Shown piece after piece: positions 1-64,000 of a DNA stretch of 64,000 nt. Within the stretch, counting starts at the first letter, position 1; every line of letters starts with the position of its first letter. The notes under the pieces were generated by a model. The model was not told the origin of the DNA and did not search any database. It saw only the letters and a list, made by a program, of their open reading frames with translations. This stretch comes from Meridianimaribacter flavus. Lineage in GTDB: Bacteria; Bacteroidota; Bacteroidia; Flavobacteriales; Flavobacteriaceae. Location of the stretch: the NCBI RefSeq assembly GCF_004366715.1, contig NZ_SOQZ01000005.1, positions 62,001-126,000 of the forward strand, in the 5' to 3' direction. The position numbers and the translations under genes were made by a program.

Positions 1-2
1 AT

Positions 3-491
3 GTGTTTTATGACAATATCCACTATTTTCTTCAAGAGTATGAAGCTTGGGAAAAGACCTATACAAGTCAACAAGGAATGCTAAATGAGTTTGATAATGA
101 AAATTATCTTCAGTTTTTAGCTGGTGGAAATGATTCAGAGTTTAGAAGTTCTCAAGACGTAAATGTCTCAAACCCAAACAATATTTATTGGGATTATACA
201 GGTGTTTATGGAGTAGGAGACATCTCAAATAACATGTATCTAAAAACATTAACATTAGATTATGATTATTTTGACAATGAATACTTTGAATTAAGCGTTT
301 TAAATGATGCAACTATAGAGCTGTACCATCCATCTTCTGGAACAATTTATGAATTTACAGGTAATGGATATATACAATTTATGAGAGAAGCAAATGCAGA
401 AGGAAGAATGGTTAAACAAACCAATGAAGCGAAAAAACGTAAACAAAAAACAGATAAAAAAGAGAACCCAAGAGAAAATACAAGGAGCTAA
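3..491 (+). CDS. C-terminal part of an uncharacterised protein
   Basis: The reading frame is already open at the left edge of the window, so the true start is probably outside it; the first codon here (GTG) is not a convincing start. About 162 residues are visible. The sequence is rich in Asn, Asp and Tyr, with no membrane segment, and ends in a very basic tail of Lys and Arg (residues about 142-162). I do not recognise the family. A strong hairpin terminator follows 28 bases after the stop, so this is the last gene of its transcript. Confidence 0.6.
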   Translation: MFYDNIHYFLQEYEAWEKTYTSQQGMLNEFDNENYLQFLAGGNDSEFRSSQDVNVSNPNNIYWDYTGVYGVGDISNNMYLKTLTLDYDYFDNEYFELSVLNDATIELYHPSSGTIYEFTGNGYIQFMREANAEGRMVKQTNEAKKRKQKTDKKENPRENTRS

Positions 492-519
492 ATTTTGGTT
501 GGTTATTTAGTTTCCATAG

Positions 520-552
520 CGCTCAACTAGATAGTTCTAGTTGAGCGTTTTC
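520..552 (+). terminator. Rho-independent terminator
   Basis: A perfect 12-bp stem (520-531 with 536-547) closes a 4-base loop and is followed by a T-rich tract. It ends the transcript of the partial gene at the left edge. Confidence 0.85.
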
Positions 553-703
553 TTTTGGATTTTTATGTGACTTTAAGGTGATATTGTGTGTCATATATAT
601 GAAGATTTGTTTACATTTTAATTACTAACATTAATTGGATTTAAAACATATTTTTTTAAACTTTACAAGAAACAATAACTATTAACACTTAAACATTATA
701 ATT

Positions 704-1201
704 ATGGGTTTATTTTCATTCATTAAAAATGCTGGAGCAAAAGTTTTTGGCATAGGAAAAACAGATGCAGAAGAAGCTGCTGAAGCGGCAGAGGCAGCAG
801 CTGAGGCAAAACTAAAAGCAGAAACTGCAGCAGCAGGCAAGCTAGAAGAAACAATTTCTGATTTGCAATTAAAAGTAGAGAATTTAAAAGTACATATTAA
901 CGACGATTTAGCTACCATTTCAGGTATGGCTTATGACCAAGCAACAAAAGAAAAAGTAGTATTAGTTGTAGGTAATACTGAAGGTATTGCAACTGTTGAT
1001 GACCAAATGACTGTTGAGCATGTAGAGCCAGAAGCTCAGTTTCATACAGTTGTAAGTGGAGACACTTTAGGTAAAATTGCTAAAAAATTCTATGGAAATG
1101 CTATGAAGTATCCTGTGATTTTTGAAGCTAATAAACCAATGCTTAAAGATCCTGATTTAATTTACCCAGGACAAGTATTGCGTATTCCGCATTTAGACTA
1201 A
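704..1201 (+). CDS. BON-LysM protein, Kbp/YgaU-like
   Basis: A cytoplasmic two-domain protein of 165 residues. Residues 1-45 are an Ala/Glu-rich helix, about 46-105 look like a BON domain (KLEETISDLQLKVENLKVHI), and 112-162 are a LysM domain (VVSGDTLGKIAKKFYG ... YPGQVLRIP). This domain order matches E. coli Kbp/YgaU (about 149 residues), a cytoplasmic potassium-binding protein. There is no signal peptide, which argues against a cell-wall role despite the LysM domain. It stands alone between two terminators. The assignment to the Kbp family is good; potassium binding here is inferred. Confidence 0.85.
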   Translation: MGLFSFIKNAGAKVFGIGKTDAEEAAEAAEAAAEAKLKAETAAAGKLEETISDLQLKVENLKVHINDDLATISGMAYDQATKEKVVLVVGNTEGIATVDDQMTVEHVEPEAQFHTVVSGDTLGKIAKKFYGNAMKYPVIFEANKPMLKDPDLIYPGQVLRIPHLD

Positions 1202-1220
1202 GCATAATACTCATACATAA

Positions 1221-1252
1221 AAAAAGCCAACGCAATTACGTTGGCTTTTTTA
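1221..1252. terminator. Bidirectional terminator
   Basis: AAAAAGCCAACG (1221-1232) pairs with CGTTGGCTTTTT, with A and T runs on both flanks. It serves the plus-strand LysM gene and the minus-strand thioredoxin gene that converge here. Confidence 0.85.
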
Positions 1253-1269
1253 TACAGTATATTAAAGTA

Positions 1270-2580
1270 TTATTTCAAAAGCGTTGTTAGTGCTTCAACG
1301 TCATAAGGCTTTGCCGTAATGGTTTTGTTTTTATCCAAGACAAAATACGAAGGTGTTGACCCAACACCATAGGCATTAGAAATTGGGTTGTCCCATTTTC
1401 CTAAACCAAGCACATGGATAAAATCAGGATAATTAGCAATTTGTTTTTGCCAGTTCGTATTCTCATCTTCTAAACCAACAGCAATGACTTTGTAATCAGG
1501 TTTTGAAGCCATTAATTGTTTTAACTTAGGAAGTTCCTCCAAGCAATGACCACAAGTGCTACTCCAAAAAACAACAATGTAATGCTCTGCATTATTTAAA
1601 TCGTGTAATGAAGTGGTTGTAGTTGTTCCATTTTTAGAAATAGCGATATCAAAATCATGTGCTTTTTTCCCTATTGAATTGTTTTTGTAAACACTAATGT
1701 ATTCAGCGAGTTGGTCATTGTGAGTTGCTTTTGCCAAATCAAAAAGGTACTTGTCAGTAATTGCATTGGCAACATCGTCATTTTGTAAGGTTGAAAAACG
1801 ATGCCAAATCAGCTCTAATAACGATATTTTTACAGTAGCATCAACACCATTCATATACGACATTAAAGTGTCAATATCTTTTAAATGAGTTTCGTTACTA
1901 GTACTTGCCGACATACCAAAAACATAAGCCAAAACTCTATCAGTTAAAAAATCTGAACTTTGCAACAACACACTTTTAAAATCTACATGTTTTAAATAAG
2001 ATGCTTTAAGGTTTGCAGAGTAAGTAGAGATGTCTTCATACTCTGTTGGTACGTAAGGCCTATTGGCAACAATAAATACATTTGCCATTGTCCCTTTTGA
2101 GGCATCTTCAAAAGCAGTTTGAGTATCTTTTAAGGTTTTAAAAATATCTTTAAACGCTTTTTTGTCGGTACTTTCTTGAGTGTAAAAATTGCTAATTGTC
2201 ATGTTCACCAATTCCATACTTTTGGTATAAGACGACCACAATTTATTTTCGTTTGAAGCTGTAAACTCTAAGCCTTTGTCATCACTATAGGTAAATGAAA
2301 TATCTTCTTTTCCGTTGTAGATAAAGTCAAAATTATTTTCTTCAGGTGGTAAAGCATACACTATTTTATAGATTCCTGGACCAGTAGTAGAATCAAAAGA
2401 AATACTGAAATCACCTTTTTCATCAAGTTCAGCTCTATCTATATAGTTTGAACCTGTTGGTGTAGAATGGTATAAAAAGGCATAAGTATAATCTGTTACT
2501 GGTTGAAAGTTTCCTTCAATTTTATGTTGTGAAACCATTAAAAAAGGACATAAAACTGCAAGTATAAATAGTTTTTTCAT
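1270..2580 (-). CDS. TlpA-like thioredoxin-fold protein
   Basis: An exported thiol-disulfide oxidoreductase of 436 residues. Residues 1-18 form a signal peptide (MKKLFILAVLCPFLMVS). The N-terminal half resembles the beta-rich region (DUF4369-like) that often precedes TlpA domains in Bacteroidota. The C-terminal 130 residues are an AhpC/TSA-like thioredoxin fold with the redox motif CGHC at 343-346 and a cis-proline motif (GSTPSYF) near 408. It probably acts in the periplasm, keeping cysteines of exported proteins reduced. It lies 32 bases downstream of mfd on the same strand and may share its transcript. The physiological partner is unknown. Confidence 0.85.
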   Translation of the reverse strand: MKKLFILAVLCPFLMVSQHKIEGNFQPVTDYTYAFLYHSTPTGSNYIDRAELDEKGDFSISFDSTTGPGIYKIVYALPPEENNFDFIYNGKEDISFTYSDDKGLEFTASNENKLWSSYTKSMELVNMTISNFYTQESTDKKAFKDIFKTLKDTQTAFEDASKGTMANVFIVANRPYVPTEYEDISTYSANLKASYLKHVDFKSVLLQSSDFLTDRVLAYVFGMSASTSNETHLKDIDTLMSYMNGVDATVKISLLELIWHRFSTLQNDDVANAITDKYLFDLAKATHNDQLAEYISVYKNNSIGKKAHDFDIAISKNGTTTTTSLHDLNNAEHYIVVFWSSTCGHCLEELPKLKQLMASKPDYKVIAVGLEDENTNWQKQIANYPDFIHVLGLGKWDNPISNAYGVGSTPSYFVLDKNKTITAKPYDVEALTTLLK

Positions 2581-2612
2581 GTGTTTTTAGTTTTCAAAAT
2601 AAGTACCAATTA

Positions 2613-5600
2613 TCAAGCCAAAATAGGCTTTAAAGCAGCTAAAGCTTGATGAACTGATTTTATATTATCAAATGTAAGCAATAATCGTAAACCATTTCTG
2701 GTTTGCTTTTCTTTCATCTTACAGGCTTTTGGGTGTGTTTGTGCAAATTGTAACACTTTGGTAAATCCGTTACTTTGATAAAAACCACTTTGTTGATCGT
2801 TAATAAAATAACCTACAAGTTTACCGTGTTTCATCACCACTTTTTCTAAACCAATTTTTGTCGCAATCCATTTTATACGAACACTGTTTATTAAATCGAT
2901 AACTTGGGTTGGTAACTCACCAAAACGGTCTATAATTTCTGATTCAAATTTATCTAACTCAGCTTCGGTTTTAATATCGTTTAACTTGGTATACAGGTTT
3001 AAACGTTCGGCAATGTTATTGACATAATCATCAGGGAACAAGAGTTCAAAATCACTATCAATAGTAATGTCTTTTACATAGTCTCGTTCTTTACCTTCGT
3101 CTTTGTATAAATCTTTAAACTCGTTTTCTTTTAATTCATCAATAGCTTCGTTTAATATTTTTTGATAGGTATCAAAACCTATATCATTTATAAAACCACT
3201 TTGTTCGCCACCTAATAAATCTCCAGCGCCTCTAATTTCGAGGTCTTTCATGGCAATATTAAATCCACTACCTAATTCGGTAAACTGCTCTAAGGCAGTA
3301 ATACGTTTTCTTGCATCATTAGTCATAGCCGAATATTCTGGAGTAATAAAATAGCAAAATGCTTTTTTGTTGCTTCTTCCTACACGACCACGCATTTGGT
3401 GTAAATCACTCAACCCAAAGTTATTTGCATTGTTTATAAAAATGGTGTTAGCGTTTGGTACATCTAATCCACTTTCAACAATGGTTGTACTTACAAGAAC
3501 ATCAAAATCGCCATTCATAAACCCTAACATAAGTTGCTCTAGTTTTTTACCATCCATTTGTCCATGACCAATACCAATTTTAGCATCAGGTACTAAACGC
3601 TGAATCATGCCAGCCACTTCTTTAATGTTTTCAATACGATTATGAATGAAGAAAATTTGACCACCACGTTGTATTTCATAAGTTACAGCATCTCTTATGG
3701 TTTCTTCGTTAAACCTGATTACGTGACTTTCAATAGGATATCTGTTTGGTGGAGGAGTTGTAATAACCGATAAATCCCTTGCAGCCATTAAACTAAACTG
3801 AAGCGTTCTAGGTATAGGTGTTGCTGTGAGTGTGAGCACATCAACATTATCTTTAATGGTTTTTAATTTTTCTTTTACTGCAACACCAAATTTTTGTTCT
3901 TCATCAACAATAAGCAATCCTAAATCCTTAAAGCTTACATTTTTATTAACCAATTGATGTGTGCCAATAATGATATCTACACCTCCTTTTGATAGGTTTT
4001 CTAAGGTTTCACGTTTTTCCTTTGCAGTTCTAAAACGGTTGAGGTAATCAACAGTTACAGGAAAATCTTTTAAACGCTCTTTAAACGTTCTATAATGCTG
4101 ATAAGCCAAAATAGTTGTAGGCACTAAAACTGCTACTTGCTTACCGTTGTCTACAGCTTTAAAAGCAGCTCTTATGGCAACTTCGGTTTTACCAAAGCCT
4201 ACATCACCACAAACCAATCTGTCCATTGGACGCTCGCTTTCCATATCTGCTTTTATATCAGCAGTTGCAGTACTTTGGTCTGGTGTGTCTTCATAAATAA
4301 AAGATGCTTCTAGCTCGTGTTGCATATAGCTATCAGGATTGTATTGATAGCCTTTTTCTAGCTTTCGCTTAGCGTACAGGTTTATAAGGTTAAAAGCAAT
4401 TTCCTTGACTTTAGACTTGGTCTTTTGTTTAAGAGTTTTCCATGCTTTGCTTCCTAGTTTGTAAACTTTTGGAGGTTTCCCGTCTTTACCATTAAACTTG
4501 GTAATTTTATGTAGCGAATGAATGCTTAAATACAGCACATCACGTTCGCCATAAATAAGTTTGATGGCTTCTTGTTTTTTTCCTTCGACATCAATTTTTT
4601 GTAACCCTCCAAATTTCCCAATACCATGATCAATATGGGTTACATAGTCGCCAATGTCTAAATTGGTCAGTTCTTTTAAGGTAATAGCTTGCTTTTTAGC
4701 ATAACCATTTTTAAGATGAAACTTATGATAGCGTTCAAAAATTTGATGGTCTGTATAGCAAGTTATTTTAGCAACATGGTCAACAAAACCTTGAAATAAA
4801 GACAACACAATGGTTTGATAGTGTACTTCTTGTTCTATACTTCGACTGCGCTCAGCACTAGCATCTTCAAAAATATCGTGAAAACGTTTGGCTTGCTGTT
4901 CACTTACGCATGCAATATAGTTGGTGTAACCTTTATTATGATTTGAGTTTAAATCATCAATTAACAGATTAAATTGCTTATTGAATGATGGCTGAGGTGA
5001 CGTGTTAAACGTAATAGTACTATTACTTTCAGACGCATTACTAAAGAAAGCTTCTGAGCCAAATTCTACTAAAGTAAACTCTAATAATTGTTTTTTAAGC
5101 AATGCCGAATTGCAAAACAGCTCTTCAGGTTCAGCATGTTTAATGTCTTTTGAAAGGTTTTGGAAAGCGTCTTCGGCTTTACTAAAAAAGTCATCAATTC
5201 TTGAAAACAGAAGGTTAGTGTTTTTAGCAAACACTACTGTTTTTTGAGCAATGTATTTAAAAAAACTTTGTCTAGTTTCTTCTAAAAATTTATTGGCAAC
5301 ATTGGGTATAATGTTGATTTTTTTAACTTGTTCGGTTGAAAGTTGAGTTTCTACATCAAAGGTTCTAATGCTGTCTACTTCATCACCAAAAAACTCAATA
5401 CGATAAGGCTCGTCGTGCGAAAATGAAAACACATCTACAATTCCACCACGTACCGAAAATTCTCCAGGTTCGGTTACAAAATCAACACGTTTAAATTTAT
5501 ATTCAAAAAGAACTTCGTTTACAAAATCGATAGATAAATTATCATTAACCTTAATTTTTAAGGTGTTTTTTTCTAGCTCTCTTCGGGTAACTACTTTTTC

Positions 5601-5987
5601 AAATAAAGCATCAGGATAGGTCACAATAACTGCAGGTTTTTTTTGCGAGTTAATGCGGTTTAAAACTTCTGCACGTAAAAGCACATTAGCATTATCGGTT
5701 TCTTCAATTTGATAAGGTCTTCTATAGCTTCCTGGATAAAACAAAACGTCTTTATCATTGAGCATCAATTCTAAATCGTTAAGGTAAAAGGCAGCTTCTT
5801 CCTTATCATTAAAAACCAGTAAAAAGGGTTTGTCTGCTTGTTTAAAAACTTCTGTAATTACAAAAGATAAAGAGGAACCAATAAGTCCTTTAAGGTGTGT
5901 TTTACTTTGGGATTGGGCAATAGCAATCTGCAGATTTTGCGTTTGCAAAGTCTGTGCATAGGTTTGCGAGAGGATGGATTTACTCAA
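2613..5987 (-). CDS. mfd: transcription-repair coupling factor Mfd
   Basis: Mfd removes RNA polymerase stalled at DNA lesions and recruits UvrA for nucleotide excision repair. The 1124-residue length is normal. In order: UvrB-like damage-recognition domains (about 1-350), the RNA polymerase interaction domain starting around DIGDYVTHIDHGIGKF, the RecG-like translocase with Walker A GDVGFGKTE (about 594-602) and DEEQ box (near 694), and the C-terminal TRCF domain. A short segment around residues 374-386 (SAERSRSIEQE) is unusual and is encoded by a DNA word I associate with dispersed flavobacterial repeats; see the separate repeat entry. Start ATG at 5987 gives MSKSILSQTY. Confidence 0.97.
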   Translation of the reverse strand: MSKSILSQTYAQTLQTQNLQIAIAQSQSKTHLKGLIGSSLSFVITEVFKQADKPFLLVFNDKEEAAFYLNDLELMLNDKDVLFYPGSYRRPYQIEETDNANVLLRAEVLNRINSQKKPAVIVTYPDALFEKVVTRRELEKNTLKIKVNDNLSIDFVNEVLFEYKFKRVDFVTEPGEFSVRGGIVDVFSFSHDEPYRIEFFGDEVDSIRTFDVETQLSTEQVKKINIIPNVANKFLEETRQSFFKYIAQKTVVFAKNTNLLFSRIDDFFSKAEDAFQNLSKDIKHAEPEELFCNSALLKKQLLEFTLVEFGSEAFFSNASESNSTITFNTSPQPSFNKQFNLLIDDLNSNHNKGYTNYIACVSEQQAKRFHDIFEDASAERSRSIEQEVHYQTIVLSLFQGFVDHVAKITCYTDHQIFERYHKFHLKNGYAKKQAITLKELTNLDIGDYVTHIDHGIGKFGGLQKIDVEGKKQEAIKLIYGERDVLYLSIHSLHKITKFNGKDGKPPKVYKLGSKAWKTLKQKTKSKVKEIAFNLINLYAKRKLEKGYQYNPDSYMQHELEASFIYEDTPDQSTATADIKADMESERPMDRLVCGDVGFGKTEVAIRAAFKAVDNGKQVAVLVPTTILAYQHYRTFKERLKDFPVTVDYLNRFRTAKEKRETLENLSKGGVDIIIGTHQLVNKNVSFKDLGLLIVDEEQKFGVAVKEKLKTIKDNVDVLTLTATPIPRTLQFSLMAARDLSVITTPPPNRYPIESHVIRFNEETIRDAVTYEIQRGGQIFFIHNRIENIKEVAGMIQRLVPDAKIGIGHGQMDGKKLEQLMLGFMNGDFDVLVSTTIVESGLDVPNANTIFINNANNFGLSDLHQMRGRVGRSNKKAFCYFITPEYSAMTNDARKRITALEQFTELGSGFNIAMKDLEIRGAGDLLGGEQSGFINDIGFDTYQKILNEAIDELKENEFKDLYKDEGKERDYVKDITIDSDFELLFPDDYVNNIAERLNLYTKLNDIKTEAELDKFESEIIDRFGELPTQVIDLINSVRIKWIATKIGLEKVVMKHGKLVGYFINDQQSGFYQSNGFTKVLQFAQTHPKACKMKEKQTRNGLRLLLTFDNIKSVHQALAALKPILA
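4835..4860. repeat. Dispersed-repeat fragment carried inside mfd
   Basis: The plus strand reads CTTCGACTGCGCTCAGC around 4840-4855, more GC-rich than its AT-rich surroundings. I recall this word as common in flavobacterial intergenic repeats. In mfd it is read in frame as a basic SAERSRSIE segment in a poorly conserved linker. The recollection of its dispersed nature is from general knowledge and was not checked. Confidence 0.45.
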
Positions 5988-6149
5988 GACAATGTATTTT
6001 GTGGTGCAAATATAAAATTTTGTGACTTAGTTTATGTTTAAAAACTATTAATAAATAGTATATTTACTCTAAGTGTATTTTATTTAAAATTAAGGAAGAA
6101 GTCAACCTTTTTATTAGTCTTTTATGATTAAAAAAAGAAAAATAATATG

Positions 6150-6157
6150 TAGGTTTG
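6150..6157 (+). promoter_or_regulatory. -7 promoter box of the TerB-like gene
   Basis: TAGGTTTG fits the Bacteroidota -7 consensus TAnnTTTG. It lies 24 bases upstream of the ATG at 6182 and rules out the longer TTG-initiated frame that would begin inside this box. No clear -33 TTG was found. Confidence 0.55.
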
Positions 6158-6181
6158 CACGACTTTAAAAAACAAGAATAT

Positions 6182-6613
6182 ATGTCAATTTCAGATTTAT
6201 TTGATAGTGGTTTTAGAAAACGTAATGAAGACCATTTTGCAGCCATAGTAAGAGTTGCAATGAGTGACGGAATTATCACTGATGGAGAACGTGCTTTTTT
6301 AGATAGATTAGCTAGAAATTTAGATATTAGTGATAGCGATTATAAGCAAATATTAAAAGACTATAAAACGCATCCTATTAACCCTCCAACATCTTACGAT
6401 AGACGTTTAGAGCGTTTGTACGATTTGGCACGTATGGTATGGGTTGACCATATGGAAACAGAAGATCAGGTTATTATGCTTGAAAAACTTTGTGTTGGTC
6501 TTGGATTTAGAGCAGACAACGCTAAGTATGTTACTGATAAAGCGTTAAGCTTAGTACATGAAGGTGTTGATATTGATACTTTTATGGATGAAATTAAAAC
6601 AATGAATAGATAA
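6182..6613 (+). CDS. TerB-like protein
   Basis: A soluble all-alpha protein of 143 residues resembling the TerB/tellurite-resistance family: acidic and amphipathic helices with the typical stretch VAMSDGIITDGERAFLDRLA (about 27-46), which corresponds to the conserved acidic metal-binding helix region. No membrane segment or signal peptide. I chose the ATG at 6182 (MSISDLFDSG) because an in-frame TTG further upstream overlaps the promoter box. TerB-like proteins are linked to membrane stress responses, but no other ter genes are nearby, so the role is unknown. A terminator follows directly. Confidence 0.8.
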   Translation: MSISDLFDSGFRKRNEDHFAAIVRVAMSDGIITDGERAFLDRLARNLDISDSDYKQILKDYKTHPINPPTSYDRRLERLYDLARMVWVDHMETEDQVIMLEKLCVGLGFRADNAKYVTDKALSLVHEGVDIDTFMDEIKTMNR

Positions 6614-6635
6614 TATTCAGTAGTTATAAAAAAAG

Positions 6636-6664
6636 AAAAGCGAACAATTTTGTTCGCTTTTTTT
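6636..6664. terminator. Bidirectional terminator
   Basis: AAAAGCGAACA pairs with TGTTCGCTTTT around a short loop, with A and T runs outside. It separates the plus-strand TerB-like gene from the convergent fbp gene. Confidence 0.8.
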
Positions 6665-6669
6665 ATGTT

Positions 6670-7680
6670 TTAATTTTCAGGATTCCTCATAAATTCTTCG
6701 GCTTTTTCAACCATGTTTTTACTACCACATATAAATGGTACACGTTGGTGGAGTTCAGTTGGTTCAATGTCCATAATTCTATTAAAACCATCACTTGCTT
6801 TCCCGTTAGCTTGTTCAGCTAAAAAAGCCATTGGGTTACATTCATAGAGTAAGCGTAGTTTTCCGTTTGAGTTTTTAGAACTTTTAGGATACATGTAAAT
6901 ACCACCTTTAATCATGTTTCTATGAAAATCAGAAACTAAAGAACCAATATATCTACTAGTGTAAGGTCTGTCGCCTTCTTCCATTTGGCAGTATTTGATG
7001 TAGTTTTTAATCCCTTGAGGGAAGTGAATGTAATTTCCTTCGTTTACAGAGTAAATTCTACCATCAAGTGGAAATTGCATGTTTGGATGCGATAAATAAA
7101 ATGTACCAATTGCTGGGTTTAAAGTAAAGCCATTAACGCCATCACCTGTAGTGTAAACCAACATGGTTGAGGTACCATAAACCACATATCCAGCTGCAAC
7201 TTGCTGACTTCCTTTTTGAAGAAAATCGTCAATGGTTACAGGAGTTCCAACAGGAGTAATACGTCTGTAAACCGAAAAAATAGTACCTACAGAAACATTA
7301 ACATCAATATTTGAAGAACCATCAAGAGGATCGATTAAAACCACATACTTGTTTTGGTTGTTTTCATCCTGACTGTTTATAGATACATAGTCATCTTCCT
7401 CTTCACTGGCAATACCACAAACAATATTTCTATTGGTTAAGGTTTGGATAAATTTTTCATTGGCATACACATCTAGTTTTTGTTGATCTTCACCTTGAAT
7501 ATTTGTTTCGCCAGCAGCTCCAATAATATCAACCAAACCAGCTTTGTTTACTTCATGATTTACAACTTTAGCAGCTAATCTTACGGAGTTAATTAATCTT
7601 GAAAGTTCTCCTGAAGAGTATTTAAATGAAGCTTGGTTTTCAATAATAAACTCTCCTAAAGTTTGATTTTTTTGAGACAT
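6670..7680 (-). CDS. fbp: fructose-1,6-bisphosphatase class I
   Basis: Hydrolyses fructose 1,6-bisphosphate to fructose 6-phosphate in gluconeogenesis (cytoplasm). The 336 residues carry the metal and substrate motif [17 protein letters not shown] and the downstream [12 protein letters not shown] and [17 protein letters not shown] segments typical of class I enzymes. Length is normal. It is a single-gene transcript, convergent with the TerB-like gene and divergent from the acetyltransferase. Confidence 0.96.
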
Positions 7681-7776
7681 GAAGTGTGTGTTGATTGTTT
7701 GTACAAATATCTTATTTTTTACGATAACTACAACGTTTTCGTGTAAGTTTATATAATATAATCCTTAAGTTTAGGT

Positions 7777-7784
7777 TATCTTTG
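7777..7784 (+). promoter_or_regulatory. -7 promoter box of the acetyltransferase-lysC unit
   Basis: TATCTTTG matches TAnnTTTG and lies 18 bases before the ATG at 7803, which would give a short leader. Confidence 0.5.
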
Positions 7785-7802
7785 AGTATCAAAAATTAGG
7801 TT

Positions 7803-8282
7803 ATGGAATTTACTATTCGATCTGCAAATAAAACTGATATGCCTCAAGTACTTGAGCTCATAAACGAATTAGCGGTTTATGAAAAAGAACCTGATGCTGT
7901 TGAAATAACGGTTAACGATCTTGAAAATCATGGTTTTGGCAATCATCCTTCGTTTCATTGTTTTGTAGCTGAAGCAGAAAAGGATATTGCTGGTATAGCA
8001 TTGGTTTACACTCGATTTTCAACTTGGAAAGGTAAAGTGTTGCACCTTGAAGATTTAATAGTAAAACAAGATAAAAGAGGTTGTGGCTTAGGAGGAGCGT
8101 TGTTGGATGAAGTGGTTAAATATGGTCAAAAGTTAAATGTAAAACGTGTGAGTTGGGAAGTACTAGATTGGAATGAGCCTGCAATTGATTTTTATGAAAA
8201 AAAAGGAGCGAATGTAATGAGAGATTGGGACGTAGTACATCTAGATGAACAAGCCATTAAAAATTATATTTCAAAACTATAG
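7803..8282 (+). CDS. GNAT family N-acetyltransferase
   Basis: A 159-residue single-domain GNAT acetyltransferase. The acetyl-CoA binding loop is visible as VKQDKRGCGLGGALL (about 87-101; a Q/R-x-x-G-x-G/A type loop), preceded by the strand HLEDLIV and followed by DWNEPAIDFYEKKGA. The pattern is closest to spermidine/spermine or thialysine acetyltransferases of the SSAT type. The substrate cannot be read from sequence. Its stop codon is one base before the start of the aspartate kinase gene, so the two are translated together. Confidence 0.85.
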   Translation: MEFTIRSANKTDMPQVLELINELAVYEKEPDAVEITVNDLENHGFGNHPSFHCFVAEAEKDIAGIALVYTRFSTWKGKVLHLEDLIVKQDKRGCGLGGALLDEVVKYGQKLNVKRVSWEVLDWNEPAIDFYEKKGANVMRDWDVVHLDEQAIKNYISKL

Positions 8283-8283
8283 C

Positions 8284-9534
8284 ATGCAGGTATTTAAGTT
8301 TGGAGGAGCATCAGTAAAAGATGCTGAAGGTGTTAAAAACCTAGTAGAAGTATTACAAAATGTAGGTTATAAAAATACGCTAGTAGTTATATCAGCAATG
8401 GGAAAAACCACTAATGCTTTAGAAGTGGTTATTGGCAATTACTTTAATAATCCTAGTGAGTTACAAAGTTCTATTCAAGATGTTCGAAAAATTCACAATG
8501 CTATACTTTTAGATTTGTTTGATAATGAACAGCATGTGGTTTTTAAAAAAGTAGCAAACCTATTTGATGAATTATCATTGTTTTTTGACAGAAATAAATC
8601 TCCAGATTACAACTTTGTGTACGACCAAACTATAGGTTATGGCGAGTTGGTTTCTACCACAATTGTAAGCGAATACTTAAATACTTCAGGGATTAAAAAC
8701 ACTTGGTTAGATGTTCGCGACTACATAAAAACGGATAACTATTATAGAAGAGCTAATGTTGATTGGGAAGCGACTCAAACCAATATTACAAAACAGTTTC
8801 AAAACAATGTCTTAAACATTACACAAGGATTTTTAGGAAGCGATGCCAACAATTTTACGACCACTTTAGGTCGAGAAGGAAGCGATTACACAGCAGCTAT
8901 TTTTGCCTATTGTTTAAATGCCCAAAGTGTTACCATCTGGAAAGACGTATTAGGAGTTTTAAATGCTGATCCTCGTTATTTTGAAAATGCACAGCTACTC
9001 AATACCATTTCCTATAAAGAAGCTATTGAGCTAGCGTTTTATGGAGCTTCAGTAATTCACCCAAAAACCTTACAACCATTACAGCGAAAGGAAATTCCTT
9101 TACATGTAAAGTCGTTTTTAAATCCAAATAACAACGGAACCACAGTATGCAAAACCAGTGGTATTGAGCCTAATATTCCGTGTTTTATTGTTAAAAAAGG
9201 ACAAGTGCTCATTTCGTTATCGTCATTAGATTTTTCTTATATCGTAGAAGAAAATATCAGTGATATATTCAATTTATTGCATCAGTACAAAATGAAAGTA
9301 GATGTCATACAAAACTCTGCTATTAGTTTTTCGGTATGTGTAGATGATGGCTATCGCAACCTAGAAAACTTATTGCAGCATTTAAAAGCAAAATTTAAAG
9401 TTAATTGTACCGAAAACGTATCTTTATACACCATCAGGCATTATAATGAGGTTGCAATTAACCAATTGGAGCAAGATAAAGAGGTGTTATTAAAGCAATT
9501 AACACAAGAAACCGTTCAAATAGTTACTAAATAA
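8284..9534 (+). CDS. lysC: aspartate kinase
   Basis: Phosphorylates aspartate, the first step toward lysine, threonine, methionine and diaminopimelate. The ATG at 8284 gives the conserved start MQVFKFGGASVKDAEGV; an earlier in-frame ATG lies inside the preceding gene and is rejected. The 416 residues include the nucleotide/aspartate region GREGSDYTAAIFAYCLNA and KDVLGVLNADPR (about 197-236). The C-terminal part (about 290-416) fits a compact ACT-type regulatory region, shorter than in E. coli LysC (449 residues). No homoserine dehydrogenase domain is fused. The gene starts one base after the acetyltransferase stop. Confidence 0.93.
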   Translation: MQVFKFGGASVKDAEGVKNLVEVLQNVGYKNTLVVISAMGKTTNALEVVIGNYFNNPSELQSSIQDVRKIHNAILLDLFDNEQHVVFKKVANLFDELSLFFDRNKSPDYNFVYDQTIGYGELVSTTIVSEYLNTSGIKNTWLDVRDYIKTDNYYRRANVDWEATQTNITKQFQNNVLNITQGFLGSDANNFTTTLGREGSDYTAAIFAYCLNAQSVTIWKDVLGVLNADPRYFENAQLLNTISYKEAIELAFYGASVIHPKTLQPLQRKEIPLHVKSFLNPNNNGTTVCKTSGIEPNIPCFIVKKGQVLISLSSLDFSYIVEENISDIFNLLHQYKMKVDVIQNSAISFSVCVDDGYRNLENLLQHLKAKFKVNCTENVSLYTIRHYNEVAINQLEQDKEVLLKQLTQETVQIVTK

Positions 9535-9543
9535 ACATTTTAT

Positions 9544-9551
9544 TACATTTG
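9544..9551 (+). promoter_or_regulatory. -7 box immediately before the OlsF-like gene
   Basis: TACATTTG matches TAnnTTTG and ends only 5 bases before the ATG at 9557. Since transcription in Bacteroidota starts a few bases after this box, the transcript may begin at or near the start codon. Confidence 0.5.
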
Positions 9552-9556
9552 TAAGT

Positions 9557-11389
9557 ATGACCAAGCAACCAAAATCTGGATTAGTAACAGCTAAAGAAGT
9601 CGCTAAAGCCATACAAATGGATAAGTATGGATTTATAGGAACATTTGTAGGTTGGTTGCTAATGAAGACCTTAAAGATTTCCACGCTCAATAAAATTTAC
9701 AACCGTAATAAGCACCTTGAAAAACTTGAGTTTTTAGACGGTATTTTAGAAGAGTTTCAAATTAAGTTTGAAATTCCTGAAGAAGACTTAAAACGACTGC
9801 CTAAAGATGGAGCTTATATAACGGTTTCTAACCATCCGCTAGGTGGTATTGATGGTATTTTGTTGCTAAAATTAATGCTAGAACAACGTGAGGATTTTAA
9901 AATTATAGCCAATTTTTTATTACACAGAATTGAGCCTTTAAAACCTTACATTATGCCTGTAAATCCGTTTGAGGATAGAAAAGATGCCAAGTCTAGTATT
10001 ACAGGATTTAAAAATGCTATTATGCATTTAAAGGATGGACATCCACTTGGTGTATTTCCTGCTGGAGAAGTATCTACTTACAGAGACGGAAAGTTGGTTG
10101 TAGATAGACCTTGGGAAGAAGCAGCAATGAAGTTGATTCAAAAAGCTGAAGTGCCAATTGTACCTATATATTTTCACGCAAAAAACAGTCAGTTGTTTTA
10201 CAAACTGTCTAAAATAAGCGACACCTTTAGAACCGCTAAGTTACCTTCTGAATTGTTAACCCAAAAGCGAAGAACAATTAAAGTAAGGATTGGTCGTCCT
10301 ATAACATTAAGCGATCAAAAAGAGCATAAAACACTCGAAGAGTTTTCTGAATTTATACGAAGAAAAACCTATATGCTTTCTAATTCCTTTGATGAAAAAG
10401 GAAATTTATTAAGCAACATATCTTCAACGTTAAAAGTGCCAAAACCACCAAAACGTATTGTAACTCCTATTGCTTCGGACGTGATGATAAAAGAGGTGGA
10501 AACCTTAAGAGATAACGATTTAAGATTGCTACAAAGTAAAAACTACGAAGTGTTTTTGGCTCAAGCTAAAGATATCCCAAATATACTTAGAGAGATAGGT
10601 CGTTTGCGAGAAATTACTTTTAGGGAAGTAGGAGAAGGTACTAATGAAGCTATTGATTTAGATACTTTTGACACTTATTACCACCACATGTTCTTATGGG
10701 ACGATGAGGCAAAAGTCATTGCTGGAGCGTATCGTATGGGATTAGGCTCTAAAATTTATGAAAGCTATGGTATAGACGGATTTTACCTTCAGGATTTATT
10801 TAGATTTGAACCTGAACTTTATAAAATGATGAGCGAATCTATTGAAATGGGAAGAGCGTTCATTATTAAAGAATATCAACAAAAGCCAATGCCTCTCTTT
10901 TTACTTTGGAAAGGTATTGTACACACTACGTTAAGGCATCCTGAACATAAGTATTTAATAGGAGGTGTTAGTATTAGTAATCAGTTTTCAAACTTCTCAA
11001 AGTCGTTAATGATTGAGTTTATGAAATCGCATTATTACGATCCATATTTAGCGCAATACGTTCACCCTAAAAAAGAGTTTAAGGTAAAACTTAAAGATGC
11101 TGATAAGGATTTTGTGTTTGATGAAACCGAAGCCGATTTAAATAAATTTGATAAAATTATTGACGAGGTTGAACCAGGAGCACTTAGGCTACCAGTACTA
11201 CTTAAAAAGTATATTAAACAAAATGCAAGGTTAATTGCTTTTAATGTGGATCCGTTGTTTAATAACTCGGTTGATGGCTTGATGTACATAAAAATTGCCG
11301 ATTTACCTGAAAGCACAGTAAAACCTGTAATGGAAGAATTTCAGGCTGAATTAGAGCGTAAACTCACTGAAAACAATGGCGAAGCTTAA
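9557..11389 (+). CDS. fused acyltransferase, OlsF-like (amino lipid synthesis)
   Basis: A 610-residue fusion. The N-terminal half (about 75-290) is a PlsC-type O-acyltransferase: NHPLGGIDG is the H-x4-D motif and FPAGEVS is the second glycerolipid motif. The C-terminal half (about 325-520) is an OlsB-like N-acyltransferase (Acetyltransf_5 type; LREITFREVGEG, MFLWDDEAKVIAGAYRMG). This layout is that of OlsF, the bifunctional enzyme that makes ornithine lipids; I recall activity reported for a Flavobacterium johnsoniae homologue. Glycine- or serine-type lipids are an alternative product in this phylum. It probably works at the inner face of the cytoplasmic membrane. Its 3' end overlaps the next gene by 14 bases. 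Confidence 0.85.
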   Translation: MTKQPKSGLVTAKEVAKAIQMDKYGFIGTFVGWLLMKTLKISTLNKIYNRNKHLEKLEFLDGILEEFQIKFEIPEEDLKRLPKDGAYITVSNHPLGGIDGILLLKLMLEQREDFKIIANFLLHRIEPLKPYIMPVNPFEDRKDAKSSITGFKNAIMHLKDGHPLGVFPAGEVSTYRDGKLVVDRPWEEAAMKLIQKAEVPIVPIYFHAKNSQLFYKLSKISDTFRTAKLPSELLTQKRRTIKVRIGRPITLSDQKEHKTLEEFSEFIRRKTYMLSNSFDEKGNLLSNISSTLKVPKPPKRIVTPIASDVMIKEVETLRDNDLRLLQSKNYEVFLAQAKDIPNILREIGRLREITFREVGEGTNEAIDLDTFDTYYHHMFLWDDEAKVIAGAYRMGLGSKIYESYGIDGFYLQDLFRFEPELYKMMSESIEMGRAFIIKEYQQKPMPLFLLWKGIVHTTLRHPEHKYLIGGVSISNQFSNFSKSLMIEFMKSHYYDPYLAQYVHPKKEFKVKLKDADKDFVFDETEADLNKFDKIIDEVEPGALRLPVLLKKYIKQNARLIAFNVDPLFNNSVDGLMYIKIADLPESTVKPVMEEFQAELERKLTENNGEA

Positions 11390-12395
11390 ACACATTGTCT
11401 TAACAGGACTTTTGTTTTTAAGCTATTTTGCTGTTTGTTCTCAAACCATAAGCGGACTTGTTTTAGACCAAGCTACAAACCAACCTATAGAAAGTGCAGC
11501 TATATATTTTGACAACACTACAATTGGCACTTCTACTAATGATAAAGGTGAATTTAGTATTGAGTATCAAGAAGGAGTTACCTCGCCTTTAGTTATTTCT
11601 TTTTTAGGTTATAAGCGAATGATTATAACCAATTATCAAGTTGGTAAGTTTTACAAAGTGTTGCTTCAAGAAGATATTGATGCTTTAGATGAGGTTGTGA
11701 TTACTACAGATGATGGAATGCCAAAAGAACTAAAACTACAACAGTTTAGACAGCAATTTTTAGGGTTTTCTGATAATGCCAAATCGTGCACAATACTTAA
11801 TGAAGAAGACCTTATTTTAAGATATAATAAGAAAACTCAAACCTTAAGCGCAAGTTCTAAAAAACCTATTTTAATTAAGAATGAAAAATTACAATATTTG
11901 GTGTCTTTTGAAATTAAGGATTTTGATATAAGTTATCATCATATCAACATTAAGCGAGACCGTTTTTTCATCAATTCAGTAATTTATACTGGGACATCTT
12001 TTTATAAAGAGTTGGAAGAATCCAATTCTAAAAAAACTACTAAATCTAGGAATAAAGCTTATAAAGGTTCTGTACTTCACTTTATGAGAGCGCTTTCTAA
12101 AAAACAACTTGAAGAAGAAGGTTATCAAATTTTTAGTGGTGGATTTAAAGTCAACCCTTATCGATACATCAATGTAAAACAAATAGATAGCAGTAAAGCT
12201 GTAGAAGTTAAATTATTGAATAAACTAAGCATTTTGTATGATAACGAACAGTCTGCAATGGAGTCGAGGGTTGACGAGTTTATTATAGACCAATATGGTA
12301 ATCACTCTCCAATACATCAAGTGCTTTTTGGAGGTCATATGGGTAACCAACGTATTGGAGACTCTTTACCTTTCGATTTTATGTTATCTGAATAA
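11376..12395 (+). CDS. exported protein with carboxypeptidase-regulatory-like domain
   Basis: 339 residues. A signal peptide (about 1-23, ending FAVCSQ) leads into a CarboxypepD_reg-like beta-sandwich (about 24-108; TISGLVLDQATNQPIESAAI ... FLGYKR). This domain normally heads TonB-dependent receptors, but here no receptor follows; the remaining 220 residues are unassigned and rich in Lys and aromatic residues. The start overlaps the end of the OlsF-like gene by 14 bases, so it is probably translationally coupled to it. Likely periplasmic or outer-membrane associated. Function unknown. Confidence 0.75.
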   Translation: MAKLKHIVLTGLLFLSYFAVCSQTISGLVLDQATNQPIESAAIYFDNTTIGTSTNDKGEFSIEYQEGVTSPLVISFLGYKRMIITNYQVGKFYKVLLQEDIDALDEVVITTDDGMPKELKLQQFRQQFLGFSDNAKSCTILNEEDLILRYNKKTQTLSASSKKPILIKNEKLQYLVSFEIKDFDISYHHINIKRDRFFINSVIYTGTSFYKELEESNSKKTTKSRNKAYKGSVLHFMRALSKKQLEEEGYQIFSGGFKVNPYRYINVKQIDSSKAVEVKLLNKLSILYDNEQSAMESRVDEFIIDQYGNHSPIHQVLFGGHMGNQRIGDSLPFDFMLSE

Positions 12396-12429
12396 TTTTA
12401 ATGCAAAAATTTGCTCACAAAAGACATTT

Positions 12430-12445
12430 ATCGTAATATTGCAAT
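12430..12445. promoter_or_regulatory. Candidate ArsR operator O1 overlapping the arsR -7 box
   Basis: ATCGTAATATTGCAAT is an imperfect dyad (6 of 8 pairs) centred on AATATT. It matches a second site at 12811 in 14 of 16 bases. Inside it, TAATATTG (12434-12441) is one base off the TAnnTTTG -7 consensus, so a repressor bound here would block the promoter. Confidence 0.6.
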
Positions 12446-12459
12446 GAATAAATAAAACG

Positions 12460-12792
12460 ATGGGTTTAACAAAGTCAGAAATATTTACAGATAAGCAGAA
12501 CCAAATAGCACAATTAGCTAAGGCTTTTGGGCATCCTGCTCGTGTAGCTATTTTAGAATACCTATTTAAAACCAATAGCTGTGTTTGTGGTGACTTGGTA
12601 AACGAAATAGGTTTAGCGCAACCTACCATTTCTCAACATTTAAAAGAACTAAAACAATTAGGTTTAATTAAAGGAACAATTGAAGGCACAAGTGTGTGTT
12701 ACTGTATTGATACTAATAATTGGAGCCAAATGAAGCAATTACTTGCAGAGTTCTTAGATCAAGATATGGATGATGCATCTAATTGCTGCTAA
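12460..12792 (+). CDS. arsR: ArsR family arsenic-responsive repressor
   Basis: A 110-residue winged-helix repressor of the ArsR/SmtB family. The sensing motif is CVCGDL at 41-46, equivalent to the ELCVCDL motif that binds arsenite, followed by the recognition helix QPTISQHLKELKQLGLI (about 55-71). Additional cysteines lie at 86 and 88 and in a C-terminal NCC. It heads an operon of four arsenic genes. Autoregulation is likely: an operator-like dyad overlaps its own promoter. Confidence 0.93.
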   Translation: MGLTKSEIFTDKQNQIAQLAKAFGHPARVAILEYLFKTNSCVCGDLVNEIGLAQPTISQHLKELKQLGLIKGTIEGTSVCYCIDTNNWSQMKQLLAEFLDQDMDDASNCC

Positions 12793-12810
12793 AAAAATTT
12801 ATTTCAATTA

Positions 12811-12826
12811 ATCGCAATATCGCAAT
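12811..12826. promoter_or_regulatory. Candidate ArsR operator O2 between arsR and the DUF6428 gene
   Basis: ATCGCAATATCGCAAT resembles the site before arsR (14 of 16 bases). It lies 15 bases before the ATG at 12841, in the short gap after arsR, suggesting a second repressor site controlling the downstream part of the operon. Confidence 0.5.
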
Positions 12827-12840
12827 AAAACAATATTAAA

Positions 12841-13308
12841 ATGAAACTTTCAGAATTAAAAACAAATTTAAAACCATTACAGCAGATTGCATTTCAACTG
12901 CCAAATGGTAGTTTAGTACCAAGCCATTTTCATGTGACTGAAGTAGGGCAAATTGATAAAAAATTTATCGATTGTGGAGGCACATTACGTAACGAGAGCG
13001 TTATAAGTTTACAGCTTTGGAGTGCAAATGATTATAATCACAGGCTGCGTCCAGAAAAGTTAATCCATATTATAGAACTTTCTGAAGCTAAACTAGGTTT
13101 GGAAGATTTAGACATTGAAGTAGAATACCAAGGAGAGTCTATTCAAAAATATGGATTACAGTTTGATGGTACCCACTTTTTATTAACCACAAAACAAACC
13201 GATTGTTTAGCAAAAGACAATTGTGGAATTCCTGTAAAAAAACCAAAACTAAAACTAGCCGATTTAAGTAACGAACCATGTTGCTCACCAGATGGTAATT
13301 GTTGCTAA
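12841..13308 (+). CDS. DUF6428 family protein of the arsenic operon
   Basis: A 155-residue soluble protein of the family that accompanies arsenic genes in flavobacteria. There are Cys residues at the middle and an unusual C-terminal cluster CCSPDGNCC (147-155), a good candidate for binding arsenite or another thiophilic metal. No signal peptide. It follows arsR by 48 bases, with an operator-like dyad in the gap, and is separated from the arsenate reductase-like gene by a long palindromic element. The biochemical role is not established as far as I know. Confidence 0.75.
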   Translation: MKLSELKTNLKPLQQIAFQLPNGSLVPSHFHVTEVGQIDKKFIDCGGTLRNESVISLQLWSANDYNHRLRPEKLIHIIELSEAKLGLEDLDIEVEYQGESIQKYGLQFDGTHFLLTTKQTDCLAKDNCGIPVKKPKLKLADLSNEPCCSPDGNCC

Positions 13309-13328
13309 TACAATAATAATTTTACCTG

Positions 13329-13500
13329 TTGTGCCTTTTGAGAATTTTTTCAGGAAAATTGTCAGTTCGAGTGAAATTCTAAAAGAATTTTGTATCGAGA
13401 ACAAGTTTTTAGAAGCTTAAATTCTATTCTCGATACGATTTTTATCACTTTGTTTCAAAAAATCACTCGAATTGACAAATTTATTCTCAAAATGCACAAT
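13329..13500. repeat. Long nested palindromic element inside the ars operon
   Basis: Three pairs of inverted arms nest around one centre: 13329-13345 with 13483-13499 (16 of 17 match), 13361-13374 with 13463-13476 (13 of 14) and 13392-13401 with 13427-13436 (10 of 10). The whole 172-base element could fold as one long hairpin. It contains no ORF and resembles dispersed flavobacterial repeats with CTCGATAC and TTCGAGTGA words (from memory). It fills almost all of the gap between two operon genes, and could act as a partial terminator, an mRNA-stabilising hairpin or simply an inserted MITE. Confidence 0.7.
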
Positions 13501-13524
13501 GATTTAACTTTTTAAAATTTAGTT

Positions 13525-14136
13525 ATGTTTGAAAAACTAACCTCAGTAATTGAAAGTTTAACTACAAATTCAATTTCAGAAGACCGAAAAGAAACACTGC
13601 AACCACTTGTAGCGTTTATTCAAAGTAAAATTGATAATGGACAACCTGTTAATATTAATTTTATTTGCACCCATAATTCCCGAAGAAGTCATTTAGCACA
13701 AATTTGGTCGCAAGCTATAGCTCAACATTTCGGTTTTCATACAGTAACCTGCTATTCAGGAGGAACAGAAGTTACTGCATTGTTTCCTATGGTAGTAAAC
13801 GTATTAGAGCAATCAGGTTTTGAAATTCAAAAATTATCTGAAGCAGAAAATCCTGTATATGCCATTAAATATGCTGAAAATGCGCAACCTATTATTGGCT
13901 TTTCTAAGCGTATGGATAATACTTTTAACCCAACTTCGGGTTTTGCCGCAATAATGACTTGCTCGCAAGCCGATGAAGGTTGTCCTTTTGTACCAGGAGC
14001 TGAGAAACGTATTCCTATTACTTTTGAAGATCCTAAAGCTTTTGATGGTACTCCAGAACAAGAAGCAAAATATAAAGAGCGTAGTTTGCAAATAGCAGCA
14101 GAGCTATTTTATGTGTTTTCTAATGTAAATCAATAA
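13525..14136 (+). CDS. arsenate reductase-like low-molecular-weight phosphatase
   Basis: A 203-residue protein with the LMW tyrosine-phosphatase fold used by thioredoxin-type arsenate reductases. The P-loop is CTHNSRRS with nucleophile Cys48 and Arg54 (C-x5-R). A second cysteine in [12 protein letters not shown] (near 147-155) could serve in the redox relay, and the aspartate in DPKAFDGTP fits the general acid loop. It probably reduces arsenate to arsenite for export by the adjacent Acr3, whose start is 2 bases after this stop. Longer than typical ArsC (about 130-140) by an N-terminal helix (1-40). Confidence 0.88.
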
Positions 14137-14138
14137 TT

Positions 14139-15173
14139 ATGAGTGCAAAAAAATCACTTAGCTTTTTAGACAAAAACTTAACCCTTTGGATTTTCTTAGC
14201 CATGGCATTAGGTGTTGCTTTAGGATACTTTGTGCCAACAATTCCTGAGCGTATAAATACTATGAGTAGTGGAGCTACTAACATTCCCATAGCTATTGGG
14301 TTGATTGTAATGATGTATCCTCCATTAGCAAAAGTTAACTATGCACTGTTACCAAAGGTGTTTAAAAATGTGAAGATTCTATCCATTTCTTTGGTGCTCA
14401 ATTGGATTATTGGTCCTGTGTTAATGTTTGCCTTAGCCATTATCTTTTTACAAGACTATCCTGAATATATGGTTGGGTTAATACTAATTGGGTTAGCACG
14501 TTGTATTGCTATGGTTTTAGTTTGGAATGACCTTGCAGAAGGTAGTAGCGAGTATGGAGCAGGATTAGTAGCCTTAAACAGTATTTTTCAGGTGTTTGCC
14601 TATAGTTTTTATGCTTGGATATTTATAACTGTATTACCACCATATTTTGGATTTGAAGGAGCTATTGTAGACATATCAATAGCTACAATTGCTGAAAGTG
14701 TAGCTATTTATCTTGGTTTGCCTTTTGTTTTAGGAATATTAAGCAGAGTAATTTTAGTAAAGCTCAAAGGAGAAGATTGGTATAACAATACATTTATCCC
14801 TAAAATTTCACCATTAACTTTAATCGCATTATTATTTACAATTATAGTCATGTTTTCTTTAAAAGGAGAATTGATTGTTGAAATTCCAATGGATGTTGTT
14901 ATTATAGCTATTCCGTTGCTATTGTATTTTACCATAATGTTCATTATTGGCTTTTTTGTAACAAAAGCTATGGGAGCAGATTATAATAAAACCACAGCTG
15001 TGGCTTTTACAGCAGCAGGTAATAATTTTGAATTAGCAATTGCTGTTGCTATTGCAGTGTTTGGGCTAAATTCAGGTCAAGCATTTGCAGGTGTTATAGG
15101 TCCATTAGTTGAAGTTCCTGCATTAATACTATTAGTTAAAGTAGCCTTTTGGCTCAGAAAAAAATATTTTTAG
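14139..15173 (+). CDS. acr3: ACR3 family arsenite efflux permease
   Basis: An inner-membrane arsenite exporter of 344 residues with about ten transmembrane segments (for example [19 protein letters not shown], about 82-100). The conserved motif GLARCIAMV carries the Cys122 typical of Acr3 transport. [16 protein letters not shown] near 297-312 is also characteristic. It is the last gene of the ars operon, starts 2 bases after the arsenate reductase-like gene, and is followed by a terminator. Confidence 0.95.
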
Positions 15174-15176
15174 AAT

Positions 15177-15210
15177 AAAAAAGCCGCAAACATTGTTTGC
15201 GGCTTTTTGT
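15177..15210. terminator. Bidirectional terminator after the ars operon
   Basis: AAAAAAGCCGCAAAC pairs with GTTTGCGGCTTTTT around a 3-base loop. It ends both the ars operon and the convergent TM2 gene. Confidence 0.88.
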
Positions 15211-15225
15211 TTTTTTAAGGTATGA

Positions 15226-15690
15226 TTAAAACCAAGGTTTTTTACCCACTTGGTATGTGTTGTAGAATTCTTCGTCAGATTTTGTAAGGTAAATAATACC
15301 TTCAATTAAACCTATAATTCCAGGAATCCAAACGATTAAAATACCAATACCTACACAAGATAGTATTGCTCCTAATAGCCAAACACCTAAAAGGATTCCT
15401 CCTTCTTTGTTGTAACCTAGAATAAATTTATGAACACCTAAGCCTCCAAAAATGATACCTAAAATACCAGCTAGTAGTTTTTTGTTATCTCCTGATGCTT
15501 TACCAAAAGCTTCTTTGGCTCCATCAGAAAATTCTTTTGCAGTTTCTTTTGCTTCGCTAGCAAATTCTTTTGCTTTTTCTTTAGCGTCATCAGCAATATC
15601 TTCTGCTTTGTCTGCTGCTTTTTTTGCACCATCTTTTGCGTCGTCTAACATATCGTTAAGGTCGTCGCTTAAATTTTTTTCATCTGACAT
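15226..15690 (-). CDS. TM2 domain protein with charged helical N-terminus
   Basis: 154 residues. The N-terminal 68 residues are a highly charged Ala/Lys/Glu/Asp helix with repeats of the type DAKEKAKEFASEAKETAKEF, similar in composition to late-embryogenesis-like repeats. Residues about 70-140 are a TM2 domain: two membrane helices joined by a short turn (GIIFGGLGVHKFILGY first, then GVGILIV-like second helix and a WIPGIIGLIEGI segment). Cellular role unknown; TM2 proteins are common small inner-membrane proteins in Bacteroidota. Confidence 0.82.
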   Translation of the reverse strand: MSDEKNLSDDLNDMLDDAKDGAKKAADKAEDIADDAKEKAKEFASEAKETAKEFSDGAKEAFGKASGDNKKLLAGILGIIFGGLGVHKFILGYNKEGGILLGVWLLGAILSCVGIGILIVWIPGIIGLIEGIIYLTKSDEEFYNTYQVGKKPWF

Positions 15691-15745
15691 TTGTAAATTT
15701 GTTTATATGGTTAGAAGTCTAAAGGTAACAAAAAAATATAATGGT

Positions 15746-16132
15746 TTACAAAAAAGCTTTATCAATAGGTTCCCAAAGTTCAATTTTGTTGCCATCGTTA
15801 TCCATAATCCAACCAAATTTTCCGTAGCTGTATTCTTCCATTTCTCCAATAATGGTAACACCTTCGTCTTTTAATGTTTTTAGTAATTCTTCAAGATTTT
15901 CTACGCGATAATTAAACATAAAATCTTTTTTTGAAGGCTGATAATACGCTGTGTCTTCAGTAAACGGACTCCATTGTGTTGAGCAATCGTTACCTTCTTT
16001 ATCTTTCCACCAAAAGGTGCAGCCATAATCATCGGTGTTAAACCCTAAATGCTTTTTGTACCAGTCTTTTGTTGCTTTTGGATCTTTTGTTTTAAAGAAT
16101 AATCCGCCAATGCCTGTAACGCGTTTTTTCAT
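15746..16132 (-). CDS. VOC (glyoxalase/bleomycin-resistance) family protein
   Basis: A 128-residue single VOC domain. Two beta-alpha-beta-beta units are visible, starting GIGGLFFKTKDPKATKDWYK and ending GWIMDNDGNKIELWEP, the classic DPxGNxxEL-type end motif with Glu as a possible metal ligand. Substrate unknown. It lies 1 base after the DUF1801 gene, at the end of a four-gene minus-strand run. Confidence 0.85.
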   Translation of the reverse strand: MKKRVTGIGGLFFKTKDPKATKDWYKKHLGFNTDDYGCTFWWKDKEGNDCSTQWSPFTEDTAYYQPSKKDFMFNYRVENLEELLKTLKDEGVTIIGEMEEYSYGKFGWIMDNDGNKIELWEPIDKAFL

Positions 16133-16133
16133 T

Positions 16134-16592
16134 TTATTTCTTTTTAAGGTTGGTTTCGTATATGTCTATCCATTGATCTGGAGTTAGTTTTGTGCAGAGT
16201 TCAGCAATTAATTCCATTGGAATATCATTAATACGCTTAAAACGAACGCAACTTTTTCCCATGTCTAGCTTGTACTTACTGTATTTTGGGTATTCGTTTA
16301 CAAACCAATCGTGTATTTCTGGTACAGCATAAATACCACTATGGTAAAGATTTATTGAATTTTTTTGTGAAGCAAAACTCATGAATGGTAATGGTTCTTC
16401 TGGTGTGCAATGATAACCATCAGGATATTTGCTATGTGGCACATAATAGCCTATCATACCATATTGAATACCTTCTTCAAAACCTTTTGGTAAGTTGGTC
16501 TTAATGGTTTTGCGTAATGTTTTTAAAACATCTTGACGTTCTTCAGGAACTTGACTTATATAATCTTCGGGAGATGATGCTTTGTATTGCAT
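16134..16592 (-). CDS. DUF1801 family protein
   Basis: 152 residues of the YdhG/YobT-like DUF1801 family: SPEDYISQVPEERQDVLKTL at the N-terminus, a central FMSFASQKNSINLYHSGIY strand pair and a C-terminal CVRFKRINDIPMELI segment. Members resemble the frataxin-like IscX/YdhG fold. No catalytic role is known. Lies 6 bases after the DUF4199 gene and 1 base before the VOC gene, so it is co-transcribed with both. Confidence 0.82.
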   Translation of the reverse strand: MQYKASSPEDYISQVPEERQDVLKTLRKTIKTNLPKGFEEGIQYGMIGYYVPHSKYPDGYHCTPEEPLPFMSFASQKNSINLYHSGIYAVPEIHDWFVNEYPKYSKYKLDMGKSCVRFKRINDIPMELIAELCTKLTPDQWIDIYETNLKKK

Positions 16593-16598
16593 AATGAT

Positions 16599-17108
16599 TT
16601 ATTTTTTTCGTTGTAAAATTAAAGCAGATATTAAAGATAGTACAAACCCAATTAACACAACGGTTACAAACATTAAGGCAGCCATAAATCCAGAGCCACC
16701 ATAATCTTGCATTTGTTGTGTGAGTTCAGCTTTTTTAGCTTCTAGTTCTTCACCAGAGTAAGTGCTTTCATAAGTTTTTAAAGTGACTTCTAAATATTCT
16801 GAAGCAAAATCAGGATTAATTACGGTTGTATAAATGTAATCTACCATAGCAATTCCAAGTCCAGTTAAAGCTGAAATTAATAAGCCAATGACCAAAGCTT
16901 TTCCAAAACTTACAGCACCATTATTTACTTTATCGCGATAGTGTTTTATCCCAAAAAATATAAATGATAATGATGCAATCATTGACGCATAACCAATAAC
17001 TTCTTGAGCCGAATAGCTTAAGTTTTTACCAAAGGTTAATGCTAAAAAGAATAAAACAGCGGCAGTTATAAGTCCGTAGCCTCCATATTTTAATACAGTT
17101 TTTTTCAT
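16599..17108 (-). CDS. DUF4199 inner-membrane protein
   Basis: 169 residues with four membrane helices (about 9-29, 37-55, 68-90 and 138-165). The GKALVIGLLISALTGLGIAM segment and the soluble loop between helices 3 and 4 are typical of DUF4199, a family found mainly in Bacteroidota. Function unknown. It sits between two VOC/DUF1801 genes in the same run. Confidence 0.82.
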   Translation of the reverse strand: MKKTVLKYGGYGLITAAVLFFLALTFGKNLSYSAQEVIGYASMIASLSFIFFGIKHYRDKVNNGAVSFGKALVIGLLISALTGLGIAMVDYIYTTVINPDFASEYLEVTLKTYESTYSGEELEAKKAELTQQMQDYGGSGFMAALMFVTVVLIGFVLSLISALILQRKK

Positions 17109-17142
17109 GTTGTTAGTTAGTTTTAAGAGTTAAAAAAGGGTT

Positions 17143-17514
17143 TTAAATATGTTGATCAATTAATATGGTATTACCATCAGGATCGGTTACAACCAAACTT
17201 GCAGGTCCTGAAGTTGTTTCGTCTGCTTCACTTTGCAACGCTAAGTTTTTACTTTTTAAATGCTGCTGAATTTGCCTAACATCAGTAAACGTATCTAATG
17301 TTTTTGCGTTTTCGTCCCAACCAGGATTAAAGGTAAGTATGTTGTTTTCAAACATACCTTGAAACAAGCCTACTAAAGCCTTCCCATTTTTCATGATGAG
17401 GTAGTTTTTTTCTAAATCACCAGCAAAAACGGTGAATCCTAAATTTTCATAAAATGCTTTTGAAACAGTAATGTCTTTTACGCTTAAACTAATTGAAAAT
17501 GCGCCTAATTCCAT
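17143..17514 (-). CDS. VOC family protein
   Basis: A 123-residue single VOC domain starting FSISLSVKDITVSKAFYENL and ending LVVTDPDGNTILIDQH. The end motif has DPDGN but lacks the usual metal-ligand glutamate two residues later (Thr-Ile-Leu instead of E-L), so metal-dependent catalysis is doubtful. First gene of the small minus-strand run that includes DUF4199, DUF1801 and another VOC protein. Confidence 0.83.
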   Translation of the reverse strand: MELGAFSISLSVKDITVSKAFYENLGFTVFAGDLEKNYLIMKNGKALVGLFQGMFENNILTFNPGWDENAKTLDTFTDVRQIQQHLKSKNLALQSEADETTSGPASLVVTDPDGNTILIDQHI

Positions 17515-17624
17515 AATTGTGTGGTATTGATTAATTATTGAGATACAAAACTATGAGAAGCCTTTAAAAATAGACTCATACTAAAGTACCAAACCGTTAG
17601 TACTTCGGTCTAAAATACATAATT

Positions 17625-18035
17625 TTATAGTATTTGAAGTTCTTTTGCAACTTGAAGTGCTTGCGTGCGTCTTTTGGCATTTAGTTTTAACAATAAGTTA
17701 GACACATGCGTTTTTATAGTGCTTTCTGATAGGAATAATGTCTCGGCAATTTCTTTGTTTGATAATCCTTGAGCAATATGTTGAAGTACTTCATATTCTC
17801 GTGATGTAATATCTAATTCTTTTATTTTATTGTAATCAATTTCGGTCGTATCAACAGTTTCTTTTTGAAGGCTTTTTTTGTTGAGGTAAATACCAACAAT
17901 TAGGAAAACAATCGCAATAGCAGCAATTATAATTTCTATGTTTACATTTCCAGATATGATAGCGTATTTGCTAACCTGAAAAAGTAGTAACAAGGCAAAA
18001 ATTAAACCAGCAAAAACAGCTATTGTTTTTTTCAT
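17625..18035 (-). CDS. membrane-anchored LuxR-type regulator
   Basis: 136 residues. Two membrane helices (about 5-24 and 33-51) lead to a short linker and a LuxR C-terminal DNA-binding domain (about 72-133: LTSREYEVL-type start seen as ITSREYEVLQHIAQGLSNKE, and SESTIKTHVSNLLLKLNA recognition helix). There is no receiver or sensory domain, so signal input must come through the membrane part or partners. It starts 9 bases after the dehydrogenase stop and lies upstream of the VOC/DUF4199 run. Confidence 0.85.
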   Translation of the reverse strand: MKKTIAVFAGLIFALLLLFQVSKYAIISGNVNIEIIIAAIAIVFLIVGIYLNKKSLQKETVDTTEIDYNKIKELDITSREYEVLQHIAQGLSNKEIAETLFLSESTIKTHVSNLLLKLNAKRRTQALQVAKELQIL

Positions 18036-18044
18036 AGTTGAAAG

Positions 18045-18980
18045 TTAACAAAATCTAGCTTTAATTTTATCAACGATGGTTTGCGCTAGTTTTTCTTTGC
18101 TTTCAACTGTCCAACCAGCTACATGAGGTGTTAGTAATACATTTTCGGCTTGAATGATGTATTGAAATGCCTCTGGCATATCAGAAGAAAATAGGCTTTC
18201 AAAAGAGGCTTTTTCATATTCTAAAACGTCTAATCCTGCACCTAAAATTTTACCACTTTTTAAAGCTGAAACCAAATCGGTAGTGACAACACTTTTTCCG
18301 CGAGCTGTATTAATGAGCCAAAATGGTTTTTGAAACCCGTTAATAAAATCAGCATTAACCATATTGAGCGTTAGTGGTGTCTGTGGTGTGTGTAAACTTA
18401 AAATATCTGCGTTTTCTTGTAAAGTTTCAAGAGATACTTGTTTGCAGTTGTCGTCGCCAACATTAGGTTTTATATCATAGCAAAGAACTTCAACATCAAA
18501 ACCACGAAGTTTTTTAGCAAAGGCTTTTCCCATGTTGCCATAACCAATAAGTCCAACAGTTTTGCCATCTAGCTCAATACCTCTATTGGCTTCACGTAAC
18601 CATTGACCATGTCGTACTTCGTTATCAGCTTTATTGAGCTTGTTGAATAAGGAAAGCAACATTCCTAAAGCGTGTTCGCCAACAGCATTGCGGTTGCCTT
18701 CTGGTGCTGAAATTAAATAAATGCCTTTACTTTCGGCATAATCACAATCTATGTTTTCTAAACCAGCACCAACACGACCTATAAACTTTAAGTTTGTGGC
18801 AGCATCAAGAAACTGCTTGTCTATAGTAAAACGACTTCTTATTACAATACCATCATACTCATGAATTTTTGCTTCAACATCAGTTTTTGATGCCGTGTAA
18901 TCTTCATGATTTGTAAATCCTAATGTATTAAGTTGATTAATGAGAAGCTCGTGATTGGTATCTAGATGTAGGACTTTCAT
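18045..18980 (-). CDS. D-2-hydroxyacid dehydrogenase (NAD-dependent)
   Basis: 311 residues of the D-isomer 2-hydroxyacid dehydrogenase family, closest in pattern to phosphoglycerate dehydrogenase-like enzymes. NAD-binding motif GLIGYGNMGKAFAKKL (about 143-158), catalytic Arg in NTARGKSVV, acidic partner in GLDVLEYE and catalytic His in LTPHVAGW. Lacks the C-terminal ACT domain of SerA. The substrate cannot be fixed from sequence. It starts 3 bases after mgtE and is in the same minus-strand run. Confidence 0.88.
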   Translation of the reverse strand: MKVLHLDTNHELLINQLNTLGFTNHEDYTASKTDVEAKIHEYDGIVIRSRFTIDKQFLDAATNLKFIGRVGAGLENIDCDYAESKGIYLISAPEGNRNAVGEHALGMLLSLFNKLNKADNEVRHGQWLREANRGIELDGKTVGLIGYGNMGKAFAKKLRGFDVEVLCYDIKPNVGDDNCKQVSLETLQENADILSLHTPQTPLTLNMVNADFINGFQKPFWLINTARGKSVVTTDLVSALKSGKILGAGLDVLEYEKASFESLFSSDMPEAFQYIIQAENVLLTPHVAGWTVESKEKLAQTIVDKIKARFC

Positions 18981-18983
18981 AAG

Positions 18984-20354
18984 TTAAATCCCTAAAATAA
19001 GTTTAGCTATGGTAAAGTAAATTAAGATTCCAAAAATATCATTACTGGTAGTGATAAAAGGTCCAGTTGCAATAGCAGGATCAATACCACGTTTGTCAAG
19101 GAATAATGGTACAAAAGTTCCTATTAAACCAGCTACTATGATTACTACAACTAACGAAATTGAAATAGCAAAAGCAGTTGCGGCATCTTGTTGGGTTGCC
19201 CAAACAAAAAGAAACAAGAAAATAGCCAAAATAACTCCATTAAGAGCTGCTAAAAGCATTTCTTTCATTAAACGACTGTTAATACTTCCCTTTATATCAT
19301 CATTTGCTAAACCTTGTACAATAATTGCACTAGATTGTACACCTACATTACCAGCCATTGCTGCAATAAGTGGTGTGAAAAAGAATAGGATTGCATATTT
19401 TGAAAACGCTTCGTGAAAACCTTCCATAATTAAAAAGGCTCCAACACCACCAACAAGTCCTAAAAATAACCAAGGTATACGTGCTCTGGTAAGCTTCCAA
19501 ACGCTATCATCAGAGTCTACATCTTGAGAGATACCTGCTGCCAACTGGTAATCTTTATCGGCTTCTTCTTTTAAAACGTCAACAATATCATCAATAGTAA
19601 TTCTACCTAAAAGTGTTTGATTGTCATCTACAACAGGAATGGCTTCCAAATCGTATTTTGCCATAACTCTTGCCACATCTTCAACATCGTCTTGCACATG
19701 AACCCAATCCACACTGCTGTTAGAGATATCGGCTATTTTTTGATCACTTTTAGCAACAATTAAATCTTTAAGTGAAAGTCTGCCAATAAGCTTGTCTTGT
19801 TTGTTTACAACGTATATTGAGTGTACTCTTGTAACCTCTTTGGCTTGTCCACGAATGCGACGTAAGCATCCAGCAACAGTCCAGGTTTCATACACTTTTA
19901 CAAGCTCTTTTGCCATGAGTCCACCAGCTGTATCTTCGTCATAAGCCAAAAGTTCTTCAATTTCGGCTTTATGCTCTTGGTCTTCAATTTGAGAGATTAC
20001 CTCGGCTTGACGTTCTTCAGGAAGTTCGGCAATAATATCTGCTGCATCATCAGTATCCAACTCTTCAATTTCGTCGGCAATTTCTTTGGCAGAAAGATTA
20101 CGGAGTATTTTTTCTCGATTGTCTTCATCGAGCTCCATTAACACATCTGAAGTGGTTTCAGAATCAAGAAGTTTTATAACATAAGTCGCATCTTCAAGAT
20201 CTAGTTCGTCTAAAACTTCGGCAATATCAGCATAGTGAAACTCACTAAAAAGCGTGTTGAGTTCCTTATCGTTTTTCTCTTCGATAAGAACTTCTACTTG
20301 CTCGATGAGTTCATCTGTTAGTTCAAATTGTATGTGCTCTTTTTCCTCTTGCAT
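18984..20354 (-). CDS. mgtE: magnesium transporter MgtE
   Basis: An inner-membrane Mg2+ channel of 456 residues. The N-terminal superhelical MgtE_N domain (about 20-120, acidic), two CBS domains (about 125-250; AGGLMAKELVKVYETWT, RITIDDIVDVL) and five membrane helices (about 285-456) are in normal order; the last segment reads TTSNDIFGILIYF with the pore-region acidic residue. I chose the ATG at 20354 (MQEEKEHIQFEL) over an in-frame TTG 36 bases upstream. Confidence 0.95.
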   Translation of the reverse strand: MQEEKEHIQFELTDELIEQVEVLIEEKNDKELNTLFSEFHYADIAEVLDELDLEDATYVIKLLDSETTSDVLMELDEDNREKILRNLSAKEIADEIEELDTDDAADIIAELPEERQAEVISQIEDQEHKAEIEELLAYDEDTAGGLMAKELVKVYETWTVAGCLRRIRGQAKEVTRVHSIYVVNKQDKLIGRLSLKDLIVAKSDQKIADISNSSVDWVHVQDDVEDVARVMAKYDLEAIPVVDDNQTLLGRITIDDIVDVLKEEADKDYQLAAGISQDVDSDDSVWKLTRARIPWLFLGLVGGVGAFLIMEGFHEAFSKYAILFFFTPLIAAMAGNVGVQSSAIIVQGLANDDIKGSINSRLMKEMLLAALNGVILAIFLFLFVWATQQDAATAFAISISLVVVIIVAGLIGTFVPLFLDKRGIDPAIATGPFITTSNDIFGILIYFTIAKLILGI

Positions 20355-20396
20355 AAAATTTCTTGTCGTTGCACACTGTTGAAGTGACAAATTGTG

Positions 20397-21176
20397 TTAT
20401 TCTTGAGTGTCGTTTTCAATTAATTGCGCGAGAGTTATAAATTCTTCAACGCTTAACTGCTCAGGACGTTTGCCAAATATAACATTTGCTTTTAAATTAT
20501 CTGACAAATTGAATGTTTTTAAACTGTTACGAAGTGTTTTTCGGCGTTGTTGAAATCCTTGTTTTACGACCTTGAAAAATAAAGTTTCGTCACATGGCAA
20601 GGTGTAGTTTTCTTTTCTTGTTAATAAAAGCACACCAGAATCTACTTTTGGTGGTGGATTAAACACCGAAGGTGGAACTGTAAATAAATACTCTGCATCG
20701 TAAAATGCTTGGGTTAATACAGATAAAATACCATATACTTTACTGCCTTCTTTAGAGCAAATACGTTGCGCAACTTCTTTTTGAAACATCCCTGAAAATT
20801 CAGGAATTTGGTCGCGCATTTCTAAAGTTTTGAATACAATTTGTGATGAAATATTATATGGGTAATTACCTATGATAGCAAAAGGCTGCTCGCCAAAAAC
20901 TTGTGTGATATCGTACTTTAAAAAGTCTTGTTCTATAACTCTATCAGCAAGATTTAGGTAATTGGCTTTAAGGTATTCAACCGATTCGGTATCAATTTCA
21001 ATAACGTGGGTTGTGATGTCTTTTTTGAGCAAATATTTAGTGAGTACACCCATTCCTGGACCAATCTCCAAAACGTGTTTATAGTCTTTAAGCGATAAGC
21101 TATCAGCAATTTTTTCAGCAATAGATTCGTCGGTTAAAAAATGTTGTCCTAAATGTTTTTTTGCTTTTACAGACAT
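20397..21176 (-). CDS. rsmA: 16S rRNA adenine dimethyltransferase KsgA/RsmA
   Basis: Dimethylates two adjacent adenines near the 3' end of 16S rRNA during small-subunit maturation. The 259 residues show [17 protein letters not shown] at the start, the SAM motif [15 protein letters not shown] and the catalytic [10 protein letters not shown]. Length is normal. It starts 5 bases after the DUF4286 gene and is followed 42 bases later by mgtE, an arrangement seen in related genomes. Confidence 0.97.
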
Positions 21177-21181
21177 TGTTG

Positions 21182-21505
21182 TTAGTTAAAAGTTACTGAA
21201 AATTCATCAACTATTTCTAGTTCGGTTCTAAAGGCTAGCATTTTGTCAGCAAAACGTTTTAGTCCGTCTTGACGTAAAGCATCAGCATGATTGTTGTAAT
21301 AATCTTCTAAATCGGTTCTTGATTTTGCACGATACTGAATGGAGTAGGTTGTGCCTCCCATTTCTTCTTCAATAAGTACTTTGGTTAACTTAGCTTCAGT
21401 GAAATGACCTGTTGCCAAAACCAATGCAATGTGGTTTTTTATCCAATTGAGCCACTCTTCATGTATGCTTTCGTCAATATTAACGGTTACGTTGTATATT
21501 ATCAT
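21182..21505 (-). CDS. DUF4286 family protein
   Basis: 107 residues, a ferredoxin-like alpha/beta dimer fold expected from strands [19 protein letters not shown] and [20 protein letters not shown]4286 is almost confined to Bacteroidota and has no known function. The stop is 5 bases before the rsmA start, so the pair is co-transcribed. Confidence 0.85.
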
Positions 21506-21556
21506 GGTTGTTATTTTAATGGATTCCGAACTGGTTACGGAAAGACAAAACTTGTA

Positions 21557-22066
21557 TTATAGTGTTTTTGCAAATAACAGGAGTTCTTCATCATCTTCAA
21601 AAGGTTTTACTCTTTTTTCATAAGATAAGCCTAATTTTTCTAATAGTTTAATTGAATTTGTATTAGTAGGCAATGTGATTGCTGTTATTTTTTTTAGTTT
21701 GAATTGGTCTTTGGCAAGTTTTATAATTTCAGAAGACGCTTCAAACCCATAACCTTTACCTTCATAATTAGGAAGTAGCGAAAAACCAATATCTACATAT
21801 TCTAACTCATCGCGTTTTACCAAACCACAAGTGCCAATTGATTTTAGATTTTCATCTTTTAGTTGAATTTTATAAAACCCAAATCCATGAGTATCATAAC
21901 TTTTTAGGGTTCGTTCTTTTAAATAGTCTTCAGCTTGAGCAACAGTTCTCACATTTCGGTCACCAATATATTTCAACCAATGAGGGGAATTCATGAGTTC
22001 TAAAATAAAAGGAGCATCTTCTAAAGTGATTTTAGAAAGCTGAAGACGGTTGGTTTCAACAAGCAT
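21557..22066 (-). CDS. GNAT acetyltransferase, RimJ/RimL type
   Basis: 169 residues. The RimJ/RimL-like pattern starts ETNRLQLSKITLEDAPFIL and includes SLLPNYEGKGYGFEASSEI, where the acetyl-CoA loop is EGKGYG (about 107-112), and ends LPTNTNSIKLLEKLGLSYE. The acceptor (protein N-terminus or small molecule) is unknown. It starts 5 bases after the TPR gene. Confidence 0.87.
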   Translation of the reverse strand: MLVETNRLQLSKITLEDAPFILELMNSPHWLKYIGDRNVRTVAQAEDYLKERTLKSYDTHGFGFYKIQLKDENLKSIGTCGLVKRDELEYVDIGFSLLPNYEGKGYGFEASSEIIKLAKDQFKLKKITAITLPTNTNSIKLLEKLGLSYEKRVKPFEDDEELLLFAKTL

Positions 22067-22071
22067 AAAAT

Positions 22072-23847
22072 TTAGTTTATAGTATCACCACGTAGCATCC
22101 TGAAGTTTTTCCTGGCTTCAACAAAATAAATACTGTCTTGATGATTGAATATGATTTTTTCGTAAAGTGCTTTAGCTTCTTCGGGTTCGCCTAAAATATT
22201 ATTGTAAAGTTCAGCTAAAAAATAGTAAGCATCGTCAATTAAAATACTGTCACTAAAGTCTGTTATAATTTTTTGATAGTTAACCGTTGCTTTTTCATAC
22301 TGTTTCTTTTTTTCGAAAAGTTGTGCTTGCATTAACAAAGCTTGACCTTCAATACTTTCACCTTCATGCTCTGTAAGAATCTTGTCTAAAAGTGTAATGG
22401 CTTCATCAGTTTTATTTTGAAATGCCATAAGGTCTGCTTTTGCATAAAGCTTTAACGCTACGTGTAAAGAATCTTCATATTTATTGTCAGAAATAAGTAG
22501 TTTTAAATCTAAAGCATCATTAGCAATAAGCTGCGATGTTGATGATTTTAAAATTTTAAGCTGCGATTCAGCCCAATCAAAATCACCTTTATAATAACTA
22601 GTTTTGGCAACTTTAAAACGTGCATCTTGCGAAATGGTACTGTTTTTTAAATTGGCTTGTATTTGAGAATAGTAAATAAGCGCTTCATTAAATTTTTCTT
22701 GATACACCAAAACATCACCAAGTTTTAGCTTTACAGTAGCTTTTTGAAATTCAGAAACATTAAGGTTTAAAGTTTCTTTTAAAAACTTGCTAGCATCTTC
22801 AGGTTTGTGTAAGTGAAACGCCAAAAAATCGCCATAAGCAATTTGTAAAGAAAGGGTTTGCTCATACCTACCATATTGATTAAAAAGCGCTAGATACTTA
22901 TCGTTTATCGCATTAAAATCTTTTTTAGTAGCATTTATGGTTTCTATCTCCAATAAAAATTGATGTGCTCTTAAAAGACTAGAAATATCTTGTGAATTTT
23001 CTAATACAAAATTGAATATTTCGGTTGCTATGCTGTATTGTTTTTCATCTAGAGTTGTAAGTGCAAGTTCAATAATTCGGTCTAGACTTTCAGGGTTTCT
23101 TCTATAAAGGGCTTTCTCTTGAGTAAAGGATTTGTTATACTCTTTTTCTTGAACAAACAGCCAGCTCAGTAACTCATACCAATACACATCAGGATTGGTT
23201 TGCAACTTTTTAAGTAATAACCGTTTTAAGAAAATGTTGTTTTCGTTTTCGCTGTTTTCTGAGACAAAATCGCTAAAAGCGCGCTTTGAGTTATTTAAAA
23301 AGCTAGGGTTGGTTTCTATATAATCTATATAGTTAGAAAACATTTGCTCCACATTACCTTGCTCACCATAAATTCGTGCCAGTTGAATGTTATAGTTTTG
23401 TTTAGGATTAAGTTCAGCACCTTTTTTATAGGCAGAAATGGCATAATCTAAAAGGGAATGATTTTCAAATTGTCTAGCAATACTACTTGTATAAATAGGT
23501 TTTTCATCGATTTTTAAAAGCGCATCGTTATAATGTTTTTTTGCAATTTCTATACTGTCTTGTAGTTGATAGTTGTAACCCAGTTCTACCATAAGGGTTG
23601 GAAAAGTACTTTTCTCTAAACGTTGGAGCAATAGGTTTTGAACTTCGGTATAGCGCTCTAGCTGTTGTAATGTTTCAACTATTTTGTAAAGGTAAGTTGT
23701 GCTTGGTTTTTCAGTATATAATTTTTGGTATTCAATAAGGGCTTTTTCAAATTCACCACGTTTAAAATAATCACTTGCCAACTGCTCACTTTGGGCAAGC
23801 ATTAAAGTGCTAAACAGTATTAGGGCAAAAGTTAATATCCTCTTCAT
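22072..23847 (-). CDS. exported TPR-repeat protein
   Basis: 591 residues. A signal peptide (about 1-18, MKRILTFALILFSTLMLAQ) precedes a chain of TPR-like helical pairs over the whole length (for example ASDYFKRGEFEKALIEYQKL and AQLFEKKKQYEKATVNYQKI), giving at least eight recognisable repeats. Probably a periplasmic or outer-membrane-associated scaffold; no specific partner can be named. It is the first gene of the minus-strand run leading to rsmA and mgtE. Confidence 0.83.
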   Translation of the reverse strand: MKRILTFALILFSTLMLAQSEQLASDYFKRGEFEKALIEYQKLYTEKPSTTYLYKIVETLQQLERYTEVQNLLLQRLEKSTFPTLMVELGYNYQLQDSIEIAKKHYNDALLKIDEKPIYTSSIARQFENHSLLDYAISAYKKGAELNPKQNYNIQLARIYGEQGNVEQMFSNYIDYIETNPSFLNNSKRAFSDFVSENSENENNIFLKRLLLKKLQTNPDVYWYELLSWLFVQEKEYNKSFTQEKALYRRNPESLDRIIELALTTLDEKQYSIATEIFNFVLENSQDISSLLRAHQFLLEIETINATKKDFNAINDKYLALFNQYGRYEQTLSLQIAYGDFLAFHLHKPEDASKFLKETLNLNVSEFQKATVKLKLGDVLVYQEKFNEALIYYSQIQANLKNSTISQDARFKVAKTSYYKGDFDWAESQLKILKSSTSQLIANDALDLKLLISDNKYEDSLHVALKLYAKADLMAFQNKTDEAITLLDKILTEHEGESIEGQALLMQAQLFEKKKQYEKATVNYQKIITDFSDSILIDDAYYFLAELYNNILGEPEEAKALYEKIIFNHQDSIYFVEARKNFRMLRGDTIN

Positions 23848-23952
23848 AAAGCTATTTTAAATAAACAACCTAAATACAGGTTTTGGTGCGCTTATTTCGA
23901 TTATTTAGTAAATATAACAAATGCTAGCTTTGGATATTGTAAATGTTTTGAT

Positions 23953-23982
23953 AAAAAAAATGCCTAAACGCAAGTTTAGGCA
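23953..23982 (-). terminator. Terminator of a short minus-strand transcript
   Basis: TGCCTAAAC pairs with GTTTAGGCA around GCAA, and on the minus strand is followed by eight T residues. No annotated gene ends directly before it, so it probably ends a short RNA or small-peptide transcript. Confidence 0.75.
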
Positions 23983-24078
23983 TTACCAACCAAAATAAAT
24001 GTGCTATTAACCATTATTTTAAAAAAATGATTCAGTTATTCTGCTCTGGCATTTTTTATTGTTAACCAAAGGTATATT

Positions 24079-24147
24079 CTAAAAGAAAATTTTACTGACC
24101 ATAACGACCAGTGAAACCAGTATTATAATGCGTTTGATATTTTTCAT
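24079..24147 (-). CDS. possible 22-residue membrane peptide
   Basis: An ATG-initiated ORF of 22 codons reading MKNIKRIIILVSLVVMVSKI plus two Phe. A basic start followed by one hydrophobic helix is the classic layout of a small membrane peptide. It lies between the serS terminator and another minus-strand terminator. No promoter box or strong ribosome site was found, so coding is uncertain; the RNA itself could be the functional product. Confidence 0.35.
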   Translation of the reverse strand: MKNIKRIIILVSLVVMVSKIFF

Positions 24148-24205
24148 AAGTAGGTTAGCTTTTAATACTTTACTAACATCAAAAAATTTTATGAAAAAAC
24201 AAAAG

Positions 24206-24249
24206 AAAACGCTAAAAATTCGTTAAACAACGTCTTTTTTTAGCGTTTT
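24206..24249 (-). terminator. Terminator after serS
   Basis: AAAACGCTAAAAA (24206-24218) pairs with TTTTTAGCGTTTT near 24237-24249. A small CGTT/AACG hairpin sits inside the loop. It lies 30 bases after the serS stop. Confidence 0.65.
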
Positions 24250-24280
24250 ATCGAAATTTGTAGAAAAAATACTACAGATT

Positions 24281-25549
24281 TTAGATTTTATCAAATCCAG
24301 TATAAGGAACTAGAACATCAGGGATTTTTATACCATCTTCAGTTTGGTAATTTTCTAAAATTCCTGCAAGCACTCTTGGTAGAGCCAATGAGCTTCCATT
24401 TAGGGTATGTGCTAATTCATTTTTACCTTCAGAATTTTTAAAACGTAATTTTAAGCGGTTTGCTTGAAAGGTTTCAAAATTAGATACTGAAGAAATCTCT
24501 AACCAACGGTCTTGAGCAGTTGAGAATACTTCAAAATCGTAGGTTAATGCTGATGTAAATCCTAAGTCACCACCACATAAACGTAAAATTCTGTAAGGTA
24601 ATTTCAGTTCTTTTAAAATGGTTTTTACATGCTCTACCATTTCGTCTAGAGCTGTATAAGAACGCTCAGGATGTTCAACACGTAGAATTTCAACTTTATC
24701 AAATTGATGTAGTCGATTTAACCCTCTAACGTGTGCGCCATAACTTCCTGCTTCACGACGAAAGCAAGGTGTGTAGCCTGTAATACCTATTGGTAAATCG
24801 CTTTCGTTAAGTAAGGTATCTCTAAATAAATTGGTTCCAGGAACTTCAGCAGTTGGAATTAAATATAAGTTGTCACCAGTAACGTGGTACATTTGCCCTT
24901 CTTTATCTGGCAATTGTCCTGTTCCAAAACCAGACGCTTCATTAACTAAATGTGGTAACTGGAACTCCGTATAACCTGCTTCGGTATTTTTATCTAAAAA
25001 GTAAGCGATAAGTGCACGTTGTAATCTTGCACCTTTACCTTTATACACAGGAAATCCTGCTCCAGTAATTTTATTACCCAATTCAAAATCGATAATATCA
25101 TACTTTTTGGCTAATTCCCAATGTGGTAGTGCGCCATCAATTAACTTAGGAATATCACCTTCTCTATACACTTCTTCGTTATCCTCATCGGTATTTCCTT
25201 TAGGAACGCTTTGGTGAGGTACGTTTGGAAGTTGGTATAAAAGCGCGTTTAGTGCATCAGCTTTATCATTAAGCTCTTGCTCTAATTGTTTAGTGTCTTC
25301 TTTAAGTTGAGTTGTTTTTTCTTTTAAAGCATTGGCTTCTTGTGCTTTTCCAGCTTTAAACAAGTTCCCTATTTCTTTGGAGATACTATTAGATTCAGCT
25401 TTTAAGTTATCTAAAGTTGCTTGAAGATTTCTTCGGTCTTCATCTAAAGTAATAACATCGTTTATAGATTGTTCAGCATCAATATTACGTTTTGCTAAAC
25501 GCTCAATAACCAACTCTTTGTTTTCTCTAATAAAAGGGACTTGTAACAT
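24281..25549 (-). CDS. serS: seryl-tRNA synthetase
   Basis: Charges tRNA-Ser (and tRNA-Sec where present). The 422 residues have the N-terminal coiled-coil tRNA-binding arm (about 25-105) and the class II catalytic core: PTAEVPGTNLF, motif 2 FRREAGSYGAHVRGLNRLHQ and motif 3 NGSSLALPRVLAGILENYQ. Length is normal. Upstream a -7 box is visible at 25570-25577. Confidence 0.98.
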   Translation of the reverse strand: MLQVPFIRENKELVIERLAKRNIDAEQSINDVITLDEDRRNLQATLDNLKAESNSISKEIGNLFKAGKAQEANALKEKTTQLKEDTKQLEQELNDKADALNALLYQLPNVPHQSVPKGNTDEDNEEVYREGDIPKLIDGALPHWELAKKYDIIDFELGNKITGAGFPVYKGKGARLQRALIAYFLDKNTEAGYTEFQLPHLVNEASGFGTGQLPDKEGQMYHVTGDNLYLIPTAEVPGTNLFRDTLLNESDLPIGITGYTPCFRREAGSYGAHVRGLNRLHQFDKVEILRVEHPERSYTALDEMVEHVKTILKELKLPYRILRLCGGDLGFTSALTYDFEVFSTAQDRWLEISSVSNFETFQANRLKLRFKNSEGKNELAHTLNGSSLALPRVLAGILENYQTEDGIKIPDVLVPYTGFDKI

Positions 25550-25569
25550 GGTGTGAAAAATTTAAGCGA

Positions 25570-25577
25570 CAAATTTA
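25570..25577 (-). promoter_or_regulatory. -7 promoter box of serS
   Basis: The minus strand reads TAAATTTG, matching TAnnTTTG, 20 bases upstream of the serS ATG. Confidence 0.5.
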
Positions 25578-25594
25578 ATGAATTGCCAAAACAT

Positions 25595-26908
25595 TTAATC
25601 GAGTTTTGAAGGTAAAATCCACGAGCTGTGTTTAAAAACATCCCATTTTACATTGGCAAGGTCAATATTAGGATCTATAAGCTGTTGTCTTGGTCTTCCA
25701 TTTACGCTTATGCTACAGTTTACAAAGACTTGCACGTCAAATCCTTTTTTTGCAAAATCTTGTTTTAAATGTTGTGCAAATTGCCAGATGACATCTGGTT
25801 TGGTGGTTGCACCTCGTTGTTGTTTTCTGGTTAAATAGTCGTTTAATTTAACAGGTAATACATTGTTAGTGTTTTTGTCAATGACTTTATAAGTGCAAAA
25901 CCCACTTTTTGAGCGTAGCATCATTCGCCATGACAGTCTGTGACCTTCTTCGGTCCAAAGCACATTATCTTGAATAAAATGATGACGAATAGGTAATAGT
26001 ACTTGAATGATAAAATACACTGAAAATAATCCTACATAAAATTGATTTCCTTTAGGGATGATAACTTCAGCTTCATTATAAAACGGTTTCTTTTTAAAGA
26101 ATATATTTTGAATGGTTTTAGGCTCAAAAAAGAACAAAATAAAGGCTAAAGACAAATATGGAAATATACCTACATGGAAAATAAATGAATTGAACAGATG
26201 AAAGAAAATAGAAATGATAAACGCAAATTTCCTTGTTCTTTTCCATAGCAATAACGGAATGATAAGTCCGTCAAACAAAATGCCTCCATAAGCCAGCATA
26301 TAGTGTAACCACTTGTATTGTAAAATATCACCAACTAAAACAAAATGTTGTTTGGCTTTCATCATGAGTTCAATAGTAGTGGTGTTTAACCAATCAGGAT
26401 ATATCTTGGCAATTGAGGCGTATGTGTATACAATAAAGAGCTGAATAACAAATACATATTTGCACCACTGTGGCATTGAGCCTCTTTTTAATTTCGGGTT
26501 TTGTTTGGCATCAACCGAAAGGTAAGTGTGCGCAGGTTGAAACACCATTATGGCACTCAATAACATTAATAAGTAGTAGTGATTGTTATAAGACGATTTT
26601 TGCATAAAGTAAGTGGCAGACCACATGATGGTAAATGCAAACATGCTCCATCTGTATTTATAACCTATCATTACAAAAAGGCCAAATATTCCCATAATTG
26701 CATAATAGAGATACATCCAGTTTCCTGGTAAAGGCTGTAACCATTCAAACCCTATAAATGTAAAAGTAAATTCAGGTTCAATAAGCGTTCGTTTTACCCA
26801 ACCAGTAAAGATGGCTCCAACACTTTCTAAGAAAATAAGTAGTCCAAAAATAATTCGGAATACAATTAATGCACTGTTGTCAATATGTTTAAATAAAAAC
26901 CTGTTCAT
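25595..26908 (-). CDS. HTTM protein, vitamin K-dependent gamma-carboxylase-like
   Basis: 437 residues with about eight membrane helices in the first 310 residues, followed by a soluble C-terminal domain. The HTTM/VKGC family signature is present, and KSSYNNHYYL (104-113) resembles the human gamma-glutamyl carboxylase segment containing the active-site lysine (K-T-S-W-N-N-H). Bacterial members are of largely unknown function; true vitamin K-dependent carboxylation is unproven. The start codon abuts the ribF stop with no gap, indicating co-transcription with ribF. Confidence 0.83.
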   Translation of the reverse strand: MNRFLFKHIDNSALIVFRIIFGLLIFLESVGAIFTGWVKRTLIEPEFTFTFIGFEWLQPLPGNWMYLYYAIMGIFGLFVMIGYKYRWSMFAFTIMWSATYFMQKSSYNNHYYLLMLLSAIMVFQPAHTYLSVDAKQNPKLKRGSMPQWCKYVFVIQLFIVYTYASIAKIYPDWLNTTTIELMMKAKQHFVLVGDILQYKWLHYMLAYGGILFDGLIIPLLLWKRTRKFAFIISIFFHLFNSFIFHVGIFPYLSLAFILFFFEPKTIQNIFFKKKPFYNEAEVIIPKGNQFYVGLFSVYFIIQVLLPIRHHFIQDNVLWTEEGHRLSWRMMLRSKSGFCTYKVIDKNTNNVLPVKLNDYLTRKQQRGATTKPDVIWQFAQHLKQDFAKKGFDVQVFVNCSISVNGRPRQQLIDPNIDLANVKWDVFKHSSWILPSKLD

Positions 26909-27829
26909 CTAATTAAATAAAGTCAATGCTTTTTCTTTGTCTTTGTTGAGTTGTTCTTTAAGTGATTCAACCGAATCAAATTTTTGCTCGTCTCTAAGTC
27001 TGTCAATTAATTCCACTTGTATTGAAGTGTCATAAATATCTTCATTAAAATTGAAAAAGTGTACTTCAATAGATTGCGTTTTTCCATTAACAGTAGGATT
27101 GGTTCCAATATTCATCATCCCATAAACTGTAGTGTTGTTAATATTAGATTGCACTACATAAGCACCATTTTTTGGGATGAGTTTATAATCTTCAGGTATT
27201 TTAACATTAGCAGTAGGAAATCCTATTTTACTACCAATTTGTTTTCCTTTTACAACGTTACCTGATAAAAAGTAATTGTAACCTAAATACGTATTTGCGG
27301 TTTTAACATCACCATTATTTAAGGCATTTCTAATTTTAGTTGAACTAATAGCAACATCTTCAATGTCTTTAACAGAAATTTCTTCTACTTCAAAATCAAA
27401 TTGAGCACCATAACCTTTTAGGTCTTCAATGTTTGCGCTTCTATTTCTTCCAAACCTATGGTCGTAACCAATGATAACGTGTTTAACGTTTAATTCATCA
27501 ACTAAAATATGCTTTACATAATCGTTAGCTGATAGTCTAGAAAAATCTTGAGTAAACTTTTTTATAATAAGATTATCAATACCAATTTGAGACAAAATAG
27601 TTTTGCGCTCATCAATAGTATTCAACAATTTAATATCAGCATGAGTTTGCAATACCATTCTAGGATGCGGAAAGAATGTTAGCAATGAAGATTCTAGGTT
27701 TTTTTCTTTTGCAACAGTTATTAACCTATTAATTATTTTTTGATGTCCTAAATGGACACCATCAAAAGTACCAATAGTAAGTACTGATGGCGCTTTAGAA
27801 TAGGAAGTTAGGGAATTATATATTTTCAA
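26909..27829 (-). CDS. ribF: bifunctional riboflavin kinase/FAD synthetase
   Basis: Makes FMN and then FAD from riboflavin. The 306 residues contain the N-terminal nucleotidyltransferase (TIGTFDGVHLGHQKII, about 17-32; GYDHRFGRNR near 121-130) and the C-terminal riboflavin kinase (GSKIGFPTANVKIP near 199-212). Length is normal. It is the first gene of a two-gene unit with the gamma-carboxylase-like gene. Confidence 0.96.
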   Translation of the reverse strand: MKIYNSLTSYSKAPSVLTIGTFDGVHLGHQKIINRLITVAKEKNLESSLLTFFPHPRMVLQTHADIKLLNTIDERKTILSQIGIDNLIIKKFTQDFSRLSANDYVKHILVDELNVKHVIIGYDHRFGRNRSANIEDLKGYGAQFDFEVEEISVKDIEDVAISSTKIRNALNNGDVKTANTYLGYNYFLSGNVVKGKQIGSKIGFPTANVKIPEDYKLIPKNGAYVVQSNINNTTVYGMMNIGTNPTVNGKTQSIEVHFFNFNEDIYDTSIQVELIDRLRDEQKFDSVESLKEQLNKDKEKALTLFN

Positions 27830-27972
27830 AAGATTTTTTTGTAAAAATAGCTAATAAGCATTGAAATAAAAAGGAAGGCTTAAAAGGTAATAACTTCACA
27901 AATATTAGAGTTTATTTATGTTAAAAAATCACATTTTGTTAAAGAAAACTTAATATAACAATTGATTTTGAT

Positions 27973-27980
27973 TAAATTTG
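27973..27980 (+). promoter_or_regulatory. -7 box of the M43 metalloprotease gene
   Basis: TAAATTTG matches TAnnTTTG, 45 bases before the ATG at 28026. The TTG in this box is also the first codon of a longer frame, which is therefore unlikely to be the start. Confidence 0.5.
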
Positions 27981-28025
27981 GAGGATGTTTATAGATATTA
28001 TCCTTTTTTAATTAATACAATTTAT

Positions 28026-30074
28026 ATGAAAATGAACTTTACTATTAAATCCCTTTTTGCAATGCTTATGCTAATATGCGTTGCTAATAGCTACTCTCAA
28101 CAAAGGACTTGTGGAGTGGATGAGTATATGGAAGAAATGCTCAAAAACCCTGAGTTAGCTAAAAAATATGAAGAAAATCAAAAGAAATTTCAAGCAGAGC
28201 TTGCTAGAAGAGCTAATGGAGACTATAGTGCTAGAGGAGCTTCAATAGTTATACCTGTAGCTGTTCACTTTCCAACAGGAAATGAGGCAGATAGAGACTG
28301 TCTTGTTGCATTGGCTCAAAGTCAGGTAGATGTTTTAAATGCTGACTATACAGCAATGAATGCTGACATTTCTAATTGGACTGCAGCAAGTCCGTTTTAT
28401 CCAGGATTACAACCTGGAGTGGCAAATATTTCTTTTTGTTTAGCAGTTTCCGATCACCCTGTTGGAGTTGACCCAGAATTACTTGAAGGAGAGCCAGCTG
28501 TTACTATTGGTTATAACTTTGCAAATGGTTCTGGATTTCCAGAGTTAGACTCTAATTGGGCTGGATATATGAATTTTCTGATCAAACCATTAGATGGTAC
28601 AACTCTTGGGTATTCACCATTAGGAGGTAGTATTGAAAATGGAGGAGCTGTTGTAATGAATCTTAGTACTTTTGGAACTGGATCTGGTTGTCCTGGTTCT
28701 GGAATTGTACCTGGAGCACCTTTTAATCTTGGTAGAACAGTGACGCATGAGTTAGGGCATTTTTATAATCTAAATCATACATTTGCGGACTTTACATGTA
28801 CAGGTGATGATGGGCTTGCCGATACGCCAAATATTGACACAGAATCTTATAACTGTCCACCAGCTGGATCAGTGAATGCTTGTACACCAGGTCAATATTC
28901 ATTAACGATGAATTATATGGATTATGTTAACGATGCTTGTATGTATATGTTTACACCAGATCAAATGAATGTTGTTGATGCATATGTTTCAAGTGTTTTA
29001 GCATCTCAAATAAAACCAGGAGTTTGTGAGCCAGCTACACCAGGTTTTAATTTAGCAACAACAGATAATGAAATATTCAGTTGTCCAAATACAGACACAG
29101 AAGCTGTATTTACGTTTAATTATTCAACAATTTTAGATTTTAATGAGACTACAACTTTTTCTGCTTCTGGCGTTCCTGCTGGAGCAAGTGTAGCCTTTAG
29201 TCCAACGTCATTAAATAGTAATGGAAGTTTTACTATGACTATTGGTAACTTAGGAATGACTGCTCAAGGAGATTATACAATAACTGTTACGGGAACTTCT
29301 AGTTCAGTAACTAAGAGTTTTGACGTTGTTTTAAATAATAATTGTACAGAAATACAGTGTAATACATATGAGTCAGCTCCAAACTTGAATTTAACAATAA
29401 CAGATGGTGCTGGTGGTTCGGCTGGTCAACCAATTTTAGAGCATGTAATTAATATTCCTGATTCAGGATTAATAGAAAGTATGACAGTGAATGTTAATGT
29501 TTCTCATACTTATGTTTCTGATGTAAGAGCTGTTTTACTTCACCCTAATCAAACAGATTTTATCTATCTATGGAATTTAAACTGTGGTAATAACGATGAC
29601 TTTGATGTGACTTTTGACGATGAAGCTAGTGCTATTACTTGTGGTTCTCCTACTGTAGGAACTTTTCAGCCTGCTCAAGCATTAAGTGCTTTTTCTGGGT
29701 TAGAATCTCAAGGAGATTGGACATTGATTATGTTAGACTATTTTGCAGGAGATGAGGGCACATTAAATAATTGGTCAATTGAAATTTGTTCAGAACAACA
29801 ACTTAGCGTAGATGAGTTTTCAGCTAATGAGTTCTCAATTTTCCCTAATCCAAACAATGGTGAGTTTACTATCAAATTAAACTCAAACTCAGGAAACAAC
29901 ATCGCTGTTGATGTTTTTGATATTAGAGGAAGAAAAATATTTAACAACTCTTATTCTAGAAATAATTCAGATTTCTCTCAATCTATTAAGCTTAATAGTG
30001 TAGAGGCAGGTATGTACTTAGTAACCGTAAGTGATGGAGCTAAGAAAATAACTAAAAAGATTATTGTAGAATAA
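28026..30074 (+). CDS. secreted M43-type zinc metalloprotease with T9SS sorting domain
   Basis: 682 residues from the ATG at 28026, which starts a clean signal peptide (about 1-25, ending ANSYSQ). The protease domain has the zinc motif HELGHFYNLNH (His241, Glu242, His245, His251) and a Met-turn MNYMDY, as in pappalysin/M43 enzymes. Then come an Ig-like region (about 335-450), a proprotein convertase P-like domain (about 455-595) and a type A sorting domain (about 605-682; FPNPNNGEF, GMYLVTV). It is secreted by the type IX system and attached at or released from the cell surface. It is followed by a close relative of different protease type. Confidence 0.9.
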   Translation: MKMNFTIKSLFAMLMLICVANSYSQQRTCGVDEYMEEMLKNPELAKKYEENQKKFQAELARRANGDYSARGASIVIPVAVHFPTGNEADRDCLVALAQSQVDVLNADYTAMNADISNWTAASPFYPGLQPGVANISFCLAVSDHPVGVDPELLEGEPAVTIGYNFANGSGFPELDSNWAGYMNFLIKPLDGTTLGYSPLGGSIENGGAVVMNLSTFGTGSGCPGSGIVPGAPFNLGRTVTHELGHFYNLNHTFADFTCTGDDGLADTPNIDTESYNCPPAGSVNACTPGQYSLTMNYMDYVNDACMYMFTPDQMNVVDAYVSSVLASQIKPGVCEPATPGFNLATTDNEIFSCPNTDTEAVFTFNYSTILDFNETTTFSASGVPAGASVAFSPTSLNSNGSFTMTIGNLGMTAQGDYTITVTGTSSSVTKSFDVVLNNNCTEIQCNTYESAPNLNLTITDGAGGSAGQPILEHVINIPDSGLIESMTVNVNVSHTYVSDVRAVLLHPNQTDFIYLWNLNCGNNDDFDVTFDDEASAITCGSPTVGTFQPAQALSAFSGLESQGDWTLIMLDYFAGDEGTLNNWSIEICSEQQLSVDEFSANEFSIFPNPNNGEFTIKLNSNSGNNIAVDVFDIRGRKIFNNSYSRNNSDFSQSIKLNSVEAGMYLVTVSDGAKKITKKIIVE

Positions 30075-30091
30075 TAATTTTTAAAATTTAT

Positions 30092-30122
30092 AAAAAGAGA
30101 GACACTAACGTCTCTCTTTTTG
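30092..30122 (+). terminator. Terminator between the two metalloprotease genes
   Basis: AAAAAGAGAGAC pairs perfectly with GTCTCTCTTTTT around a 6-base loop (ACTAAC). The second protease gene therefore probably has its own promoter. Confidence 0.88.
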
Positions 30123-30160
30123 TTTAATACCTTTACGTAAATAAAAATTTTTTCAATATT

Positions 30161-33100
30161 ATGAGAATTAAATTACTTTCCATCAAAGCCCTTTTCTTCT
30201 TATTGTTACCATTAATGTTGTCTGCTCAAAATAACGAGTGGCAGCGATTAAAAGAAGTTAGAAAAGTAGAAGACGTCAGTCTCGAAAATTTAGACAAAGA
30301 TAATTTTAGCATTTTTCAGCTAGATATAGAATCTTTAAAATCAAAACTTGTTGATGCACCATTAAGAAGTGAATACAGTGGGACATCAAACACAGTGGTT
30401 TATTTTCCTGATGTTTTAGGTAATTTGCAACAATTTAGAATTGTTGAAACAGCAATCTTTTCTTCACAAGATAATGCTGGTCTTCATAAAAATATAAAAA
30501 CTTATTTGGGTTCTAGGCTTGATAATTCAGGAACTCGAATTCGTTTTAGTGTTACACCTTTAGGCTTTAATGCAATGGTTTCTGAACCAGGAAAGGAAAC
30601 TTACTTTATTCAACCAGTAACTAAGGTTTCTAACGGACAATACCTTGTATATAACAGAAGTGCAAGAAATGAAACAACTGTTAATAATGCATTTGAATGT
30701 TTAACAGAAGACCTTCATTTATCTTCTAGAGAGACTATGAATACATTGTTAGCAAGAGATGCTAATGACCAGTTATTAAGAACTTTTAGAATAGCTGTTT
30801 CAGTTACTCAAGAGTATACTAGCTTTTGGGATGATGGAAATGACGCCAATGGTATTGATAGAGAAGATGCATTAGCTCAAATGGTATCAACTTTAAATAG
30901 AACTAATGAAGTGTTTGAAGTAGATATGGCTATTACATTTCTATTGGTTGATACTGTAGATGATCCTGCATTAGATCTTATTTATTCACCTACTTTCCCT
31001 GACCCTTATGGTAGTGACTTAAATGGAGGTTTACAAACAAATTTAACAGCAACAGTTGGTGAGTCTGATTATGATATAGGTCACTTATTAGATTATGGTG
31101 GAAATAATGGTAATGCAGGTTGTATTGGCTGTGTTTGTGAAAGTGGAAAAGGTAGTGGGTTTTCTTCGCATTCGTTTTTAGATAATGGTGGAGGTCCATA
31201 CATGTCTGATTTTTTTGACATTGACTATGTACCACATGAAATTGGTCATCAAATGGGAGCTAACCATACTTTTTCTTATGGATCTGAAGGTACAGGAGTA
31301 AATGCCGAACCAGGAAGTGGTACAACAATTATGGGTTACGCTGGTATAACAGGAGCTAATGATGTTCAGGATCATAGCGACCCTTACTTCCATTATTTTT
31401 CAATTAATCAAATTTTGACTAATGTTTCGTCTGCTCCAAATAATTGTGCAGTAACAACAAACATTACTAATAATCCACCTGTAGCTAATGCAGGAACTAA
31501 TTATACAATTCCTCAAGGAACAGCATTTATTTTAAAAGGAAGTGCTACTGACCCTGATGGAGGAGATATATTAACCTATACTTGGGAGCAAATTGATAAT
31601 GGTGTAACCACATCAAGCAATTTTGGACCTACTAAAACTACTGGAGCACTTTGGAGATCAAGACCTCCTAGTACATCTCCTAATCGTTATATGCCAATTC
31701 TTCAAAGAGTTTTAGACGGAGAACTTACCGAGAGCAACCCTGTTGAATCTATAGATAATACAACTTGGGAAACTGTTTCTACTGTAGGAAGAAACTTAAA
31801 CTTTGCTTTAACTGTTAGAGACCGACAAGAAACTGGAGGAGTTGGGCAGACACCTCAAACAAGTTACGATACCATGACAGTTACAGTTGATGGAAGTTCA
31901 GGGCCTTTTACAGTTACATCTCAAGATTCAAATGTTACTTGGGATGCTGGTTCAACTCAAACTGTTACCTGGAATGTTGCAGGAACTGATGCAGGTTCTG
32001 TAAATACACCAACAGTAAATATTTTATTATCTGTTGATGGTGGGCAAACGTTTCCTTATACTTTAGCTTCTGATGTGCCAAATGATGGATCACATGATAT
32101 TACTGTTCCTTTAACAGGAGGAGATACTTCAACTGCAAGAGTAATTGTTGAAGGAAACAATAATATATTTTATGCAGTAAACTCATCAGAGTTTAGTATT
32201 CAGGAGTCAGAGTTTGTTATAACGGTTGATGAGGTTTCGTTAGATGTTTGCCAACCGAATGATGCAGTATATTCTTTTACTTACAATACATTTTTAGGGT
32301 TTAGTGATACAACAAACTTTAGTGTTACAGGGCTACCTGCTGGTGCAAGTGCAACGATAAACCCAACTTCAGCTATTGCTGACGGAACCACAGGTACAAT
32401 TACTATTAGTGGTACAGGGTCTCTTGCAACAGGAAATTATCCTTTTACACTTGAAGGAGTTTCAGGAGCTATAACTCAAACTGTAAATTTAGAAATGAAT
32501 GTCTATAGTGCTACAGTAGCGCCTGCAATACTTACATCACCTTCTGATGGTGCAACAGGTGTAAGTTTAGAAGCAGATTTGATGTGGAATGGAAGTGACA
32601 ATGCACAAGAATATTTTGTTGAGGTTTCTACCGAAGCAAATTTTGCATCAATAACTGAAAGTGCTACAGTACAAGGCACATCTTATACAGTAAGTAATCT
32701 GTCAACTAACACACTGTATTATTGGAGAGTTACAGCATCTAATTTATGTGGAACAGCAAATTCATCGGCTGTGTTTAGTTTTACAACTGCTAATATTGAA
32801 TGTAACTTTTATAGTGCAACCGATTTACCTATAGATATTCTTGAAACAGGTAATGGAACGGATAATTACACATCAATCATTAACGTAGCAAACGACGCTC
32901 CAATTACTGATGTTAACGTAACCATCAATATTCAACACGACTGGAATAATGATTTAGATATATTTTTAATAAGCCCATCAGGAACAACTGTTGAACTTTC
33001 AACAGATAATGGTGCAGATGGAGATAATGATTATGTTGATACAGTTTTTGATCAAGAAGCATCTACACCAATAACAAGTGGAACATCACCATTTACTGGA

Positions 33101-33514
33101 ACGTTTATTCCAGAGGGAGATTTATCTACACTTTATGGTGAAATGTCTGGAGGAGATTGGACCTTATCAGTAGATGATGATTTTGGTCTTTTTGATGGAG
33201 GTCAAATTACTGAGTTTACTCTAGAGCTTTGTACAGAAGGCTCGTTATCAATTGATGAGTTTACTACAAGTGAATTTACAATTTTCCCTAATCCTAATCA
33301 AGGAGAGTTTACAGTGAAGTTAAATTCAAATTCAGGAAGAGATATTACAATTGGTGTTTATGATGTTAGAGGTAGAAGAATTTTTAATAACTCTTATGTT
33401 AACGCTTCTGATTTTACACAAACTATTAGGTTAAATAGTGTAGAAGCAGGTATGTATTTAGTTACCGTAAGTGATGGTGTAAATAAAACCACTAAAAAGA
33501 TTATTGTAGAGTAG
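30161..33514 (+). CDS. secreted reprolysin-like zinc metalloprotease with T9SS sorting domain
   Basis: 1117 residues. Signal peptide about 1-22 (LPLMLSAQ), a propeptide region, and a reprolysin/M12B-type catalytic domain with HEIGHQMGANH (His359, Glu360, His363, His369) and a Met-turn in TTIMGYAGI. Then follow beta-sandwich domains, a fibronectin type III-like domain (about 788-880; YFVEVSTEANF, LYYWRVTASN), a P-like domain (about 885-1025) and a type A sorting domain (about 1035-1117). Exported by T9SS to degrade extracellular protein. The sorting domain is nearly the same as in the upstream protease. Confidence 0.9.
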   Translation: MRIKLLSIKALFFLLLPLMLSAQNNEWQRLKEVRKVEDVSLENLDKDNFSIFQLDIESLKSKLVDAPLRSEYSGTSNTVVYFPDVLGNLQQFRIVETAIFSSQDNAGLHKNIKTYLGSRLDNSGTRIRFSVTPLGFNAMVSEPGKETYFIQPVTKVSNGQYLVYNRSARNETTVNNAFECLTEDLHLSSRETMNTLLARDANDQLLRTFRIAVSVTQEYTSFWDDGNDANGIDREDALAQMVSTLNRTNEVFEVDMAITFLLVDTVDDPALDLIYSPTFPDPYGSDLNGGLQTNLTATVGESDYDIGHLLDYGGNNGNAGCIGCVCESGKGSGFSSHSFLDNGGGPYMSDFFDIDYVPHEIGHQMGANHTFSYGSEGTGVNAEPGSGTTIMGYAGITGANDVQDHSDPYFHYFSINQILTNVSSAPNNCAVTTNITNNPPVANAGTNYTIPQGTAFILKGSATDPDGGDILTYTWEQIDNGVTTSSNFGPTKTTGALWRSRPPSTSPNRYMPILQRVLDGELTESNPVESIDNTTWETVSTVGRNLNFALTVRDRQETGGVGQTPQTSYDTMTVTVDGSSGPFTVTSQDSNVTWDAGSTQTVTWNVAGTDAGSVNTPTVNILLSVDGGQTFPYTLASDVPNDGSHDITVPLTGGDTSTARVIVEGNNNIFYAVNSSEFSIQESEFVITVDEVSLDVCQPNDAVYSFTYNTFLGFSDTTNFSVTGLPAGASATINPTSAIADGTTGTITISGTGSLATGNYPFTLEGVSGAITQTVNLEMNVYSATVAPAILTSPSDGATGVSLEADLMWNGSDNAQEYFVEVSTEANFASITESATVQGTSYTVSNLSTNTLYYWRVTASNLCGTANSSAVFSFTTANIECNFYSATDLPIDILETGNGTDNYTSIINVANDAPITDVNVTINIQHDWNNDLDIFLISPSGTTVELSTDNGADGDNDYVDTVFDQEASTPITSGTSPFTGTFIPEGDLSTLYGEMSGGDWTLSVDDDFGLFDGGQITEFTLELCTEGSLSIDEFTTSEFTIFPNPNQGEFTVKLNSNSGRDITIGVYDVRGRRIFNNSYVNASDFTQTIRLNSVEAGMYLVTVSDGVNKTTKKIIVE

Positions 33515-33533
33515 TCGTTTTTTAGTTTGAAAT

Positions 33534-33567
33534 AAAAAAAAGAGGAGCTGTAAGCTCCTCTTTTTAT
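33534..33567. terminator. Bidirectional terminator
   Basis: AGAGGAGCT (33541-33549) pairs with AGCTCCTCT with A and T runs outside. It ends the metalloprotease transcript; its far end touches the stop of the convergent pth gene. Confidence 0.85.
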
Positions 33568-34196
33568 TTTCCGTTAAAAGTATTCATAGTATTGTTTACA
33601 CCTGCTGTAGCAAATGATTTTATAATCTCAACCGATTTTTCTAAGCGTTCTTTTAGTTGAGTCGATTCTTCTTCTGTCCATTCTCCTAAAACATAATCTA
33701 CTTGCTTGCCTTTGCTAAAACTATCGCTTATTCCAAATCTAAACCTGTTGTATTTGGTGGTTTGTAATTTGTTTTGAGTGTCCTTTAATCCGTTATGGCC
33801 ACCATCACTACCTTTTGTTTTAAGACGTAGTGTTCCAAAAGGAAGGTTTAAATCATCAGTAATAACTAATAAATTTTCAAGAGGAATTTTTTCCTTGGTC
33901 ATCCAGTATAGTATGGCTTTTCCGCTTAAATTCATGTAGGTATTAGGCTTTAATAATAGTAACTGTCTGCCCTTAATTTTATAAGTGCATAAATCACCTA
34001 ACTTTTGAGTTTCAAAAGTAAGCGACTCGTTTTCCGCTAAAAAATCTAAAATCTTAAACCCAATGTTATGGCGTGTGTTTTCATACTCGCTACCAATATT
34101 TCCTAATCCAACTATTAAAAATTTCTTCATTACTTGTTCTTCTTCGTTAAAGGAAGTTTGTTTTTTCTTAAATATGTTAAACAGAAATTTACACAT
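33564..34196 (-). CDS. pth: peptidyl-tRNA hydrolase
   Basis: Releases peptides from peptidyl-tRNA dropped by ribosomes. The catalytic core starts MKKFLIVGLGNIGSEYENTR, with the catalytic His in TRHNIGF, then LLLKPNTYMNLSG and DDLNLPFGTLRL. The start is uncertain: ATG at 34196 adds a 22-residue Lys-rich leader (MCKFLFNIFKKK) that I have seen in flavobacterial homologues, whereas ATG at 34130 gives the classic 188-residue enzyme. It lies after rplY on the same strand, as is common. Confidence 0.92.
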   Translation of the reverse strand: MCKFLFNIFKKKQTSFNEEEQVMKKFLIVGLGNIGSEYENTRHNIGFKILDFLAENESLTFETQKLGDLCTYKIKGRQLLLLKPNTYMNLSGKAILYWMTKEKIPLENLLVITDDLNLPFGTLRLKTKGSDGGHNGLKDTQNKLQTTKYNRFRFGISDSFSKGKQVDYVLGEWTEEESTQLKERLEKSVEIIKSFATAGVNNTMNTFNGK

Positions 34197-34218
34197 TTTT
34201 ATCAATTTCTGTAAAAGT

Positions 34219-34252
34219 AAAAAAGCATCCTGAGTTATCAGAATGCTTTTTA
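34219..34252 (-). terminator. Terminator after rplY
   Basis: AAAAAGCAT and CTGA pair with TCAG and ATGCTTTTT, with one mismatched pair in the stem. It lies between the rplY stop and pth. Confidence 0.7.
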
Positions 34253-34273
34253 TAATTTAAACTATTAAGTTTT

Positions 34274-34909
34274 TTAAGCTTCAGCAGGAGCTTCTCCTTC
34301 TGCTGCTGGTGCTTCAGCTCCTTCTTCTAGTTCATCTTCGTCTTCATCATCAGTCATAACTGATGCTCTTGCACGTTTAACTTGACAAACAACAGTGTTG
34401 TCTGGGTGCATGATTGTAAAGTCGTCACTAGCTAATGCGGTTACATATAATTTACCACCAATCTTTAAAGGTGTAATATCAGCCTCTAAAAAGTCTGGTA
34501 AGTTTGCTGGTAAAGCTTTTACTTTTAACTTACGATTGTTCTTTCTAAGAACACCGCCATTTAATACACCTCTAGAAGTTCCTATAATGTGAACAGGAAT
34601 TTCCATAGTAATTGGTTTGTCTGGGAATAACTGGTAAAAATCTATGTGTAAGATTTTATCTGTTACTGGGTGAAACTGGATGTCTTGTAACACAGCATCG
34701 AAAGTGTCACCATTGTCTAAAGCAATCACAACTGTATGCGCGTTAGGCGTATAAACCAGTTTTGAGAATGCTAATTCATCTGCAGAGAAATGCACTGGTT
34801 TATCTCCTCCGTATAATACGCAAGGAACCTGACCAGCATTACGTAAGGCTTTTGTTGCTTTTTTGCCCACGCTTTCTCTTTGAGATCCGTTGATTGTAAT
34901 TGATTTCAT
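34274..34909 (-). CDS. rplY: 50S ribosomal protein L25/Ctc
   Basis: Binds 5S rRNA in the large ribosomal subunit. 211 residues: the L25 domain (about 1-90) and the TL5-type C-terminal beta domain (about 95-180) of the long Ctc form, then a very acidic tail ([15 protein letters not shown]). Length and tail are usual for Bacteroidota. Prs is upstream and pth downstream on the same strand. Confidence 0.95.
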
Positions 34910-34999
34910 AATTGTTTATTTATTATTACTTATTTGTGTTATGGAAACTTCGTTGATTAAAAATCAACTTGTTTTCATTATTTATATAATTATTAAAAA

Positions 35000-35941
35000 T
35001 TACATTACAAATTTTGAACTAATTGATTTGTTGTAATGTACATTTTGCATTACATCAGCAAAAAGTTCAGCACAGCTTAAAATTCTAACTTTTTCACAAG
35101 CTTGTTTAGAAGGGATTGAATCGGTAACAATTAATTCTTCTAACTTAGAATTTTCTATTTTTTCATAAGCACTTCCAGATAGAATAGGGTGTGTACAAAT
35201 AGCTCTTACACTTTTTGCGCCTCTTTCCATCATCAAGTCAGCTGCTTTTGTTAGCGTTCCTGCTGTATCTACCATATCGTCTACAAGAACAACATTTTTA
35301 CCAGTAACGTCTCCAATTAATTCCATATGTGAAATAACATTGGCCTTAGCACGTTGCTTGTAACAGATAACCACATCACTTTCTAAAGCTTTAGAATAAG
35401 CATAAGCTCTTTTTGAACCTCCCATATCAGGAGATGCAATGGTTAGGTTATCTAGGTTTAAGCTTTTTAGATATGGTAAAAATATTGTAGATGCAAATAA
35501 ATGGTCTACAGGTTTTTCAAAGAATCCTTGAATTTGATCAGCATGCAAGTCCATGGTAATAATACGTGTTGCACCAGCAGCTTCTAACATTTTTGCTACT
35601 AATTTTGCAGCAATAGGAACTCTAGGTTTGTCTTTTCTGTCTTGTCTTGCCCAACCAAAGTAAGGTAAAACAGCAGTAATGTGTCTTGCAGATGCGCGTT
35701 TTGCTGCATCTATCATTAACAACATTTCCATTAAATTTTCTGGACCAGGATGTGTAGATCCAATAATGAAAATTCGGGTTCCTCTTATTGATTCTTCGTA
35801 TGATGGTTGAAACTCACCATCGCTGTAAGTTGATGTAATAACATTACCTAATTTCACTCCAAAATTAGCTGCAATTTTCTCAGCAAGTTCTTTACTTTGA
35901 GTACATCCAAAAATCTTTGCTTCTGTGCTTACATTTGGCAT
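35000..35941 (-). CDS. prs: ribose-phosphate pyrophosphokinase
   Basis: Makes PRPP from ribose 5-phosphate and ATP for nucleotide, histidine and tryptophan synthesis. The 313 residues include FGWARQDRKDKPRVPIAAK, the DLHADQIQGFF metal loop and the PRPP-binding VVLVDDMVDTAGTL. A -7-like TAAATTTG (minus strand, 35993-36000) lies about 50 bases upstream. The usual flavobacterial order prs-rplY-pth is kept. Confidence 0.97.
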   Translation of the reverse strand: MPNVSTEAKIFGCTQSKELAEKIAANFGVKLGNVITSTYSDGEFQPSYEESIRGTRIFIIGSTHPGPENLMEMLLMIDAAKRASARHITAVLPYFGWARQDRKDKPRVPIAAKLVAKMLEAAGATRIITMDLHADQIQGFFEKPVDHLFASTIFLPYLKSLNLDNLTIASPDMGGSKRAYAYSKALESDVVICYKQRAKANVISHMELIGDVTGKNVVLVDDMVDTAGTLTKAADLMMERGAKSVRAICTHPILSGSAYEKIENSKLEELIVTDSIPSKQACEKVRILSCAELFADVMQNVHYNKSISSKFVM

Positions 35942-36086
35942 TTGTAAAATATTGTTTTGTAACGTATTAAATCGCCTTTGTTAAATGAGGTGCAAATTTA
36001 GGAATTTATTTGAACTGAAAAAGCATAAAACCCACTATTTTTGATTGTTGGTATAGAATTATTTTATAATTTTGCAATCCAAATTT

Positions 36087-36168
36087 GCTCAAGTGGCGGA
36101 ATTGGTAGACGCGCTGGATTCAAAATCCAGTTTCTTCGGAAGTGTGGGTTCGATTCCCACCTTGAGTA
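36087..36168 (+). tRNA. tRNA-Leu (anticodon CAA)
   Basis: A full cloverleaf can be drawn: acceptor GCTCAAG/CTTGAGT with a G-T first pair, D arm GCG/CGC, anticodon arm CTGGA-TTCAAAA-TCCAG with CAA at 36121-36123, a 13-base variable arm with a short stem, and T arm GTGGG-TTCGATT-CCCAC. The long variable arm fits a class II leucine tRNA reading UUG. CCA is not encoded. Confidence 0.96.
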
Positions 36169-36173
36169 CAGAT

Positions 36174-36215
36174 AAAAACCTCAACTATTTAATAGCGAAT
36201 AGATTGAGGTTTTTT
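36174..36215 (+). terminator. Terminator after tRNA-Leu
   Basis: AAAAACCTCAA (36174-36184) pairs with TTGAGGTTTTT (36204-36214), extended by a partial inner stem, and ends in a T run. Confidence 0.78.
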
Positions 36216-36249
36216 CGTTTTAGAGTTTAGTAAATATTTTTTGATTGAA

Positions 36250-36447
36250 TTAAAGTAAAGGCTTAATAATAAATGAATATATCAACCCTAGAATAATACT
36301 AACAATTGCTAAGATGAAGCAGTAAATAAACACTCCAAACAAAAAATTATGATATTTACCCTTGTCTGGCTCATCGTCAAACCATGGTTTCCAAAGGTTT
36401 AATAAAACGCCTAATCCAACAAGTATTAGATAATAGTAATTCTCCAA
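36250..36447 (-). CDS. small membrane protein of unknown function
   Basis: 65 residues with two hydrophobic helices (about 5-21 and 36-58) separated by a polar loop (WKPWFDDEPDKGKYHN). It starts with ATG and lies downstream of umuD on the same strand, 116 bases away. I do not recognise the family. Confidence 0.55.
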   Translation of the reverse strand: MENYYYLILVGLGVLLNLWKPWFDDEPDKGKYHNFLFGVFIYCFILAIVSIILGLIYSFIIKPLL

Positions 36448-36563
36448 TTTTTATTAAATTTTTAGTTGCATAAAACTATCAAATATATCTCAGGATATTT
36501 CTCCTTAAGTACAGATGAAATCTGTAATACAATTGAAATTAAATTGTTTACGGTTTTTTGTTT

Positions 36564-37016
36564 TTAAATAGTCTTCTTAATCACATGCGTCACGATACCC
36601 CAAATTTGAAAATCGTTATCATTGGTTACTAATAATGGCTCGTAAGCAGGGTTTTCTGGTTGAAGGTAAACCCCTTCTTTAGTCACTCTCAAACGTTTTA
36701 CAGTAAATTCGCCATCAATAAAACATACTGCAATTTTATTGTGTTGCGGTTCTAAACTTTTGTCTACAACCAGTAAATCGCCATCATCCAATCCTGCACC
36801 AATCATGGATTGACCACTTACTCTAGCATAAAATGTAGCTTCTTTGTTTTTAACTAAAGTCTTGTCTAAACTTATTTTAAATTCTTTAAAATCATCAGCA
36901 GGTGATGGAAATCCAGCAGAAATACCTGTTTGCGCAAGCACAACTTCTAAATCGTGAGAATCATCAGGAGAGTAGAACTCTAATGCGTTTTTTGGTGTTA
37001 AGAATTTTAATGACAT
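36564..37016 (-). CDS. umuD: UmuD-like translesion polymerase subunit
   Basis: 150 residues of the LexA/UmuD S24 family without a DNA-binding domain. The self-cleavage site is Ala34-Gly35 in SAGFPSPADD, and the Ser-Lys dyad is Ser70 (GQSM) and Lys107 (FTVKR), with the same 37-residue spacing as E. coli UmuD. Cleavage would give the UmuD' form that works with UmuC in translesion synthesis. The start overlaps the end of umuC by 10 bases, the reverse of the E. coli gene order. Confidence 0.93.
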   Translation of the reverse strand: MSLKFLTPKNALEFYSPDDSHDLEVVLAQTGISAGFPSPADDFKEFKISLDKTLVKNKEATFYARVSGQSMIGAGLDDGDLLVVDKSLEPQHNKIAVCFIDGEFTVKRLRVTKEGVYLQPENPAYEPLLVTNDNDFQIWGIVTHVIKKTI

Positions 37017-38269
37017 TTTACAGTAAGTATTTCGTTAATATTTGTGGTGTATCTTGGAGATAATCGTTCTTGACGCATTTTCCAGGTGCGTTTTAAATCT
37101 TGATTACCTATTTTTATTTTGTAGGTTTCATATTTTTGGTTTAATACATCAATAGAGTGCATTAATGAAGAATGTTTTGGGTTTTCATGAATAAATAAAT
37201 CTAGTTGATGATTGTCAGTTGGTACCAAGCCAGTAACAATAACACCAGCGCGCTTGTACTTAATTCCAGATTTATAAATTTCAGAAACTGCTTTTACAGC
37301 ACATTGGCTAATAGTTAACGAGGAATCAGTTGGGTAGGGTAATGCAACCATTCTGCTCGCTTTATGTTGTGGTAGTTCTTTTTTATGTCTGTCGCTACTC
37401 AGTAATACTATTATTGCATGACAACGCGATTTTTGTTTTCGGAGTTTTTCAGCACAACTAGTAGCAAATGTAGAAATACGCTCTTTTATGTTTTCTAGGT
37501 CTGAATAGGTGTATTCAAAACTTCGGGTTGTAGCAATAGAGCGTTTAGGTTCTCTGTATTCTAAAGGTATTTTAGAGATGCCTTCTAAATCTTTTTTTAA
37601 TCGCCATTCAGTAATTGAAAAATTAGATTTAACCCATTCATCTGAAAGTTGAGTGAAATCAAAAGCGGTATGACATTGCTTTGCTTTTAATCGTTTTTGT
37701 AGCCTGTAACCTATTCCCCAAACATCTTCAATCTTTAGCCATTTTAAGGCTTTAATGCGTTTTTCTTCAGAGTCAATAACATAAACGCCTTTGGTTTGCT
37801 TAGGAAATTTTCGTGCTATTTTATTGGCTACTTTAGAAAGTGCTTTTGTAGGTGCAATACCAACACAGGTAGGAATTCCTGTCCATTTTAATATGCGTAG
37901 CCTAATGTCATTTCCGTAGGAATTAAAGTCATAGTTTTTAAACCCTTTAAATTGTAAAAAGGCTTCGTCTATACTATATACTTCTACATCTGGAGTAAAT
38001 TGTTCTAATATCTTCATAACACGACTACTCATGTCGCCATACAATGGATAGTTTGAAGAAAACACATGAATATTGTTTGCTTTAAAAAATGCATCATATT
38101 TAAACGCAGGAGCTCCCATGGGTAAACCCAATGCTTTGGCTTCATCACTACGCGATATTACACAGCCATCATTGTTTGATAATATTGCAACAGGCTTATG
38201 ATTTAATTGAGGTTGGAATACGCGTTCGCAAGAGGCATAAAAATTATTACAATCTACAAGTGCAAACAT
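37007..38269 (-). CDS. umuC: Y-family DNA polymerase UmuC
   Basis: A 420-residue error-prone DNA polymerase. Catalytic carboxylates are Asp6 (LVDCNNFYASCERVF) and Asp101-Glu102 (YSIDEAF), and NNDGCVISRSDEAK is typical of UmuC. The helix-hairpin-helix thumb (LKIEDVWGIGYRL) and little-finger domain follow. C-terminal tail is as in UmuC rather than DinB. It lies upstream of, and overlaps, umuD. No LexA-type operator was recognised in the 120 bases before it. Confidence 0.94.
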   Translation of the reverse strand: MFALVDCNNFYASCERVFQPQLNHKPVAILSNNDGCVISRSDEAKALGLPMGAPAFKYDAFFKANNIHVFSSNYPLYGDMSSRVMKILEQFTPDVEVYSIDEAFLQFKGFKNYDFNSYGNDIRLRILKWTGIPTCVGIAPTKALSKVANKIARKFPKQTKGVYVIDSEEKRIKALKWLKIEDVWGIGYRLQKRLKAKQCHTAFDFTQLSDEWVKSNFSITEWRLKKDLEGISKIPLEYREPKRSIATTRSFEYTYSDLENIKERISTFATSCAEKLRKQKSRCHAIIVLLSSDRHKKELPQHKASRMVALPYPTDSSLTISQCAVKAVSEIYKSGIKYKRAGVIVTGLVPTDNHQLDLFIHENPKHSSLMHSIDVLNQKYETYKIKIGNQDLKRTWKMRQERLSPRYTTNINEILTVKCH

Positions 38270-38359
38270 GTGTATAAAATTAATGCAAATGGCTTTATAA
38301 TTATAATTTTTTGTGGGTCAGTTATGTTAAAATTTGTTTTGCAGATACGTTATTAATTG

Positions 38360-38367
38360 TAACTTTG
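38360..38367 (+). promoter_or_regulatory. Promoter of the HupE-like gene
   Basis: TAACTTTG (38360-38367) is a good -7 box, preceded 18 bases earlier by TTG (38339-38341) as a -33 element. The leader is about 20 bases. Confidence 0.6.
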
Positions 38368-38390
38368 AATTAACCCAAATGCAATAAACG

Positions 38391-38981
38391 ATGCTTGACG
38401 ATTTTCTGTCCAACTTACAACATGGAATTTACCATATCCTAAACGTAAATGCCTACGAACACATTGTTTTTTTAATTGTGTTAGCAGTACCTTATTTGTT
38501 TAAGGACTGGAAACGTATATTACTTTTAATAACAGTTTTTACTTTAGGTCATACCGTTTCTTTGCTGTTAGCTACTTACAATGTAATTAGCGTTAACAGT
38601 AGTTTAGTTGGTTTTTTAATACCACTTATAATACTTGTTGTAGCACTTTATAATGTATTTACAGCAGGTAAAAAAGCGCATAACGAAAAGGTTGGTATAC
38701 TATTTTTGTCAACGTTATTTTTTGGTTTAATACATGGCTTAGGTTATGTAGGCACTTTTGAGTCTCTTATAAAAGCATCAGATAATAAATTACTTTCGGC
38801 ATTAGAGATTTCGTTAGGTATAGAAGTAGGGCAAATTATAGTTGCTTTTATTGTTGTGTTTTTAGGATTCTTATGTCAAACCATTTTTAGGTTTTCTAAA
38901 CGCGACTGGGTTATGGTTGTTTCTGCTATAGTTGTTGGGTTACTTATACCAATGCTTATTCGAAGTAATATATTTTCGTAG
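38391..38981 (+). CDS. HupE/UreJ family membrane protein
   Basis: 196 residues with about six membrane helices. The family signature appears as HGIYHIL (11-17), a His-rich first helix boundary, TLGHTVSLL and FGLIHGLGYV (His-rich second half), which may bind nickel or another metal. HupE/UreJ proteins are thought to be nickel or cobalt permeases; no hydrogenase or urease genes are nearby, so the substrate here is open. Confidence 0.85.
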   Translation: MLDDFLSNLQHGIYHILNVNAYEHIVFLIVLAVPYLFKDWKRILLLITVFTLGHTVSLLLATYNVISVNSSLVGFLIPLIILVVALYNVFTAGKKAHNEKVGILFLSTLFFGLIHGLGYVGTFESLIKASDNKLLSALEISLGIEVGQIIVAFIVVFLGFLCQTIFRFSKRDWVMVVSAIVVGLLIPMLIRSNIFS

Positions 38982-39091
38982 AAATTATATTTTTTTTGAT
39001 AAAATTTTAACGCATAATTATTATAAATTAAACTGCGAAGCACTTATATTCGTTAAATGTTTGATTTTAAACGCACAATTCAAATTAATTA

Positions 39092-39523
39092 ATGCCAAAA
39101 GAAAAACAATTAAGATACGATAAAGCTTATCTTAGAATAGCAAAAGAATGGGGAAAACTGTCACATTGCAAGCGTAAACAAGTAGGCGCTTTAATAGTAA
39201 AGGACAGAATGATAATTTCTGATGGTTATAATGGTACACCAACTGGTTTTGAAAATTACTGTGAGGATGATGAAGGCTACACAAAATGGTATGTATTACA
39301 TGCCGAAGCTAATGCTATTTTAAAAGTAGCAGCATCAACACAGTCTTGCAAAGGAGCAACACTTTACATTACGTTGTCACCATGCAAAGAGTGTAGTAAA
39401 CTTATTCATCAAGCAGGTATTGTTAGAGTAGTGTATAGTGCTGCATATAAAGATGATTCAGGTTTAAAGTTTTTAGAAAAAGCAGGAATTGAATTACAAT
39501 TAATAGAAGATGTAAAGGCATAA
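39092..39523 (+). CDS. dCMP deaminase family protein
   Basis: 143 residues of the zinc-dependent cytidine/deoxycytidylate deaminase fold: HAEANAIL (zinc His and catalytic Glu) and PCKECSKLI (two zinc Cys). Likely converts dCMP to dUMP for thymidylate synthesis. It ends with TAATG overlapping the start of the S41 protease gene by one base, which indicates translational coupling. Confidence 0.9.
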   Translation: MPKEKQLRYDKAYLRIAKEWGKLSHCKRKQVGALIVKDRMIISDGYNGTPTGFENYCEDDEGYTKWYVLHAEANAILKVAASTQSCKGATLYITLSPCKECSKLIHQAGIVRVVYSAAYKDDSGLKFLEKAGIELQLIEDVKA

Positions 39524-41121
39524 TGTCATTTCAAAAAAAATACATACCACTTATTATAGGTGTTGCTGTTGCAGCAGGTGTTTTTATTGGAGGTAAATTA
39601 AACTTTACAGATACTTCAGATAGATTATTTACATCAAACAGTAAAAAAGACAAACTCAATAGGTTGATAGATTATATTGATTATGAGTATGTTGACGAGG
39701 TAAATACCGATAGTATTGTTGATGTAACTGTAAATGGGATTTTAGACAATCTCGATCCACATTCTACTTATATTCCAAAAAGCGAATTACAACGTGTTAC
39801 CGAAAACATGAAAGGTGATTTTATTGGCATAGGTGTGAGTTTTTATACTTATAAAGACACTGTTACAGTAATAAGACCAACCGAAGGAGGTCCGAGTGAG
39901 AAAGCAGGAATAAAAGGTGGTGACCGAATTATTATGGCTGATGGCGATTCTATTTTTGGAAGAGAATGGAGTAATGAAGCTATTATTGAAAAACTTAAAG
40001 GCGAGAAAAACACTAAAGTTCATTTAAAAGTTTTAAGAAAAGGAGAGGACGAACTTCTAGATTTTACTGTAAAACGAACCGATATTCCTATTAAAAGTGT
40101 TGATGCTGCTTATATGCTTACCAACAAATTGGGTTATATAAAAATCAATCGTTTTGCAGAGTCCACTTACAAAGAATTTAAAAAAGCATTAGATAAACTA
40201 CAAAATCAAGGAGCAACCCAATTGGCATTAGATTTAAGAGATAATCCAGGAGGTTTTCTTGGAGTTGCTGAACAAATTATAGATGAGTTTTTAGAAGACG
40301 ATAAACTGATTTTATTTACTAAAAACAAATCGGGAAAAATTGAGAAAAGCTACGCTACGCGAAGAGGCGATTTTGAAGAAGGCGAAGTCTATATTCTTAT
40401 TAATGAAAACTCAGCCTCAGCAAGCGAGATAGTTGCAGGTGCTTTACAAGATAATGACAAAGGAACCATTGTTGGTCGTCGTTCTTATGGAAAAGGACTG
40501 GTACAACGCGAAATGGCTTTAGGAGATGGTAGTGCTGTGCGCTTAACGGTTTCAAGGTATTATACACCTACAGGTCGTTCAATACAGCGACCATATCATA
40601 ATGGTAGTAGTGACGATTACTATAACGATTATTACAAGCGTTTAAGTAGTGGAGAGTTGAGTGAACAAGAAAATATAAAGGTTGCTGATTCTTTAAAATT
40701 TACAACACCTAACGGAAAAGTGGTATATGGTGGAGGTGGCATTATTCCTGATATTTTTGTGCCACTAGATACTAGTATTCAAAACGAAACTTTAAACTAC
40801 ATAAGACGTAGAGGTTACATAAGTAATTTTGTGTTTGAAGAATTAGATAGAGATCGAAGTGTCTATGAAAAAGTCACTAGAGACGATTTTATAAAGAATT
40901 TTGAAGTAAGTGATGACATTGTTATAAAGTTTCAGGATTATCTAAACCTAAAAGAGCGTACTAAAATCACATTTGTGGCGTATCATGATGCTATGAAGCA
41001 ACTGATAAAAGCAGACTTAGCAGACCAATTATATGGTGGTAATGCTAGTGAGCAAATTATAAATGAAAAAGACGAAATGATTTTAGAAGTGATTAAGCTT
41101 AGTGAAGATGAAAACTTCTAA
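39523..41121 (+). CDS. S41 carboxyl-terminal processing protease
   Basis: 532 residues. N-terminal membrane anchor (about 5-24), a PDZ domain (about 90-165; GIGVSFYTYKDTVTVI, GGPSEKAGIKGGDRI) and the S41 protease core with the catalytic Ser in NENSASASEIVAGAL and Lys in RRSYGKGLVQ. The C-terminal 130 residues are an extension found in Bacteroidota members. It acts in the periplasm on protein C-termini. The last 4 bases overlap the convergent FAD oxidoreductase gene. Confidence 0.93.
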   Translation: MSFQKKYIPLIIGVAVAAGVFIGGKLNFTDTSDRLFTSNSKKDKLNRLIDYIDYEYVDEVNTDSIVDVTVNGILDNLDPHSTYIPKSELQRVTENMKGDFIGIGVSFYTYKDTVTVIRPTEGGPSEKAGIKGGDRIIMADGDSIFGREWSNEAIIEKLKGEKNTKVHLKVLRKGEDELLDFTVKRTDIPIKSVDAAYMLTNKLGYIKINRFAESTYKEFKKALDKLQNQGATQLALDLRDNPGGFLGVAEQIIDEFLEDDKLILFTKNKSGKIEKSYATRRGDFEEGEVYILINENSASASEIVAGALQDNDKGTIVGRRSYGKGLVQREMALGDGSAVRLTVSRYYTPTGRSIQRPYHNGSSDDYYNDYYKRLSSGELSEQENIKVADSLKFTTPNGKVVYGGGGIIPDIFVPLDTSIQNETLNYIRRRGYISNFVFEELDRDRSVYEKVTRDDFIKNFEVSDDIVIKFQDYLNLKERTKITFVAYHDAMKQLIKADLADQLYGGNASEQIINEKDEMILEVIKLSEDENF

Positions 41122-41720
41122 ACCTTATCATGTACATGGCTTTGTTTACCATTATTCCATAACGTAAGAATATCAGTCGCTACTTGTGCGCCACTACCTG
41201 ATGCTATGGCGAATTGACTTCTCCAACCAGCTAATGTGCCAGCAACATACAAACCTTCTTCTACTAAATGATCATCGTTTTTAAGCCAAATACGGTCTTT
41301 TTCTATAGCAGCTCTTGGGTGAGGTTCTACATAGCTTTCCAATCCTTTAATAGATAAAAGATTGGTGTAGCCAACAGCTACAACCACAGTTTTGGATTGG
41401 TAACTACCTTTATTGGTAGTAACAGTAAAATAGTTGTCAGTTTTAGAAATCTCTAAAACTTTTTCGTTGTCTATCTGTTCAACATGAGGATAACGAGATG
41501 CTAAATGCATTTTACCATTTTCTAGAATAGCTTCTCCTGTAGTGCCTTCGGCTAAACCAAGTACATTATAAAATAAAGCGTTTTGTAAATGAGACGCTTT
41601 TTGATGCACAATAATACCTATTTTTTTGTCTTCAGCGTAGGGCTTTAATTTAGCAGAACCTAACACTAATGCACAAGACATACCTGCTGCTCCACCTCCA
41701 ATAATTAAAGTGTCAAACAT
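41118..41720 (-). CDS. short FAD/NAD(P)-binding oxidoreductase
   Basis: 200 residues. An N-terminal Rossmann motif GGGAAGMSCAL (8-18) and a C-terminal FAD motif GLYVAGTLAGWRSQFAIASG resemble thioredoxin reductase, but the protein lacks the NADPH-binding domain and the CxxC active site, being about 100 residues shorter. It may be a flavoprotein of the half-reductase type. Starts at the base after the downstream end of the small membrane gene and probably shares its transcript. Confidence 0.78.
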   Translation of the reverse strand: MFDTLIIGGGAAGMSCALVLGSAKLKPYAEDKKIGIIVHQKASHLQNALFYNVLGLAEGTTGEAILENGKMHLASRYPHVEQIDNEKVLEISKTDNYFTVTTNKGSYQSKTVVVAVGYTNLLSIKGLESYVEPHPRAAIEKDRIWLKNDDHLVEEGLYVAGTLAGWRSQFAIASGSGAQVATDILTLWNNGKQSHVHDKV

Positions 41721-41923
41721 TATTTATTCTCTTTAGTTTTTTTCTCAATTAATTTTGAGGTTCTCAATATTTGTAACAAAACAATTGCGCAAAGTGAGGT
41801 TAAAATAGTGATAAGAGCAATAACACTTTGTCCTTCAAAAGGAGCATTAACATCTACTTGAGTGATATTAAAAATTATTAATGCAATAGCAATAACAGTT
41901 ACTATTATGGTGAAAATTTTCAT
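41720..41923 (-). CDS. small two-helix membrane protein
   Basis: 67 residues with two membrane helices (about 2-19 and 32-52) and a basic tail ending IEKKTKENK. Its stop overlaps the first base of the next start (41720), so it is translationally coupled with the FAD oxidoreductase. Between MarC (12 bases upstream) and the oxidoreductase. Family not recognised. Confidence 0.6.
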   Translation of the reverse strand: MKIFTIIVTVIAIALIIFNITQVDVNAPFEGQSVIALITILTSLCAIVLLQILRTSKLIEKKTKENK

Positions 41924-41935
41924 TTAATATAAGTT

Positions 41936-42523
41936 TTAAACAACTTCAAACAGCGCTTTAATGTTGTGAGCAAAGAGTTTTACAGCGATTGCTAATAATA
42001 TAACACCAAACACCTTACGGATAATATTAATTCCGTTTTGGCCAATTAAACGCTCAATTTTAGAAGAGGTTTTTAATACTATAAATATAATAATTACATT
42101 TAGTACTACAGCAATTATAATATTTTCAATTCTATATTCAGCACGTAAAGAAAGCAGTGTGGTTAAACTTCCTGGTCCTGCAATTAGCGGAAACGCCAAA
42201 GGGAACACCGAAGCTGTCATAGCAGTGTTTTCATCTTCTTTGTATAAAGTGATACCCAAAATCATTTCTAAGGCAATAAAAAATAAAATAAAGGCACCAG
42301 CTACTGCAAATGAGTTAACACCAACGCCAATTAATGATAGAATTGTTTTTCCTAAAAACAAAAACATAATCATTATAATACCAGCAATTATTGAAGCCTT
42401 TTCACTTTGAATATGACCTACTTTTTTACGTAAGTCGATAATGATAGGAATATTACCAATAATATCTATTACAGCAAATAATACCATAAAAGCCGTAAAT
42501 ATTTCTTTAACATCGAATTGCAT
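41936..42523 (-). CDS. MarC family inner-membrane protein
   Basis: 195 residues with six membrane helices. The family pattern includes FAVIDIIGNIPIIIDLRKKV near the N-terminus and FPLAFPLIAGPGSLTTLLSL at mid-protein. Once linked to antibiotic resistance, the family has no confirmed function. It is the first gene of a minus-strand unit with the small membrane protein and the oxidoreductase. Confidence 0.9.
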   Translation of the reverse strand: MQFDVKEIFTAFMVLFAVIDIIGNIPIIIDLRKKVGHIQSEKASIIAGIIMIMFLFLGKTILSLIGVGVNSFAVAGAFILFFIALEMILGITLYKEDENTAMTASVFPLAFPLIAGPGSLTTLLSLRAEYRIENIIIAVVLNVIIIFIVLKTSSKIERLIGQNGINIIRKVFGVILLAIAVKLFAHNIKALFEVV

Positions 42524-42626
42524 CAGAATAGGGTTTTAAATTTTTTGCAAATTTCGGTAATTATAAATGAAATATGCTATTAAATAACAGTAAAGTTTAT
42601 TTGCTTTTTTTATGCTGAATATAACC

Positions 42627-42634
42627 TATATTTG
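42627..42634 (+). promoter_or_regulatory. -7 box directly before the DUF3109 gene
   Basis: TATATTTG ends 4 bases before the ATG at 42639; a TTG 23 bases upstream (42601-42603) could be the -33 element. This would place the transcription start at or beside the start codon. Confidence 0.5.
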
Positions 42635-42638
42635 CTGC

Positions 42639-43208
42639 ATGTTTCAGTTAGGAAAAACCATAGTTTCAGAAGATATTATAGAAAATGACTTTGTTTGTAA
42701 CCTTTCGGCATGCAAAGGTGCATGTTGTATTGATGGTGATGCAGGAGCTCCATTGGAGGAAGATGAGACAAAAATTTTAGAAGATATTTATCCTAAAGTA
42801 AAGCCTTTTTTAAGAAAAGAAGGGATTGCGTCAATAGAAGAACAAGGTACTTTTATTACCACAGAAGATGGTGAGTTTGAAACGCCTTTAATTGATGGCG
42901 CTGATTGTGCTTATGTTATTTTTGATAAAAAAGGAACTGCACTTTGTGCTATTGAAGAAGCTTACAACCAAGGAGAAATCAACTGGAAAAAACCAGTGTC
43001 TTGTCATTTATATCCTATTAGAGTTAAAGACTACAGCGAGTTTTCAGCAGTTAATTATAATAGATGGCACATTTGTGATGATGCGTGCACGTTGGGAAAA
43101 GAACTTCAGGTTCCTATTTATAAATTCGTAAAAGAAGCACTAATACGAAAGTTTGGAGAAGATTGGTATATGGAGCTCGAAAAAGTAGCTCAAAAACAAA
43201 ACAGATAA
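42639..43208 (+). CDS. DUF3109 cysteine-rich protein
   Basis: 189 residues from the ATG at 42639 (MFQLGKTIVSEDI), chosen over an upstream ATG because the promoter box lies between the two. The DUF3109 pattern of conserved cysteines is present: NLSACKGACCIDGDAG (about 21-36), ADCAY, ALCAIE, VSCHLYPIRV and ICDDACTLG. The cysteine spacing resembles the YkgJ zinc or iron-sulfur binding domain. Function unknown. Confidence 0.85.
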   Translation: MFQLGKTIVSEDIIENDFVCNLSACKGACCIDGDAGAPLEEDETKILEDIYPKVKPFLRKEGIASIEEQGTFITTEDGEFETPLIDGADCAYVIFDKKGTALCAIEEAYNQGEINWKKPVSCHLYPIRVKDYSEFSAVNYNRWHICDDACTLGKELQVPIYKFVKEALIRKFGEDWYMELEKVAQKQNR

Positions 43209-43210
43209 CT

Positions 43211-45199
43211 TTAAGCAGTTCTTAAAGCTTGAGTTTGTATAGGGATATCAATAATTACTTTTGTACCAACAGGTTTTTGTTGGTTGTCATAAAGATCATC
43301 AATCTTTAATTTGTACTGACTGGTATATCCTTTTGAAAAGTTTGATAATCGTGCTTTTGTTATAGCAATACCTACCGATTTCCGTTTTAATAGTTTACTC
43401 TTATTAATTTTTTCAGATTCTTTTCTACCTATTCCATTATCAGAAATAGTAACAGTAACATAATCATTAGAAGATTTTGTAACATGAAGGTCAATTTTTT
43501 TATTGTCCTTTTTGGTGGATAACCCATGCCAAAGTGCATTTTCTAAAAAAGGTTGAAAAATCATTGAAGGCACTTTTACACTTGCGGTATTTATCGTGTC
43601 GTCAATATGAATTTTAAAATTGATTTCGTTAGAAAAACGAATGTTTTCAATATTCATGTAAAGCCTCATAGTGTCCAACTCGTCTTCTAAAGAAATTTCC
43701 TTTTCAGTTGAAGCAATGAGTATTTTTCTAATAAGCTTTGAGAATTTGTTTAGGTAGTAAACAGCGTTTTCTTTTTCGTTGTTTATAATATAGAGCTTTA
43801 TTGAGTTTAGGGAATTAAAGATAAAATGAGGGTTCATTTGACTCCTTAACATGTCTTGCTCTAAGGTTAAAATTTGTTTTTCTTGCTCTAGTTGTCGTTG
43901 TCTGTTAAGTGTAATTATAACTCCAGCAACAAGTATTAGGCCTACTAGTGTGTACCAAAATATTTTTTTGTTTTTCTCAAGCTTGGATTTTACCATTTCA
44001 TTTTCGCTAGCAAGCGCACGAATTTGATTATTTTTTATTTCGTTTTCATACTGAACAATAATATCATTAACATACTGTAGGTTTCTTTCGTTTGAGATGG
44101 TTTCTTCAAGCTCTATAGAGGTTTTGTAATGCTGCATAGCAGTTTTATAGTCTCCTTTTTTGGTGTATAAATCAGATAAATGTTCATTGGCTTCAACTAC
44201 TGCAGATTTTAATCCGTAAGTTTCTCCAACTTTTAATGCTTTTTTTAAGTTGTCTTCAGCTTCAGTGTCTAAATTTAACTCTATTTGAGCCCAACCTAAG
44301 TTGGTGTAAGACGAAGCAATATAAAATTGGTCTCCAACCTGAAGTGCTTTTTCCAGAGCATCTTCAAGTATGGTTTTAGCATCGTTATATTTACCTTGTT
44401 TGATGTAGATTTTCCCTATACTATTAAAGCAAATTACGCGTCCTATTTCGGAGTCTATTTCGTTATTATACTGTAATGAAGTTTGGTAATCTTTTAAAGC
44501 GTCTTCTAAGTTGCCCTTGGCTTCTTTAGCATAGCCAATGTTTTGGTAGTTAATGGCTAGTCCTAACTTATTATTAGCTTCGGTTTCAAAAACTAGAGAT
44601 TTACTAAACTGAGCAATTGCCAAGTCGTATTGCTTTAACGCTAAATAAATATTACCCATACTATTTTGCGATACAGCAATACTGTGTTTCATTTCTTGTG
44701 TTGGGTTTTTGAATGAGTTTGCAATATCCAACGCTTTTTTATGATAATCTAAAGCGGGTTTTACTAAGTCCATCCTACGATACACAACACCTAGCATGTT
44801 TAGATTAATAACTTCTAGCTCTTGATTTTTTGCTTCTACAGCAATTTCTTTTGATTTTAAATGAGTTTCTATTGCTTTATCATATAGCGAGACATTTCGG
44901 TATATAGTTCCTAGTGCATTTAGTCCATAGCTTTCACCTTCAAGATATTCAAGTTTTTTAGACTTAGAGACTAGCTCTTTCATATTAATGCTGTCGTACT
45001 TGGTTCTATAAAATATAGAGTCTAAAACAGTGTAAGAGTTAGGTTTTGTGTCTAAAACATTTTCAAGTAAGACTTTAAAGTCTGTGCTTTTATTGTTTTG
45101 GGCGCTTATACTTAAAATACCTATGCAATTAACGCATAGTAACAAGAAAATGACTAGAGCTTTTTTACTGTAAGTTGTATTTGCCAATAAATTGTGCAT
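43211..45199 (-). CDS. TPR sensor histidine kinase, LytS/YehU type
   Basis: 662 residues. N-terminal signal or membrane segment (about 13-33), about seven TPR units (about 70-390) facing the periplasm, one membrane helix (about 415-433), then a His_kinase domain with the phospho-acceptor His in MNPHFIFNSLNSIKLYI (about 467-483) and an HATPase domain (SDNGIGRKESEKIN near 590-603). It pairs with the LytTR response regulator upstream: the two genes are 1 base apart. Confidence 0.92.
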   Translation of the reverse strand: MHNLLANTTYSKKALVIFLLLCVNCIGILSISAQNNKSTDFKVLLENVLDTKPNSYTVLDSIFYRTKYDSINMKELVSKSKKLEYLEGESYGLNALGTIYRNVSLYDKAIETHLKSKEIAVEAKNQELEVINLNMLGVVYRRMDLVKPALDYHKKALDIANSFKNPTQEMKHSIAVSQNSMGNIYLALKQYDLAIAQFSKSLVFETEANNKLGLAINYQNIGYAKEAKGNLEDALKDYQTSLQYNNEIDSEIGRVICFNSIGKIYIKQGKYNDAKTILEDALEKALQVGDQFYIASSYTNLGWAQIELNLDTEAEDNLKKALKVGETYGLKSAVVEANEHLSDLYTKKGDYKTAMQHYKTSIELEETISNERNLQYVNDIIVQYENEIKNNQIRALASENEMVKSKLEKNKKIFWYTLVGLILVAGVIITLNRQRQLEQEKQILTLEQDMLRSQMNPHFIFNSLNSIKLYIINNEKENAVYYLNKFSKLIRKILIASTEKEISLEDELDTMRLYMNIENIRFSNEINFKIHIDDTINTASVKVPSMIFQPFLENALWHGLSTKKDNKKIDLHVTKSSNDYVTVTISDNGIGRKESEKINKSKLLKRKSVGIAITKARLSNFSKGYTSQYKLKIDDLYDNQQKPVGTKVIIDIPIQTQALRTA

Positions 45200-45200
45200 G

Positions 45201-45935
45201 CTATAATTTTTCTAAAAAATCAGATTTACGTTGTCTGGCTACAGGTATTTTGTGGTTAGATTGCATAACAACATAGCCTTCATTTTTTATAAATTCTTTT
45301 ATCTTATTAAGGTTAATAATAAAAGAGTTGTGTATTCTAAAAAAGTAATGTTCTGGTAAAATTTCGTTGACTTCTTTTAATTTTTTTGTAGCTACAATTT
45401 TTTGTCCATCGGCTAAAAAGATAGTGCTATAATTTCCATCAGATTCAACAAATAAAATATCATCAAGAGTAACGAATATGAGTTTTCCATCGGTATTAAT
45501 GGTAATCTTTTTTTGGTCAAATTTAGCATTAAAGTTTATGAGAGCCTTTTCAATTTTTGATGAATTTAAAAGTCTGGAATTAAACTTTTTGATTTTTTTT
45601 ATTGTGTCTTGAAGATCATCAGAGTCTATAGGTTTTAAAAGATAGTCTATAGCTTCATGTTTTAAAGCTTTAATGGCATATTCATTATATGCTGTAGTGA
45701 TTACAACAGCAAAATCCTTGTGTTGTAACTTGTCTAAAAATTGAAACCCATCCATTGCTGGCATTTGAATGTCTAAAAACAAACAATCAGGAGTATTGTA
45801 TTCTAAGTATTCTAGGGCAACTTCAGGGTCAGAGAACGTTTTTGTAATTTCTATCTCATTACTAAAATTAGTTAATTCCCAAGATAAACTTTGAATAGCT
45901 TTTGGCTCATCGTCAACTATTACAGCTTTTATCAT
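45201..45935 (-). CDS. LytTR family response regulator
   Basis: 244 residues. Receiver domain (about 1-120; VDDEPKAIQSL, phospho-acceptor Asp in CLFLDIQMPAMDG, Lys in YLLKPID) followed by a LytTR DNA-binding domain (about 145-240; DILFVESDGNYSTIFLADGQ, FFRIHNSFIINLNKI). It is the partner of the adjacent TPR histidine kinase. Target genes are unknown. A -7 box lies 5 bases before the ATG. Confidence 0.94.
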   Translation of the reverse strand: MIKAVIVDDEPKAIQSLSWELTNFSNEIEITKTFSDPEVALEYLEYNTPDCLFLDIQMPAMDGFQFLDKLQHKDFAVVITTAYNEYAIKALKHEAIDYLLKPIDSDDLQDTIKKIKKFNSRLLNSSKIEKALINFNAKFDQKKITINTDGKLIFVTLDDILFVESDGNYSTIFLADGQKIVATKKLKEVNEILPEHYFFRIHNSFIINLNKIKEFIKNEGYVVMQSNHKIPVARQRKSDFLEKL

Positions 45936-45940
45936 AATAT

Positions 45941-45948
45941 CAAATATA
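45941..45948 (-). promoter_or_regulatory. -7 box directly before the LytTR regulator
   Basis: The minus strand reads TATATTTG then ATATT then ATG. The 5-base spacing puts the transcription start at about the start codon. A -33 TTG is not well placed (15-base gap). Confidence 0.45.
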
Positions 45949-46171
45949 ACAATATATTATCTGCAACTTTAAATATATGTGTGGTTTGACAGTGTTTTTG
46001 TGTAATATGTTAAATATTAACGTTAAATAATGCGTTTTTGACAAAATAAATCAAATTCCTACTTACCAACTATACAATTTTCATAACCATTTATACAAAC
46101 CTAATTTACAAACCAATTTTATTTATAGATATTTGATGTAACAAATTTTATAGAAACCTAACCATAATATA

Positions 46172-46252
46172 AAGTGATCGTGGGGATTCACTTATCTGAT
46201 TAAATGCTATTAATCAACAAATAAAAGTCAGGTTTATTCCTGACTTTTATAT
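46172..46252 (+). ncRNA. Candidate small structured RNA
   Basis: Three consecutive hairpins: AAGTGA/TCACTT (46172-46193), GATTAA/TTAATC (46198-46215) and the terminator AAAAGTCAGG/CCTGACTTTT (46223-46248). No ORF of useful length covers them, and no gene on either strand ends here, so the terminator most simply ends a short RNA. No exact -7 box was found upstream. Confidence 0.35.
46221..46252. terminator. Terminator without an annotated gene
   Basis: A 10-bp stem, AAAAGTCAGG with CCTGACTTTT, around a 6-base loop, with A/T flanks on both sides. Confidence 0.75.
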
Positions 46253-46326
46253 TTTCCACAGGGTTTAAGGTGACTATCCTTTTAATTTAAATAAAAAGTT
46301 TTAGTTAGTTTAGTTAATTATTGGGG

Positions 46327-46358
46327 AAAAAGAGAGCTTGTCTAGGCTCTCTTTTTTG
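46327..46358 (+). terminator. Second terminator before the RDD gene
   Basis: AAAAAGAGAGC (46327-46337) pairs with GCTCTCTTTTT around an 8-base loop and is followed by TTTTTTGTTTT. No gene precedes it within 390 bases on the plus strand. Confidence 0.8.
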
Positions 46359-46430
46359 TTTTGTAAGTTTTCTCGTATTATTTTTGGTTAAACCACAACA
46401 TGTATAGCTCAACAAAAACAAATCATACCT

Positions 46431-46922
46431 ATGGAAATTACTGAAGACTTACTAGCAAGCAAAGGCAAGCGTTTTGTTAACCATCTTATAGATTTAGTGC
46501 CACAATACGCAGTTATATATGGGCTGTCTTATGGGTTTTACTATTTAGGGGAGTTCACAGGAAATTATGCATTGAGTGATTGGTTTAATGGAATGTCTAC
46601 AGTAATGGACTACGTTTTTACTTATTTACTATTACTTATCTATTACACCTTAATGGAAGGGTATACTGAAAGAACATTAGGTAAATATGTAACAAGAACA
46701 AAAGTCATTAAAATTGACGCTGAGCCTATAACGTTAAAAGATGCTTTTATAAGAAGCCTGTGCAGATTAATTCCTTTTGATATGTTATCCTTTTTGGGAA
46801 CAAATGGTAAAGGATGGCACGATTCTATCTCAAAAACTTATGTTGTTGACATTGATAAATTTGAATCTAAAAAGCAAAGCGAGATTAACCTTGAAGCTAT
46901 TGGTAATACTCTAATCGAGTAA
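46431..46922 (+). CDS. RDD family membrane protein
   Basis: 163 residues. RDD domain with the start GKRFVNHLIDLVPQYAVIYG (about 12-31) and typical YYTLMEGYTERTLGKYVTRT (about 81-100), with three membrane helices. RDD proteins include Na+/H+ antiporter-like transporters, but most have no known function. It converges with the PiT transporter gene, 4 bases apart. Confidence 0.85.
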   Translation: MEITEDLLASKGKRFVNHLIDLVPQYAVIYGLSYGFYYLGEFTGNYALSDWFNGMSTVMDYVFTYLLLLIYYTLMEGYTERTLGKYVTRTKVIKIDAEPITLKDAFIRSLCRLIPFDMLSFLGTNGKGWHDSISKTYVVDIDKFESKKQSEINLEAIGNTLIE

Positions 46923-46926
46923 ACTA

Positions 46927-49227
46927 CTACTCTTCTTCAGACGATTTAGATTTGTTTTTGTCTACAGCTATAGTTGCAGGTACAACGGTATCGTCATAAG
47001 CCTGATAATACTCTTCTAGTAAATTCATAGTAGCTGTAAGCAAATCTTTAGTTTCTAATAGAATGCTGAAATAAAGTGTCGTGTTTTTAGGACTCGATTC
47101 TTCAGTTCGAGTACGCTCCACTTGCTTTTGAATTTTTTGGGTGAGCGTATCAAAAATCACTTTTTTATTGTTAAGCACTTTGCCAATTTCTTCAAAAGTT
47201 TCGGAGTCAAATGAAGTTTTTGTATCATCAAATAAACGTTGAATTAGGTCATCAACCTCTTTAAGTTCCTTTATTTGACTAAACTTAAGCTTTTTGTGAT
47301 TGTTGTTAATGTGTTTGTGGCTTACCTTAGAAATGTATTCTAAAGATTGCGCCATATCTTGCAAGTAGCTTAAAATATTGATGTAGAAATTACTCGCATT
47401 AACACTTGGGTCTTCAAGATTTTTAATAAAATAGAAGATGTTATCTCTTAAATCTTCAATCTCAGAAGATAGTTTTTCAATATTCTTTTTATTCTTTTTA
47501 AGTGCGTTTAAGTTTTGAGTAGCTAATCCATTAATTGCACCAGAATATATTTTATTTCCTCTTTTAATAACGTTTGAAATGTTACCAGCACTTTCAACGA
47601 TAACGCCTTGTAGCGAGCTGCTTTCAGCTTTGTTTAAACTATCAGTTTCTTTAATTGATAAAGATTTTTTTCTGTGATTTAAATAGTTTTTTACAAGAAG
47701 AATTATGGCAATAGTTAATAATGCAGATAACGCATAACCTTTTCCGTAAAATAATATTACAGCCATAATAGCAGCAGCAGTAAAAGCGCACAAAGCAGTT
47801 AAGAACCAACCACCAATAACATTTAAAACTCCAGCAACTCTGTAAACAGCACTTTCACTTCCCCAAGCTCTATCAGCTAATGATGTACCCATTGCAACCA
47901 TAAATGTTACATAAGTAGTTGATAAAGGTAATTTCATAGATGTTGCTATAGAAATAAGTACACTAGCAACCATAAGGTTTACTGATGCTCTTACAAGGTC
48001 AAAAGCTGGTGCATCTTCTTTAGATGAGGTATAAGAAAGTACAGGTTTAACAAACTGTTTTTCAATTTTTTCTTTAGCAGAAGCAGAAAGAAGACTATTG
48101 AAGCTACTAGATATAGCAATACTTCCTCTAACGATACTACGCGATAAAAAGTTTGGTTCAAAACGCTCTTTTACATCATCTTGACGAGATAAATCTACTG
48201 ATGTTTTTACAACAGCCTTTGCCTTACTAGAAAACCATAAGGTAAGCACCATTACTAATCCAGCAATAAGTAAAAGGTAAGGTTCAGTTTTAACCTTTTC
48301 AGCTAAAGAGCCCATGCTAAATTCAGTAGGCAAAATACCACTAGCAGACCATTTATTGAAAGAGTCAAAAGCAGCAATAGGAACACCAATAAAGTTTACA
48401 AGGTCGTTACCTGCAAAAGCCATAGCTAACGCAAAAGTTCCTATGATGATAATCATTTTGTAAATATTGGTTTTAAATGCAGAGATAACAACCATTGATA
48501 TTAAAGACCAAGCAATAAGGTTGATGCCTAAAAAAGCAAGAGTGTTTTCTTGTACTAAGTCTAAAAAGTTACCACTCATAAATGTTGCACTTTTTAAACC
48601 TTTTATTATTATGAAATAAAGTATTGAAGTTACTGCAAATCCACTAAATACAGCTCCATACCAACTTGGTTTAGATTCGAATTTAAACGACAATAAAATT
48701 CTTGATATAAACTGGATTAGTGCACCAACACTAAATGCTATAACTACTGATAGTAGAATACCTAATATAATTTCAATAGCTTTCTCGTTATTGATATATG
48801 TCCCAAGATCTAGAATGCTTTGAGTGTCATCAGCATTTATTTTAAGTAAAGCCACACAAACCGAAGCTCCTAATAATTCAAATACAATAGATACAGTAGT
48901 TGAAGTAGGTAACCCAAGTGTATTAAAGAAATCTAGCAAAAGAATATCTGTAATCATTACAGCCATAAAAATGACCATGATTTCATCAAACATAAATTGC
49001 CCAGGATTAAAGATACCCTTTCTTGCAACTTCCATCATTCCGCTAGATGATAACGCTCCAAGAGCAACACCAAGACTAGCGACTATCATTATAGTTTTAA
49101 ACGTAATTGCTTTAGAACCTATAGCAGAGTTTAAAAAGTTAACAGCATCATTACTAACACCAACTACAAGGTCAGCTATTGCTAAAAAAGCTAAAGCGAC
49201 CAACATGTAGATATAAATATTTTCCAT
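46927..49227 (-). CDS. PiT inorganic phosphate transporter with PhoU-like tail
   Basis: 766 residues. The N-terminal part (about 1-530) is the inner-membrane PiT domain: the two signature repeats are GVSNDAVNFLNSAIGSKA (about 23-40) and FAGNDLVNFIGVPIAAFDSF (about 272-291). The C-terminal 225 residues (about 540-766) are soluble, helical and charged and look like a PhoU/DUF47-type domain fused to the transporter. It probably imports phosphate with H+ or Na+ as counter-ion. Two 11-bp spaced Pho-box-like words lie 54-71 bases upstream of the start. Confidence 0.92.
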   Translation of the reverse strand: MENIYIYMLVALAFLAIADLVVGVSNDAVNFLNSAIGSKAITFKTIMIVASLGVALGALSSSGMMEVARKGIFNPGQFMFDEIMVIFMAVMITDILLLDFFNTLGLPTSTTVSIVFELLGASVCVALLKINADDTQSILDLGTYINNEKAIEIILGILLSVVIAFSVGALIQFISRILLSFKFESKPSWYGAVFSGFAVTSILYFIIIKGLKSATFMSGNFLDLVQENTLAFLGINLIAWSLISMVVISAFKTNIYKMIIIIGTFALAMAFAGNDLVNFIGVPIAAFDSFNKWSASGILPTEFSMGSLAEKVKTEPYLLLIAGLVMVLTLWFSSKAKAVVKTSVDLSRQDDVKERFEPNFLSRSIVRGSIAISSSFNSLLSASAKEKIEKQFVKPVLSYTSSKEDAPAFDLVRASVNLMVASVLISIATSMKLPLSTTYVTFMVAMGTSLADRAWGSESAVYRVAGVLNVIGGWFLTALCAFTAAAIMAVILFYGKGYALSALLTIAIILLVKNYLNHRKKSLSIKETDSLNKAESSSLQGVIVESAGNISNVIKRGNKIYSGAINGLATQNLNALKKNKKNIEKLSSEIEDLRDNIFYFIKNLEDPSVNASNFYINILSYLQDMAQSLEYISKVSHKHINNNHKKLKFSQIKELKEVDDLIQRLFDDTKTSFDSETFEEIGKVLNNKKVIFDTLTQKIQKQVERTRTEESSPKNTTLYFSILLETKDLLTATMNLLEEYYQAYDDTVVPATIAVDKNKSKSSEEE

Positions 49228-49280
49228 TAAGAAAGAGTCAAAATTTAATTAGCAAATTTCTTGTTTTAAATTGAACGAAA

Positions 49281-49298
49281 TGTTACCAAAATGTTATG
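49281..49298. promoter_or_regulatory. Pho-box-like direct repeat upstream of the PiT gene
   Basis: TGTTACC AAAA TGTTATG is a direct repeat of 7-base words spaced by 4 bases, an 11-bp period as in PhoB and PhoP boxes. On the PiT coding strand it reads ATAACA-TTTTG-GTAACA, close to the TTAACA-N5 form of B. subtilis PhoP sites. It lies 54 bases before the PiT start. Confidence 0.5.
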
Positions 49299-49429
49299 TT
49301 CTTTTTAACTAACATATATTATAGAAGTAGGTTAGCTATTGTTTTTATTATGAAATGTGAACTTTCAATGTTAAATTTTTATTTTTTTAAAAAATTAAAC
49401 AATTGTAAATCAGCTAATTATAATTTCAA

Positions 49430-49480
49430 TGTTAATTTAATGTTACGTAAGTGTTACCAAAATGTTTTAAAATTGTAAAT
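49430..49480 (+). promoter_or_regulatory. Five-unit 11-bp array upstream of the MORN-repeat gene
   Basis: The words TGTTA (49430), TGTTA (49441), TGTTA (49452), TGTTT (49463) and TGTAA (49474) recur at exactly 11-bp steps. The array ends 7 bases before a -7 box (TATATTTG, 49488-49495), the position expected for an activator that replaces the upstream promoter element. Confidence 0.55.
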
Positions 49481-49487
49481 ATATCTT

Positions 49488-49495
49488 TATATTTG
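49488..49495 (+). promoter_or_regulatory. -7 box of the MORN-repeat gene
   Basis: TATATTTG matches TAnnTTTG and gives a leader of about 27 bases before the ATG at 49528. There is no clear -33 TTG; the 11-bp array occupies that position. Confidence 0.55.
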
Positions 49496-49527
49496 TTACA
49501 TAATCATTAATTAAAACCCAAAGTAAC

Positions 49528-49878
49528 ATGAAAAATATAGTATTAGTTGTATTGATGTTGGTGTCTAGTTTAAGTTTTGCTCAGGTAGATGCTAAGGTAG
49601 AAAAAAAAGGAGATTTAACTATGGTTACTTATTATCATGATAATGGTAATGTTGAACAAGAAGGAACTTTTAATGCTAAGGGTGAATTGCATGGTGTTTG
49701 GACAAGTTACGATTTAAAAGGTAATAAAGTTGCTGTTGGTAATTATAACAATGGTCAAAAATCTGGTAAATGGTTTTTTTGGGTAGATGATACACTAAAA
49801 GAAGTAGACTACAAAGATTCTAAAATTGCTAGTGTACAAGAGTGGAAACAATCTACTGATGTAGCTATAAGAAATTAA
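49528..49878 (+). CDS. exported MORN-repeat (YwqK-like) protein
   Basis: 116 residues. A signal peptide (about 1-18; LVSSLSFAQ) leads to at least three MORN-like units: YYHDNGNVEQEGTFNAKGE, VWTSYDLKGNKVAVGNYNNG and KSGKWFFWVDDTLKEVDY. Such proteins are often labelled antitoxin YwqK by database transfer, but nothing here supports a toxin-antitoxin role. It stands between the PiT transporter and the TonB-dependent receptor, under an array of 11-bp repeats. Function unknown. Confidence 0.8.
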   Translation: MKNIVLVVLMLVSSLSFAQVDAKVEKKGDLTMVTYYHDNGNVEQEGTFNAKGELHGVWTSYDLKGNKVAVGNYNNGQKSGKWFFWVDDTLKEVDYKDSKIASVQEWKQSTDVAIRN

Positions 49879-49901
49879 GTTTATCCTTATTAAATTAAAG
49901 C

Positions 49902-49934
49902 AAAAAGGCACTCTGAAAAGAGTGCCCTTTTTTA
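49902..49934. terminator. Bidirectional terminator
   Basis: AAAAAGGCACTCT pairs with AGAGTGCC and a following T run around a GAAA loop. It ends the MORN-repeat transcript and lies just beyond the stop of the convergent receptor gene. Confidence 0.85.
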
Positions 49935-49953
49935 TTTTATAAAACTAATTTGA

Positions 49954-52791
49954 TTAAAATTTAAAGCTATAACCTAAAGAAAATTCAATTCCTGGATCTC
50001 TTAATGAGAATATTTGATCATCTGCTCTAAAAGATTCTGATAAGCTTTCTTTCTTATCGTTTAATAGGTTGCTTATTTTTAATTCTATAGAAGAGTTTTT
50101 GGTCTCTCCAAAAGCTTTGTTTAATGTAAAGTTTAAACTGTTAAAAGGCTGTGTGTAAACATCAGGAACAATTCCTGTTCCAACAACCTCAAGTGTTTTA
50201 CCTTGTACATTATAAAATAATCCCGTTTGTAAACCAATGTCTTCGTTGTTATAGTCTAAACCAATATTTAATAAAAATGGTGATTGTCCTTGTAGGTCAC
50301 GCTCTCTATCTATTGATTCTCCTTCTCTTGCAGCAAGTACTCTACGGTTGTATTCTTGCTGAGACATTTCAAGTTTTGAACTTATTACAGATACGTTAGC
50401 ATTGAATTTAAGGTCATTTAAACTTTCTAAAATAAAGCCTAATCGTTGTCTAAATTCAAACTCACCACCTATTACAGTAGCATTACCTAAATTAGCAGGT
50501 GTTAATTGGTTTGCTGCTGATTCGAAAAATGTAATTTCGATAGGGTCTTTAAAGTCTTTATAAAAACCACTTATTGCAAACATTTGACCTGAATCTCCAT
50601 AACGCTCATATCTTAAATCAAAGTTGTTGATGTAAGAAGGAACCAAGTCTAAATCACCAATAAACAGTCTGTTAGTAATTGGGTCATAGATTTGTGAGTT
50701 TGATTGTTCCTTAAATGATGGTCTAGCTGTAGTACGATAGTAAGAAGCTCTTAAATTTACATTGTCATTTAAAGAATAAATTAAGTTTGCTGATGGGAAA
50801 AAGTCAAACTTATCTTGAACTTCTTCTCTTTCATAAACAATGTCTTCTTGAGTATCTGCACCAGTATAATAAGCTTTAAAATACTCAGTTCTTAAACCTA
50901 AAACGGTTTTGAATTTCTCAGTAATGTTAAACTCATTAGAAATGTAAGTTGAAGCAATGTTATGTTCACCTTCATAAGCGTTATCTGGATTAAACGTATC
51001 ACCAAAGGTAATATGAGTTCCGCTATCAGAGTCAGGTGTCCAAATGTTTTGTGTAGCTAATAAGTTATCTACATTTCCGTTTTCAATAAATGAATCGTCT
51101 CCAGTTATTTGAAAAGTGAATGCATCAATACTAAAATCTCTAAACTTATATACATAGCTACCACCAAACTTTAATTGCGCAGGACTATTAAAAAGGTTGT
51201 ATTTTTTCTTTAAGTCAATTTTACCAACCCAGTTTTCTTCTTGAAGCCATCTCCAAATTCTTATTGGGTATGTAGCAGTACTAGGACTAATAACAAATGT
51301 GTTATTGTCTGAAGGTCTCAATGGTGTAATACGATGATCTTTGTCGTACACTTTAGAAAAGGTAGGAGAAAGTTTCCAATCTAAATTCCATGCATTTTCG
51401 TCATTGCTAAATCTATGACTACCACTAAGCAAAAAGTTAGTTACAGAACGCTCAGTATAAGTAAGTGCATTTTTATAGATAGGAGCTTGAGCTCCACCAG
51501 TTCCATCTTCAGAGATCTCTTGGTTATATACACCTGCAGTTGATTCACCATTTTGAATATGTAGTGCATTAAATTTGTACTTTGACTTTTTAGTCTTAAG
51601 AGATACACCGGCAAGTCCATTTAAAATAATATTGTTAATACCTTCAGATCCTCTTGAGCTTAATGTGCTGTTAAGTTGGTATTCAGATGGGTCACCATTT
51701 TGTCTTATCCAAGCTCCATCTATTCTTTCTTCATAAAATGTTGTTTCATTTTTGTAAGAAAAAGAGGTTTGGTAACCTAGTTTCATATCATTACCTAAAT
51801 CATACTGATCACCAAGTGTAAAACCTAAGTCAAAATTCATTCCGCTATTTTCTTGCTTAGCGGCTAATTCTTTATTGAATTTATCTGTTAAAGAAGTCAA
51901 TAACAATCTGTTTTCAAAAGTACCAGGTATAGGTTGGTATCTGTTTATTGGAAGATTTCTTGTGCCATCGTCATAACCAAAAAAATCAGTATCACTACCA
52001 GTATATGTCAAGTATTTGTCATTAAAGTGCATATCAGGATTGTATCCCATACCTAGAGAAATTGAAGACTCAAATTTATTTGGGAAATCTTTTGTGATAA
52101 TATCAACTACACCACCTGTAAAATCAGCAGGATACTCAGCAGAAGCAGACTTTAAAACTATTACATTATCAAGTATACTTGTTGGGAATAAATCCATTTG
52201 AATTGTGTTTCTGTCTGGATCTAAACCAGGAATATCAACACCATTTAAAATAGATTTGGTATAACGGTCTCCAAGACCTCTAACATACACATATTTTCCA
52301 CCTTGAATAGAAACACCAGGTACACTTTTTACTGCCGTAGCTACTGAACTTGCTCCACTACTTTTAATGGATTGAGCAGAAAGACCATCTAATAAAGTCA
52401 CAGACTTTTTTTGCATGTTCAATACTGCATTTTCAGTATTTCTTTTTACTGTTGTGGTTACTACAACGGTTTCAAGTGAGTTTGTACTTAAGGTAACATC
52501 AATTACAGTAATTTCGTTAGACTTGATAACAATTTCACTTATTTCTTGAGTGTCATAACCAACAAAAGAAAATATTAAAGTATAAGTTCCAGGTTCTAAT
52601 TCTAATTCATATTTTCCATCAAAGTCTGAAGTTGTACCAGTAGTAGTGCCTTTTACAAGTATGTTTGCAAAAGCCATTGGTTCAACAAACTCACCATCCA
52701 TTACTGTTCCGGCAACTTTACCCTTTTGAGCATAAGAAAAAGAAACTGCAAGAAAGAAAAAGAAAATAAATGTAGATATATTTTTTTTCAT
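49954..52791 (-). CDS. TonB-dependent outer-membrane receptor
   Basis: 945 residues from the ATG at 52791 (MKKNISTFIFFFFLAVSFSY, signal peptide); an in-frame upstream codon is not a credible start. The N-terminal CarboxypepD_reg-like domain (about 24-108) is followed by the plug domain (VKSVPGVSIQGGKYVYVRGL, about 152-171) and a beta barrel to the C-terminal aromatic end (GYSFKF). No SusD-like gene is adjacent; instead it lies 93 bases after a beta-helix lipoprotein gene. Substrate uncertain; Pho-box-like repeats before the lipoprotein gene suggest a phosphorus compound. Confidence 0.92.
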   Translation of the reverse strand: MKKNISTFIFFFFLAVSFSYAQKGKVAGTVMDGEFVEPMAFANILVKGTTTGTTSDFDGKYELELEPGTYTLIFSFVGYDTQEISEIVIKSNEITVIDVTLSTNSLETVVVTTTVKRNTENAVLNMQKKSVTLLDGLSAQSIKSSGASSVATAVKSVPGVSIQGGKYVYVRGLGDRYTKSILNGVDIPGLDPDRNTIQMDLFPTSILDNVIVLKSASAEYPADFTGGVVDIITKDFPNKFESSISLGMGYNPDMHFNDKYLTYTGSDTDFFGYDDGTRNLPINRYQPIPGTFENRLLLTSLTDKFNKELAAKQENSGMNFDLGFTLGDQYDLGNDMKLGYQTSFSYKNETTFYEERIDGAWIRQNGDPSEYQLNSTLSSRGSEGINNIILNGLAGVSLKTKKSKYKFNALHIQNGESTAGVYNQEISEDGTGGAQAPIYKNALTYTERSVTNFLLSGSHRFSNDENAWNLDWKLSPTFSKVYDKDHRITPLRPSDNNTFVISPSTATYPIRIWRWLQEENWVGKIDLKKKYNLFNSPAQLKFGGSYVYKFRDFSIDAFTFQITGDDSFIENGNVDNLLATQNIWTPDSDSGTHITFGDTFNPDNAYEGEHNIASTYISNEFNITEKFKTVLGLRTEYFKAYYTGADTQEDIVYEREEVQDKFDFFPSANLIYSLNDNVNLRASYYRTTARPSFKEQSNSQIYDPITNRLFIGDLDLVPSYINNFDLRYERYGDSGQMFAISGFYKDFKDPIEITFFESAANQLTPANLGNATVIGGEFEFRQRLGFILESLNDLKFNANVSVISSKLEMSQQEYNRRVLAAREGESIDRERDLQGQSPFLLNIGLDYNNEDIGLQTGLFYNVQGKTLEVVGTGIVPDVYTQPFNSLNFTLNKAFGETKNSSIELKISNLLNDKKESLSESFRADDQIFSLRDPGIEFSLGYSFKF

Positions 52792-52807
52792 AATAAATAT
52801 TCTATAA

Positions 52808-52848
52808 ACAATTGTCCACCCTATTTTAGTGGACAATTGTTTTTTTTA
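52808..52848. terminator. Hairpin between lipoprotein and receptor genes
   Basis: ACAATTGTCCAC (52808-52819) pairs perfectly with GTGGACAATTGT (52829-52840). The T run lies on the plus strand, where no gene ends. For the minus-strand mRNA it is an intercistronic hairpin with only a weak U tract, better suited to partial termination or protection of the upstream lipoprotein message. Confidence 0.6.
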
Positions 52849-52884
52849 AGGGAGTTAAAACGTTGTCTAGATTAATGTCTAGAT

Positions 52885-54156
52885 TTATTGCAAAGCACCA
52901 GAAGCGCTAGCATAAGTCCAGTCAAAGTCTGATAAATCAGCTCCAACTGTTTGAGATCCTAGAGTTACAGCAGTAGCTTCAGATCCAAAACCTGTTACTG
53001 TTACAGTTTCAGCTTTATTTACAAAGATGTCTTCTACGTTAGCAACACCTGTAGGTAAAACAATTTCCCAGTTGCTAAAAGTTACTAAACCATCGTTGTA
53101 ATTAGTTGCAACACCATCGTTGTCTAATTCAACATCTGACTCAGCTTTAAATCCGTAAGCAAGAATATTGTTTGTAGCTCCCATTGCATTACTTCTATAG
53201 TCAGCATACTCACCATCAGCAGTTACAGTGTTACCAATAATAGTTGCGTTTTGTAAAGTAAAAGAACCTGTTAAAGAACCTTCAGGACCATCAATTTCAA
53301 ATGCGTGGTCAGAAGCTTCCCCTAATACTACAACAGCGTTATCAATAGTACCAGAGTAAGCTTGATCAATATCTAAAGCGTCATCTCCTTGTCCCCAAAC
53401 TAATAAGTTAGAAGCGTTAACTGAACCACCAAAGAATTCAATACCGTCGTCTACGTTAGCAACAACTTCAATATTGCTAATAAGAGTTCCAGTTCCAACA
53501 CCACCTAGAGTTAAACCGTTAATTTCGTTACCTTCTCCAATTAAAGCTCCACCATGACGAATAGAAATATATTGTAATACACCAGAGTTGTCAGCAGCAT
53601 CAGAACCACCATAAAGACCAAATGTGTCATCAGCAGGAATACCTTCTATTTGAGCTTCAGTAATATCTCCAGAGAAAGAACATGGAGCATAACCCATAAC
53701 TAATAATCCTCCCCAAAGACCTCTATCGTTTACATCTAGGTTAGTACCAGCAGTTTCTCCACAAGTAATGTTATCACTTGTAGAAGTAAAGATAATTGGC
53801 TGAGAAGCAGTCCCTACAGCGTTTATTTTAGCACCTCTAGCAATAATTAATGCAGAAGCTAATGAACCAGTTCCTGGAGAACCTTTAATTATTGTACCTG
53901 GTTGGATAGTTAAAGTAGCACCATTGTCTACCACTACTTTTTGGTTTAAAACATAAATGTTGTCGCTAGACCAAGTTGTGTCTGAAGTAATTGCTCCTGT
54001 TACAGAAACAGTAGGACAAATATCTCCTCCACCATCTCCACCACCTTGATTGATGATTGTAGTTTCCTCAATAATAATAGGAGTATCGTCATCTTTAAAA
54101 CAGCCAGTAAATACTAATGATAGCATTGTTAATACGGCTAAAGTTAATTTTCTCAT
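52885..54156 (-). CDS. surface lipoprotein with right-handed beta-helix fold
   Basis: 423 residues. A lipoprotein signal (LVFTGCFKDDD; lipidated Cys19) is followed by acidic residues, as in surface-exposed Bacteroidota lipoproteins. The body is rich in Gly, Asn, Thr and Val with regular beta-strand spacing (ATLTIQPGTIIKG, ISNIEVVANVDDGIEFFGGS, QNATIIGNTVT), typical of a parallel beta helix. Such proteins are sometimes mislabelled as multidrug transporters. It is transcribed just before the TonB-dependent receptor, in the position where a SusD partner would stand. A six-unit 11-bp array lies upstream. Confidence 0.82.
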   Translation of the reverse strand: MRKLTLAVLTMLSLVFTGCFKDDDTPIIIEETTIINQGGGDGGGDICPTVSVTGAITSDTTWSSDNIYVLNQKVVVDNGATLTIQPGTIIKGSPGTGSLASALIIARGAKINAVGTASQPIIFTSTSDNITCGETAGTNLDVNDRGLWGGLLVMGYAPCSFSGDITEAQIEGIPADDTFGLYGGSDAADNSGVLQYISIRHGGALIGEGNEINGLTLGGVGTGTLISNIEVVANVDDGIEFFGGSVNASNLLVWGQGDDALDIDQAYSGTIDNAVVVLGEASDHAFEIDGPEGSLTGSFTLQNATIIGNTVTADGEYADYRSNAMGATNNILAYGFKAESDVELDNDGVATNYNDGLVTFSNWEIVLPTGVANVEDIFVNKAETVTVTGFGSEATAVTLGSQTVGADLSDFDWTYASASGALQ

Positions 54157-54217
54157 TTTACTTTTTTTTAAAATAGTTTTGTTATATTAAATCGATGCTG
54201 CAAAGAAACTGTTGAAC

Positions 54218-54277
54218 TGTAAAGACAAGGTTAATCAGAAGTTAAACATTGGTAATAAAAAAGTTATTTAAATGTTA
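54218..54277. promoter_or_regulatory. Six-unit 11-bp array upstream of the lipoprotein gene
   Basis: Words at exact 11-bp steps on the plus strand: TGTAA (54218), GGTTA (54229), AGTTA (54240), GGTAA (54251), AGTTA (54262) and TGTTA (54273). On the lipoprotein coding strand these read as TAACA/TAACT/TTACC words, resembling PhoP boxes of the TTAACA-N5 type. The array lies 62-121 bases upstream of the lipoprotein start and 80 bases before the divergent dGTPase gene. Confidence 0.55.
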
Positions 54278-54357
54278 CCAAACCTTGATTTTTTGAGTTT
54301 CTCTAAACATTAAATTAACATTGAATTAGCTATCTTGCGAGCACTTAATATTTTGTT

Positions 54358-55701
54358 ATGAATTGGGAACAATTACTCTCTTTAAAACGATTTGGTGATA
54401 CTAATAAAAGGCTAAGAAAGGAGCAGGATGAGACTAGATTAGGGTTTGAGGTTGATTATGATAGGGTTATATTTTCTTCGGAGTTTAGAAGTCTTCAAGA
54501 CAAAACTCAAGTTATTCCACTTTCTAAAACCGATTTTGTTCATACTCGTTTAACGCACAGTTTAGAGGTAAGTGTCGTGGGTAGGTCTTTAGGTAGAAAG
54601 GCAGGACAAAGGTTAATAGAGAAGCATCCTTATTTACAAAATATTCATGGTTATCAAGCAAATGATTTTGGAGCTATTGTTGCCGCAGCTGCTTTAGCGC
54701 ATGATATTGGTAATCCGCCTTTTGGACATTCTGGAGAAAAAAGTATAGGTGAGTTTTTTAAAACAGGAAAAGGTGTAAAGTTTAAAGATAAACTTACGCA
54801 AAAAGAGTATCAAGATTTATGCGACTTTGAAGGAAATGCCAATGGCTTTAAAATATTAACCGAGAGTAGACCAGGTAGAGAAGGAGGTTTAAGGTTGAGC
54901 TATGCTACCTTAGGTGCTTTTATAAAGTACCCTAAAGAGTCATTGCCTAAAAAGCCAACAACTCATATTGCTGATAAAAAATATGGCTTTTTTCAAAGTG
55001 AAAAATCAGTGTTTTTAGATGTTGTTAAAGAACTAGGTCTTGTAAAGCGTAGTAATGATAATGATATTAGTTTTAGTAGACATCCACTAACTTACTTGGT
55101 TGAAGCCGCTGATGATATTTGCTACACTATTATTGATTTTGAAGATGGTATCAATCTTGGGTTAATACAAGAAGAATATGCGCTTGAGTATCTTATTAAT
55201 CTTGTTAGAGGCTCAATTAATACTTCAAAATATCACGAATTAACGACCACACAAGATAGGGTTAGTTATTTAAGAGCTTTAGCTATTAATACGTTAATTA
55301 ACGAAGCTGTTGAATTATTTATTGAAAATGAAGGAGCTATTTTAGATGGAACATTTTCCAAAGCTTTATTGGATTTGAGTAAATACAAAGCCCAGATAAA
55401 GGATATTATTCAAATCAGCATTTCAAATGTTTACCAGTCTGAAGAGGTAATTGATAAAGAGATTTCTGGTTATGAAGTTTTAAATCAGTTACTGAACGTA
55501 TATACTGATGCAGTCGACAATAAATTGAATAATTCACTTTCTAGTTTTAATAGTTTAGTTTTAAAATCATTACCAAAAACTGTTAATTTGAATGATGATA
55601 ATCTTTACAGTTGCCTAATGGCTGTATGTAATTATATTTCAAAACTTTCTGACAGTAATGCAATTTTAACCTATAGAAAACTTAAAGGTAATCACCTATA
55701 A
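54358..55701 (+). CDS. dgt: dGTP triphosphohydrolase
   Basis: Removes triphosphate from dGTP (and possibly other dNTPs). 447 residues with the HD-domain metal site: His in TRLTHSLEVSVVGRSLG and the His-Asp pair in ALAHDIGNPPFGHSGE. Start MNWEQLLSLKRFGDTNKR is typical of the family. Its region upstream is shared with the divergent lipoprotein gene and contains the 11-bp array, but whether that array affects dgt is unknown. Confidence 0.94.
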   Translation: MNWEQLLSLKRFGDTNKRLRKEQDETRLGFEVDYDRVIFSSEFRSLQDKTQVIPLSKTDFVHTRLTHSLEVSVVGRSLGRKAGQRLIEKHPYLQNIHGYQANDFGAIVAAAALAHDIGNPPFGHSGEKSIGEFFKTGKGVKFKDKLTQKEYQDLCDFEGNANGFKILTESRPGREGGLRLSYATLGAFIKYPKESLPKKPTTHIADKKYGFFQSEKSVFLDVVKELGLVKRSNDNDISFSRHPLTYLVEAADDICYTIIDFEDGINLGLIQEEYALEYLINLVRGSINTSKYHELTTTQDRVSYLRALAINTLINEAVELFIENEGAILDGTFSKALLDLSKYKAQIKDIIQISISNVYQSEEVIDKEISGYEVLNQLLNVYTDAVDNKLNNSLSSFNSLVLKSLPKTVNLNDDNLYSCLMAVCNYISKLSDSNAILTYRKLKGNHL

Positions 55702-55724
55702 ATACTCAAATTGTTAATATAAAT

Positions 55725-55750
55725 GTTGATAATTTTCAACTGTTTTTTTT
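55725..55750 (+). terminator. Weak terminator after dgt
   Basis: GTTGA (55725-55729) pairs with TCAAC (55736-55740) and is followed by TGTTTTTTTT. The stem is short, so strength is uncertain. Confidence 0.5.
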
Positions 55751-55822
55751 AAAGTGGTTGAATTAAGCCTGAACTTTGAGAGTATAGATGGGAAATTAAA
55801 TAATTGCATTTCATCGATAAAA

Positions 55823-55853
55823 TTTGTGTTTTAACGATGATTTGTTATATTTG
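55823..55853 (+). promoter_or_regulatory. Promoter of the 55-residue membrane protein gene
   Basis: TTTG (55823-55826), a 19-base gap and TATATTTG (55846-55853) form the best full match to the Bacteroidota promoter in the window. The ATG is 27 bases after the box. Confidence 0.7.
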
Positions 55854-55880
55854 TTAACACAATCCCATAAATCTACTAAG

Positions 55881-56048
55881 ATGAAAAAAAATCTATTAGG
55901 TGCGATAGTTATATTTTTTGTAACAGTAGCGTTTTTGCTAATGATAGACGATATCTCTAAAAGCAAAAATTCACAGCATGTACAAAACATTGATATGTAC
56001 AATGTAGATCAGCAACCAGATTTAGCTACTACTGATACTGAGGAATAG
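55881..56048 (+). CDS. small single-helix membrane protein
   Basis: 55 residues: basic start MKKN, one membrane helix (about 5-22; LLGAIVIFFVTVAFLLMI) and an acidic polar tail ending TTDTEE. The clear promoter supports expression and the ATG start at 55881 rather than an earlier frame start. The last 27 bases overlap the 3' end of the convergent dxs gene. Family unknown. Confidence 0.65.
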   Translation: MKKNLLGAIVIFFVTVAFLLMIDDISKSKNSQHVQNIDMYNVDQQPDLATTDTEE

Positions 56049-57806
56049 GTCTTCAATAGTTTTAACCAAGCTATCTACATCCATTTTAGAAACCTTTTGT
56101 AATTGGTCAACCGTTCCATGTTGAATAAATTCATCAGGAATACCAACAACTTCTGTTTTTGCTGAGTAATCATATTTTGACTTAAACTCTAAAACTGCAC
56201 TACCAAAGCCACCAACTACTGTTCCGTCTTCAATTGTTATTACAGCTTTAAATGTTTTAAAAATATGATGCAATAAACTCTCGTCAAGTGGTTTTACAAA
56301 ACGCATATCAAAATGAGCAATTGTATCAGTATACTTGCAGTTTTCAATAGCATTTTCAACGTTTTTGTAAATAGAACCAATACTTAAAACAGCAACGTCT
56401 TTACCTTCTTTTAGTTGAATACCTTTACCTATTTGTAAAGTTTCAAAAGGGGTTTTCCAATCTATTACACTACCTCGTCCTCTAGGATACCTTATGGCAA
56501 TTGGATGGTCTAAACCTAATTGCGCAGTGTACATAATATTGCGTAATTCAATTTCGTTTCTAGGTGCAAAAACAATTAAATTAGGGATACATCGTAAGTA
56601 AGCCAAATCAAAAACACCATGATGTGTCGCTCCATCTTCACCAACCAATCCTGCTCTATCCAAGCAAAAAATGACAGGAAGATTTTGAGTAGCAACATCG
56701 TGTATTACTTGATCGTAAGCACGTTGTAAAAATGTAGAATAAATATTACAAAATACAGTAAAACCTTGGGTAACCAAACCTGCAGCAAAAGTTACTGCAT
56801 GTTGTTCGGCAATACCAACATCAAAAGCACGTTTAGGAAATTCTTTCATCATGTATTTTAAAGAACTTCCAGTAGGCATCGCAGGAGTAATCCCAATTAT
56901 GTTTTTGTTGTTTTTTGCAATCTCAACAATGGTTAATCCAAATACATCCTGAAATTTAGGAGGTTGGCTAGAACCCGATTTAACAATCAGTTCGCCTGTT
57001 TTAGCATTGAACTTTCCAGGAGCGTGATATTTTACTTGATCGTTTTCAGCTTGCTTTAACCCTTTTCCTTTAGTAGTTATTATATGAAGGAACTTAGGTC
57101 CTTTAACGGTTTTTAGTCTGTTGAGTTCTGAGATCAAAAGTGTTAAATCATGGCCATCAATAGGTCCTGAATAGTTAAAGTTTAGAGCTTCAAAAATATT
57201 GTCTTGTTTTTGAGTACCTTTTTTTACATTGGTTAAATACTGTTTTAAAGCACCAACACTTGGGTCTATTCCAATAGCATTGTCGTTTAAAATCACCAAC
57301 AAATTAGCATTAGTTACTCCAGCATGATTAAGACCTTCAAAAGCCATTCCGCTTGCAATTGATGCATCGCCAATGACTGCAATATGGTGTTTGTTTTCAT
57401 TCTTTAACTGAGAAGCAATTGCCATTCCTAAAGCTGCTGATATTGATGTAGAAGAATGCCCAACACCAAAGGTGTCAAACTCACTTTCGCTACGTTTAGG
57501 AAACCCACTAATACCACCAAATTGCCTGTTGGTGTCAAAAACGGTTTTTCTACCAGTTAAAATTTTATGCACATACGCTTGATGACCAACATCCCAAACC
57601 AAAATGTCATCAGGAGTATTAAATACGTAGTGTAACGCTATTGTAAGTTCTACCACACCAAGACTAGCACCAAGATGTCCTTCTTTAGTTGCGACAATGT
57701 TAATGATAAATTCACGTAGTTCTTTAGCAAGTTGAGGTAAATCATCAACTGATAATTGACGTAAATCCTTAGGAACGTTAATATGGTCTAAATGTCTTTT
57801 TTGCAC
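56022..57806 (-). CDS. dxs: 1-deoxy-D-xylulose-5-phosphate synthase
   Basis: First step of the MEP isoprenoid pathway (pyruvate plus glyceraldehyde 3-phosphate). 594 residues from the GTG at 57806 (MQKRHLDHINVPKDLRQ): a TTG further upstream overlaps a -7 box. Thiamine diphosphate motif GDASIASGMAFEGLNHAG to LNDNAIGID, catalytic Glu region GIAEQHAVTFAAG and the transketolase C-domain are all present. The 3' end overlaps the small membrane protein gene by 27 bases. Confidence 0.95.
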   Translation of the reverse strand: MQKRHLDHINVPKDLRQLSVDDLPQLAKELREFIINIVATKEGHLGASLGVVELTIALHYVFNTPDDILVWDVGHQAYVHKILTGRKTVFDTNRQFGGISGFPKRSESEFDTFGVGHSSTSISAALGMAIASQLKNENKHHIAVIGDASIASGMAFEGLNHAGVTNANLLVILNDNAIGIDPSVGALKQYLTNVKKGTQKQDNIFEALNFNYSGPIDGHDLTLLISELNRLKTVKGPKFLHIITTKGKGLKQAENDQVKYHAPGKFNAKTGELIVKSGSSQPPKFQDVFGLTIVEIAKNNKNIIGITPAMPTGSSLKYMMKEFPKRAFDVGIAEQHAVTFAAGLVTQGFTVFCNIYSTFLQRAYDQVIHDVATQNLPVIFCLDRAGLVGEDGATHHGVFDLAYLRCIPNLIVFAPRNEIELRNIMYTAQLGLDHPIAIRYPRGRGSVIDWKTPFETLQIGKGIQLKEGKDVAVLSIGSIYKNVENAIENCKYTDTIAHFDMRFVKPLDESLLHHIFKTFKAVITIEDGTVVGGFGSAVLEFKSKYDYSAKTEVVGIPDEFIQHGTVDQLQKVSKMDVDSLVKTIEDLFLSISSS

Positions 57807-57810
57807 TATA

Positions 57811-57818
57811 CAAAAGTA
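57811..57818 (-). promoter_or_regulatory. -7 box directly before dxs
   Basis: The minus strand reads TACTTTTG, then TATA, then GTG. The 4-base spacing puts the expected transcription start at the GTG codon. A TTG 24 bases upstream could be a -33 element. Confidence 0.5.
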
Positions 57819-57828
57819 CAAGAATTAA

Positions 57829-58833
57829 TTAGTCTTTAATATCAAAAATAATAGGTAAAGAGTATACTGATGCAACATTTTTATCACGCTGTTTTGCTGG
57901 AATAAATTGAGGAAGTAGCTTCATAACTCGTGTGGCTTCTTTATCAAAATAAGGATGAGGTGATCTTACTTTGATGTCTTTTGTAGTTCCTTGCTCATCT
58001 ATAGTGAATTGGACATGAATTCTTTGTTTGCCAGATAAACCTAAATCTCCTTGCGGTATTTTAAAAATCTCATTCACAAATTCACCGATTTTTTTATTAA
58101 AATAATCTCGTTTTTCAACAACACTTAAACTTTTAGGTGTGTTTTTAAACTCAGGAGGATTTTCAACTTGAATAAAACCTAATATTATATTTTCTTCAAC
58201 TTCAATAATTTCTCCAGTTACATTAGGAATAGGGCAAAAAGGAGGAGCTGTAATTTCTGTAGAATCTTTTTTTGATGTCTTTGAGGAAGTTTTATCGGTT
58301 TTTGGGTGTTCATCAATTTCAATAACTATACCAGTTAACACAGGTTTTGGTGGTGGTTTAATGCCTTTAATAGTATCTTTTTTTGATTTCTTTTCTAGAG
58401 TTTCATCAAGTATATGTTCAATATCTTTATCAATTTCTCCCATTTTTTCAATAGTGTCTGTTTTTGCATCTATCAACTCAATGCTTTCAATTTTCTTTGT
58501 ATTGCCTTTTTCATCAGCACAACTAAAAATAGTGGTTCCCATGGCTAATAATAATGCCAATAAGAACATTTTATGAAAACTTAGTGTTTGATCAAAAACA
58601 CTTTGAGACACTTTTAGGTTAATGGTATCTAATTGACTTTGTTTAATGTGTCCACAAATGCGCTGGTGTTTGTTGGCATGGATAAAGTCTTGAATGTCAT
58701 CAGTGGTCATGTTTGTAAAGTCGACAACGGTTTTGGAGCAAGATTGACAAAAACGTCCTTTTTCATTAGGCGTCATTTTCAACCAGTTTTCATGACATGG
58801 TTTGGGAATAGAAATTGAATAGTGAGGTTTCAT
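57829..58833 (-). CDS. TonB-like energy transducer with zinc-ribbon-like N-terminus
   Basis: 334 residues from the ATG at 58833. The N-terminal 60 residues have a conserved Bacteroidota motif with cysteines (PCHENWLKMTPNEKGRFCQS, then CSKTVVDFTNMT). A membrane helix (about 91-107; MFLLALLLAMGTTIFS) follows, then a Pro/Lys-rich linker and a C-terminal TonB domain (about 250-334; VQFTIDEQGTTKDIKVRSPH, SLPIIFDI). It may energise outer-membrane receptors or serve as an anti-sigma-like sensor. It ends 23 bases before the dxs start on the same strand. Confidence 0.85.
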   Translation of the reverse strand: MKPHYSISIPKPCHENWLKMTPNEKGRFCQSCSKTVVDFTNMTTDDIQDFIHANKHQRICGHIKQSQLDTINLKVSQSVFDQTLSFHKMFLLALLLAMGTTIFSCADEKGNTKKIESIELIDAKTDTIEKMGEIDKDIEHILDETLEKKSKKDTIKGIKPPPKPVLTGIVIEIDEHPKTDKTSSKTSKKDSTEITAPPFCPIPNVTGEIIEVEENIILGFIQVENPPEFKNTPKSLSVVEKRDYFNKKIGEFVNEIFKIPQGDLGLSGKQRIHVQFTIDEQGTTKDIKVRSPHPYFDKEATRVMKLLPQFIPAKQRDKNVASVYSLPIIFDIKD

Positions 58834-58899
58834 AATTAATAGCTTTGTAGTTTGAATATCAAATTTCTTGCCGATTTGTTTTTGATTCAATTAGAATTG

Positions 58900-58907
58900 T
58901 ATTTTTA
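58900..58907 (+). promoter_or_regulatory. Near-consensus -7 box before tadA
   Basis: TATTTTTA differs from TAnnTTTG at one base and lies 5 bases before the ATG. A TTTG 21 bases upstream (58875-58878) fits the -33 element. Confidence 0.4.
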
Positions 58908-58912
58908 CAACC

Positions 58913-59362
58913 ATGGAAAACCCTTTTGACGATACCTATTTTATGAAAAAAGCTTTACAGGAAGCTGAAATTGCTTTTGAAAAAGGCGAAATTCCTGTTG
59001 GAGCTGTTATTGTAATTGAAGATAGAATTATAGCAAGAGCACATAACCTTACTGAGTTGCTCAATGATGTTACTGCTCATGCCGAAATGCAAGCTATTAC
59101 TGCTGCAGCAAATTTTTTAGGAGGAAAATATCTGCACAACTGTACATTGTATGTTACTCTAGAACCTTGCCAGATGTGTGCTGGTGCATTGTATTGGAGT
59201 CAAATATCTAAGATAGTGTATGGAGCTAGTGATGAAGAACGTGGTTGTATAAACCTAAAAACAAAACTACATCCAAAAACTAAAATGGTAGGAGGTGTAC
59301 TGCAAGACGAAGCTTCGCAACTGTTAAAGCGTTTTTTTATTGAAAAACGCAATTTAAATTAG
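58913..59362 (+). CDS. tadA: tRNA-specific adenosine deaminase
   Basis: Converts wobble adenosine to inosine in tRNA-Arg(ACG). 149 residues with the zinc deaminase motif HAEMQAI (His and catalytic Glu) and PCQMCAGALY (two Cys). Size and sequence are typical. Start MENPFDDTYFMKKALQEAE matches the family. It is divergent from the TonB-like gene. Confidence 0.93.
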   Translation: MENPFDDTYFMKKALQEAEIAFEKGEIPVGAVIVIEDRIIARAHNLTELLNDVTAHAEMQAITAAANFLGGKYLHNCTLYVTLEPCQMCAGALYWSQISKIVYGASDEERGCINLKTKLHPKTKMVGGVLQDEASQLLKRFFIEKRNLN

Positions 59363-59365
59363 GGC

Positions 59366-59399
59366 ATAAAAAAACGCCCAACATTTCTGTTGAGCGTTG
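59366..59399 (-). terminator. Terminator of the cold-shock protein gene
   Basis: AACGCCCAACA pairs with TGTTGAGCGTT with one mismatch; on the minus strand seven T residues follow. It lies 27 bases after the cold-shock gene stop. Confidence 0.75.
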
Positions 59400-59425
59400 A
59401 AACTGTGATAAATAAAGTATATCGC

Positions 59426-59617
59426 TTAGAGAACTTGCACGTTAGCGGCAACCATCCCTTTTCTTCCTTCTTCTTCTGTGTACTCCACATTATCGCCTTC
59501 ACGAAGTTCAATACCGTTTAGGTTTGAAACGTGTACGAAAATGTCTTTTCCTGTTTCGTCGTTGGTAATGAATCCAAATCCTTTTGAATCATTAAAAAAT
59601 TTAACTGTTCCAGTCAT
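59426..59617 (-). CDS. cold-shock domain protein
   Basis: 63 residues of the single-OB-fold Csp family: RNP1 GFGFITND (13-20) and RNP2 DIFVHVS (25-31). An RNA-binding chaperone. Independent gene with its own terminator. The symbol is left empty because several paralogues are usual. Confidence 0.95.
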   Translation of the reverse strand: MTGTVKFFNDSKGFGFITNDETGKDIFVHVSNLNGIELREGDNVEYTEEEGRKGMVAANVQVL

Positions 59618-59705
59618 TGTAAAAAAATATTAATTAAAGGACAAAGGTATAATATTAAATGAAGCAATATGTTAACAAATTGTATTTTTATTAAAAAATT
59701 GATAA

Positions 59706-59948
59706 TCAGCGTTTTTTTTCACGATTTCGCATTTTTTCTAAATTCTCATTGGTAATCATATAGTCTTTAAGGTTTTTATCTTTCCATCTGTAGTATGAAA
59801 ACAACGGAAACACAACAAAAAACAACCCTACCACACCTAATCCAATGAGTTTTTGAGAGTATTCTGCATCAATAGAAAAACCACAAATAATAGATGCTAG
59901 TGAAGCAAAAAACGCAATGCCTGTGAAAATTTTTATAAATCGAATCAT
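59706..59948 (-). CDS. small membrane protein coupled to a ClC gene
   Basis: 80 residues with two membrane helices (about 4-24 and 35-53) and a basic tail (EKMRNREKKR). The start overlaps the ClC stop by 4 bases (ATGA), so translation is coupled. Family not recognised; it may be an accessory subunit. Confidence 0.65.
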   Translation of the reverse strand: MIRFIKIFTGIAFFASLASIICGFSIDAEYSQKLIGLGVVGLFFVVFPLFSYYRWKDKNLKDYMITNENLEKMRNREKKR

Positions 59949-61720
59949 GATGTAAAATTAATCAATTCGCGTCTATAGGCAGTGAGTAATTTAGATTTTG
60001 ACACAAACCCATAGTACTTTCCATCTTTTATTACAGGTAAGTTCCAAGCTCCAGAATCTTGAAAGCGCTGCATTACCTTTTGCATGGAATCTTCATTGTA
60101 GTTTATATAATCTGGTGGATTATGCATAAAAGTTTCAACCGAAGTAGTGTTATATAAACTTTGGTCAAACATCACATTTCTTATATCGTCCAATAGAATA
60201 ATACCAACCAATCGTTTGTCTTCATCTACAACAGGAAATAAATTCCTGCTTGATTTTGCAACACCTTTATGAAGCATTTTGCCTAAAGACATTTCAGGAT
60301 GTAAAAGCGTAAAATCATTTTCAATCACACTATCTAAAGTCATTAATGTTAATACACTTTTGTCTTTATTATGAGTTAACAAAGCACCTTTTTCAGCCAA
60401 TTCTTTAGTGTAAATAGTGTGCTCAACAGCATTTTTGGTAATAATGAACGACATAGAAACTGTAATCATTAAAGGAACAAAAAGTTCGTAGCCACCAGTA
60501 ATTTCGGCAATTAAAAATATAGCAGTTAAAGGCGCGTGAAGTACACCAGCAATTAATCCTGCCATTCCTATTAAAGTGAAATTAGATTCAGATACATTAA
60601 AATTCAGTCCTAGATTATTAATGATTTTTGCCACAACATTTCCCAAGGCACTACCCATAACCATTGTTGGGATAATAATACCACCAGCTCCACCAGCTGC
60701 AAGAGTTGTGGTCATGGCAATGGCTTTAAAAATTGTAATCCCTATTAATAAAGCAATAACAACCCAAATGTTATCAATAAAAGCGTCAAAAGGAGTTTTT
60801 CCTAATGCTTTTAGATGGTTGTCGTGTAATAAATCATTTATAAAACCAAAACCTTCACCATATAAAGGCGGAATAAAATAAAGCATAGTACCTATTGCTA
60901 AACCACCTATAATTAACTTTTGACCATTGGTTTTAAACCGATTAAAAAATGCATAAACGCCAAAGTATATTTTAGAAAAATAGATAGAAGCTATTCCTGT
61001 TCCAACACCAAGTACTAAGTAAAACAGCGTGTCTTTAATGGTGAATTTATCAACAACGGTAAAGTTGAACAGCACTTCATCACCTAAAAAGAAATAAGAT
61101 GTCAATACCGAAGATACCGAAGCAATTAAAAGCGGAAGTAATGAAGCAAATGTGAGGTCTAAGCTAAAAACTTCAATAGCGAAAATAATTGCTGCAATAG
61201 GCGATTTAAAAATAGAAGCTATAGCACCTGCAGATGCACAGCCTATTAATAAAGTTCTTGTTTTCCTATCAATATGAAATAGTTGACCAATATTAGAGCT
61301 TATAGCAGAAGCAGAGGCTATTGCAGGACCTAATAGTCCTACCGAACCACCAAAACCTACTGTTATTGGAGCAGTAATTAGCGGTAAGTAAATTTTACTT
61401 CGCTTTAATAAACCATTCTTTTTGGAAAGTGAAAATAGTATGGTTGGGATAGCGTGTTCAATAGGTTGTTTTGAAATATGCTTAACAAACAAATACACTA
61501 GCCACAACCCAATAATTGGAAAAATGAAGTAAAAACTACTTTGAGAAAAGGTAATAGTTTCTAAAAACCACTCAATACCATAGGTAATATTTTTTATGAT
61601 TACTGAAACAATTCCAGCTAGTAAACCAATTAAAATACTTAAAAGGAATACAAAGTTTTTATGGGAAATATACTTGTATCTCCATATATGTATTCGTTTT
61701 AAGAATGATTTTGCTGGCAT
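59945..61720 (-). CDS. ClC family protein with CBS pair
   Basis: 591 residues: a ClC membrane domain (about 20-440) and two CBS domains (about 455-585; MTLDSVIENDFTLLHPEMSL). The signature segment reads GFGGSVGLLGPAIASASA (about 122-139). In most ClC proteins the fourth residue after GSxG here is a glutamate (GREGP or GLEAP), the gate; this protein has Leu. That suggests channel-like or altered transport. The GSGIP motif is also altered (EHAIP). It overlaps a small membrane-protein gene. Confidence 0.88.
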   Translation of the reverse strand: MPAKSFLKRIHIWRYKYISHKNFVFLLSILIGLLAGIVSVIIKNITYGIEWFLETITFSQSSFYFIFPIIGLWLVYLFVKHISKQPIEHAIPTILFSLSKKNGLLKRSKIYLPLITAPITVGFGGSVGLLGPAIASASAISSNIGQLFHIDRKTRTLLIGCASAGAIASIFKSPIAAIIFAIEVFSLDLTFASLLPLLIASVSSVLTSYFFLGDEVLFNFTVVDKFTIKDTLFYLVLGVGTGIASIYFSKIYFGVYAFFNRFKTNGQKLIIGGLAIGTMLYFIPPLYGEGFGFINDLLHDNHLKALGKTPFDAFIDNIWVVIALLIGITIFKAIAMTTTLAAGGAGGIIIPTMVMGSALGNVVAKIINNLGLNFNVSESNFTLIGMAGLIAGVLHAPLTAIFLIAEITGGYELFVPLMITVSMSFIITKNAVEHTIYTKELAEKGALLTHNKDKSVLTLMTLDSVIENDFTLLHPEMSLGKMLHKGVAKSSRNLFPVVDEDKRLVGIILLDDIRNVMFDQSLYNTTSVETFMHNPPDYINYNEDSMQKVMQRFQDSGAWNLPVIKDGKYYGFVSKSKLLTAYRRELINFTS

Positions 61721-61736
61721 AAATTAAAACTACTAA

Positions 61737-61762
61737 AAAATCCTGCAATTAGCAGGATTTTA
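61737..61762 (-). terminator. Terminator after aspS
   Basis: AAAATCCTGC pairs with GCAGGATTTT around a 5-base loop, with a T run on the minus strand. It separates aspS from the ClC gene. Confidence 0.8.
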
Positions 61763-61765
61763 TTT

Positions 61766-63520
61766 TTATGATTTTAAATTGAGTTTTAAATTGAGTTCTG
61801 TGAGTTGCTCTTCATCAATAGGAGCAGGAGCATCTATCATAACATCTCGACCAGAATTGTTTTTTGGGAATGCAATAAAATCTCTAATGGTTTCTTGACC
61901 TCCAAGAATAGCCACTAGTCTATCTAGTCCAAAAGCTAAACCACCATGAGGAGGAGCTCCATATTCAAAGGCATTCATAAGGAAACCAAACTGCGCTTTT
62001 GCTTCTTCTTCGGTAAACCCTAAATAGTCAAACATTAAGGCTTGTGTTTTTTTATCATGAATTCTTATAGAACCACCACCAATTTCGTTTCCGTTTAACA
62101 CTAAATCATAAGCGTTTGCTTTAACAGCTCCAGGGTTGGTTTCTAAAAGTTCCAATTGTCCTGGTTTTGGAGAAGTAAATGGATGATGCATTGCATGGTA
62201 ACGCTCTGTGTCTTCATCCCATTCTAATAATGGAAAATCCATTACCCAAAGTGGTGCAAATTCATTTGGTTTTCTTAATCCTAAACGTTCAGCAAGCTCC
62301 ATACGTAAAGCACTTAACTGTGTTCTTACTTTATTTGTGTCACCAGATAGCACACAAATTAAATCTCCTGCTTTAGCTCCAGTTACTTCAGCCCATTTAG
62401 CTAAATCGTCTTGGTCATAAAACTTATCCACTGAAGATTTGAAAGTACCATCATCATTACAACGACAATACACCATTCCTAAAGCGCCAACTTGCGGTCG
62501 CTTTACCCAGTCAATAAGTTTGTCTATCTCTTTTCTTGTGTAACTGTTTCCTCCAGGAACAGCGATTCCTACTACTAATTCAGCGTTGTTAAAAACACCA
62601 AAGTCTTTATGTTGTGCTACTTCGTTAAGTTCTCCAAACTCCATTCCAAAACGAATGTCTGGTTTGTCGTTTCCATACAAGCGCATAGCATCGTCATAAA
62701 GCATTCTTGGGAATTCTTGAATATCAACTCCATTTACTTCTTTAAGTAAATGACGTGTTAAACCTTCAAAAGCGTTTAAGATATCTTCTTGCTCTACAAA
62801 CGCCATTTCACAGTCTATTTGTGTAAACTCAGGTTGTCTGTCGGCACGTAAATCTTCATCTCTAAAGCATTTTACAATTTGAAAATACTTATCCATTCCA
62901 CCAACCATAAGCAATTGCTTAAAAGTTTGAGGTGACTGCGGAAGCGCATAAAATTGACCTTCGTTCATACGAGAAGGTACCACAAAATCGCGAGCTCCTT
63001 CAGGAGTAGACTTAATTAAATACGGAGTTTCTACTTCTATAAAACCTTCTTTTGATAAATAGTTGCGAACTTCTTGAGTAACTTTATGTCTGAATATCAA
63101 ACTGTTTTTTACTGGATTACGACGAATATCTAAGTAACGATACTTCATACGTAACTCTTCACCTCCATCTGTATCATCTTCAATAGTAAAAGGCGGTAAT
63201 TTGGCAGAGTTTAAAATGGTTAATTTGCTTACCAATATTTCAACGTCGCCTGTAAGTATGTTAGGGTTTTTAGAAGCACGTTCAATAACAGTTCCTGTAA
63301 CTTGAATGACAAACTCACGACCTAGCTTTTGAGCTTGTTCCATCATGGTTTTAGAAGTGCGTTCTTCATCAAAAATAAGTTGTGTAATACCATAACGGTC
63401 GCGTAAGTCTACCCAAACCATAAAGCCTTTATCACGAACTTTTTGAACCCAACCTGAAAGTGTTACTTCTGTATTAATATGTGATGCTCTTAACTCACCA
63501 CAGTTATGACTTCTATACAT
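61766..63520 (-). CDS. aspS: aspartyl-tRNA synthetase
   Basis: Charges tRNA-Asp. 584 residues from the ATG at 63520 ([15 protein letters not shown]). OB-fold anticodon domain (about 1-110), class II core with motif 2 [20 protein letters not shown] and motif 3 [15 protein letters not shown], and the bacterial GAD insertion (about 290-420). Length is normal for the bacterial type. A -7 box lies 19 bases upstream. Confidence 0.97.
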
Positions 63521-63538
63521 ACTATAAATTTTGATGTG

Positions 63539-63546
63539 CAAATTTA
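63539..63546 (-). promoter_or_regulatory. -7 promoter box of aspS
   Basis: The minus strand reads TAAATTTG, matching TAnnTTTG; the leader to the ATG at 63520 is about 13 bases. Confidence 0.5.
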
Positions 63547-63571
63547 ATGAAGTTAAATGATTATCAAATAA

Positions 63572-63601
63572 AAAAAGCCTCAACATTTGTAGAGGCTTTT
63601 C
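63572..63601 (-). terminator. Terminator of the RND efflux gene
   Basis: AAAAGCCTC pairs with GAGGCTTTT around a 10-base loop with T run on the minus strand. It lies between the end of the RND gene and the aspS promoter. Confidence 0.75.
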
Positions 63602-63646
63602 TGCTATTAATCAAACTACTTAAACAGGGTTAAGATAGTACTTTCA

Positions 63647-64000
63647 TTATTCTTCAATGCGTTCATTCATAGAAAACGCTACTTGCTCTTCTTCTTCATT
63701 GCCAGATGATCTTTTTCGGAGCCACATTTTAAACTTAGTGACTAAGAAGAATAGAACAGGAACTATAATAAGGGTAAGGAACGTTGCAATAAGTAATCCG
63801 TAAATTACTGTCCAAGCTAATGGTCCCCAGAAAATAACGTTGTCACCACCAATGTATACATTAGCATCAAACTCTTTAAATAATGTAAAGAAATTAATGT
63901 TTAATCCAATGGCTAATGGTACTAAACCAAATATAGTTGTGATTGCAGTTAATAGTACTGGACGTAAACGTGCTTTACCTGCTTTTACAATACTTTCGTA
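63647..64000 (-). CDS. C-terminal end of an RND efflux permease (partial)
   Basis: The last 117 residues of an RND transporter; the start is beyond the right edge. Visible: YESIVKAGKARLRPVLLTAI (the conserved loop before a membrane helix), TTIFGLVPLAIGL, and a last helix WTVIYGLLIATFLTLIIVPV, followed by a basic then acidic tail (KRSSGNEEEE). It could be of the AcrB or CzcA type; substrate unknown from this fragment. Confidence 0.88.
   Translation of the reverse strand, partial: YESIVKAGKARLRPVLLTAITTIFGLVPLAIGLNINFFTLFKEFDANVYIGGDNVIFWGPLAWTVIYGLLIATFLTLIIVPVLFFLVTKFKMWLRKRSSGNEEEEQVAFSMNERIEE

Follow-up and report, generated by a model that had tools for sequence, protein, structure and literature searches.

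The locus and its genes

We analysed a window of Meridianimaribacter flavus DNA, the whole 64-kb stretch, in which the following features lie together.

46927..49227, minus strand: PiT-family phosphate transporter (PF01384; profile match of 103.9 bits)
46930..47655, minus strand: PhoU-fold C-terminal domain of the PiT protein (AF2 model and Foldseek)
49253..49260, minus strand: -7-like element GAAATTTG of the PiT promoter
49264..49296, minus strand: PiT promoter array with a step of 11 bp, TAACATTttgg-TAACATTtcgt and a third, degenerate unit
49428..49478, plus strand: MORN promoter array, 11-bp step (TGTTA at 49430, 49441 and 49452, TGTTT at 49463, TGTAA at 49474)
49488..49495, plus strand: -7 element TATATTTG of the MORN promoter, 14 bp past the start of the last unit
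49528..49878, plus strand: small exported MORN-like protein of 116 aa (marginal MORN_2)
49954..52791, minus strand: TonB-dependent receptor (TBDT) with a CarboxypepD_reg-like N-terminal domain (ATG start chosen)
52885..54156, minus strand: beta-helix lipoprotein (LIPO), with FKDDD after its FTGC lipobox
54201..54208, minus strand: -7-like element TTTCTTTG of the LIPO-TBDT promoter
54212..54277, minus strand: LIPO promoter array of six T(A/T)AC words, each exactly 11 bp from the next (54277, 54266, 54255, 54244, 54233, 54222)
54305..54326, plus strand: distal pair AAACATTaaatTAACATT within the intergenic DNA that is shared with dgt; many relatives show it on visual inspection

The initial annotation had grouped a PiT transporter with a PhoU-like tail, a MORN protein, a TBDT and a beta-helix lipoprotein, and this grouping is kept in most of 80 named loci of relatives: LIPO adjoins TBDT in 79, and MORN and PiT are present in 71 and 67, respectively. 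MORN, TBDT and LIPO are a block conserved among close relatives. The PhoU-like tail was likewise confirmed, as Pfam, AF2 and Foldseek together place a PHO4 domain and a PhoU fold in one protein, a PiT-PhoU fusion. By Pfam alone the tail is weak (E 0.0072; 17.1 bits, below the cut-off of 23.5); its AF2 model has a pLDDT of 85.9, and the best 17 Foldseek matches comprise 16 with PhoU or PhoU-like titles and 1sum ('hypothetical protein'), with TM-scores to the target of 0.55-0.79 and three at E<=0.001. The MORN_2 match of the MORN protein is marginal (27.6 bits against a cut-off of 29.6). Profile searches found CarbopepD_reg_2, Plug and barrel domains in TBDT, whose start is more likely the ATG at 52791 (MKKNISTFIFFFF) than the TTG at 52836.

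Exactly one PiT (PHO4 family) was found in the M. flavus genome, as two segments of one frame. Searches of the same genome gave no match for a Na/Pi-cotransporter, which is present in two relatives (G006 and G008), or for a separate PhoU, and phoX and pstS were not found there. PstS was not found in 11 searched handles, representing 10 distinct genomes with M. flavus included, and the five weak PstS matches begin like LysR regulators. By these searches, PiT is the only recognised Pi importer of the genome, and it is linked to the TBDT-LIPO pair.

Promoter arrays and their link to phoB

To score the arrays, we used a matrix learned from the LIPO, MORN and PiT promoter classes of relatives, with the window excluded. 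On both strands of the window, the nine best three-unit sites all fall in the three named promoters, and eight of them outscore every site at the other steps between 8 and 14, where the maximum is 16.6 (step 13). A step-11 array scoring at least 12, a threshold of our own choosing, lies upstream of LIPO in 78/78, MORN in 68/69 and PiT in 31/32 testable relatives, as opposed to 4/209 other genes and 1/43 dxs genes serving as controls. The GTTA-type words at 11-bp steps that had been noticed before PiT, MORN and LIPO-TBDT are therefore borne out. Genes with less than 80 bp of upstream intergenic DNA were skipped, and the test covered 32/67 PiT, 69/71 MORN and 78/80 LIPO loci. At other steps, scores of at least 12 were reached by at most 20/69 (MORN, step 14) and, among other genes, by 10/209 (step 13).

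The distance from the first unit to the -7-like element equals 3 mod 11 bp in 77/80 LIPO, 57/61 PiT and 42/52 MORN promoters, counting those in which both elements could be placed (16 MORN and 7 PiT promoters were dropped, as the pattern was unmatched). The arrays are direct repeats in register with the promoter, as in a PhoB-type regulon. Counting against the model, the MORN array is oriented opposite to the LIPO and PiT arrays. A genome-wide word scan, proposed in the initial annotation, did show enrichment, but weakly (44 and 17 matches compared to 24 and 9 for the reversed control), and for this reason we dropped word counts as proof. Other single matches lie at C1:10205 and C9:50638.

Since these promoter classes served to train the matrix, and we set the threshold ourselves, tests on held-out promoters weigh more. 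Upstream of phoB, a score of at least 12 was reached in 22/23 genomes, in two of which (L198, L200) phoB and LIPO share one intergenic region; the count excludes two duplicates (L178, L194). The median phoB score was 15.9 at step 11 versus 5.2-7.4 at other steps, and the M. flavus phoB box itself scores low in the range (n2 12.2, reached by 2/60 shuffles). The distant TBDT-LIPO unit carries the box in 19/23 TBDT-first genomes, a count that follows the after-the-fact removal of five LIPO-first genomes (G034, G030, G011, G006, G008); before this exclusion it was 20/28 at p<0.05. Four TBDT-first genomes (G009, G016, G025, G035) fail this test.

An enrichment of arrays before pho genes had also been suggested as a check. 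Because pstS and phoX are absent from M. flavus, their promoters were tested in relatives, where the outcome was mixed: the box precedes pstS in 1/3 and phoX in 1/2, being absent before the phoX of L163 and two pstS genes, one of which, in L208, lies behind a boxed porin. The expectation held for phoB and for porin O/P genes, with the same boxes upstream of 8/8 looked at. The porin O/P gene of M. flavus, elsewhere in the genome, has no strong box.

The putative phoBR genes of M. flavus are encoded outside the locus. The best NCBIfam models for the regulator are those of PhoB (TIGR02154, 223 bits, cut-off 296.2) and NF053854 (219.4 bits, cut-off 270), both scores falling short of the cut-off, and the phoB query gave 24 matches in the genome. 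Several OmpR-family regulators use direct repeats near 10-11 bp. With so many phoB-query matches, the arrays might be real and belong to another, ArcA-like member of that family, the phosphate link of the boxes being incidental; the motif of Riemerella anatipestifer PhoP is reported to resemble that of ArcA (PMC9603813, PMC5399024). The boxes upstream of phoB, of porin O/P genes and of one pstS make this extremely unlikely. Five other OmpR-family genes score 1.3-6.5, and are weak controls because the upstream DNA of at least four reads as a kinase gene. Collectively, the promoter footprints, the phoB and porin O/P boxes and the gene neighbourhood described below strongly support the earlier proposal of co-regulation, putatively by a PhoB-type regulator, and of a phosphate role for the locus.

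The lipoprotein and its neighbours in other bacteria

Against Pfam and NCBIfam, LIPO has no match at E<=0.001, SusD family included. We found 110 homologues, and all 100 complete ones (350-520 aa) carry a lipobox-like motif, directly followed in 91 by two adjacent acidic residues; LIPO is predicted to be surface-exposed. Its AF2 model (pLDDT 90.4) has a right-handed beta-helix (pectin-lyase-like) fold, which, together with the lipobox, upholds its description as a beta-helix lipoprotein. Foldseek with this model gave no row at E<=0.001. A second structural comparison, with 50 matches listed, returned mostly right-handed beta-helix proteins (Z 19.2-22.4); structural matches share 6-16% identity and so speak for the fold only. 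Sequence searches of solved structures gave nothing credible and no close solved relative. As the structural matches spread over many different beta-helix families, we assign LIPO to no enzyme family.

Invariant in LIPO are the acidic residues D236/D237/E240, D258/D259/D262 and E287, and position 321 is R or K. This is no obvious anion site, which counts against the model proposed below.

Rather than acting as a lid, LIPO could have an enzymatic role at the surface: it might release phosphate or phosphorylated sugars from polymers, itself or as the helper of an enzyme, or it might activate a phosphatase, and TBDT would import the product. The modelled fold is one common to polygalacturonases, lyases and epimerases, and D236/D237, D258/D259, D262, E287 and R/K321 could form a polygalacturonase-like active site; the Flavobacterium johnsoniae lipoproteins FI-FIII were modelled on polygalacturonase (PMC8115612). 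Overexpression of the Caulobacter lipoprotein ElpS is reported to raise supernatant alkaline phosphatase, and ElpS was proposed to activate a phosphatase, although in that report ElpS, refolded as well as immunoprecipitated, showed no activity as a phosphatase (PMC2996285). We consider an enzymatic role unlikely, given the lack of a Pfam or NCBIfam match or close solved relative, the fold-only likeness, and adjoining Pi importers and porins that need no hydrolase (the context labels did not cover hydrolases).

In distant genomes, TBDT adjoins LIPO in 28/29 contexts, and in 23/29, with one more doubtful, the pair has phoBR, PiT, porin O/P or pst as a neighbour; labels are tblastn matches of at least 45 bits to reference proteins, with an additional NCBIfam scan only for the regulators of L168 and L175. 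Five contexts have no pho gene, and none lies beside the pair in one Marinobacter and one Bacteroides record. An Alteromonas plasmid has the order phoB-phoR-substrate-binding protein-2OG oxygenase-LIPO-TBDT-DUF3450-ExbB-ExbB-ExbD-TonB, L222 has GT28-PhoR-PhoB-TBDT-LIPO, and Indioceanicola has a homologous LIPO-TBDT-gspN/D/E/F/G block (LIPO 35% identical over 234 aa, E 3e-33). The pair of the window shares ~27-34% identity with the type that usually accompanies phoBR or porin in distant genomes. Since many other bacteria also keep this pair next to phosphate genes, it probably serves to capture phosphorus when this is scarce.

Metal chelates are a classical cargo of TBDTs, and alkaline phosphatases belong to the metalloenzymes. 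The pair might thus belong to the Pho regulon by importing a cation (e.g. Ca, Fe, Zn) needed by Pho enzymes, and the invariant acidic cluster of LIPO would suit a metal. We consider this very unlikely, since 23-24 of the 29 contexts place the pair with PiT, porin O/P, pst and phoBR.

Proposed phosphorus route and comparison with known systems

Our sequence comparisons make a PhoB-controlled phosphorus-capture locus well supported, and we think it fairly likely that the whole is a phosphate-starvation (Pho) locus combining LIPO-TBDT phosphorus capture with PiT-PhoU import. PhoB binding, activation at low phosphate, surface exposure, the substrate and a LIPO-TBDT lid mechanism are what we infer. 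In this model, a PhoB-type response regulator, encoded elsewhere with a PhoR-like kinase, would bind tandem 11-bp repeats of TAACATTnnnn (AATGTTAnnnn on the other strand) overlapping the -33 region, and activate the three promoters, of LIPO and TBDT, the MORN protein and the PiT-PhoU transporter, in helical register with the -7 element. LIPO, a surface-anchored beta-helix, would capture phosphate, metal-phosphate or a phosphorylated compound and pass it to the TonB-energised TBDT; PiT would then carry phosphate over the inner membrane. No other PhoU fold was recognised, and the PhoU domain of PiT probably gates the transporter or reports its state.

More tentatively, and less likely than not, a bacterium lacking Pst, a Na/Pi-cotransporter and a separate PhoU might possess an energised phosphate path over two membranes, composed of a beta-helix lid whose conserved acidic (metal) site takes up free phosphate or metal-phosphate at the cell surface, a TonB receptor and a PiT-PhoU that both imports and reports to PhoR. 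If so, the outer-membrane step would be active and specific rather than passive via porins, and Pi would be sensed via PiT instead of Pst. The conserved coupling of receptor, lipoprotein and importer, with the promoter rule, opens the role of FI-type lipoproteins to direct tests, and the box consensus could be used to map Pho regulons across marine Bacteroidota.

A literature search outside preprints and most subscription journals, judged mainly by titles and abstracts, recognised no flavobacterial PhoB box with 11-bp repeats and no structure of a TBDT-LIPO pair. R. anatipestifer PhoP/PhoR, matched by description, is a flavobacterial Pho-type system with a TAAC core motif: DAP-seq is reported to give TTTAACA, with self-binding by EMSA, and its deletion raised pstS 8-fold (PMC9603813, PMC5399024).

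In F. johnsoniae, pairs of a TBDT and a pectin-lyase-fold lipoprotein are described as induced by low Pi (PMC8115612). In PUSIV/PUSIII, TBDT Fjoh_0545 and FII Fjoh_0546 (IPR011050, pectin-lyase fold superfamily) lie beside phoBR; FI Fjoh_3856 pairs with TBDT Fjoh_3857. FI, FII and their TBDTs are induced by Pi depletion, with FI ranking first in abundance among the exoproteins of phosphate-starved cells (18.7%), and OprP is reported as not induced. The locus tags of that paper run GT-PhoR-PhoB-TBDT-lipoprotein, with OprP between GT and PhoR, an order that recurs in L222 with GT28. The pair in the window differs in being LIPO-first with MORN and PiT, with phoBR elsewhere; Fjoh_0546, Fjoh_3856 and Fjoh_4889 were matched by description.

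Caulobacter ElpS (CC_0170) is likewise a low-Pi-induced lipoprotein beside a TonB receptor, CC_0171, and is associated with a T2SS; by the same report, cc0171 is constitutive by RT-PCR, and elpS deletion leaves supernatant alkaline phosphatase unchanged (PMC2996285). These two results, like the uninduced OprP of F. johnsoniae and the pstS rise in R. anatipestifer, weigh against the model. The Indioceanicola block carries T2SS genes too, whereas that of the window has none, and ElpS was matched by description. LIPO is homologous to proteins in contexts like those of ElpS and FI-FII (T2SS; phoBR).

SusCD and the Pi-induced PusCD also join a TBDT to a surface lipoprotein (PMC8115612). LIPO differs in its beta-helix model and in having no SusD-family match, and TBDT has no full-length SusC match (TIGR04056, 61.5 bits over residues 40-192 only, cut-off 368.25). 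The lipoprotein folds of BtuG and XusB differ from the LIPO beta-helix. In Bacteroides BtuB-BtuG and XusA-XusB, a surface lipoprotein binds a small molecule and passes it to the TBDT, the ligands there being B12 and ferric siderophores (PMC10404256, PMC13142918). By analogy with these, and from the conservation of the pair, TBDT and LIPO may carry a phosphorus compound, with LIPO standing in for SusD as the initial annotation had supposed.

Non-SusD lipoprotein lids are thus already known (BtuBG, XusAB), and the receptor-lipoprotein idea is largely in print from F. johnsoniae (PMC8115612) and from ElpS with CC_0171 (PMC2996285). The new elements of this analysis are the link to the sole recognised Pi importer, the promoter rule, the linkage across phyla and the invariant acidic site of LIPO.

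Genes and predicted folds of the locus

The genome that carries the window is Flavobacteriaceae-like (3.2 Mb, 14 contigs, 99.99% complete). The initial annotation had described a PiT transporter with a PhoU-like tail, an exported MORN-repeat protein, a TonB-dependent receptor (TBDT) and a beta-helix lipoprotein (LIPO). Gene calls and family matches bear out this gene set, with MORN marginal.

Features of the locus
46927-49227, minus strand: PiT, a PiT-family transporter with a predicted PhoU-fold tail
49528-49878, plus strand: MORN, a MORN-like exported protein of 116 aa with a marginal Pfam match
49954-52791, minus strand: TBDT, ATG start
52885-54156, minus strand: LIPO, lipoprotein
at 54358, plus strand, beyond LIPO: dgt, dGTPase-like

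Both fold assignments were sustained by predicted models. Pfam matched the PiT tail to PhoU at E=0.0072 only. Of the first 17 Foldseek rows for its model, 16 bear PhoU or PhoU-like in their titles and the other is a ‘hypothetical protein’; as modeled, the tail is a PhoU fold. LIPO is predicted at high confidence to be a right-handed beta-helix (pLDDT 90.4), with structural matches at Z 19.2-22.4 and 6-16% identity; among solved structures, searched by sequence and by structure, we found no close relative. Its closest named loci belong to Winogradskyella, Psychroserpens and neighbours. An S41-type peptidase, named by eye, lies at 39523-41121, about 6 kb from PiT. The PUSIII cluster of F. johnsoniae also holds an S41 peptidase (PMC8115612), a parallel that may be coincidence.

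All 100 complete LIPO homologues carry a lipobox-like motif, and in 91 of them two adjacent acidic residues stand just behind it, an arrangement that resembles the flavobacterial surface-export signal. Across 48 sequences, down to 28% identity, D236, D237, E240, F242, G243, G244, D258, D259, D262 and E287 are invariant, and position 321 is R or K in every one. The pairs D236/D258, D237/D259 and E240/D262 are each 22 residues apart, a spacing that would place the partners on successive coils. Several relatives carry two or three LIPO modules in tandem within one protein (loci L234 and L237; two-module frames of 647-825 aa). The window's own genome also encodes a second beta-helix paralogue (L165:7542-8846, G000:C4) of 434 aa, with an identity of about 32-35%. 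Its neighbours are large secreted-type proteins, and the 16-kb stretch gave no TBDT match; frames of 436-449 aa resembling it occur in several relatives.

Tandem 11-bp arrays at three promoters

Words at 11-bp steps had been noted before PiT, MORN and the LIPO-TBDT unit, and the arrays that they form are real. In relatives, MORN is preceded by conserved AATGTTAnnnn repeats, most often four, which run up to a TAnnTTTG element; in 40/52 promoters the first unit lies 47 bp from this element. In the window's MORN array (49428-49478) the first unit is 58 bp from the -7 element, exactly one 11-bp unit more than in most relatives. PiT upstream regions keep TAACATTnnnnTAACATT, and those of LIPO keep six words resembling T(A/T)AC, one every 11 bp. 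We built a matrix from 667 units of relatives (59 MORN, 68 PiT and 59 LIPO promoters), with the window excluded. On both strands of the 64 kb, the nine best three-unit sites all fall in the LIPO, MORN and PiT promoters, and eight of them score above 16.6, the highest value that any other step gave.

Among relatives, two-unit scores of at least 12 at step 11 were found upstream of LIPO in 78/78, MORN in 68/69 and PiT in 31/32, vs 1/43 for dxs and 4/209 for other genes. Before dgt, which has its intergenic region in common with LIPO, the score was reached in 65/72; directly upstream of TBDT, which comes after LIPO, it was reached in 0/26. Other steps gave low counts, the highest being 20/69 for MORN (step 14) and 10/209 for other genes (step 13). 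A box pair sits at 54305-54326, about 30 bp before dgt.

Where both a unit and a -7-like element could be placed, the first unit stood 3 mod 11 bp away from that element in 77/80 LIPO, 57/61 PiT and 42/52 MORN promoters. Each of the window's three promoters has its last unit, degenerate in the case of PiT, starting 14 bp ahead of the -7 element. An activator that overlaps the -33 region would be expected to require such a register; the MORN array, however, is inverted relative to the other two.

Since the training units came from these very promoter classes, we applied three held-out tests. Upstream of phoB (own genome included, duplicates left out), 22/23 genomes scored at least 12, with a median of 15.9, whereas the other steps gave 5.2-7.4. 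Scores for five further OmpR-family genes were 1.3-6.5; they are weak controls because in at least four cases the preceding DNA looks like a kinase gene. TBDT-LIPO units of distant genomes scored at p<0.05 against dinucleotide shuffles in 20/28 cases (19/23 for TBDT-first units). The third test, on other Pho genes of relatives, gave a mixed outcome: porin O/P promoters scored 14.8-21.0 in 8/8 (L171-L174, L207, L208, L213, L215), while pstS scored 16.5 in L173, 0.5 in L208 and 6.6 in L217, and phoX 16.6 in L164 and 4.1 in L163.

A genome-wide word scan, a check proposed earlier, returned 17 hits vs 9 in the reversed control, which is weak evidence, although of six sites carrying no more than one mismatch three lie in the PiT-MORN-LIPO locus and one before phoB-phoR. 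Another one-mismatch, four-unit array (G000:C1:10205-10241, L141) lies between lipoprotein-like and sufS-like genes, named by eye.

Following the box before phoB-phoR, we reached a response regulator and kinase pair (C1:481149). Its best matches in NCBIfam are the PhoB and PnpS/PhoR models, none of which reaches its curated cut-off. A GT28-type glycosyltransferase gene comes next; a pf04101 gene is also reported for the F. johnsoniae phoBR region (PMC8115612). For R. anatipestifer, a flavobacterium pathogenic to ducks, published accounts (PMC9603813, PMC5399024) describe a PhoP that binds its own promoter and has an ArcA-like DAP-seq motif whose most conserved letters are TTTAACA; deletion of the PhoP/PhoR pair raised pstS 8-fold, which counts against a simple activator reading.

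Linkage to phosphate genes across genomes

Relatives conserve the block: LIPO and TBDT are adjacent in 79/80 named loci (L061-L140), with MORN in 71 and PiT in 67; many loci without them are those whose stored DNA ends early, and L123 and L129 (21 kb) have neither. Where both occur, a porin stands between MORN and PiT in 39/67 (e.g. L061:14500-16260), and none was found there in the other 28. Its L172 homologue matches Porin_O_P. The window's block has no porin at this position, and its genome has one Porin_O_P match elsewhere.

LIPO matches were found in 31/40 sampled genomes, the window's own included. We examined the contexts of 29 of these, leaving aside G024 and the window's genome. TBDT is next to LIPO in 28, and phoBR, PiT, porin O/P or pst genes are present in 23; one more (G034) has a doubtful regulator only. 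The five without pho genes are G010 (contig end), G013, G016, G035 and also G029, a weak match that lacks a TBDT. Gene orders include TBDT-LIPO-porin-pstS-pstC-pstA-pstB (L173), PiT-porin-LIPO-TBDT-phoB-phoR-GT28 (L207) and GT28-phoR-phoB-TBDT-LIPO (L222). This phosphate link is independent of the boxes.

In another phylum, an Alteromonas macleodii plasmid reads phoB-phoR-phosphate substrate-binding protein-oxygenase-LIPO-TBDT-DUF3450-ExbB-ExbB-ExbD-TonB, with a LIPO of 1356 aa (three modules by motif) and a TBDT 28% identical over 861 aa. In a Pseudoalteromonas record the pair adjoins ExbB/ExbD/TonB, with no pho genes in the stretch; ExbB-ExbB-ExbD-TonB genes stand beside the pair on both replicons (L234, L236). 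No pho gene was seen in a Marinobacter or a Bacteroides record, and of these two the Bacteroides record alone showed a TBDT.

PstS was found in none of 11 genome handles (10 distinct genomes), five weak matches beginning, in our reading, like LysR regulators. As the window's genome has one PiT and no PstS, Na/Pi-cotransporter or PhoU match by family score, PiT with its PhoU-fold tail is the only Pi importer and the only PhoU fold that these searches recognised there. A Na/Pi-cotransporter gene lies a few kb from PiT in G006 (C23:136834-137520) and G008 (C85:12303-13055).

Proposed function and known systems

We propose a model in which low phosphate would activate PhoB, which would drive the three promoters; LIPO would capture a phosphorus ligand, perhaps via a metal, and transfer it to TBDT. 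Capture and transfer is the most likely role for LIPO on our analysis, and the lipoproteins BtuG and XusB are described as binding their own ligands and passing them to a receptor (PMC10404256, PMC13142918); the main rival is an enzymatic role. As to the substrate, the Pi importers and porins nearby suggest that it may be Pi or a Pi complex, but the F. johnsoniae authors prefer organic P (PMC8115612).

The PiT linkage, promoter rule, breadth and acidic site did not appear in those parts of the literature that our search covered. The kind of system is already known, since low-Pi TBDT-lipoprotein pairs have been reported in F. johnsoniae and Caulobacter. Table 1 of PMC8115612 lists low-Pi-induced F. 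johnsoniae TBDTs with related lipoproteins FI-FIII (FC column 7.7-14.5, presumably log2), and OprP as not induced; these lipoproteins are given as 31-36% identical to the Caulobacter lipoprotein. PhoB-controlled TBDTs are reported in Caulobacter. An interaction between its ElpS and CC_0171 was proposed in 2010 (PMC2996285). The LIPO-TBDT-gspN/D/E/F/G block of Indioceanicola resembles the Caulobacter elpS arrangement as described there.
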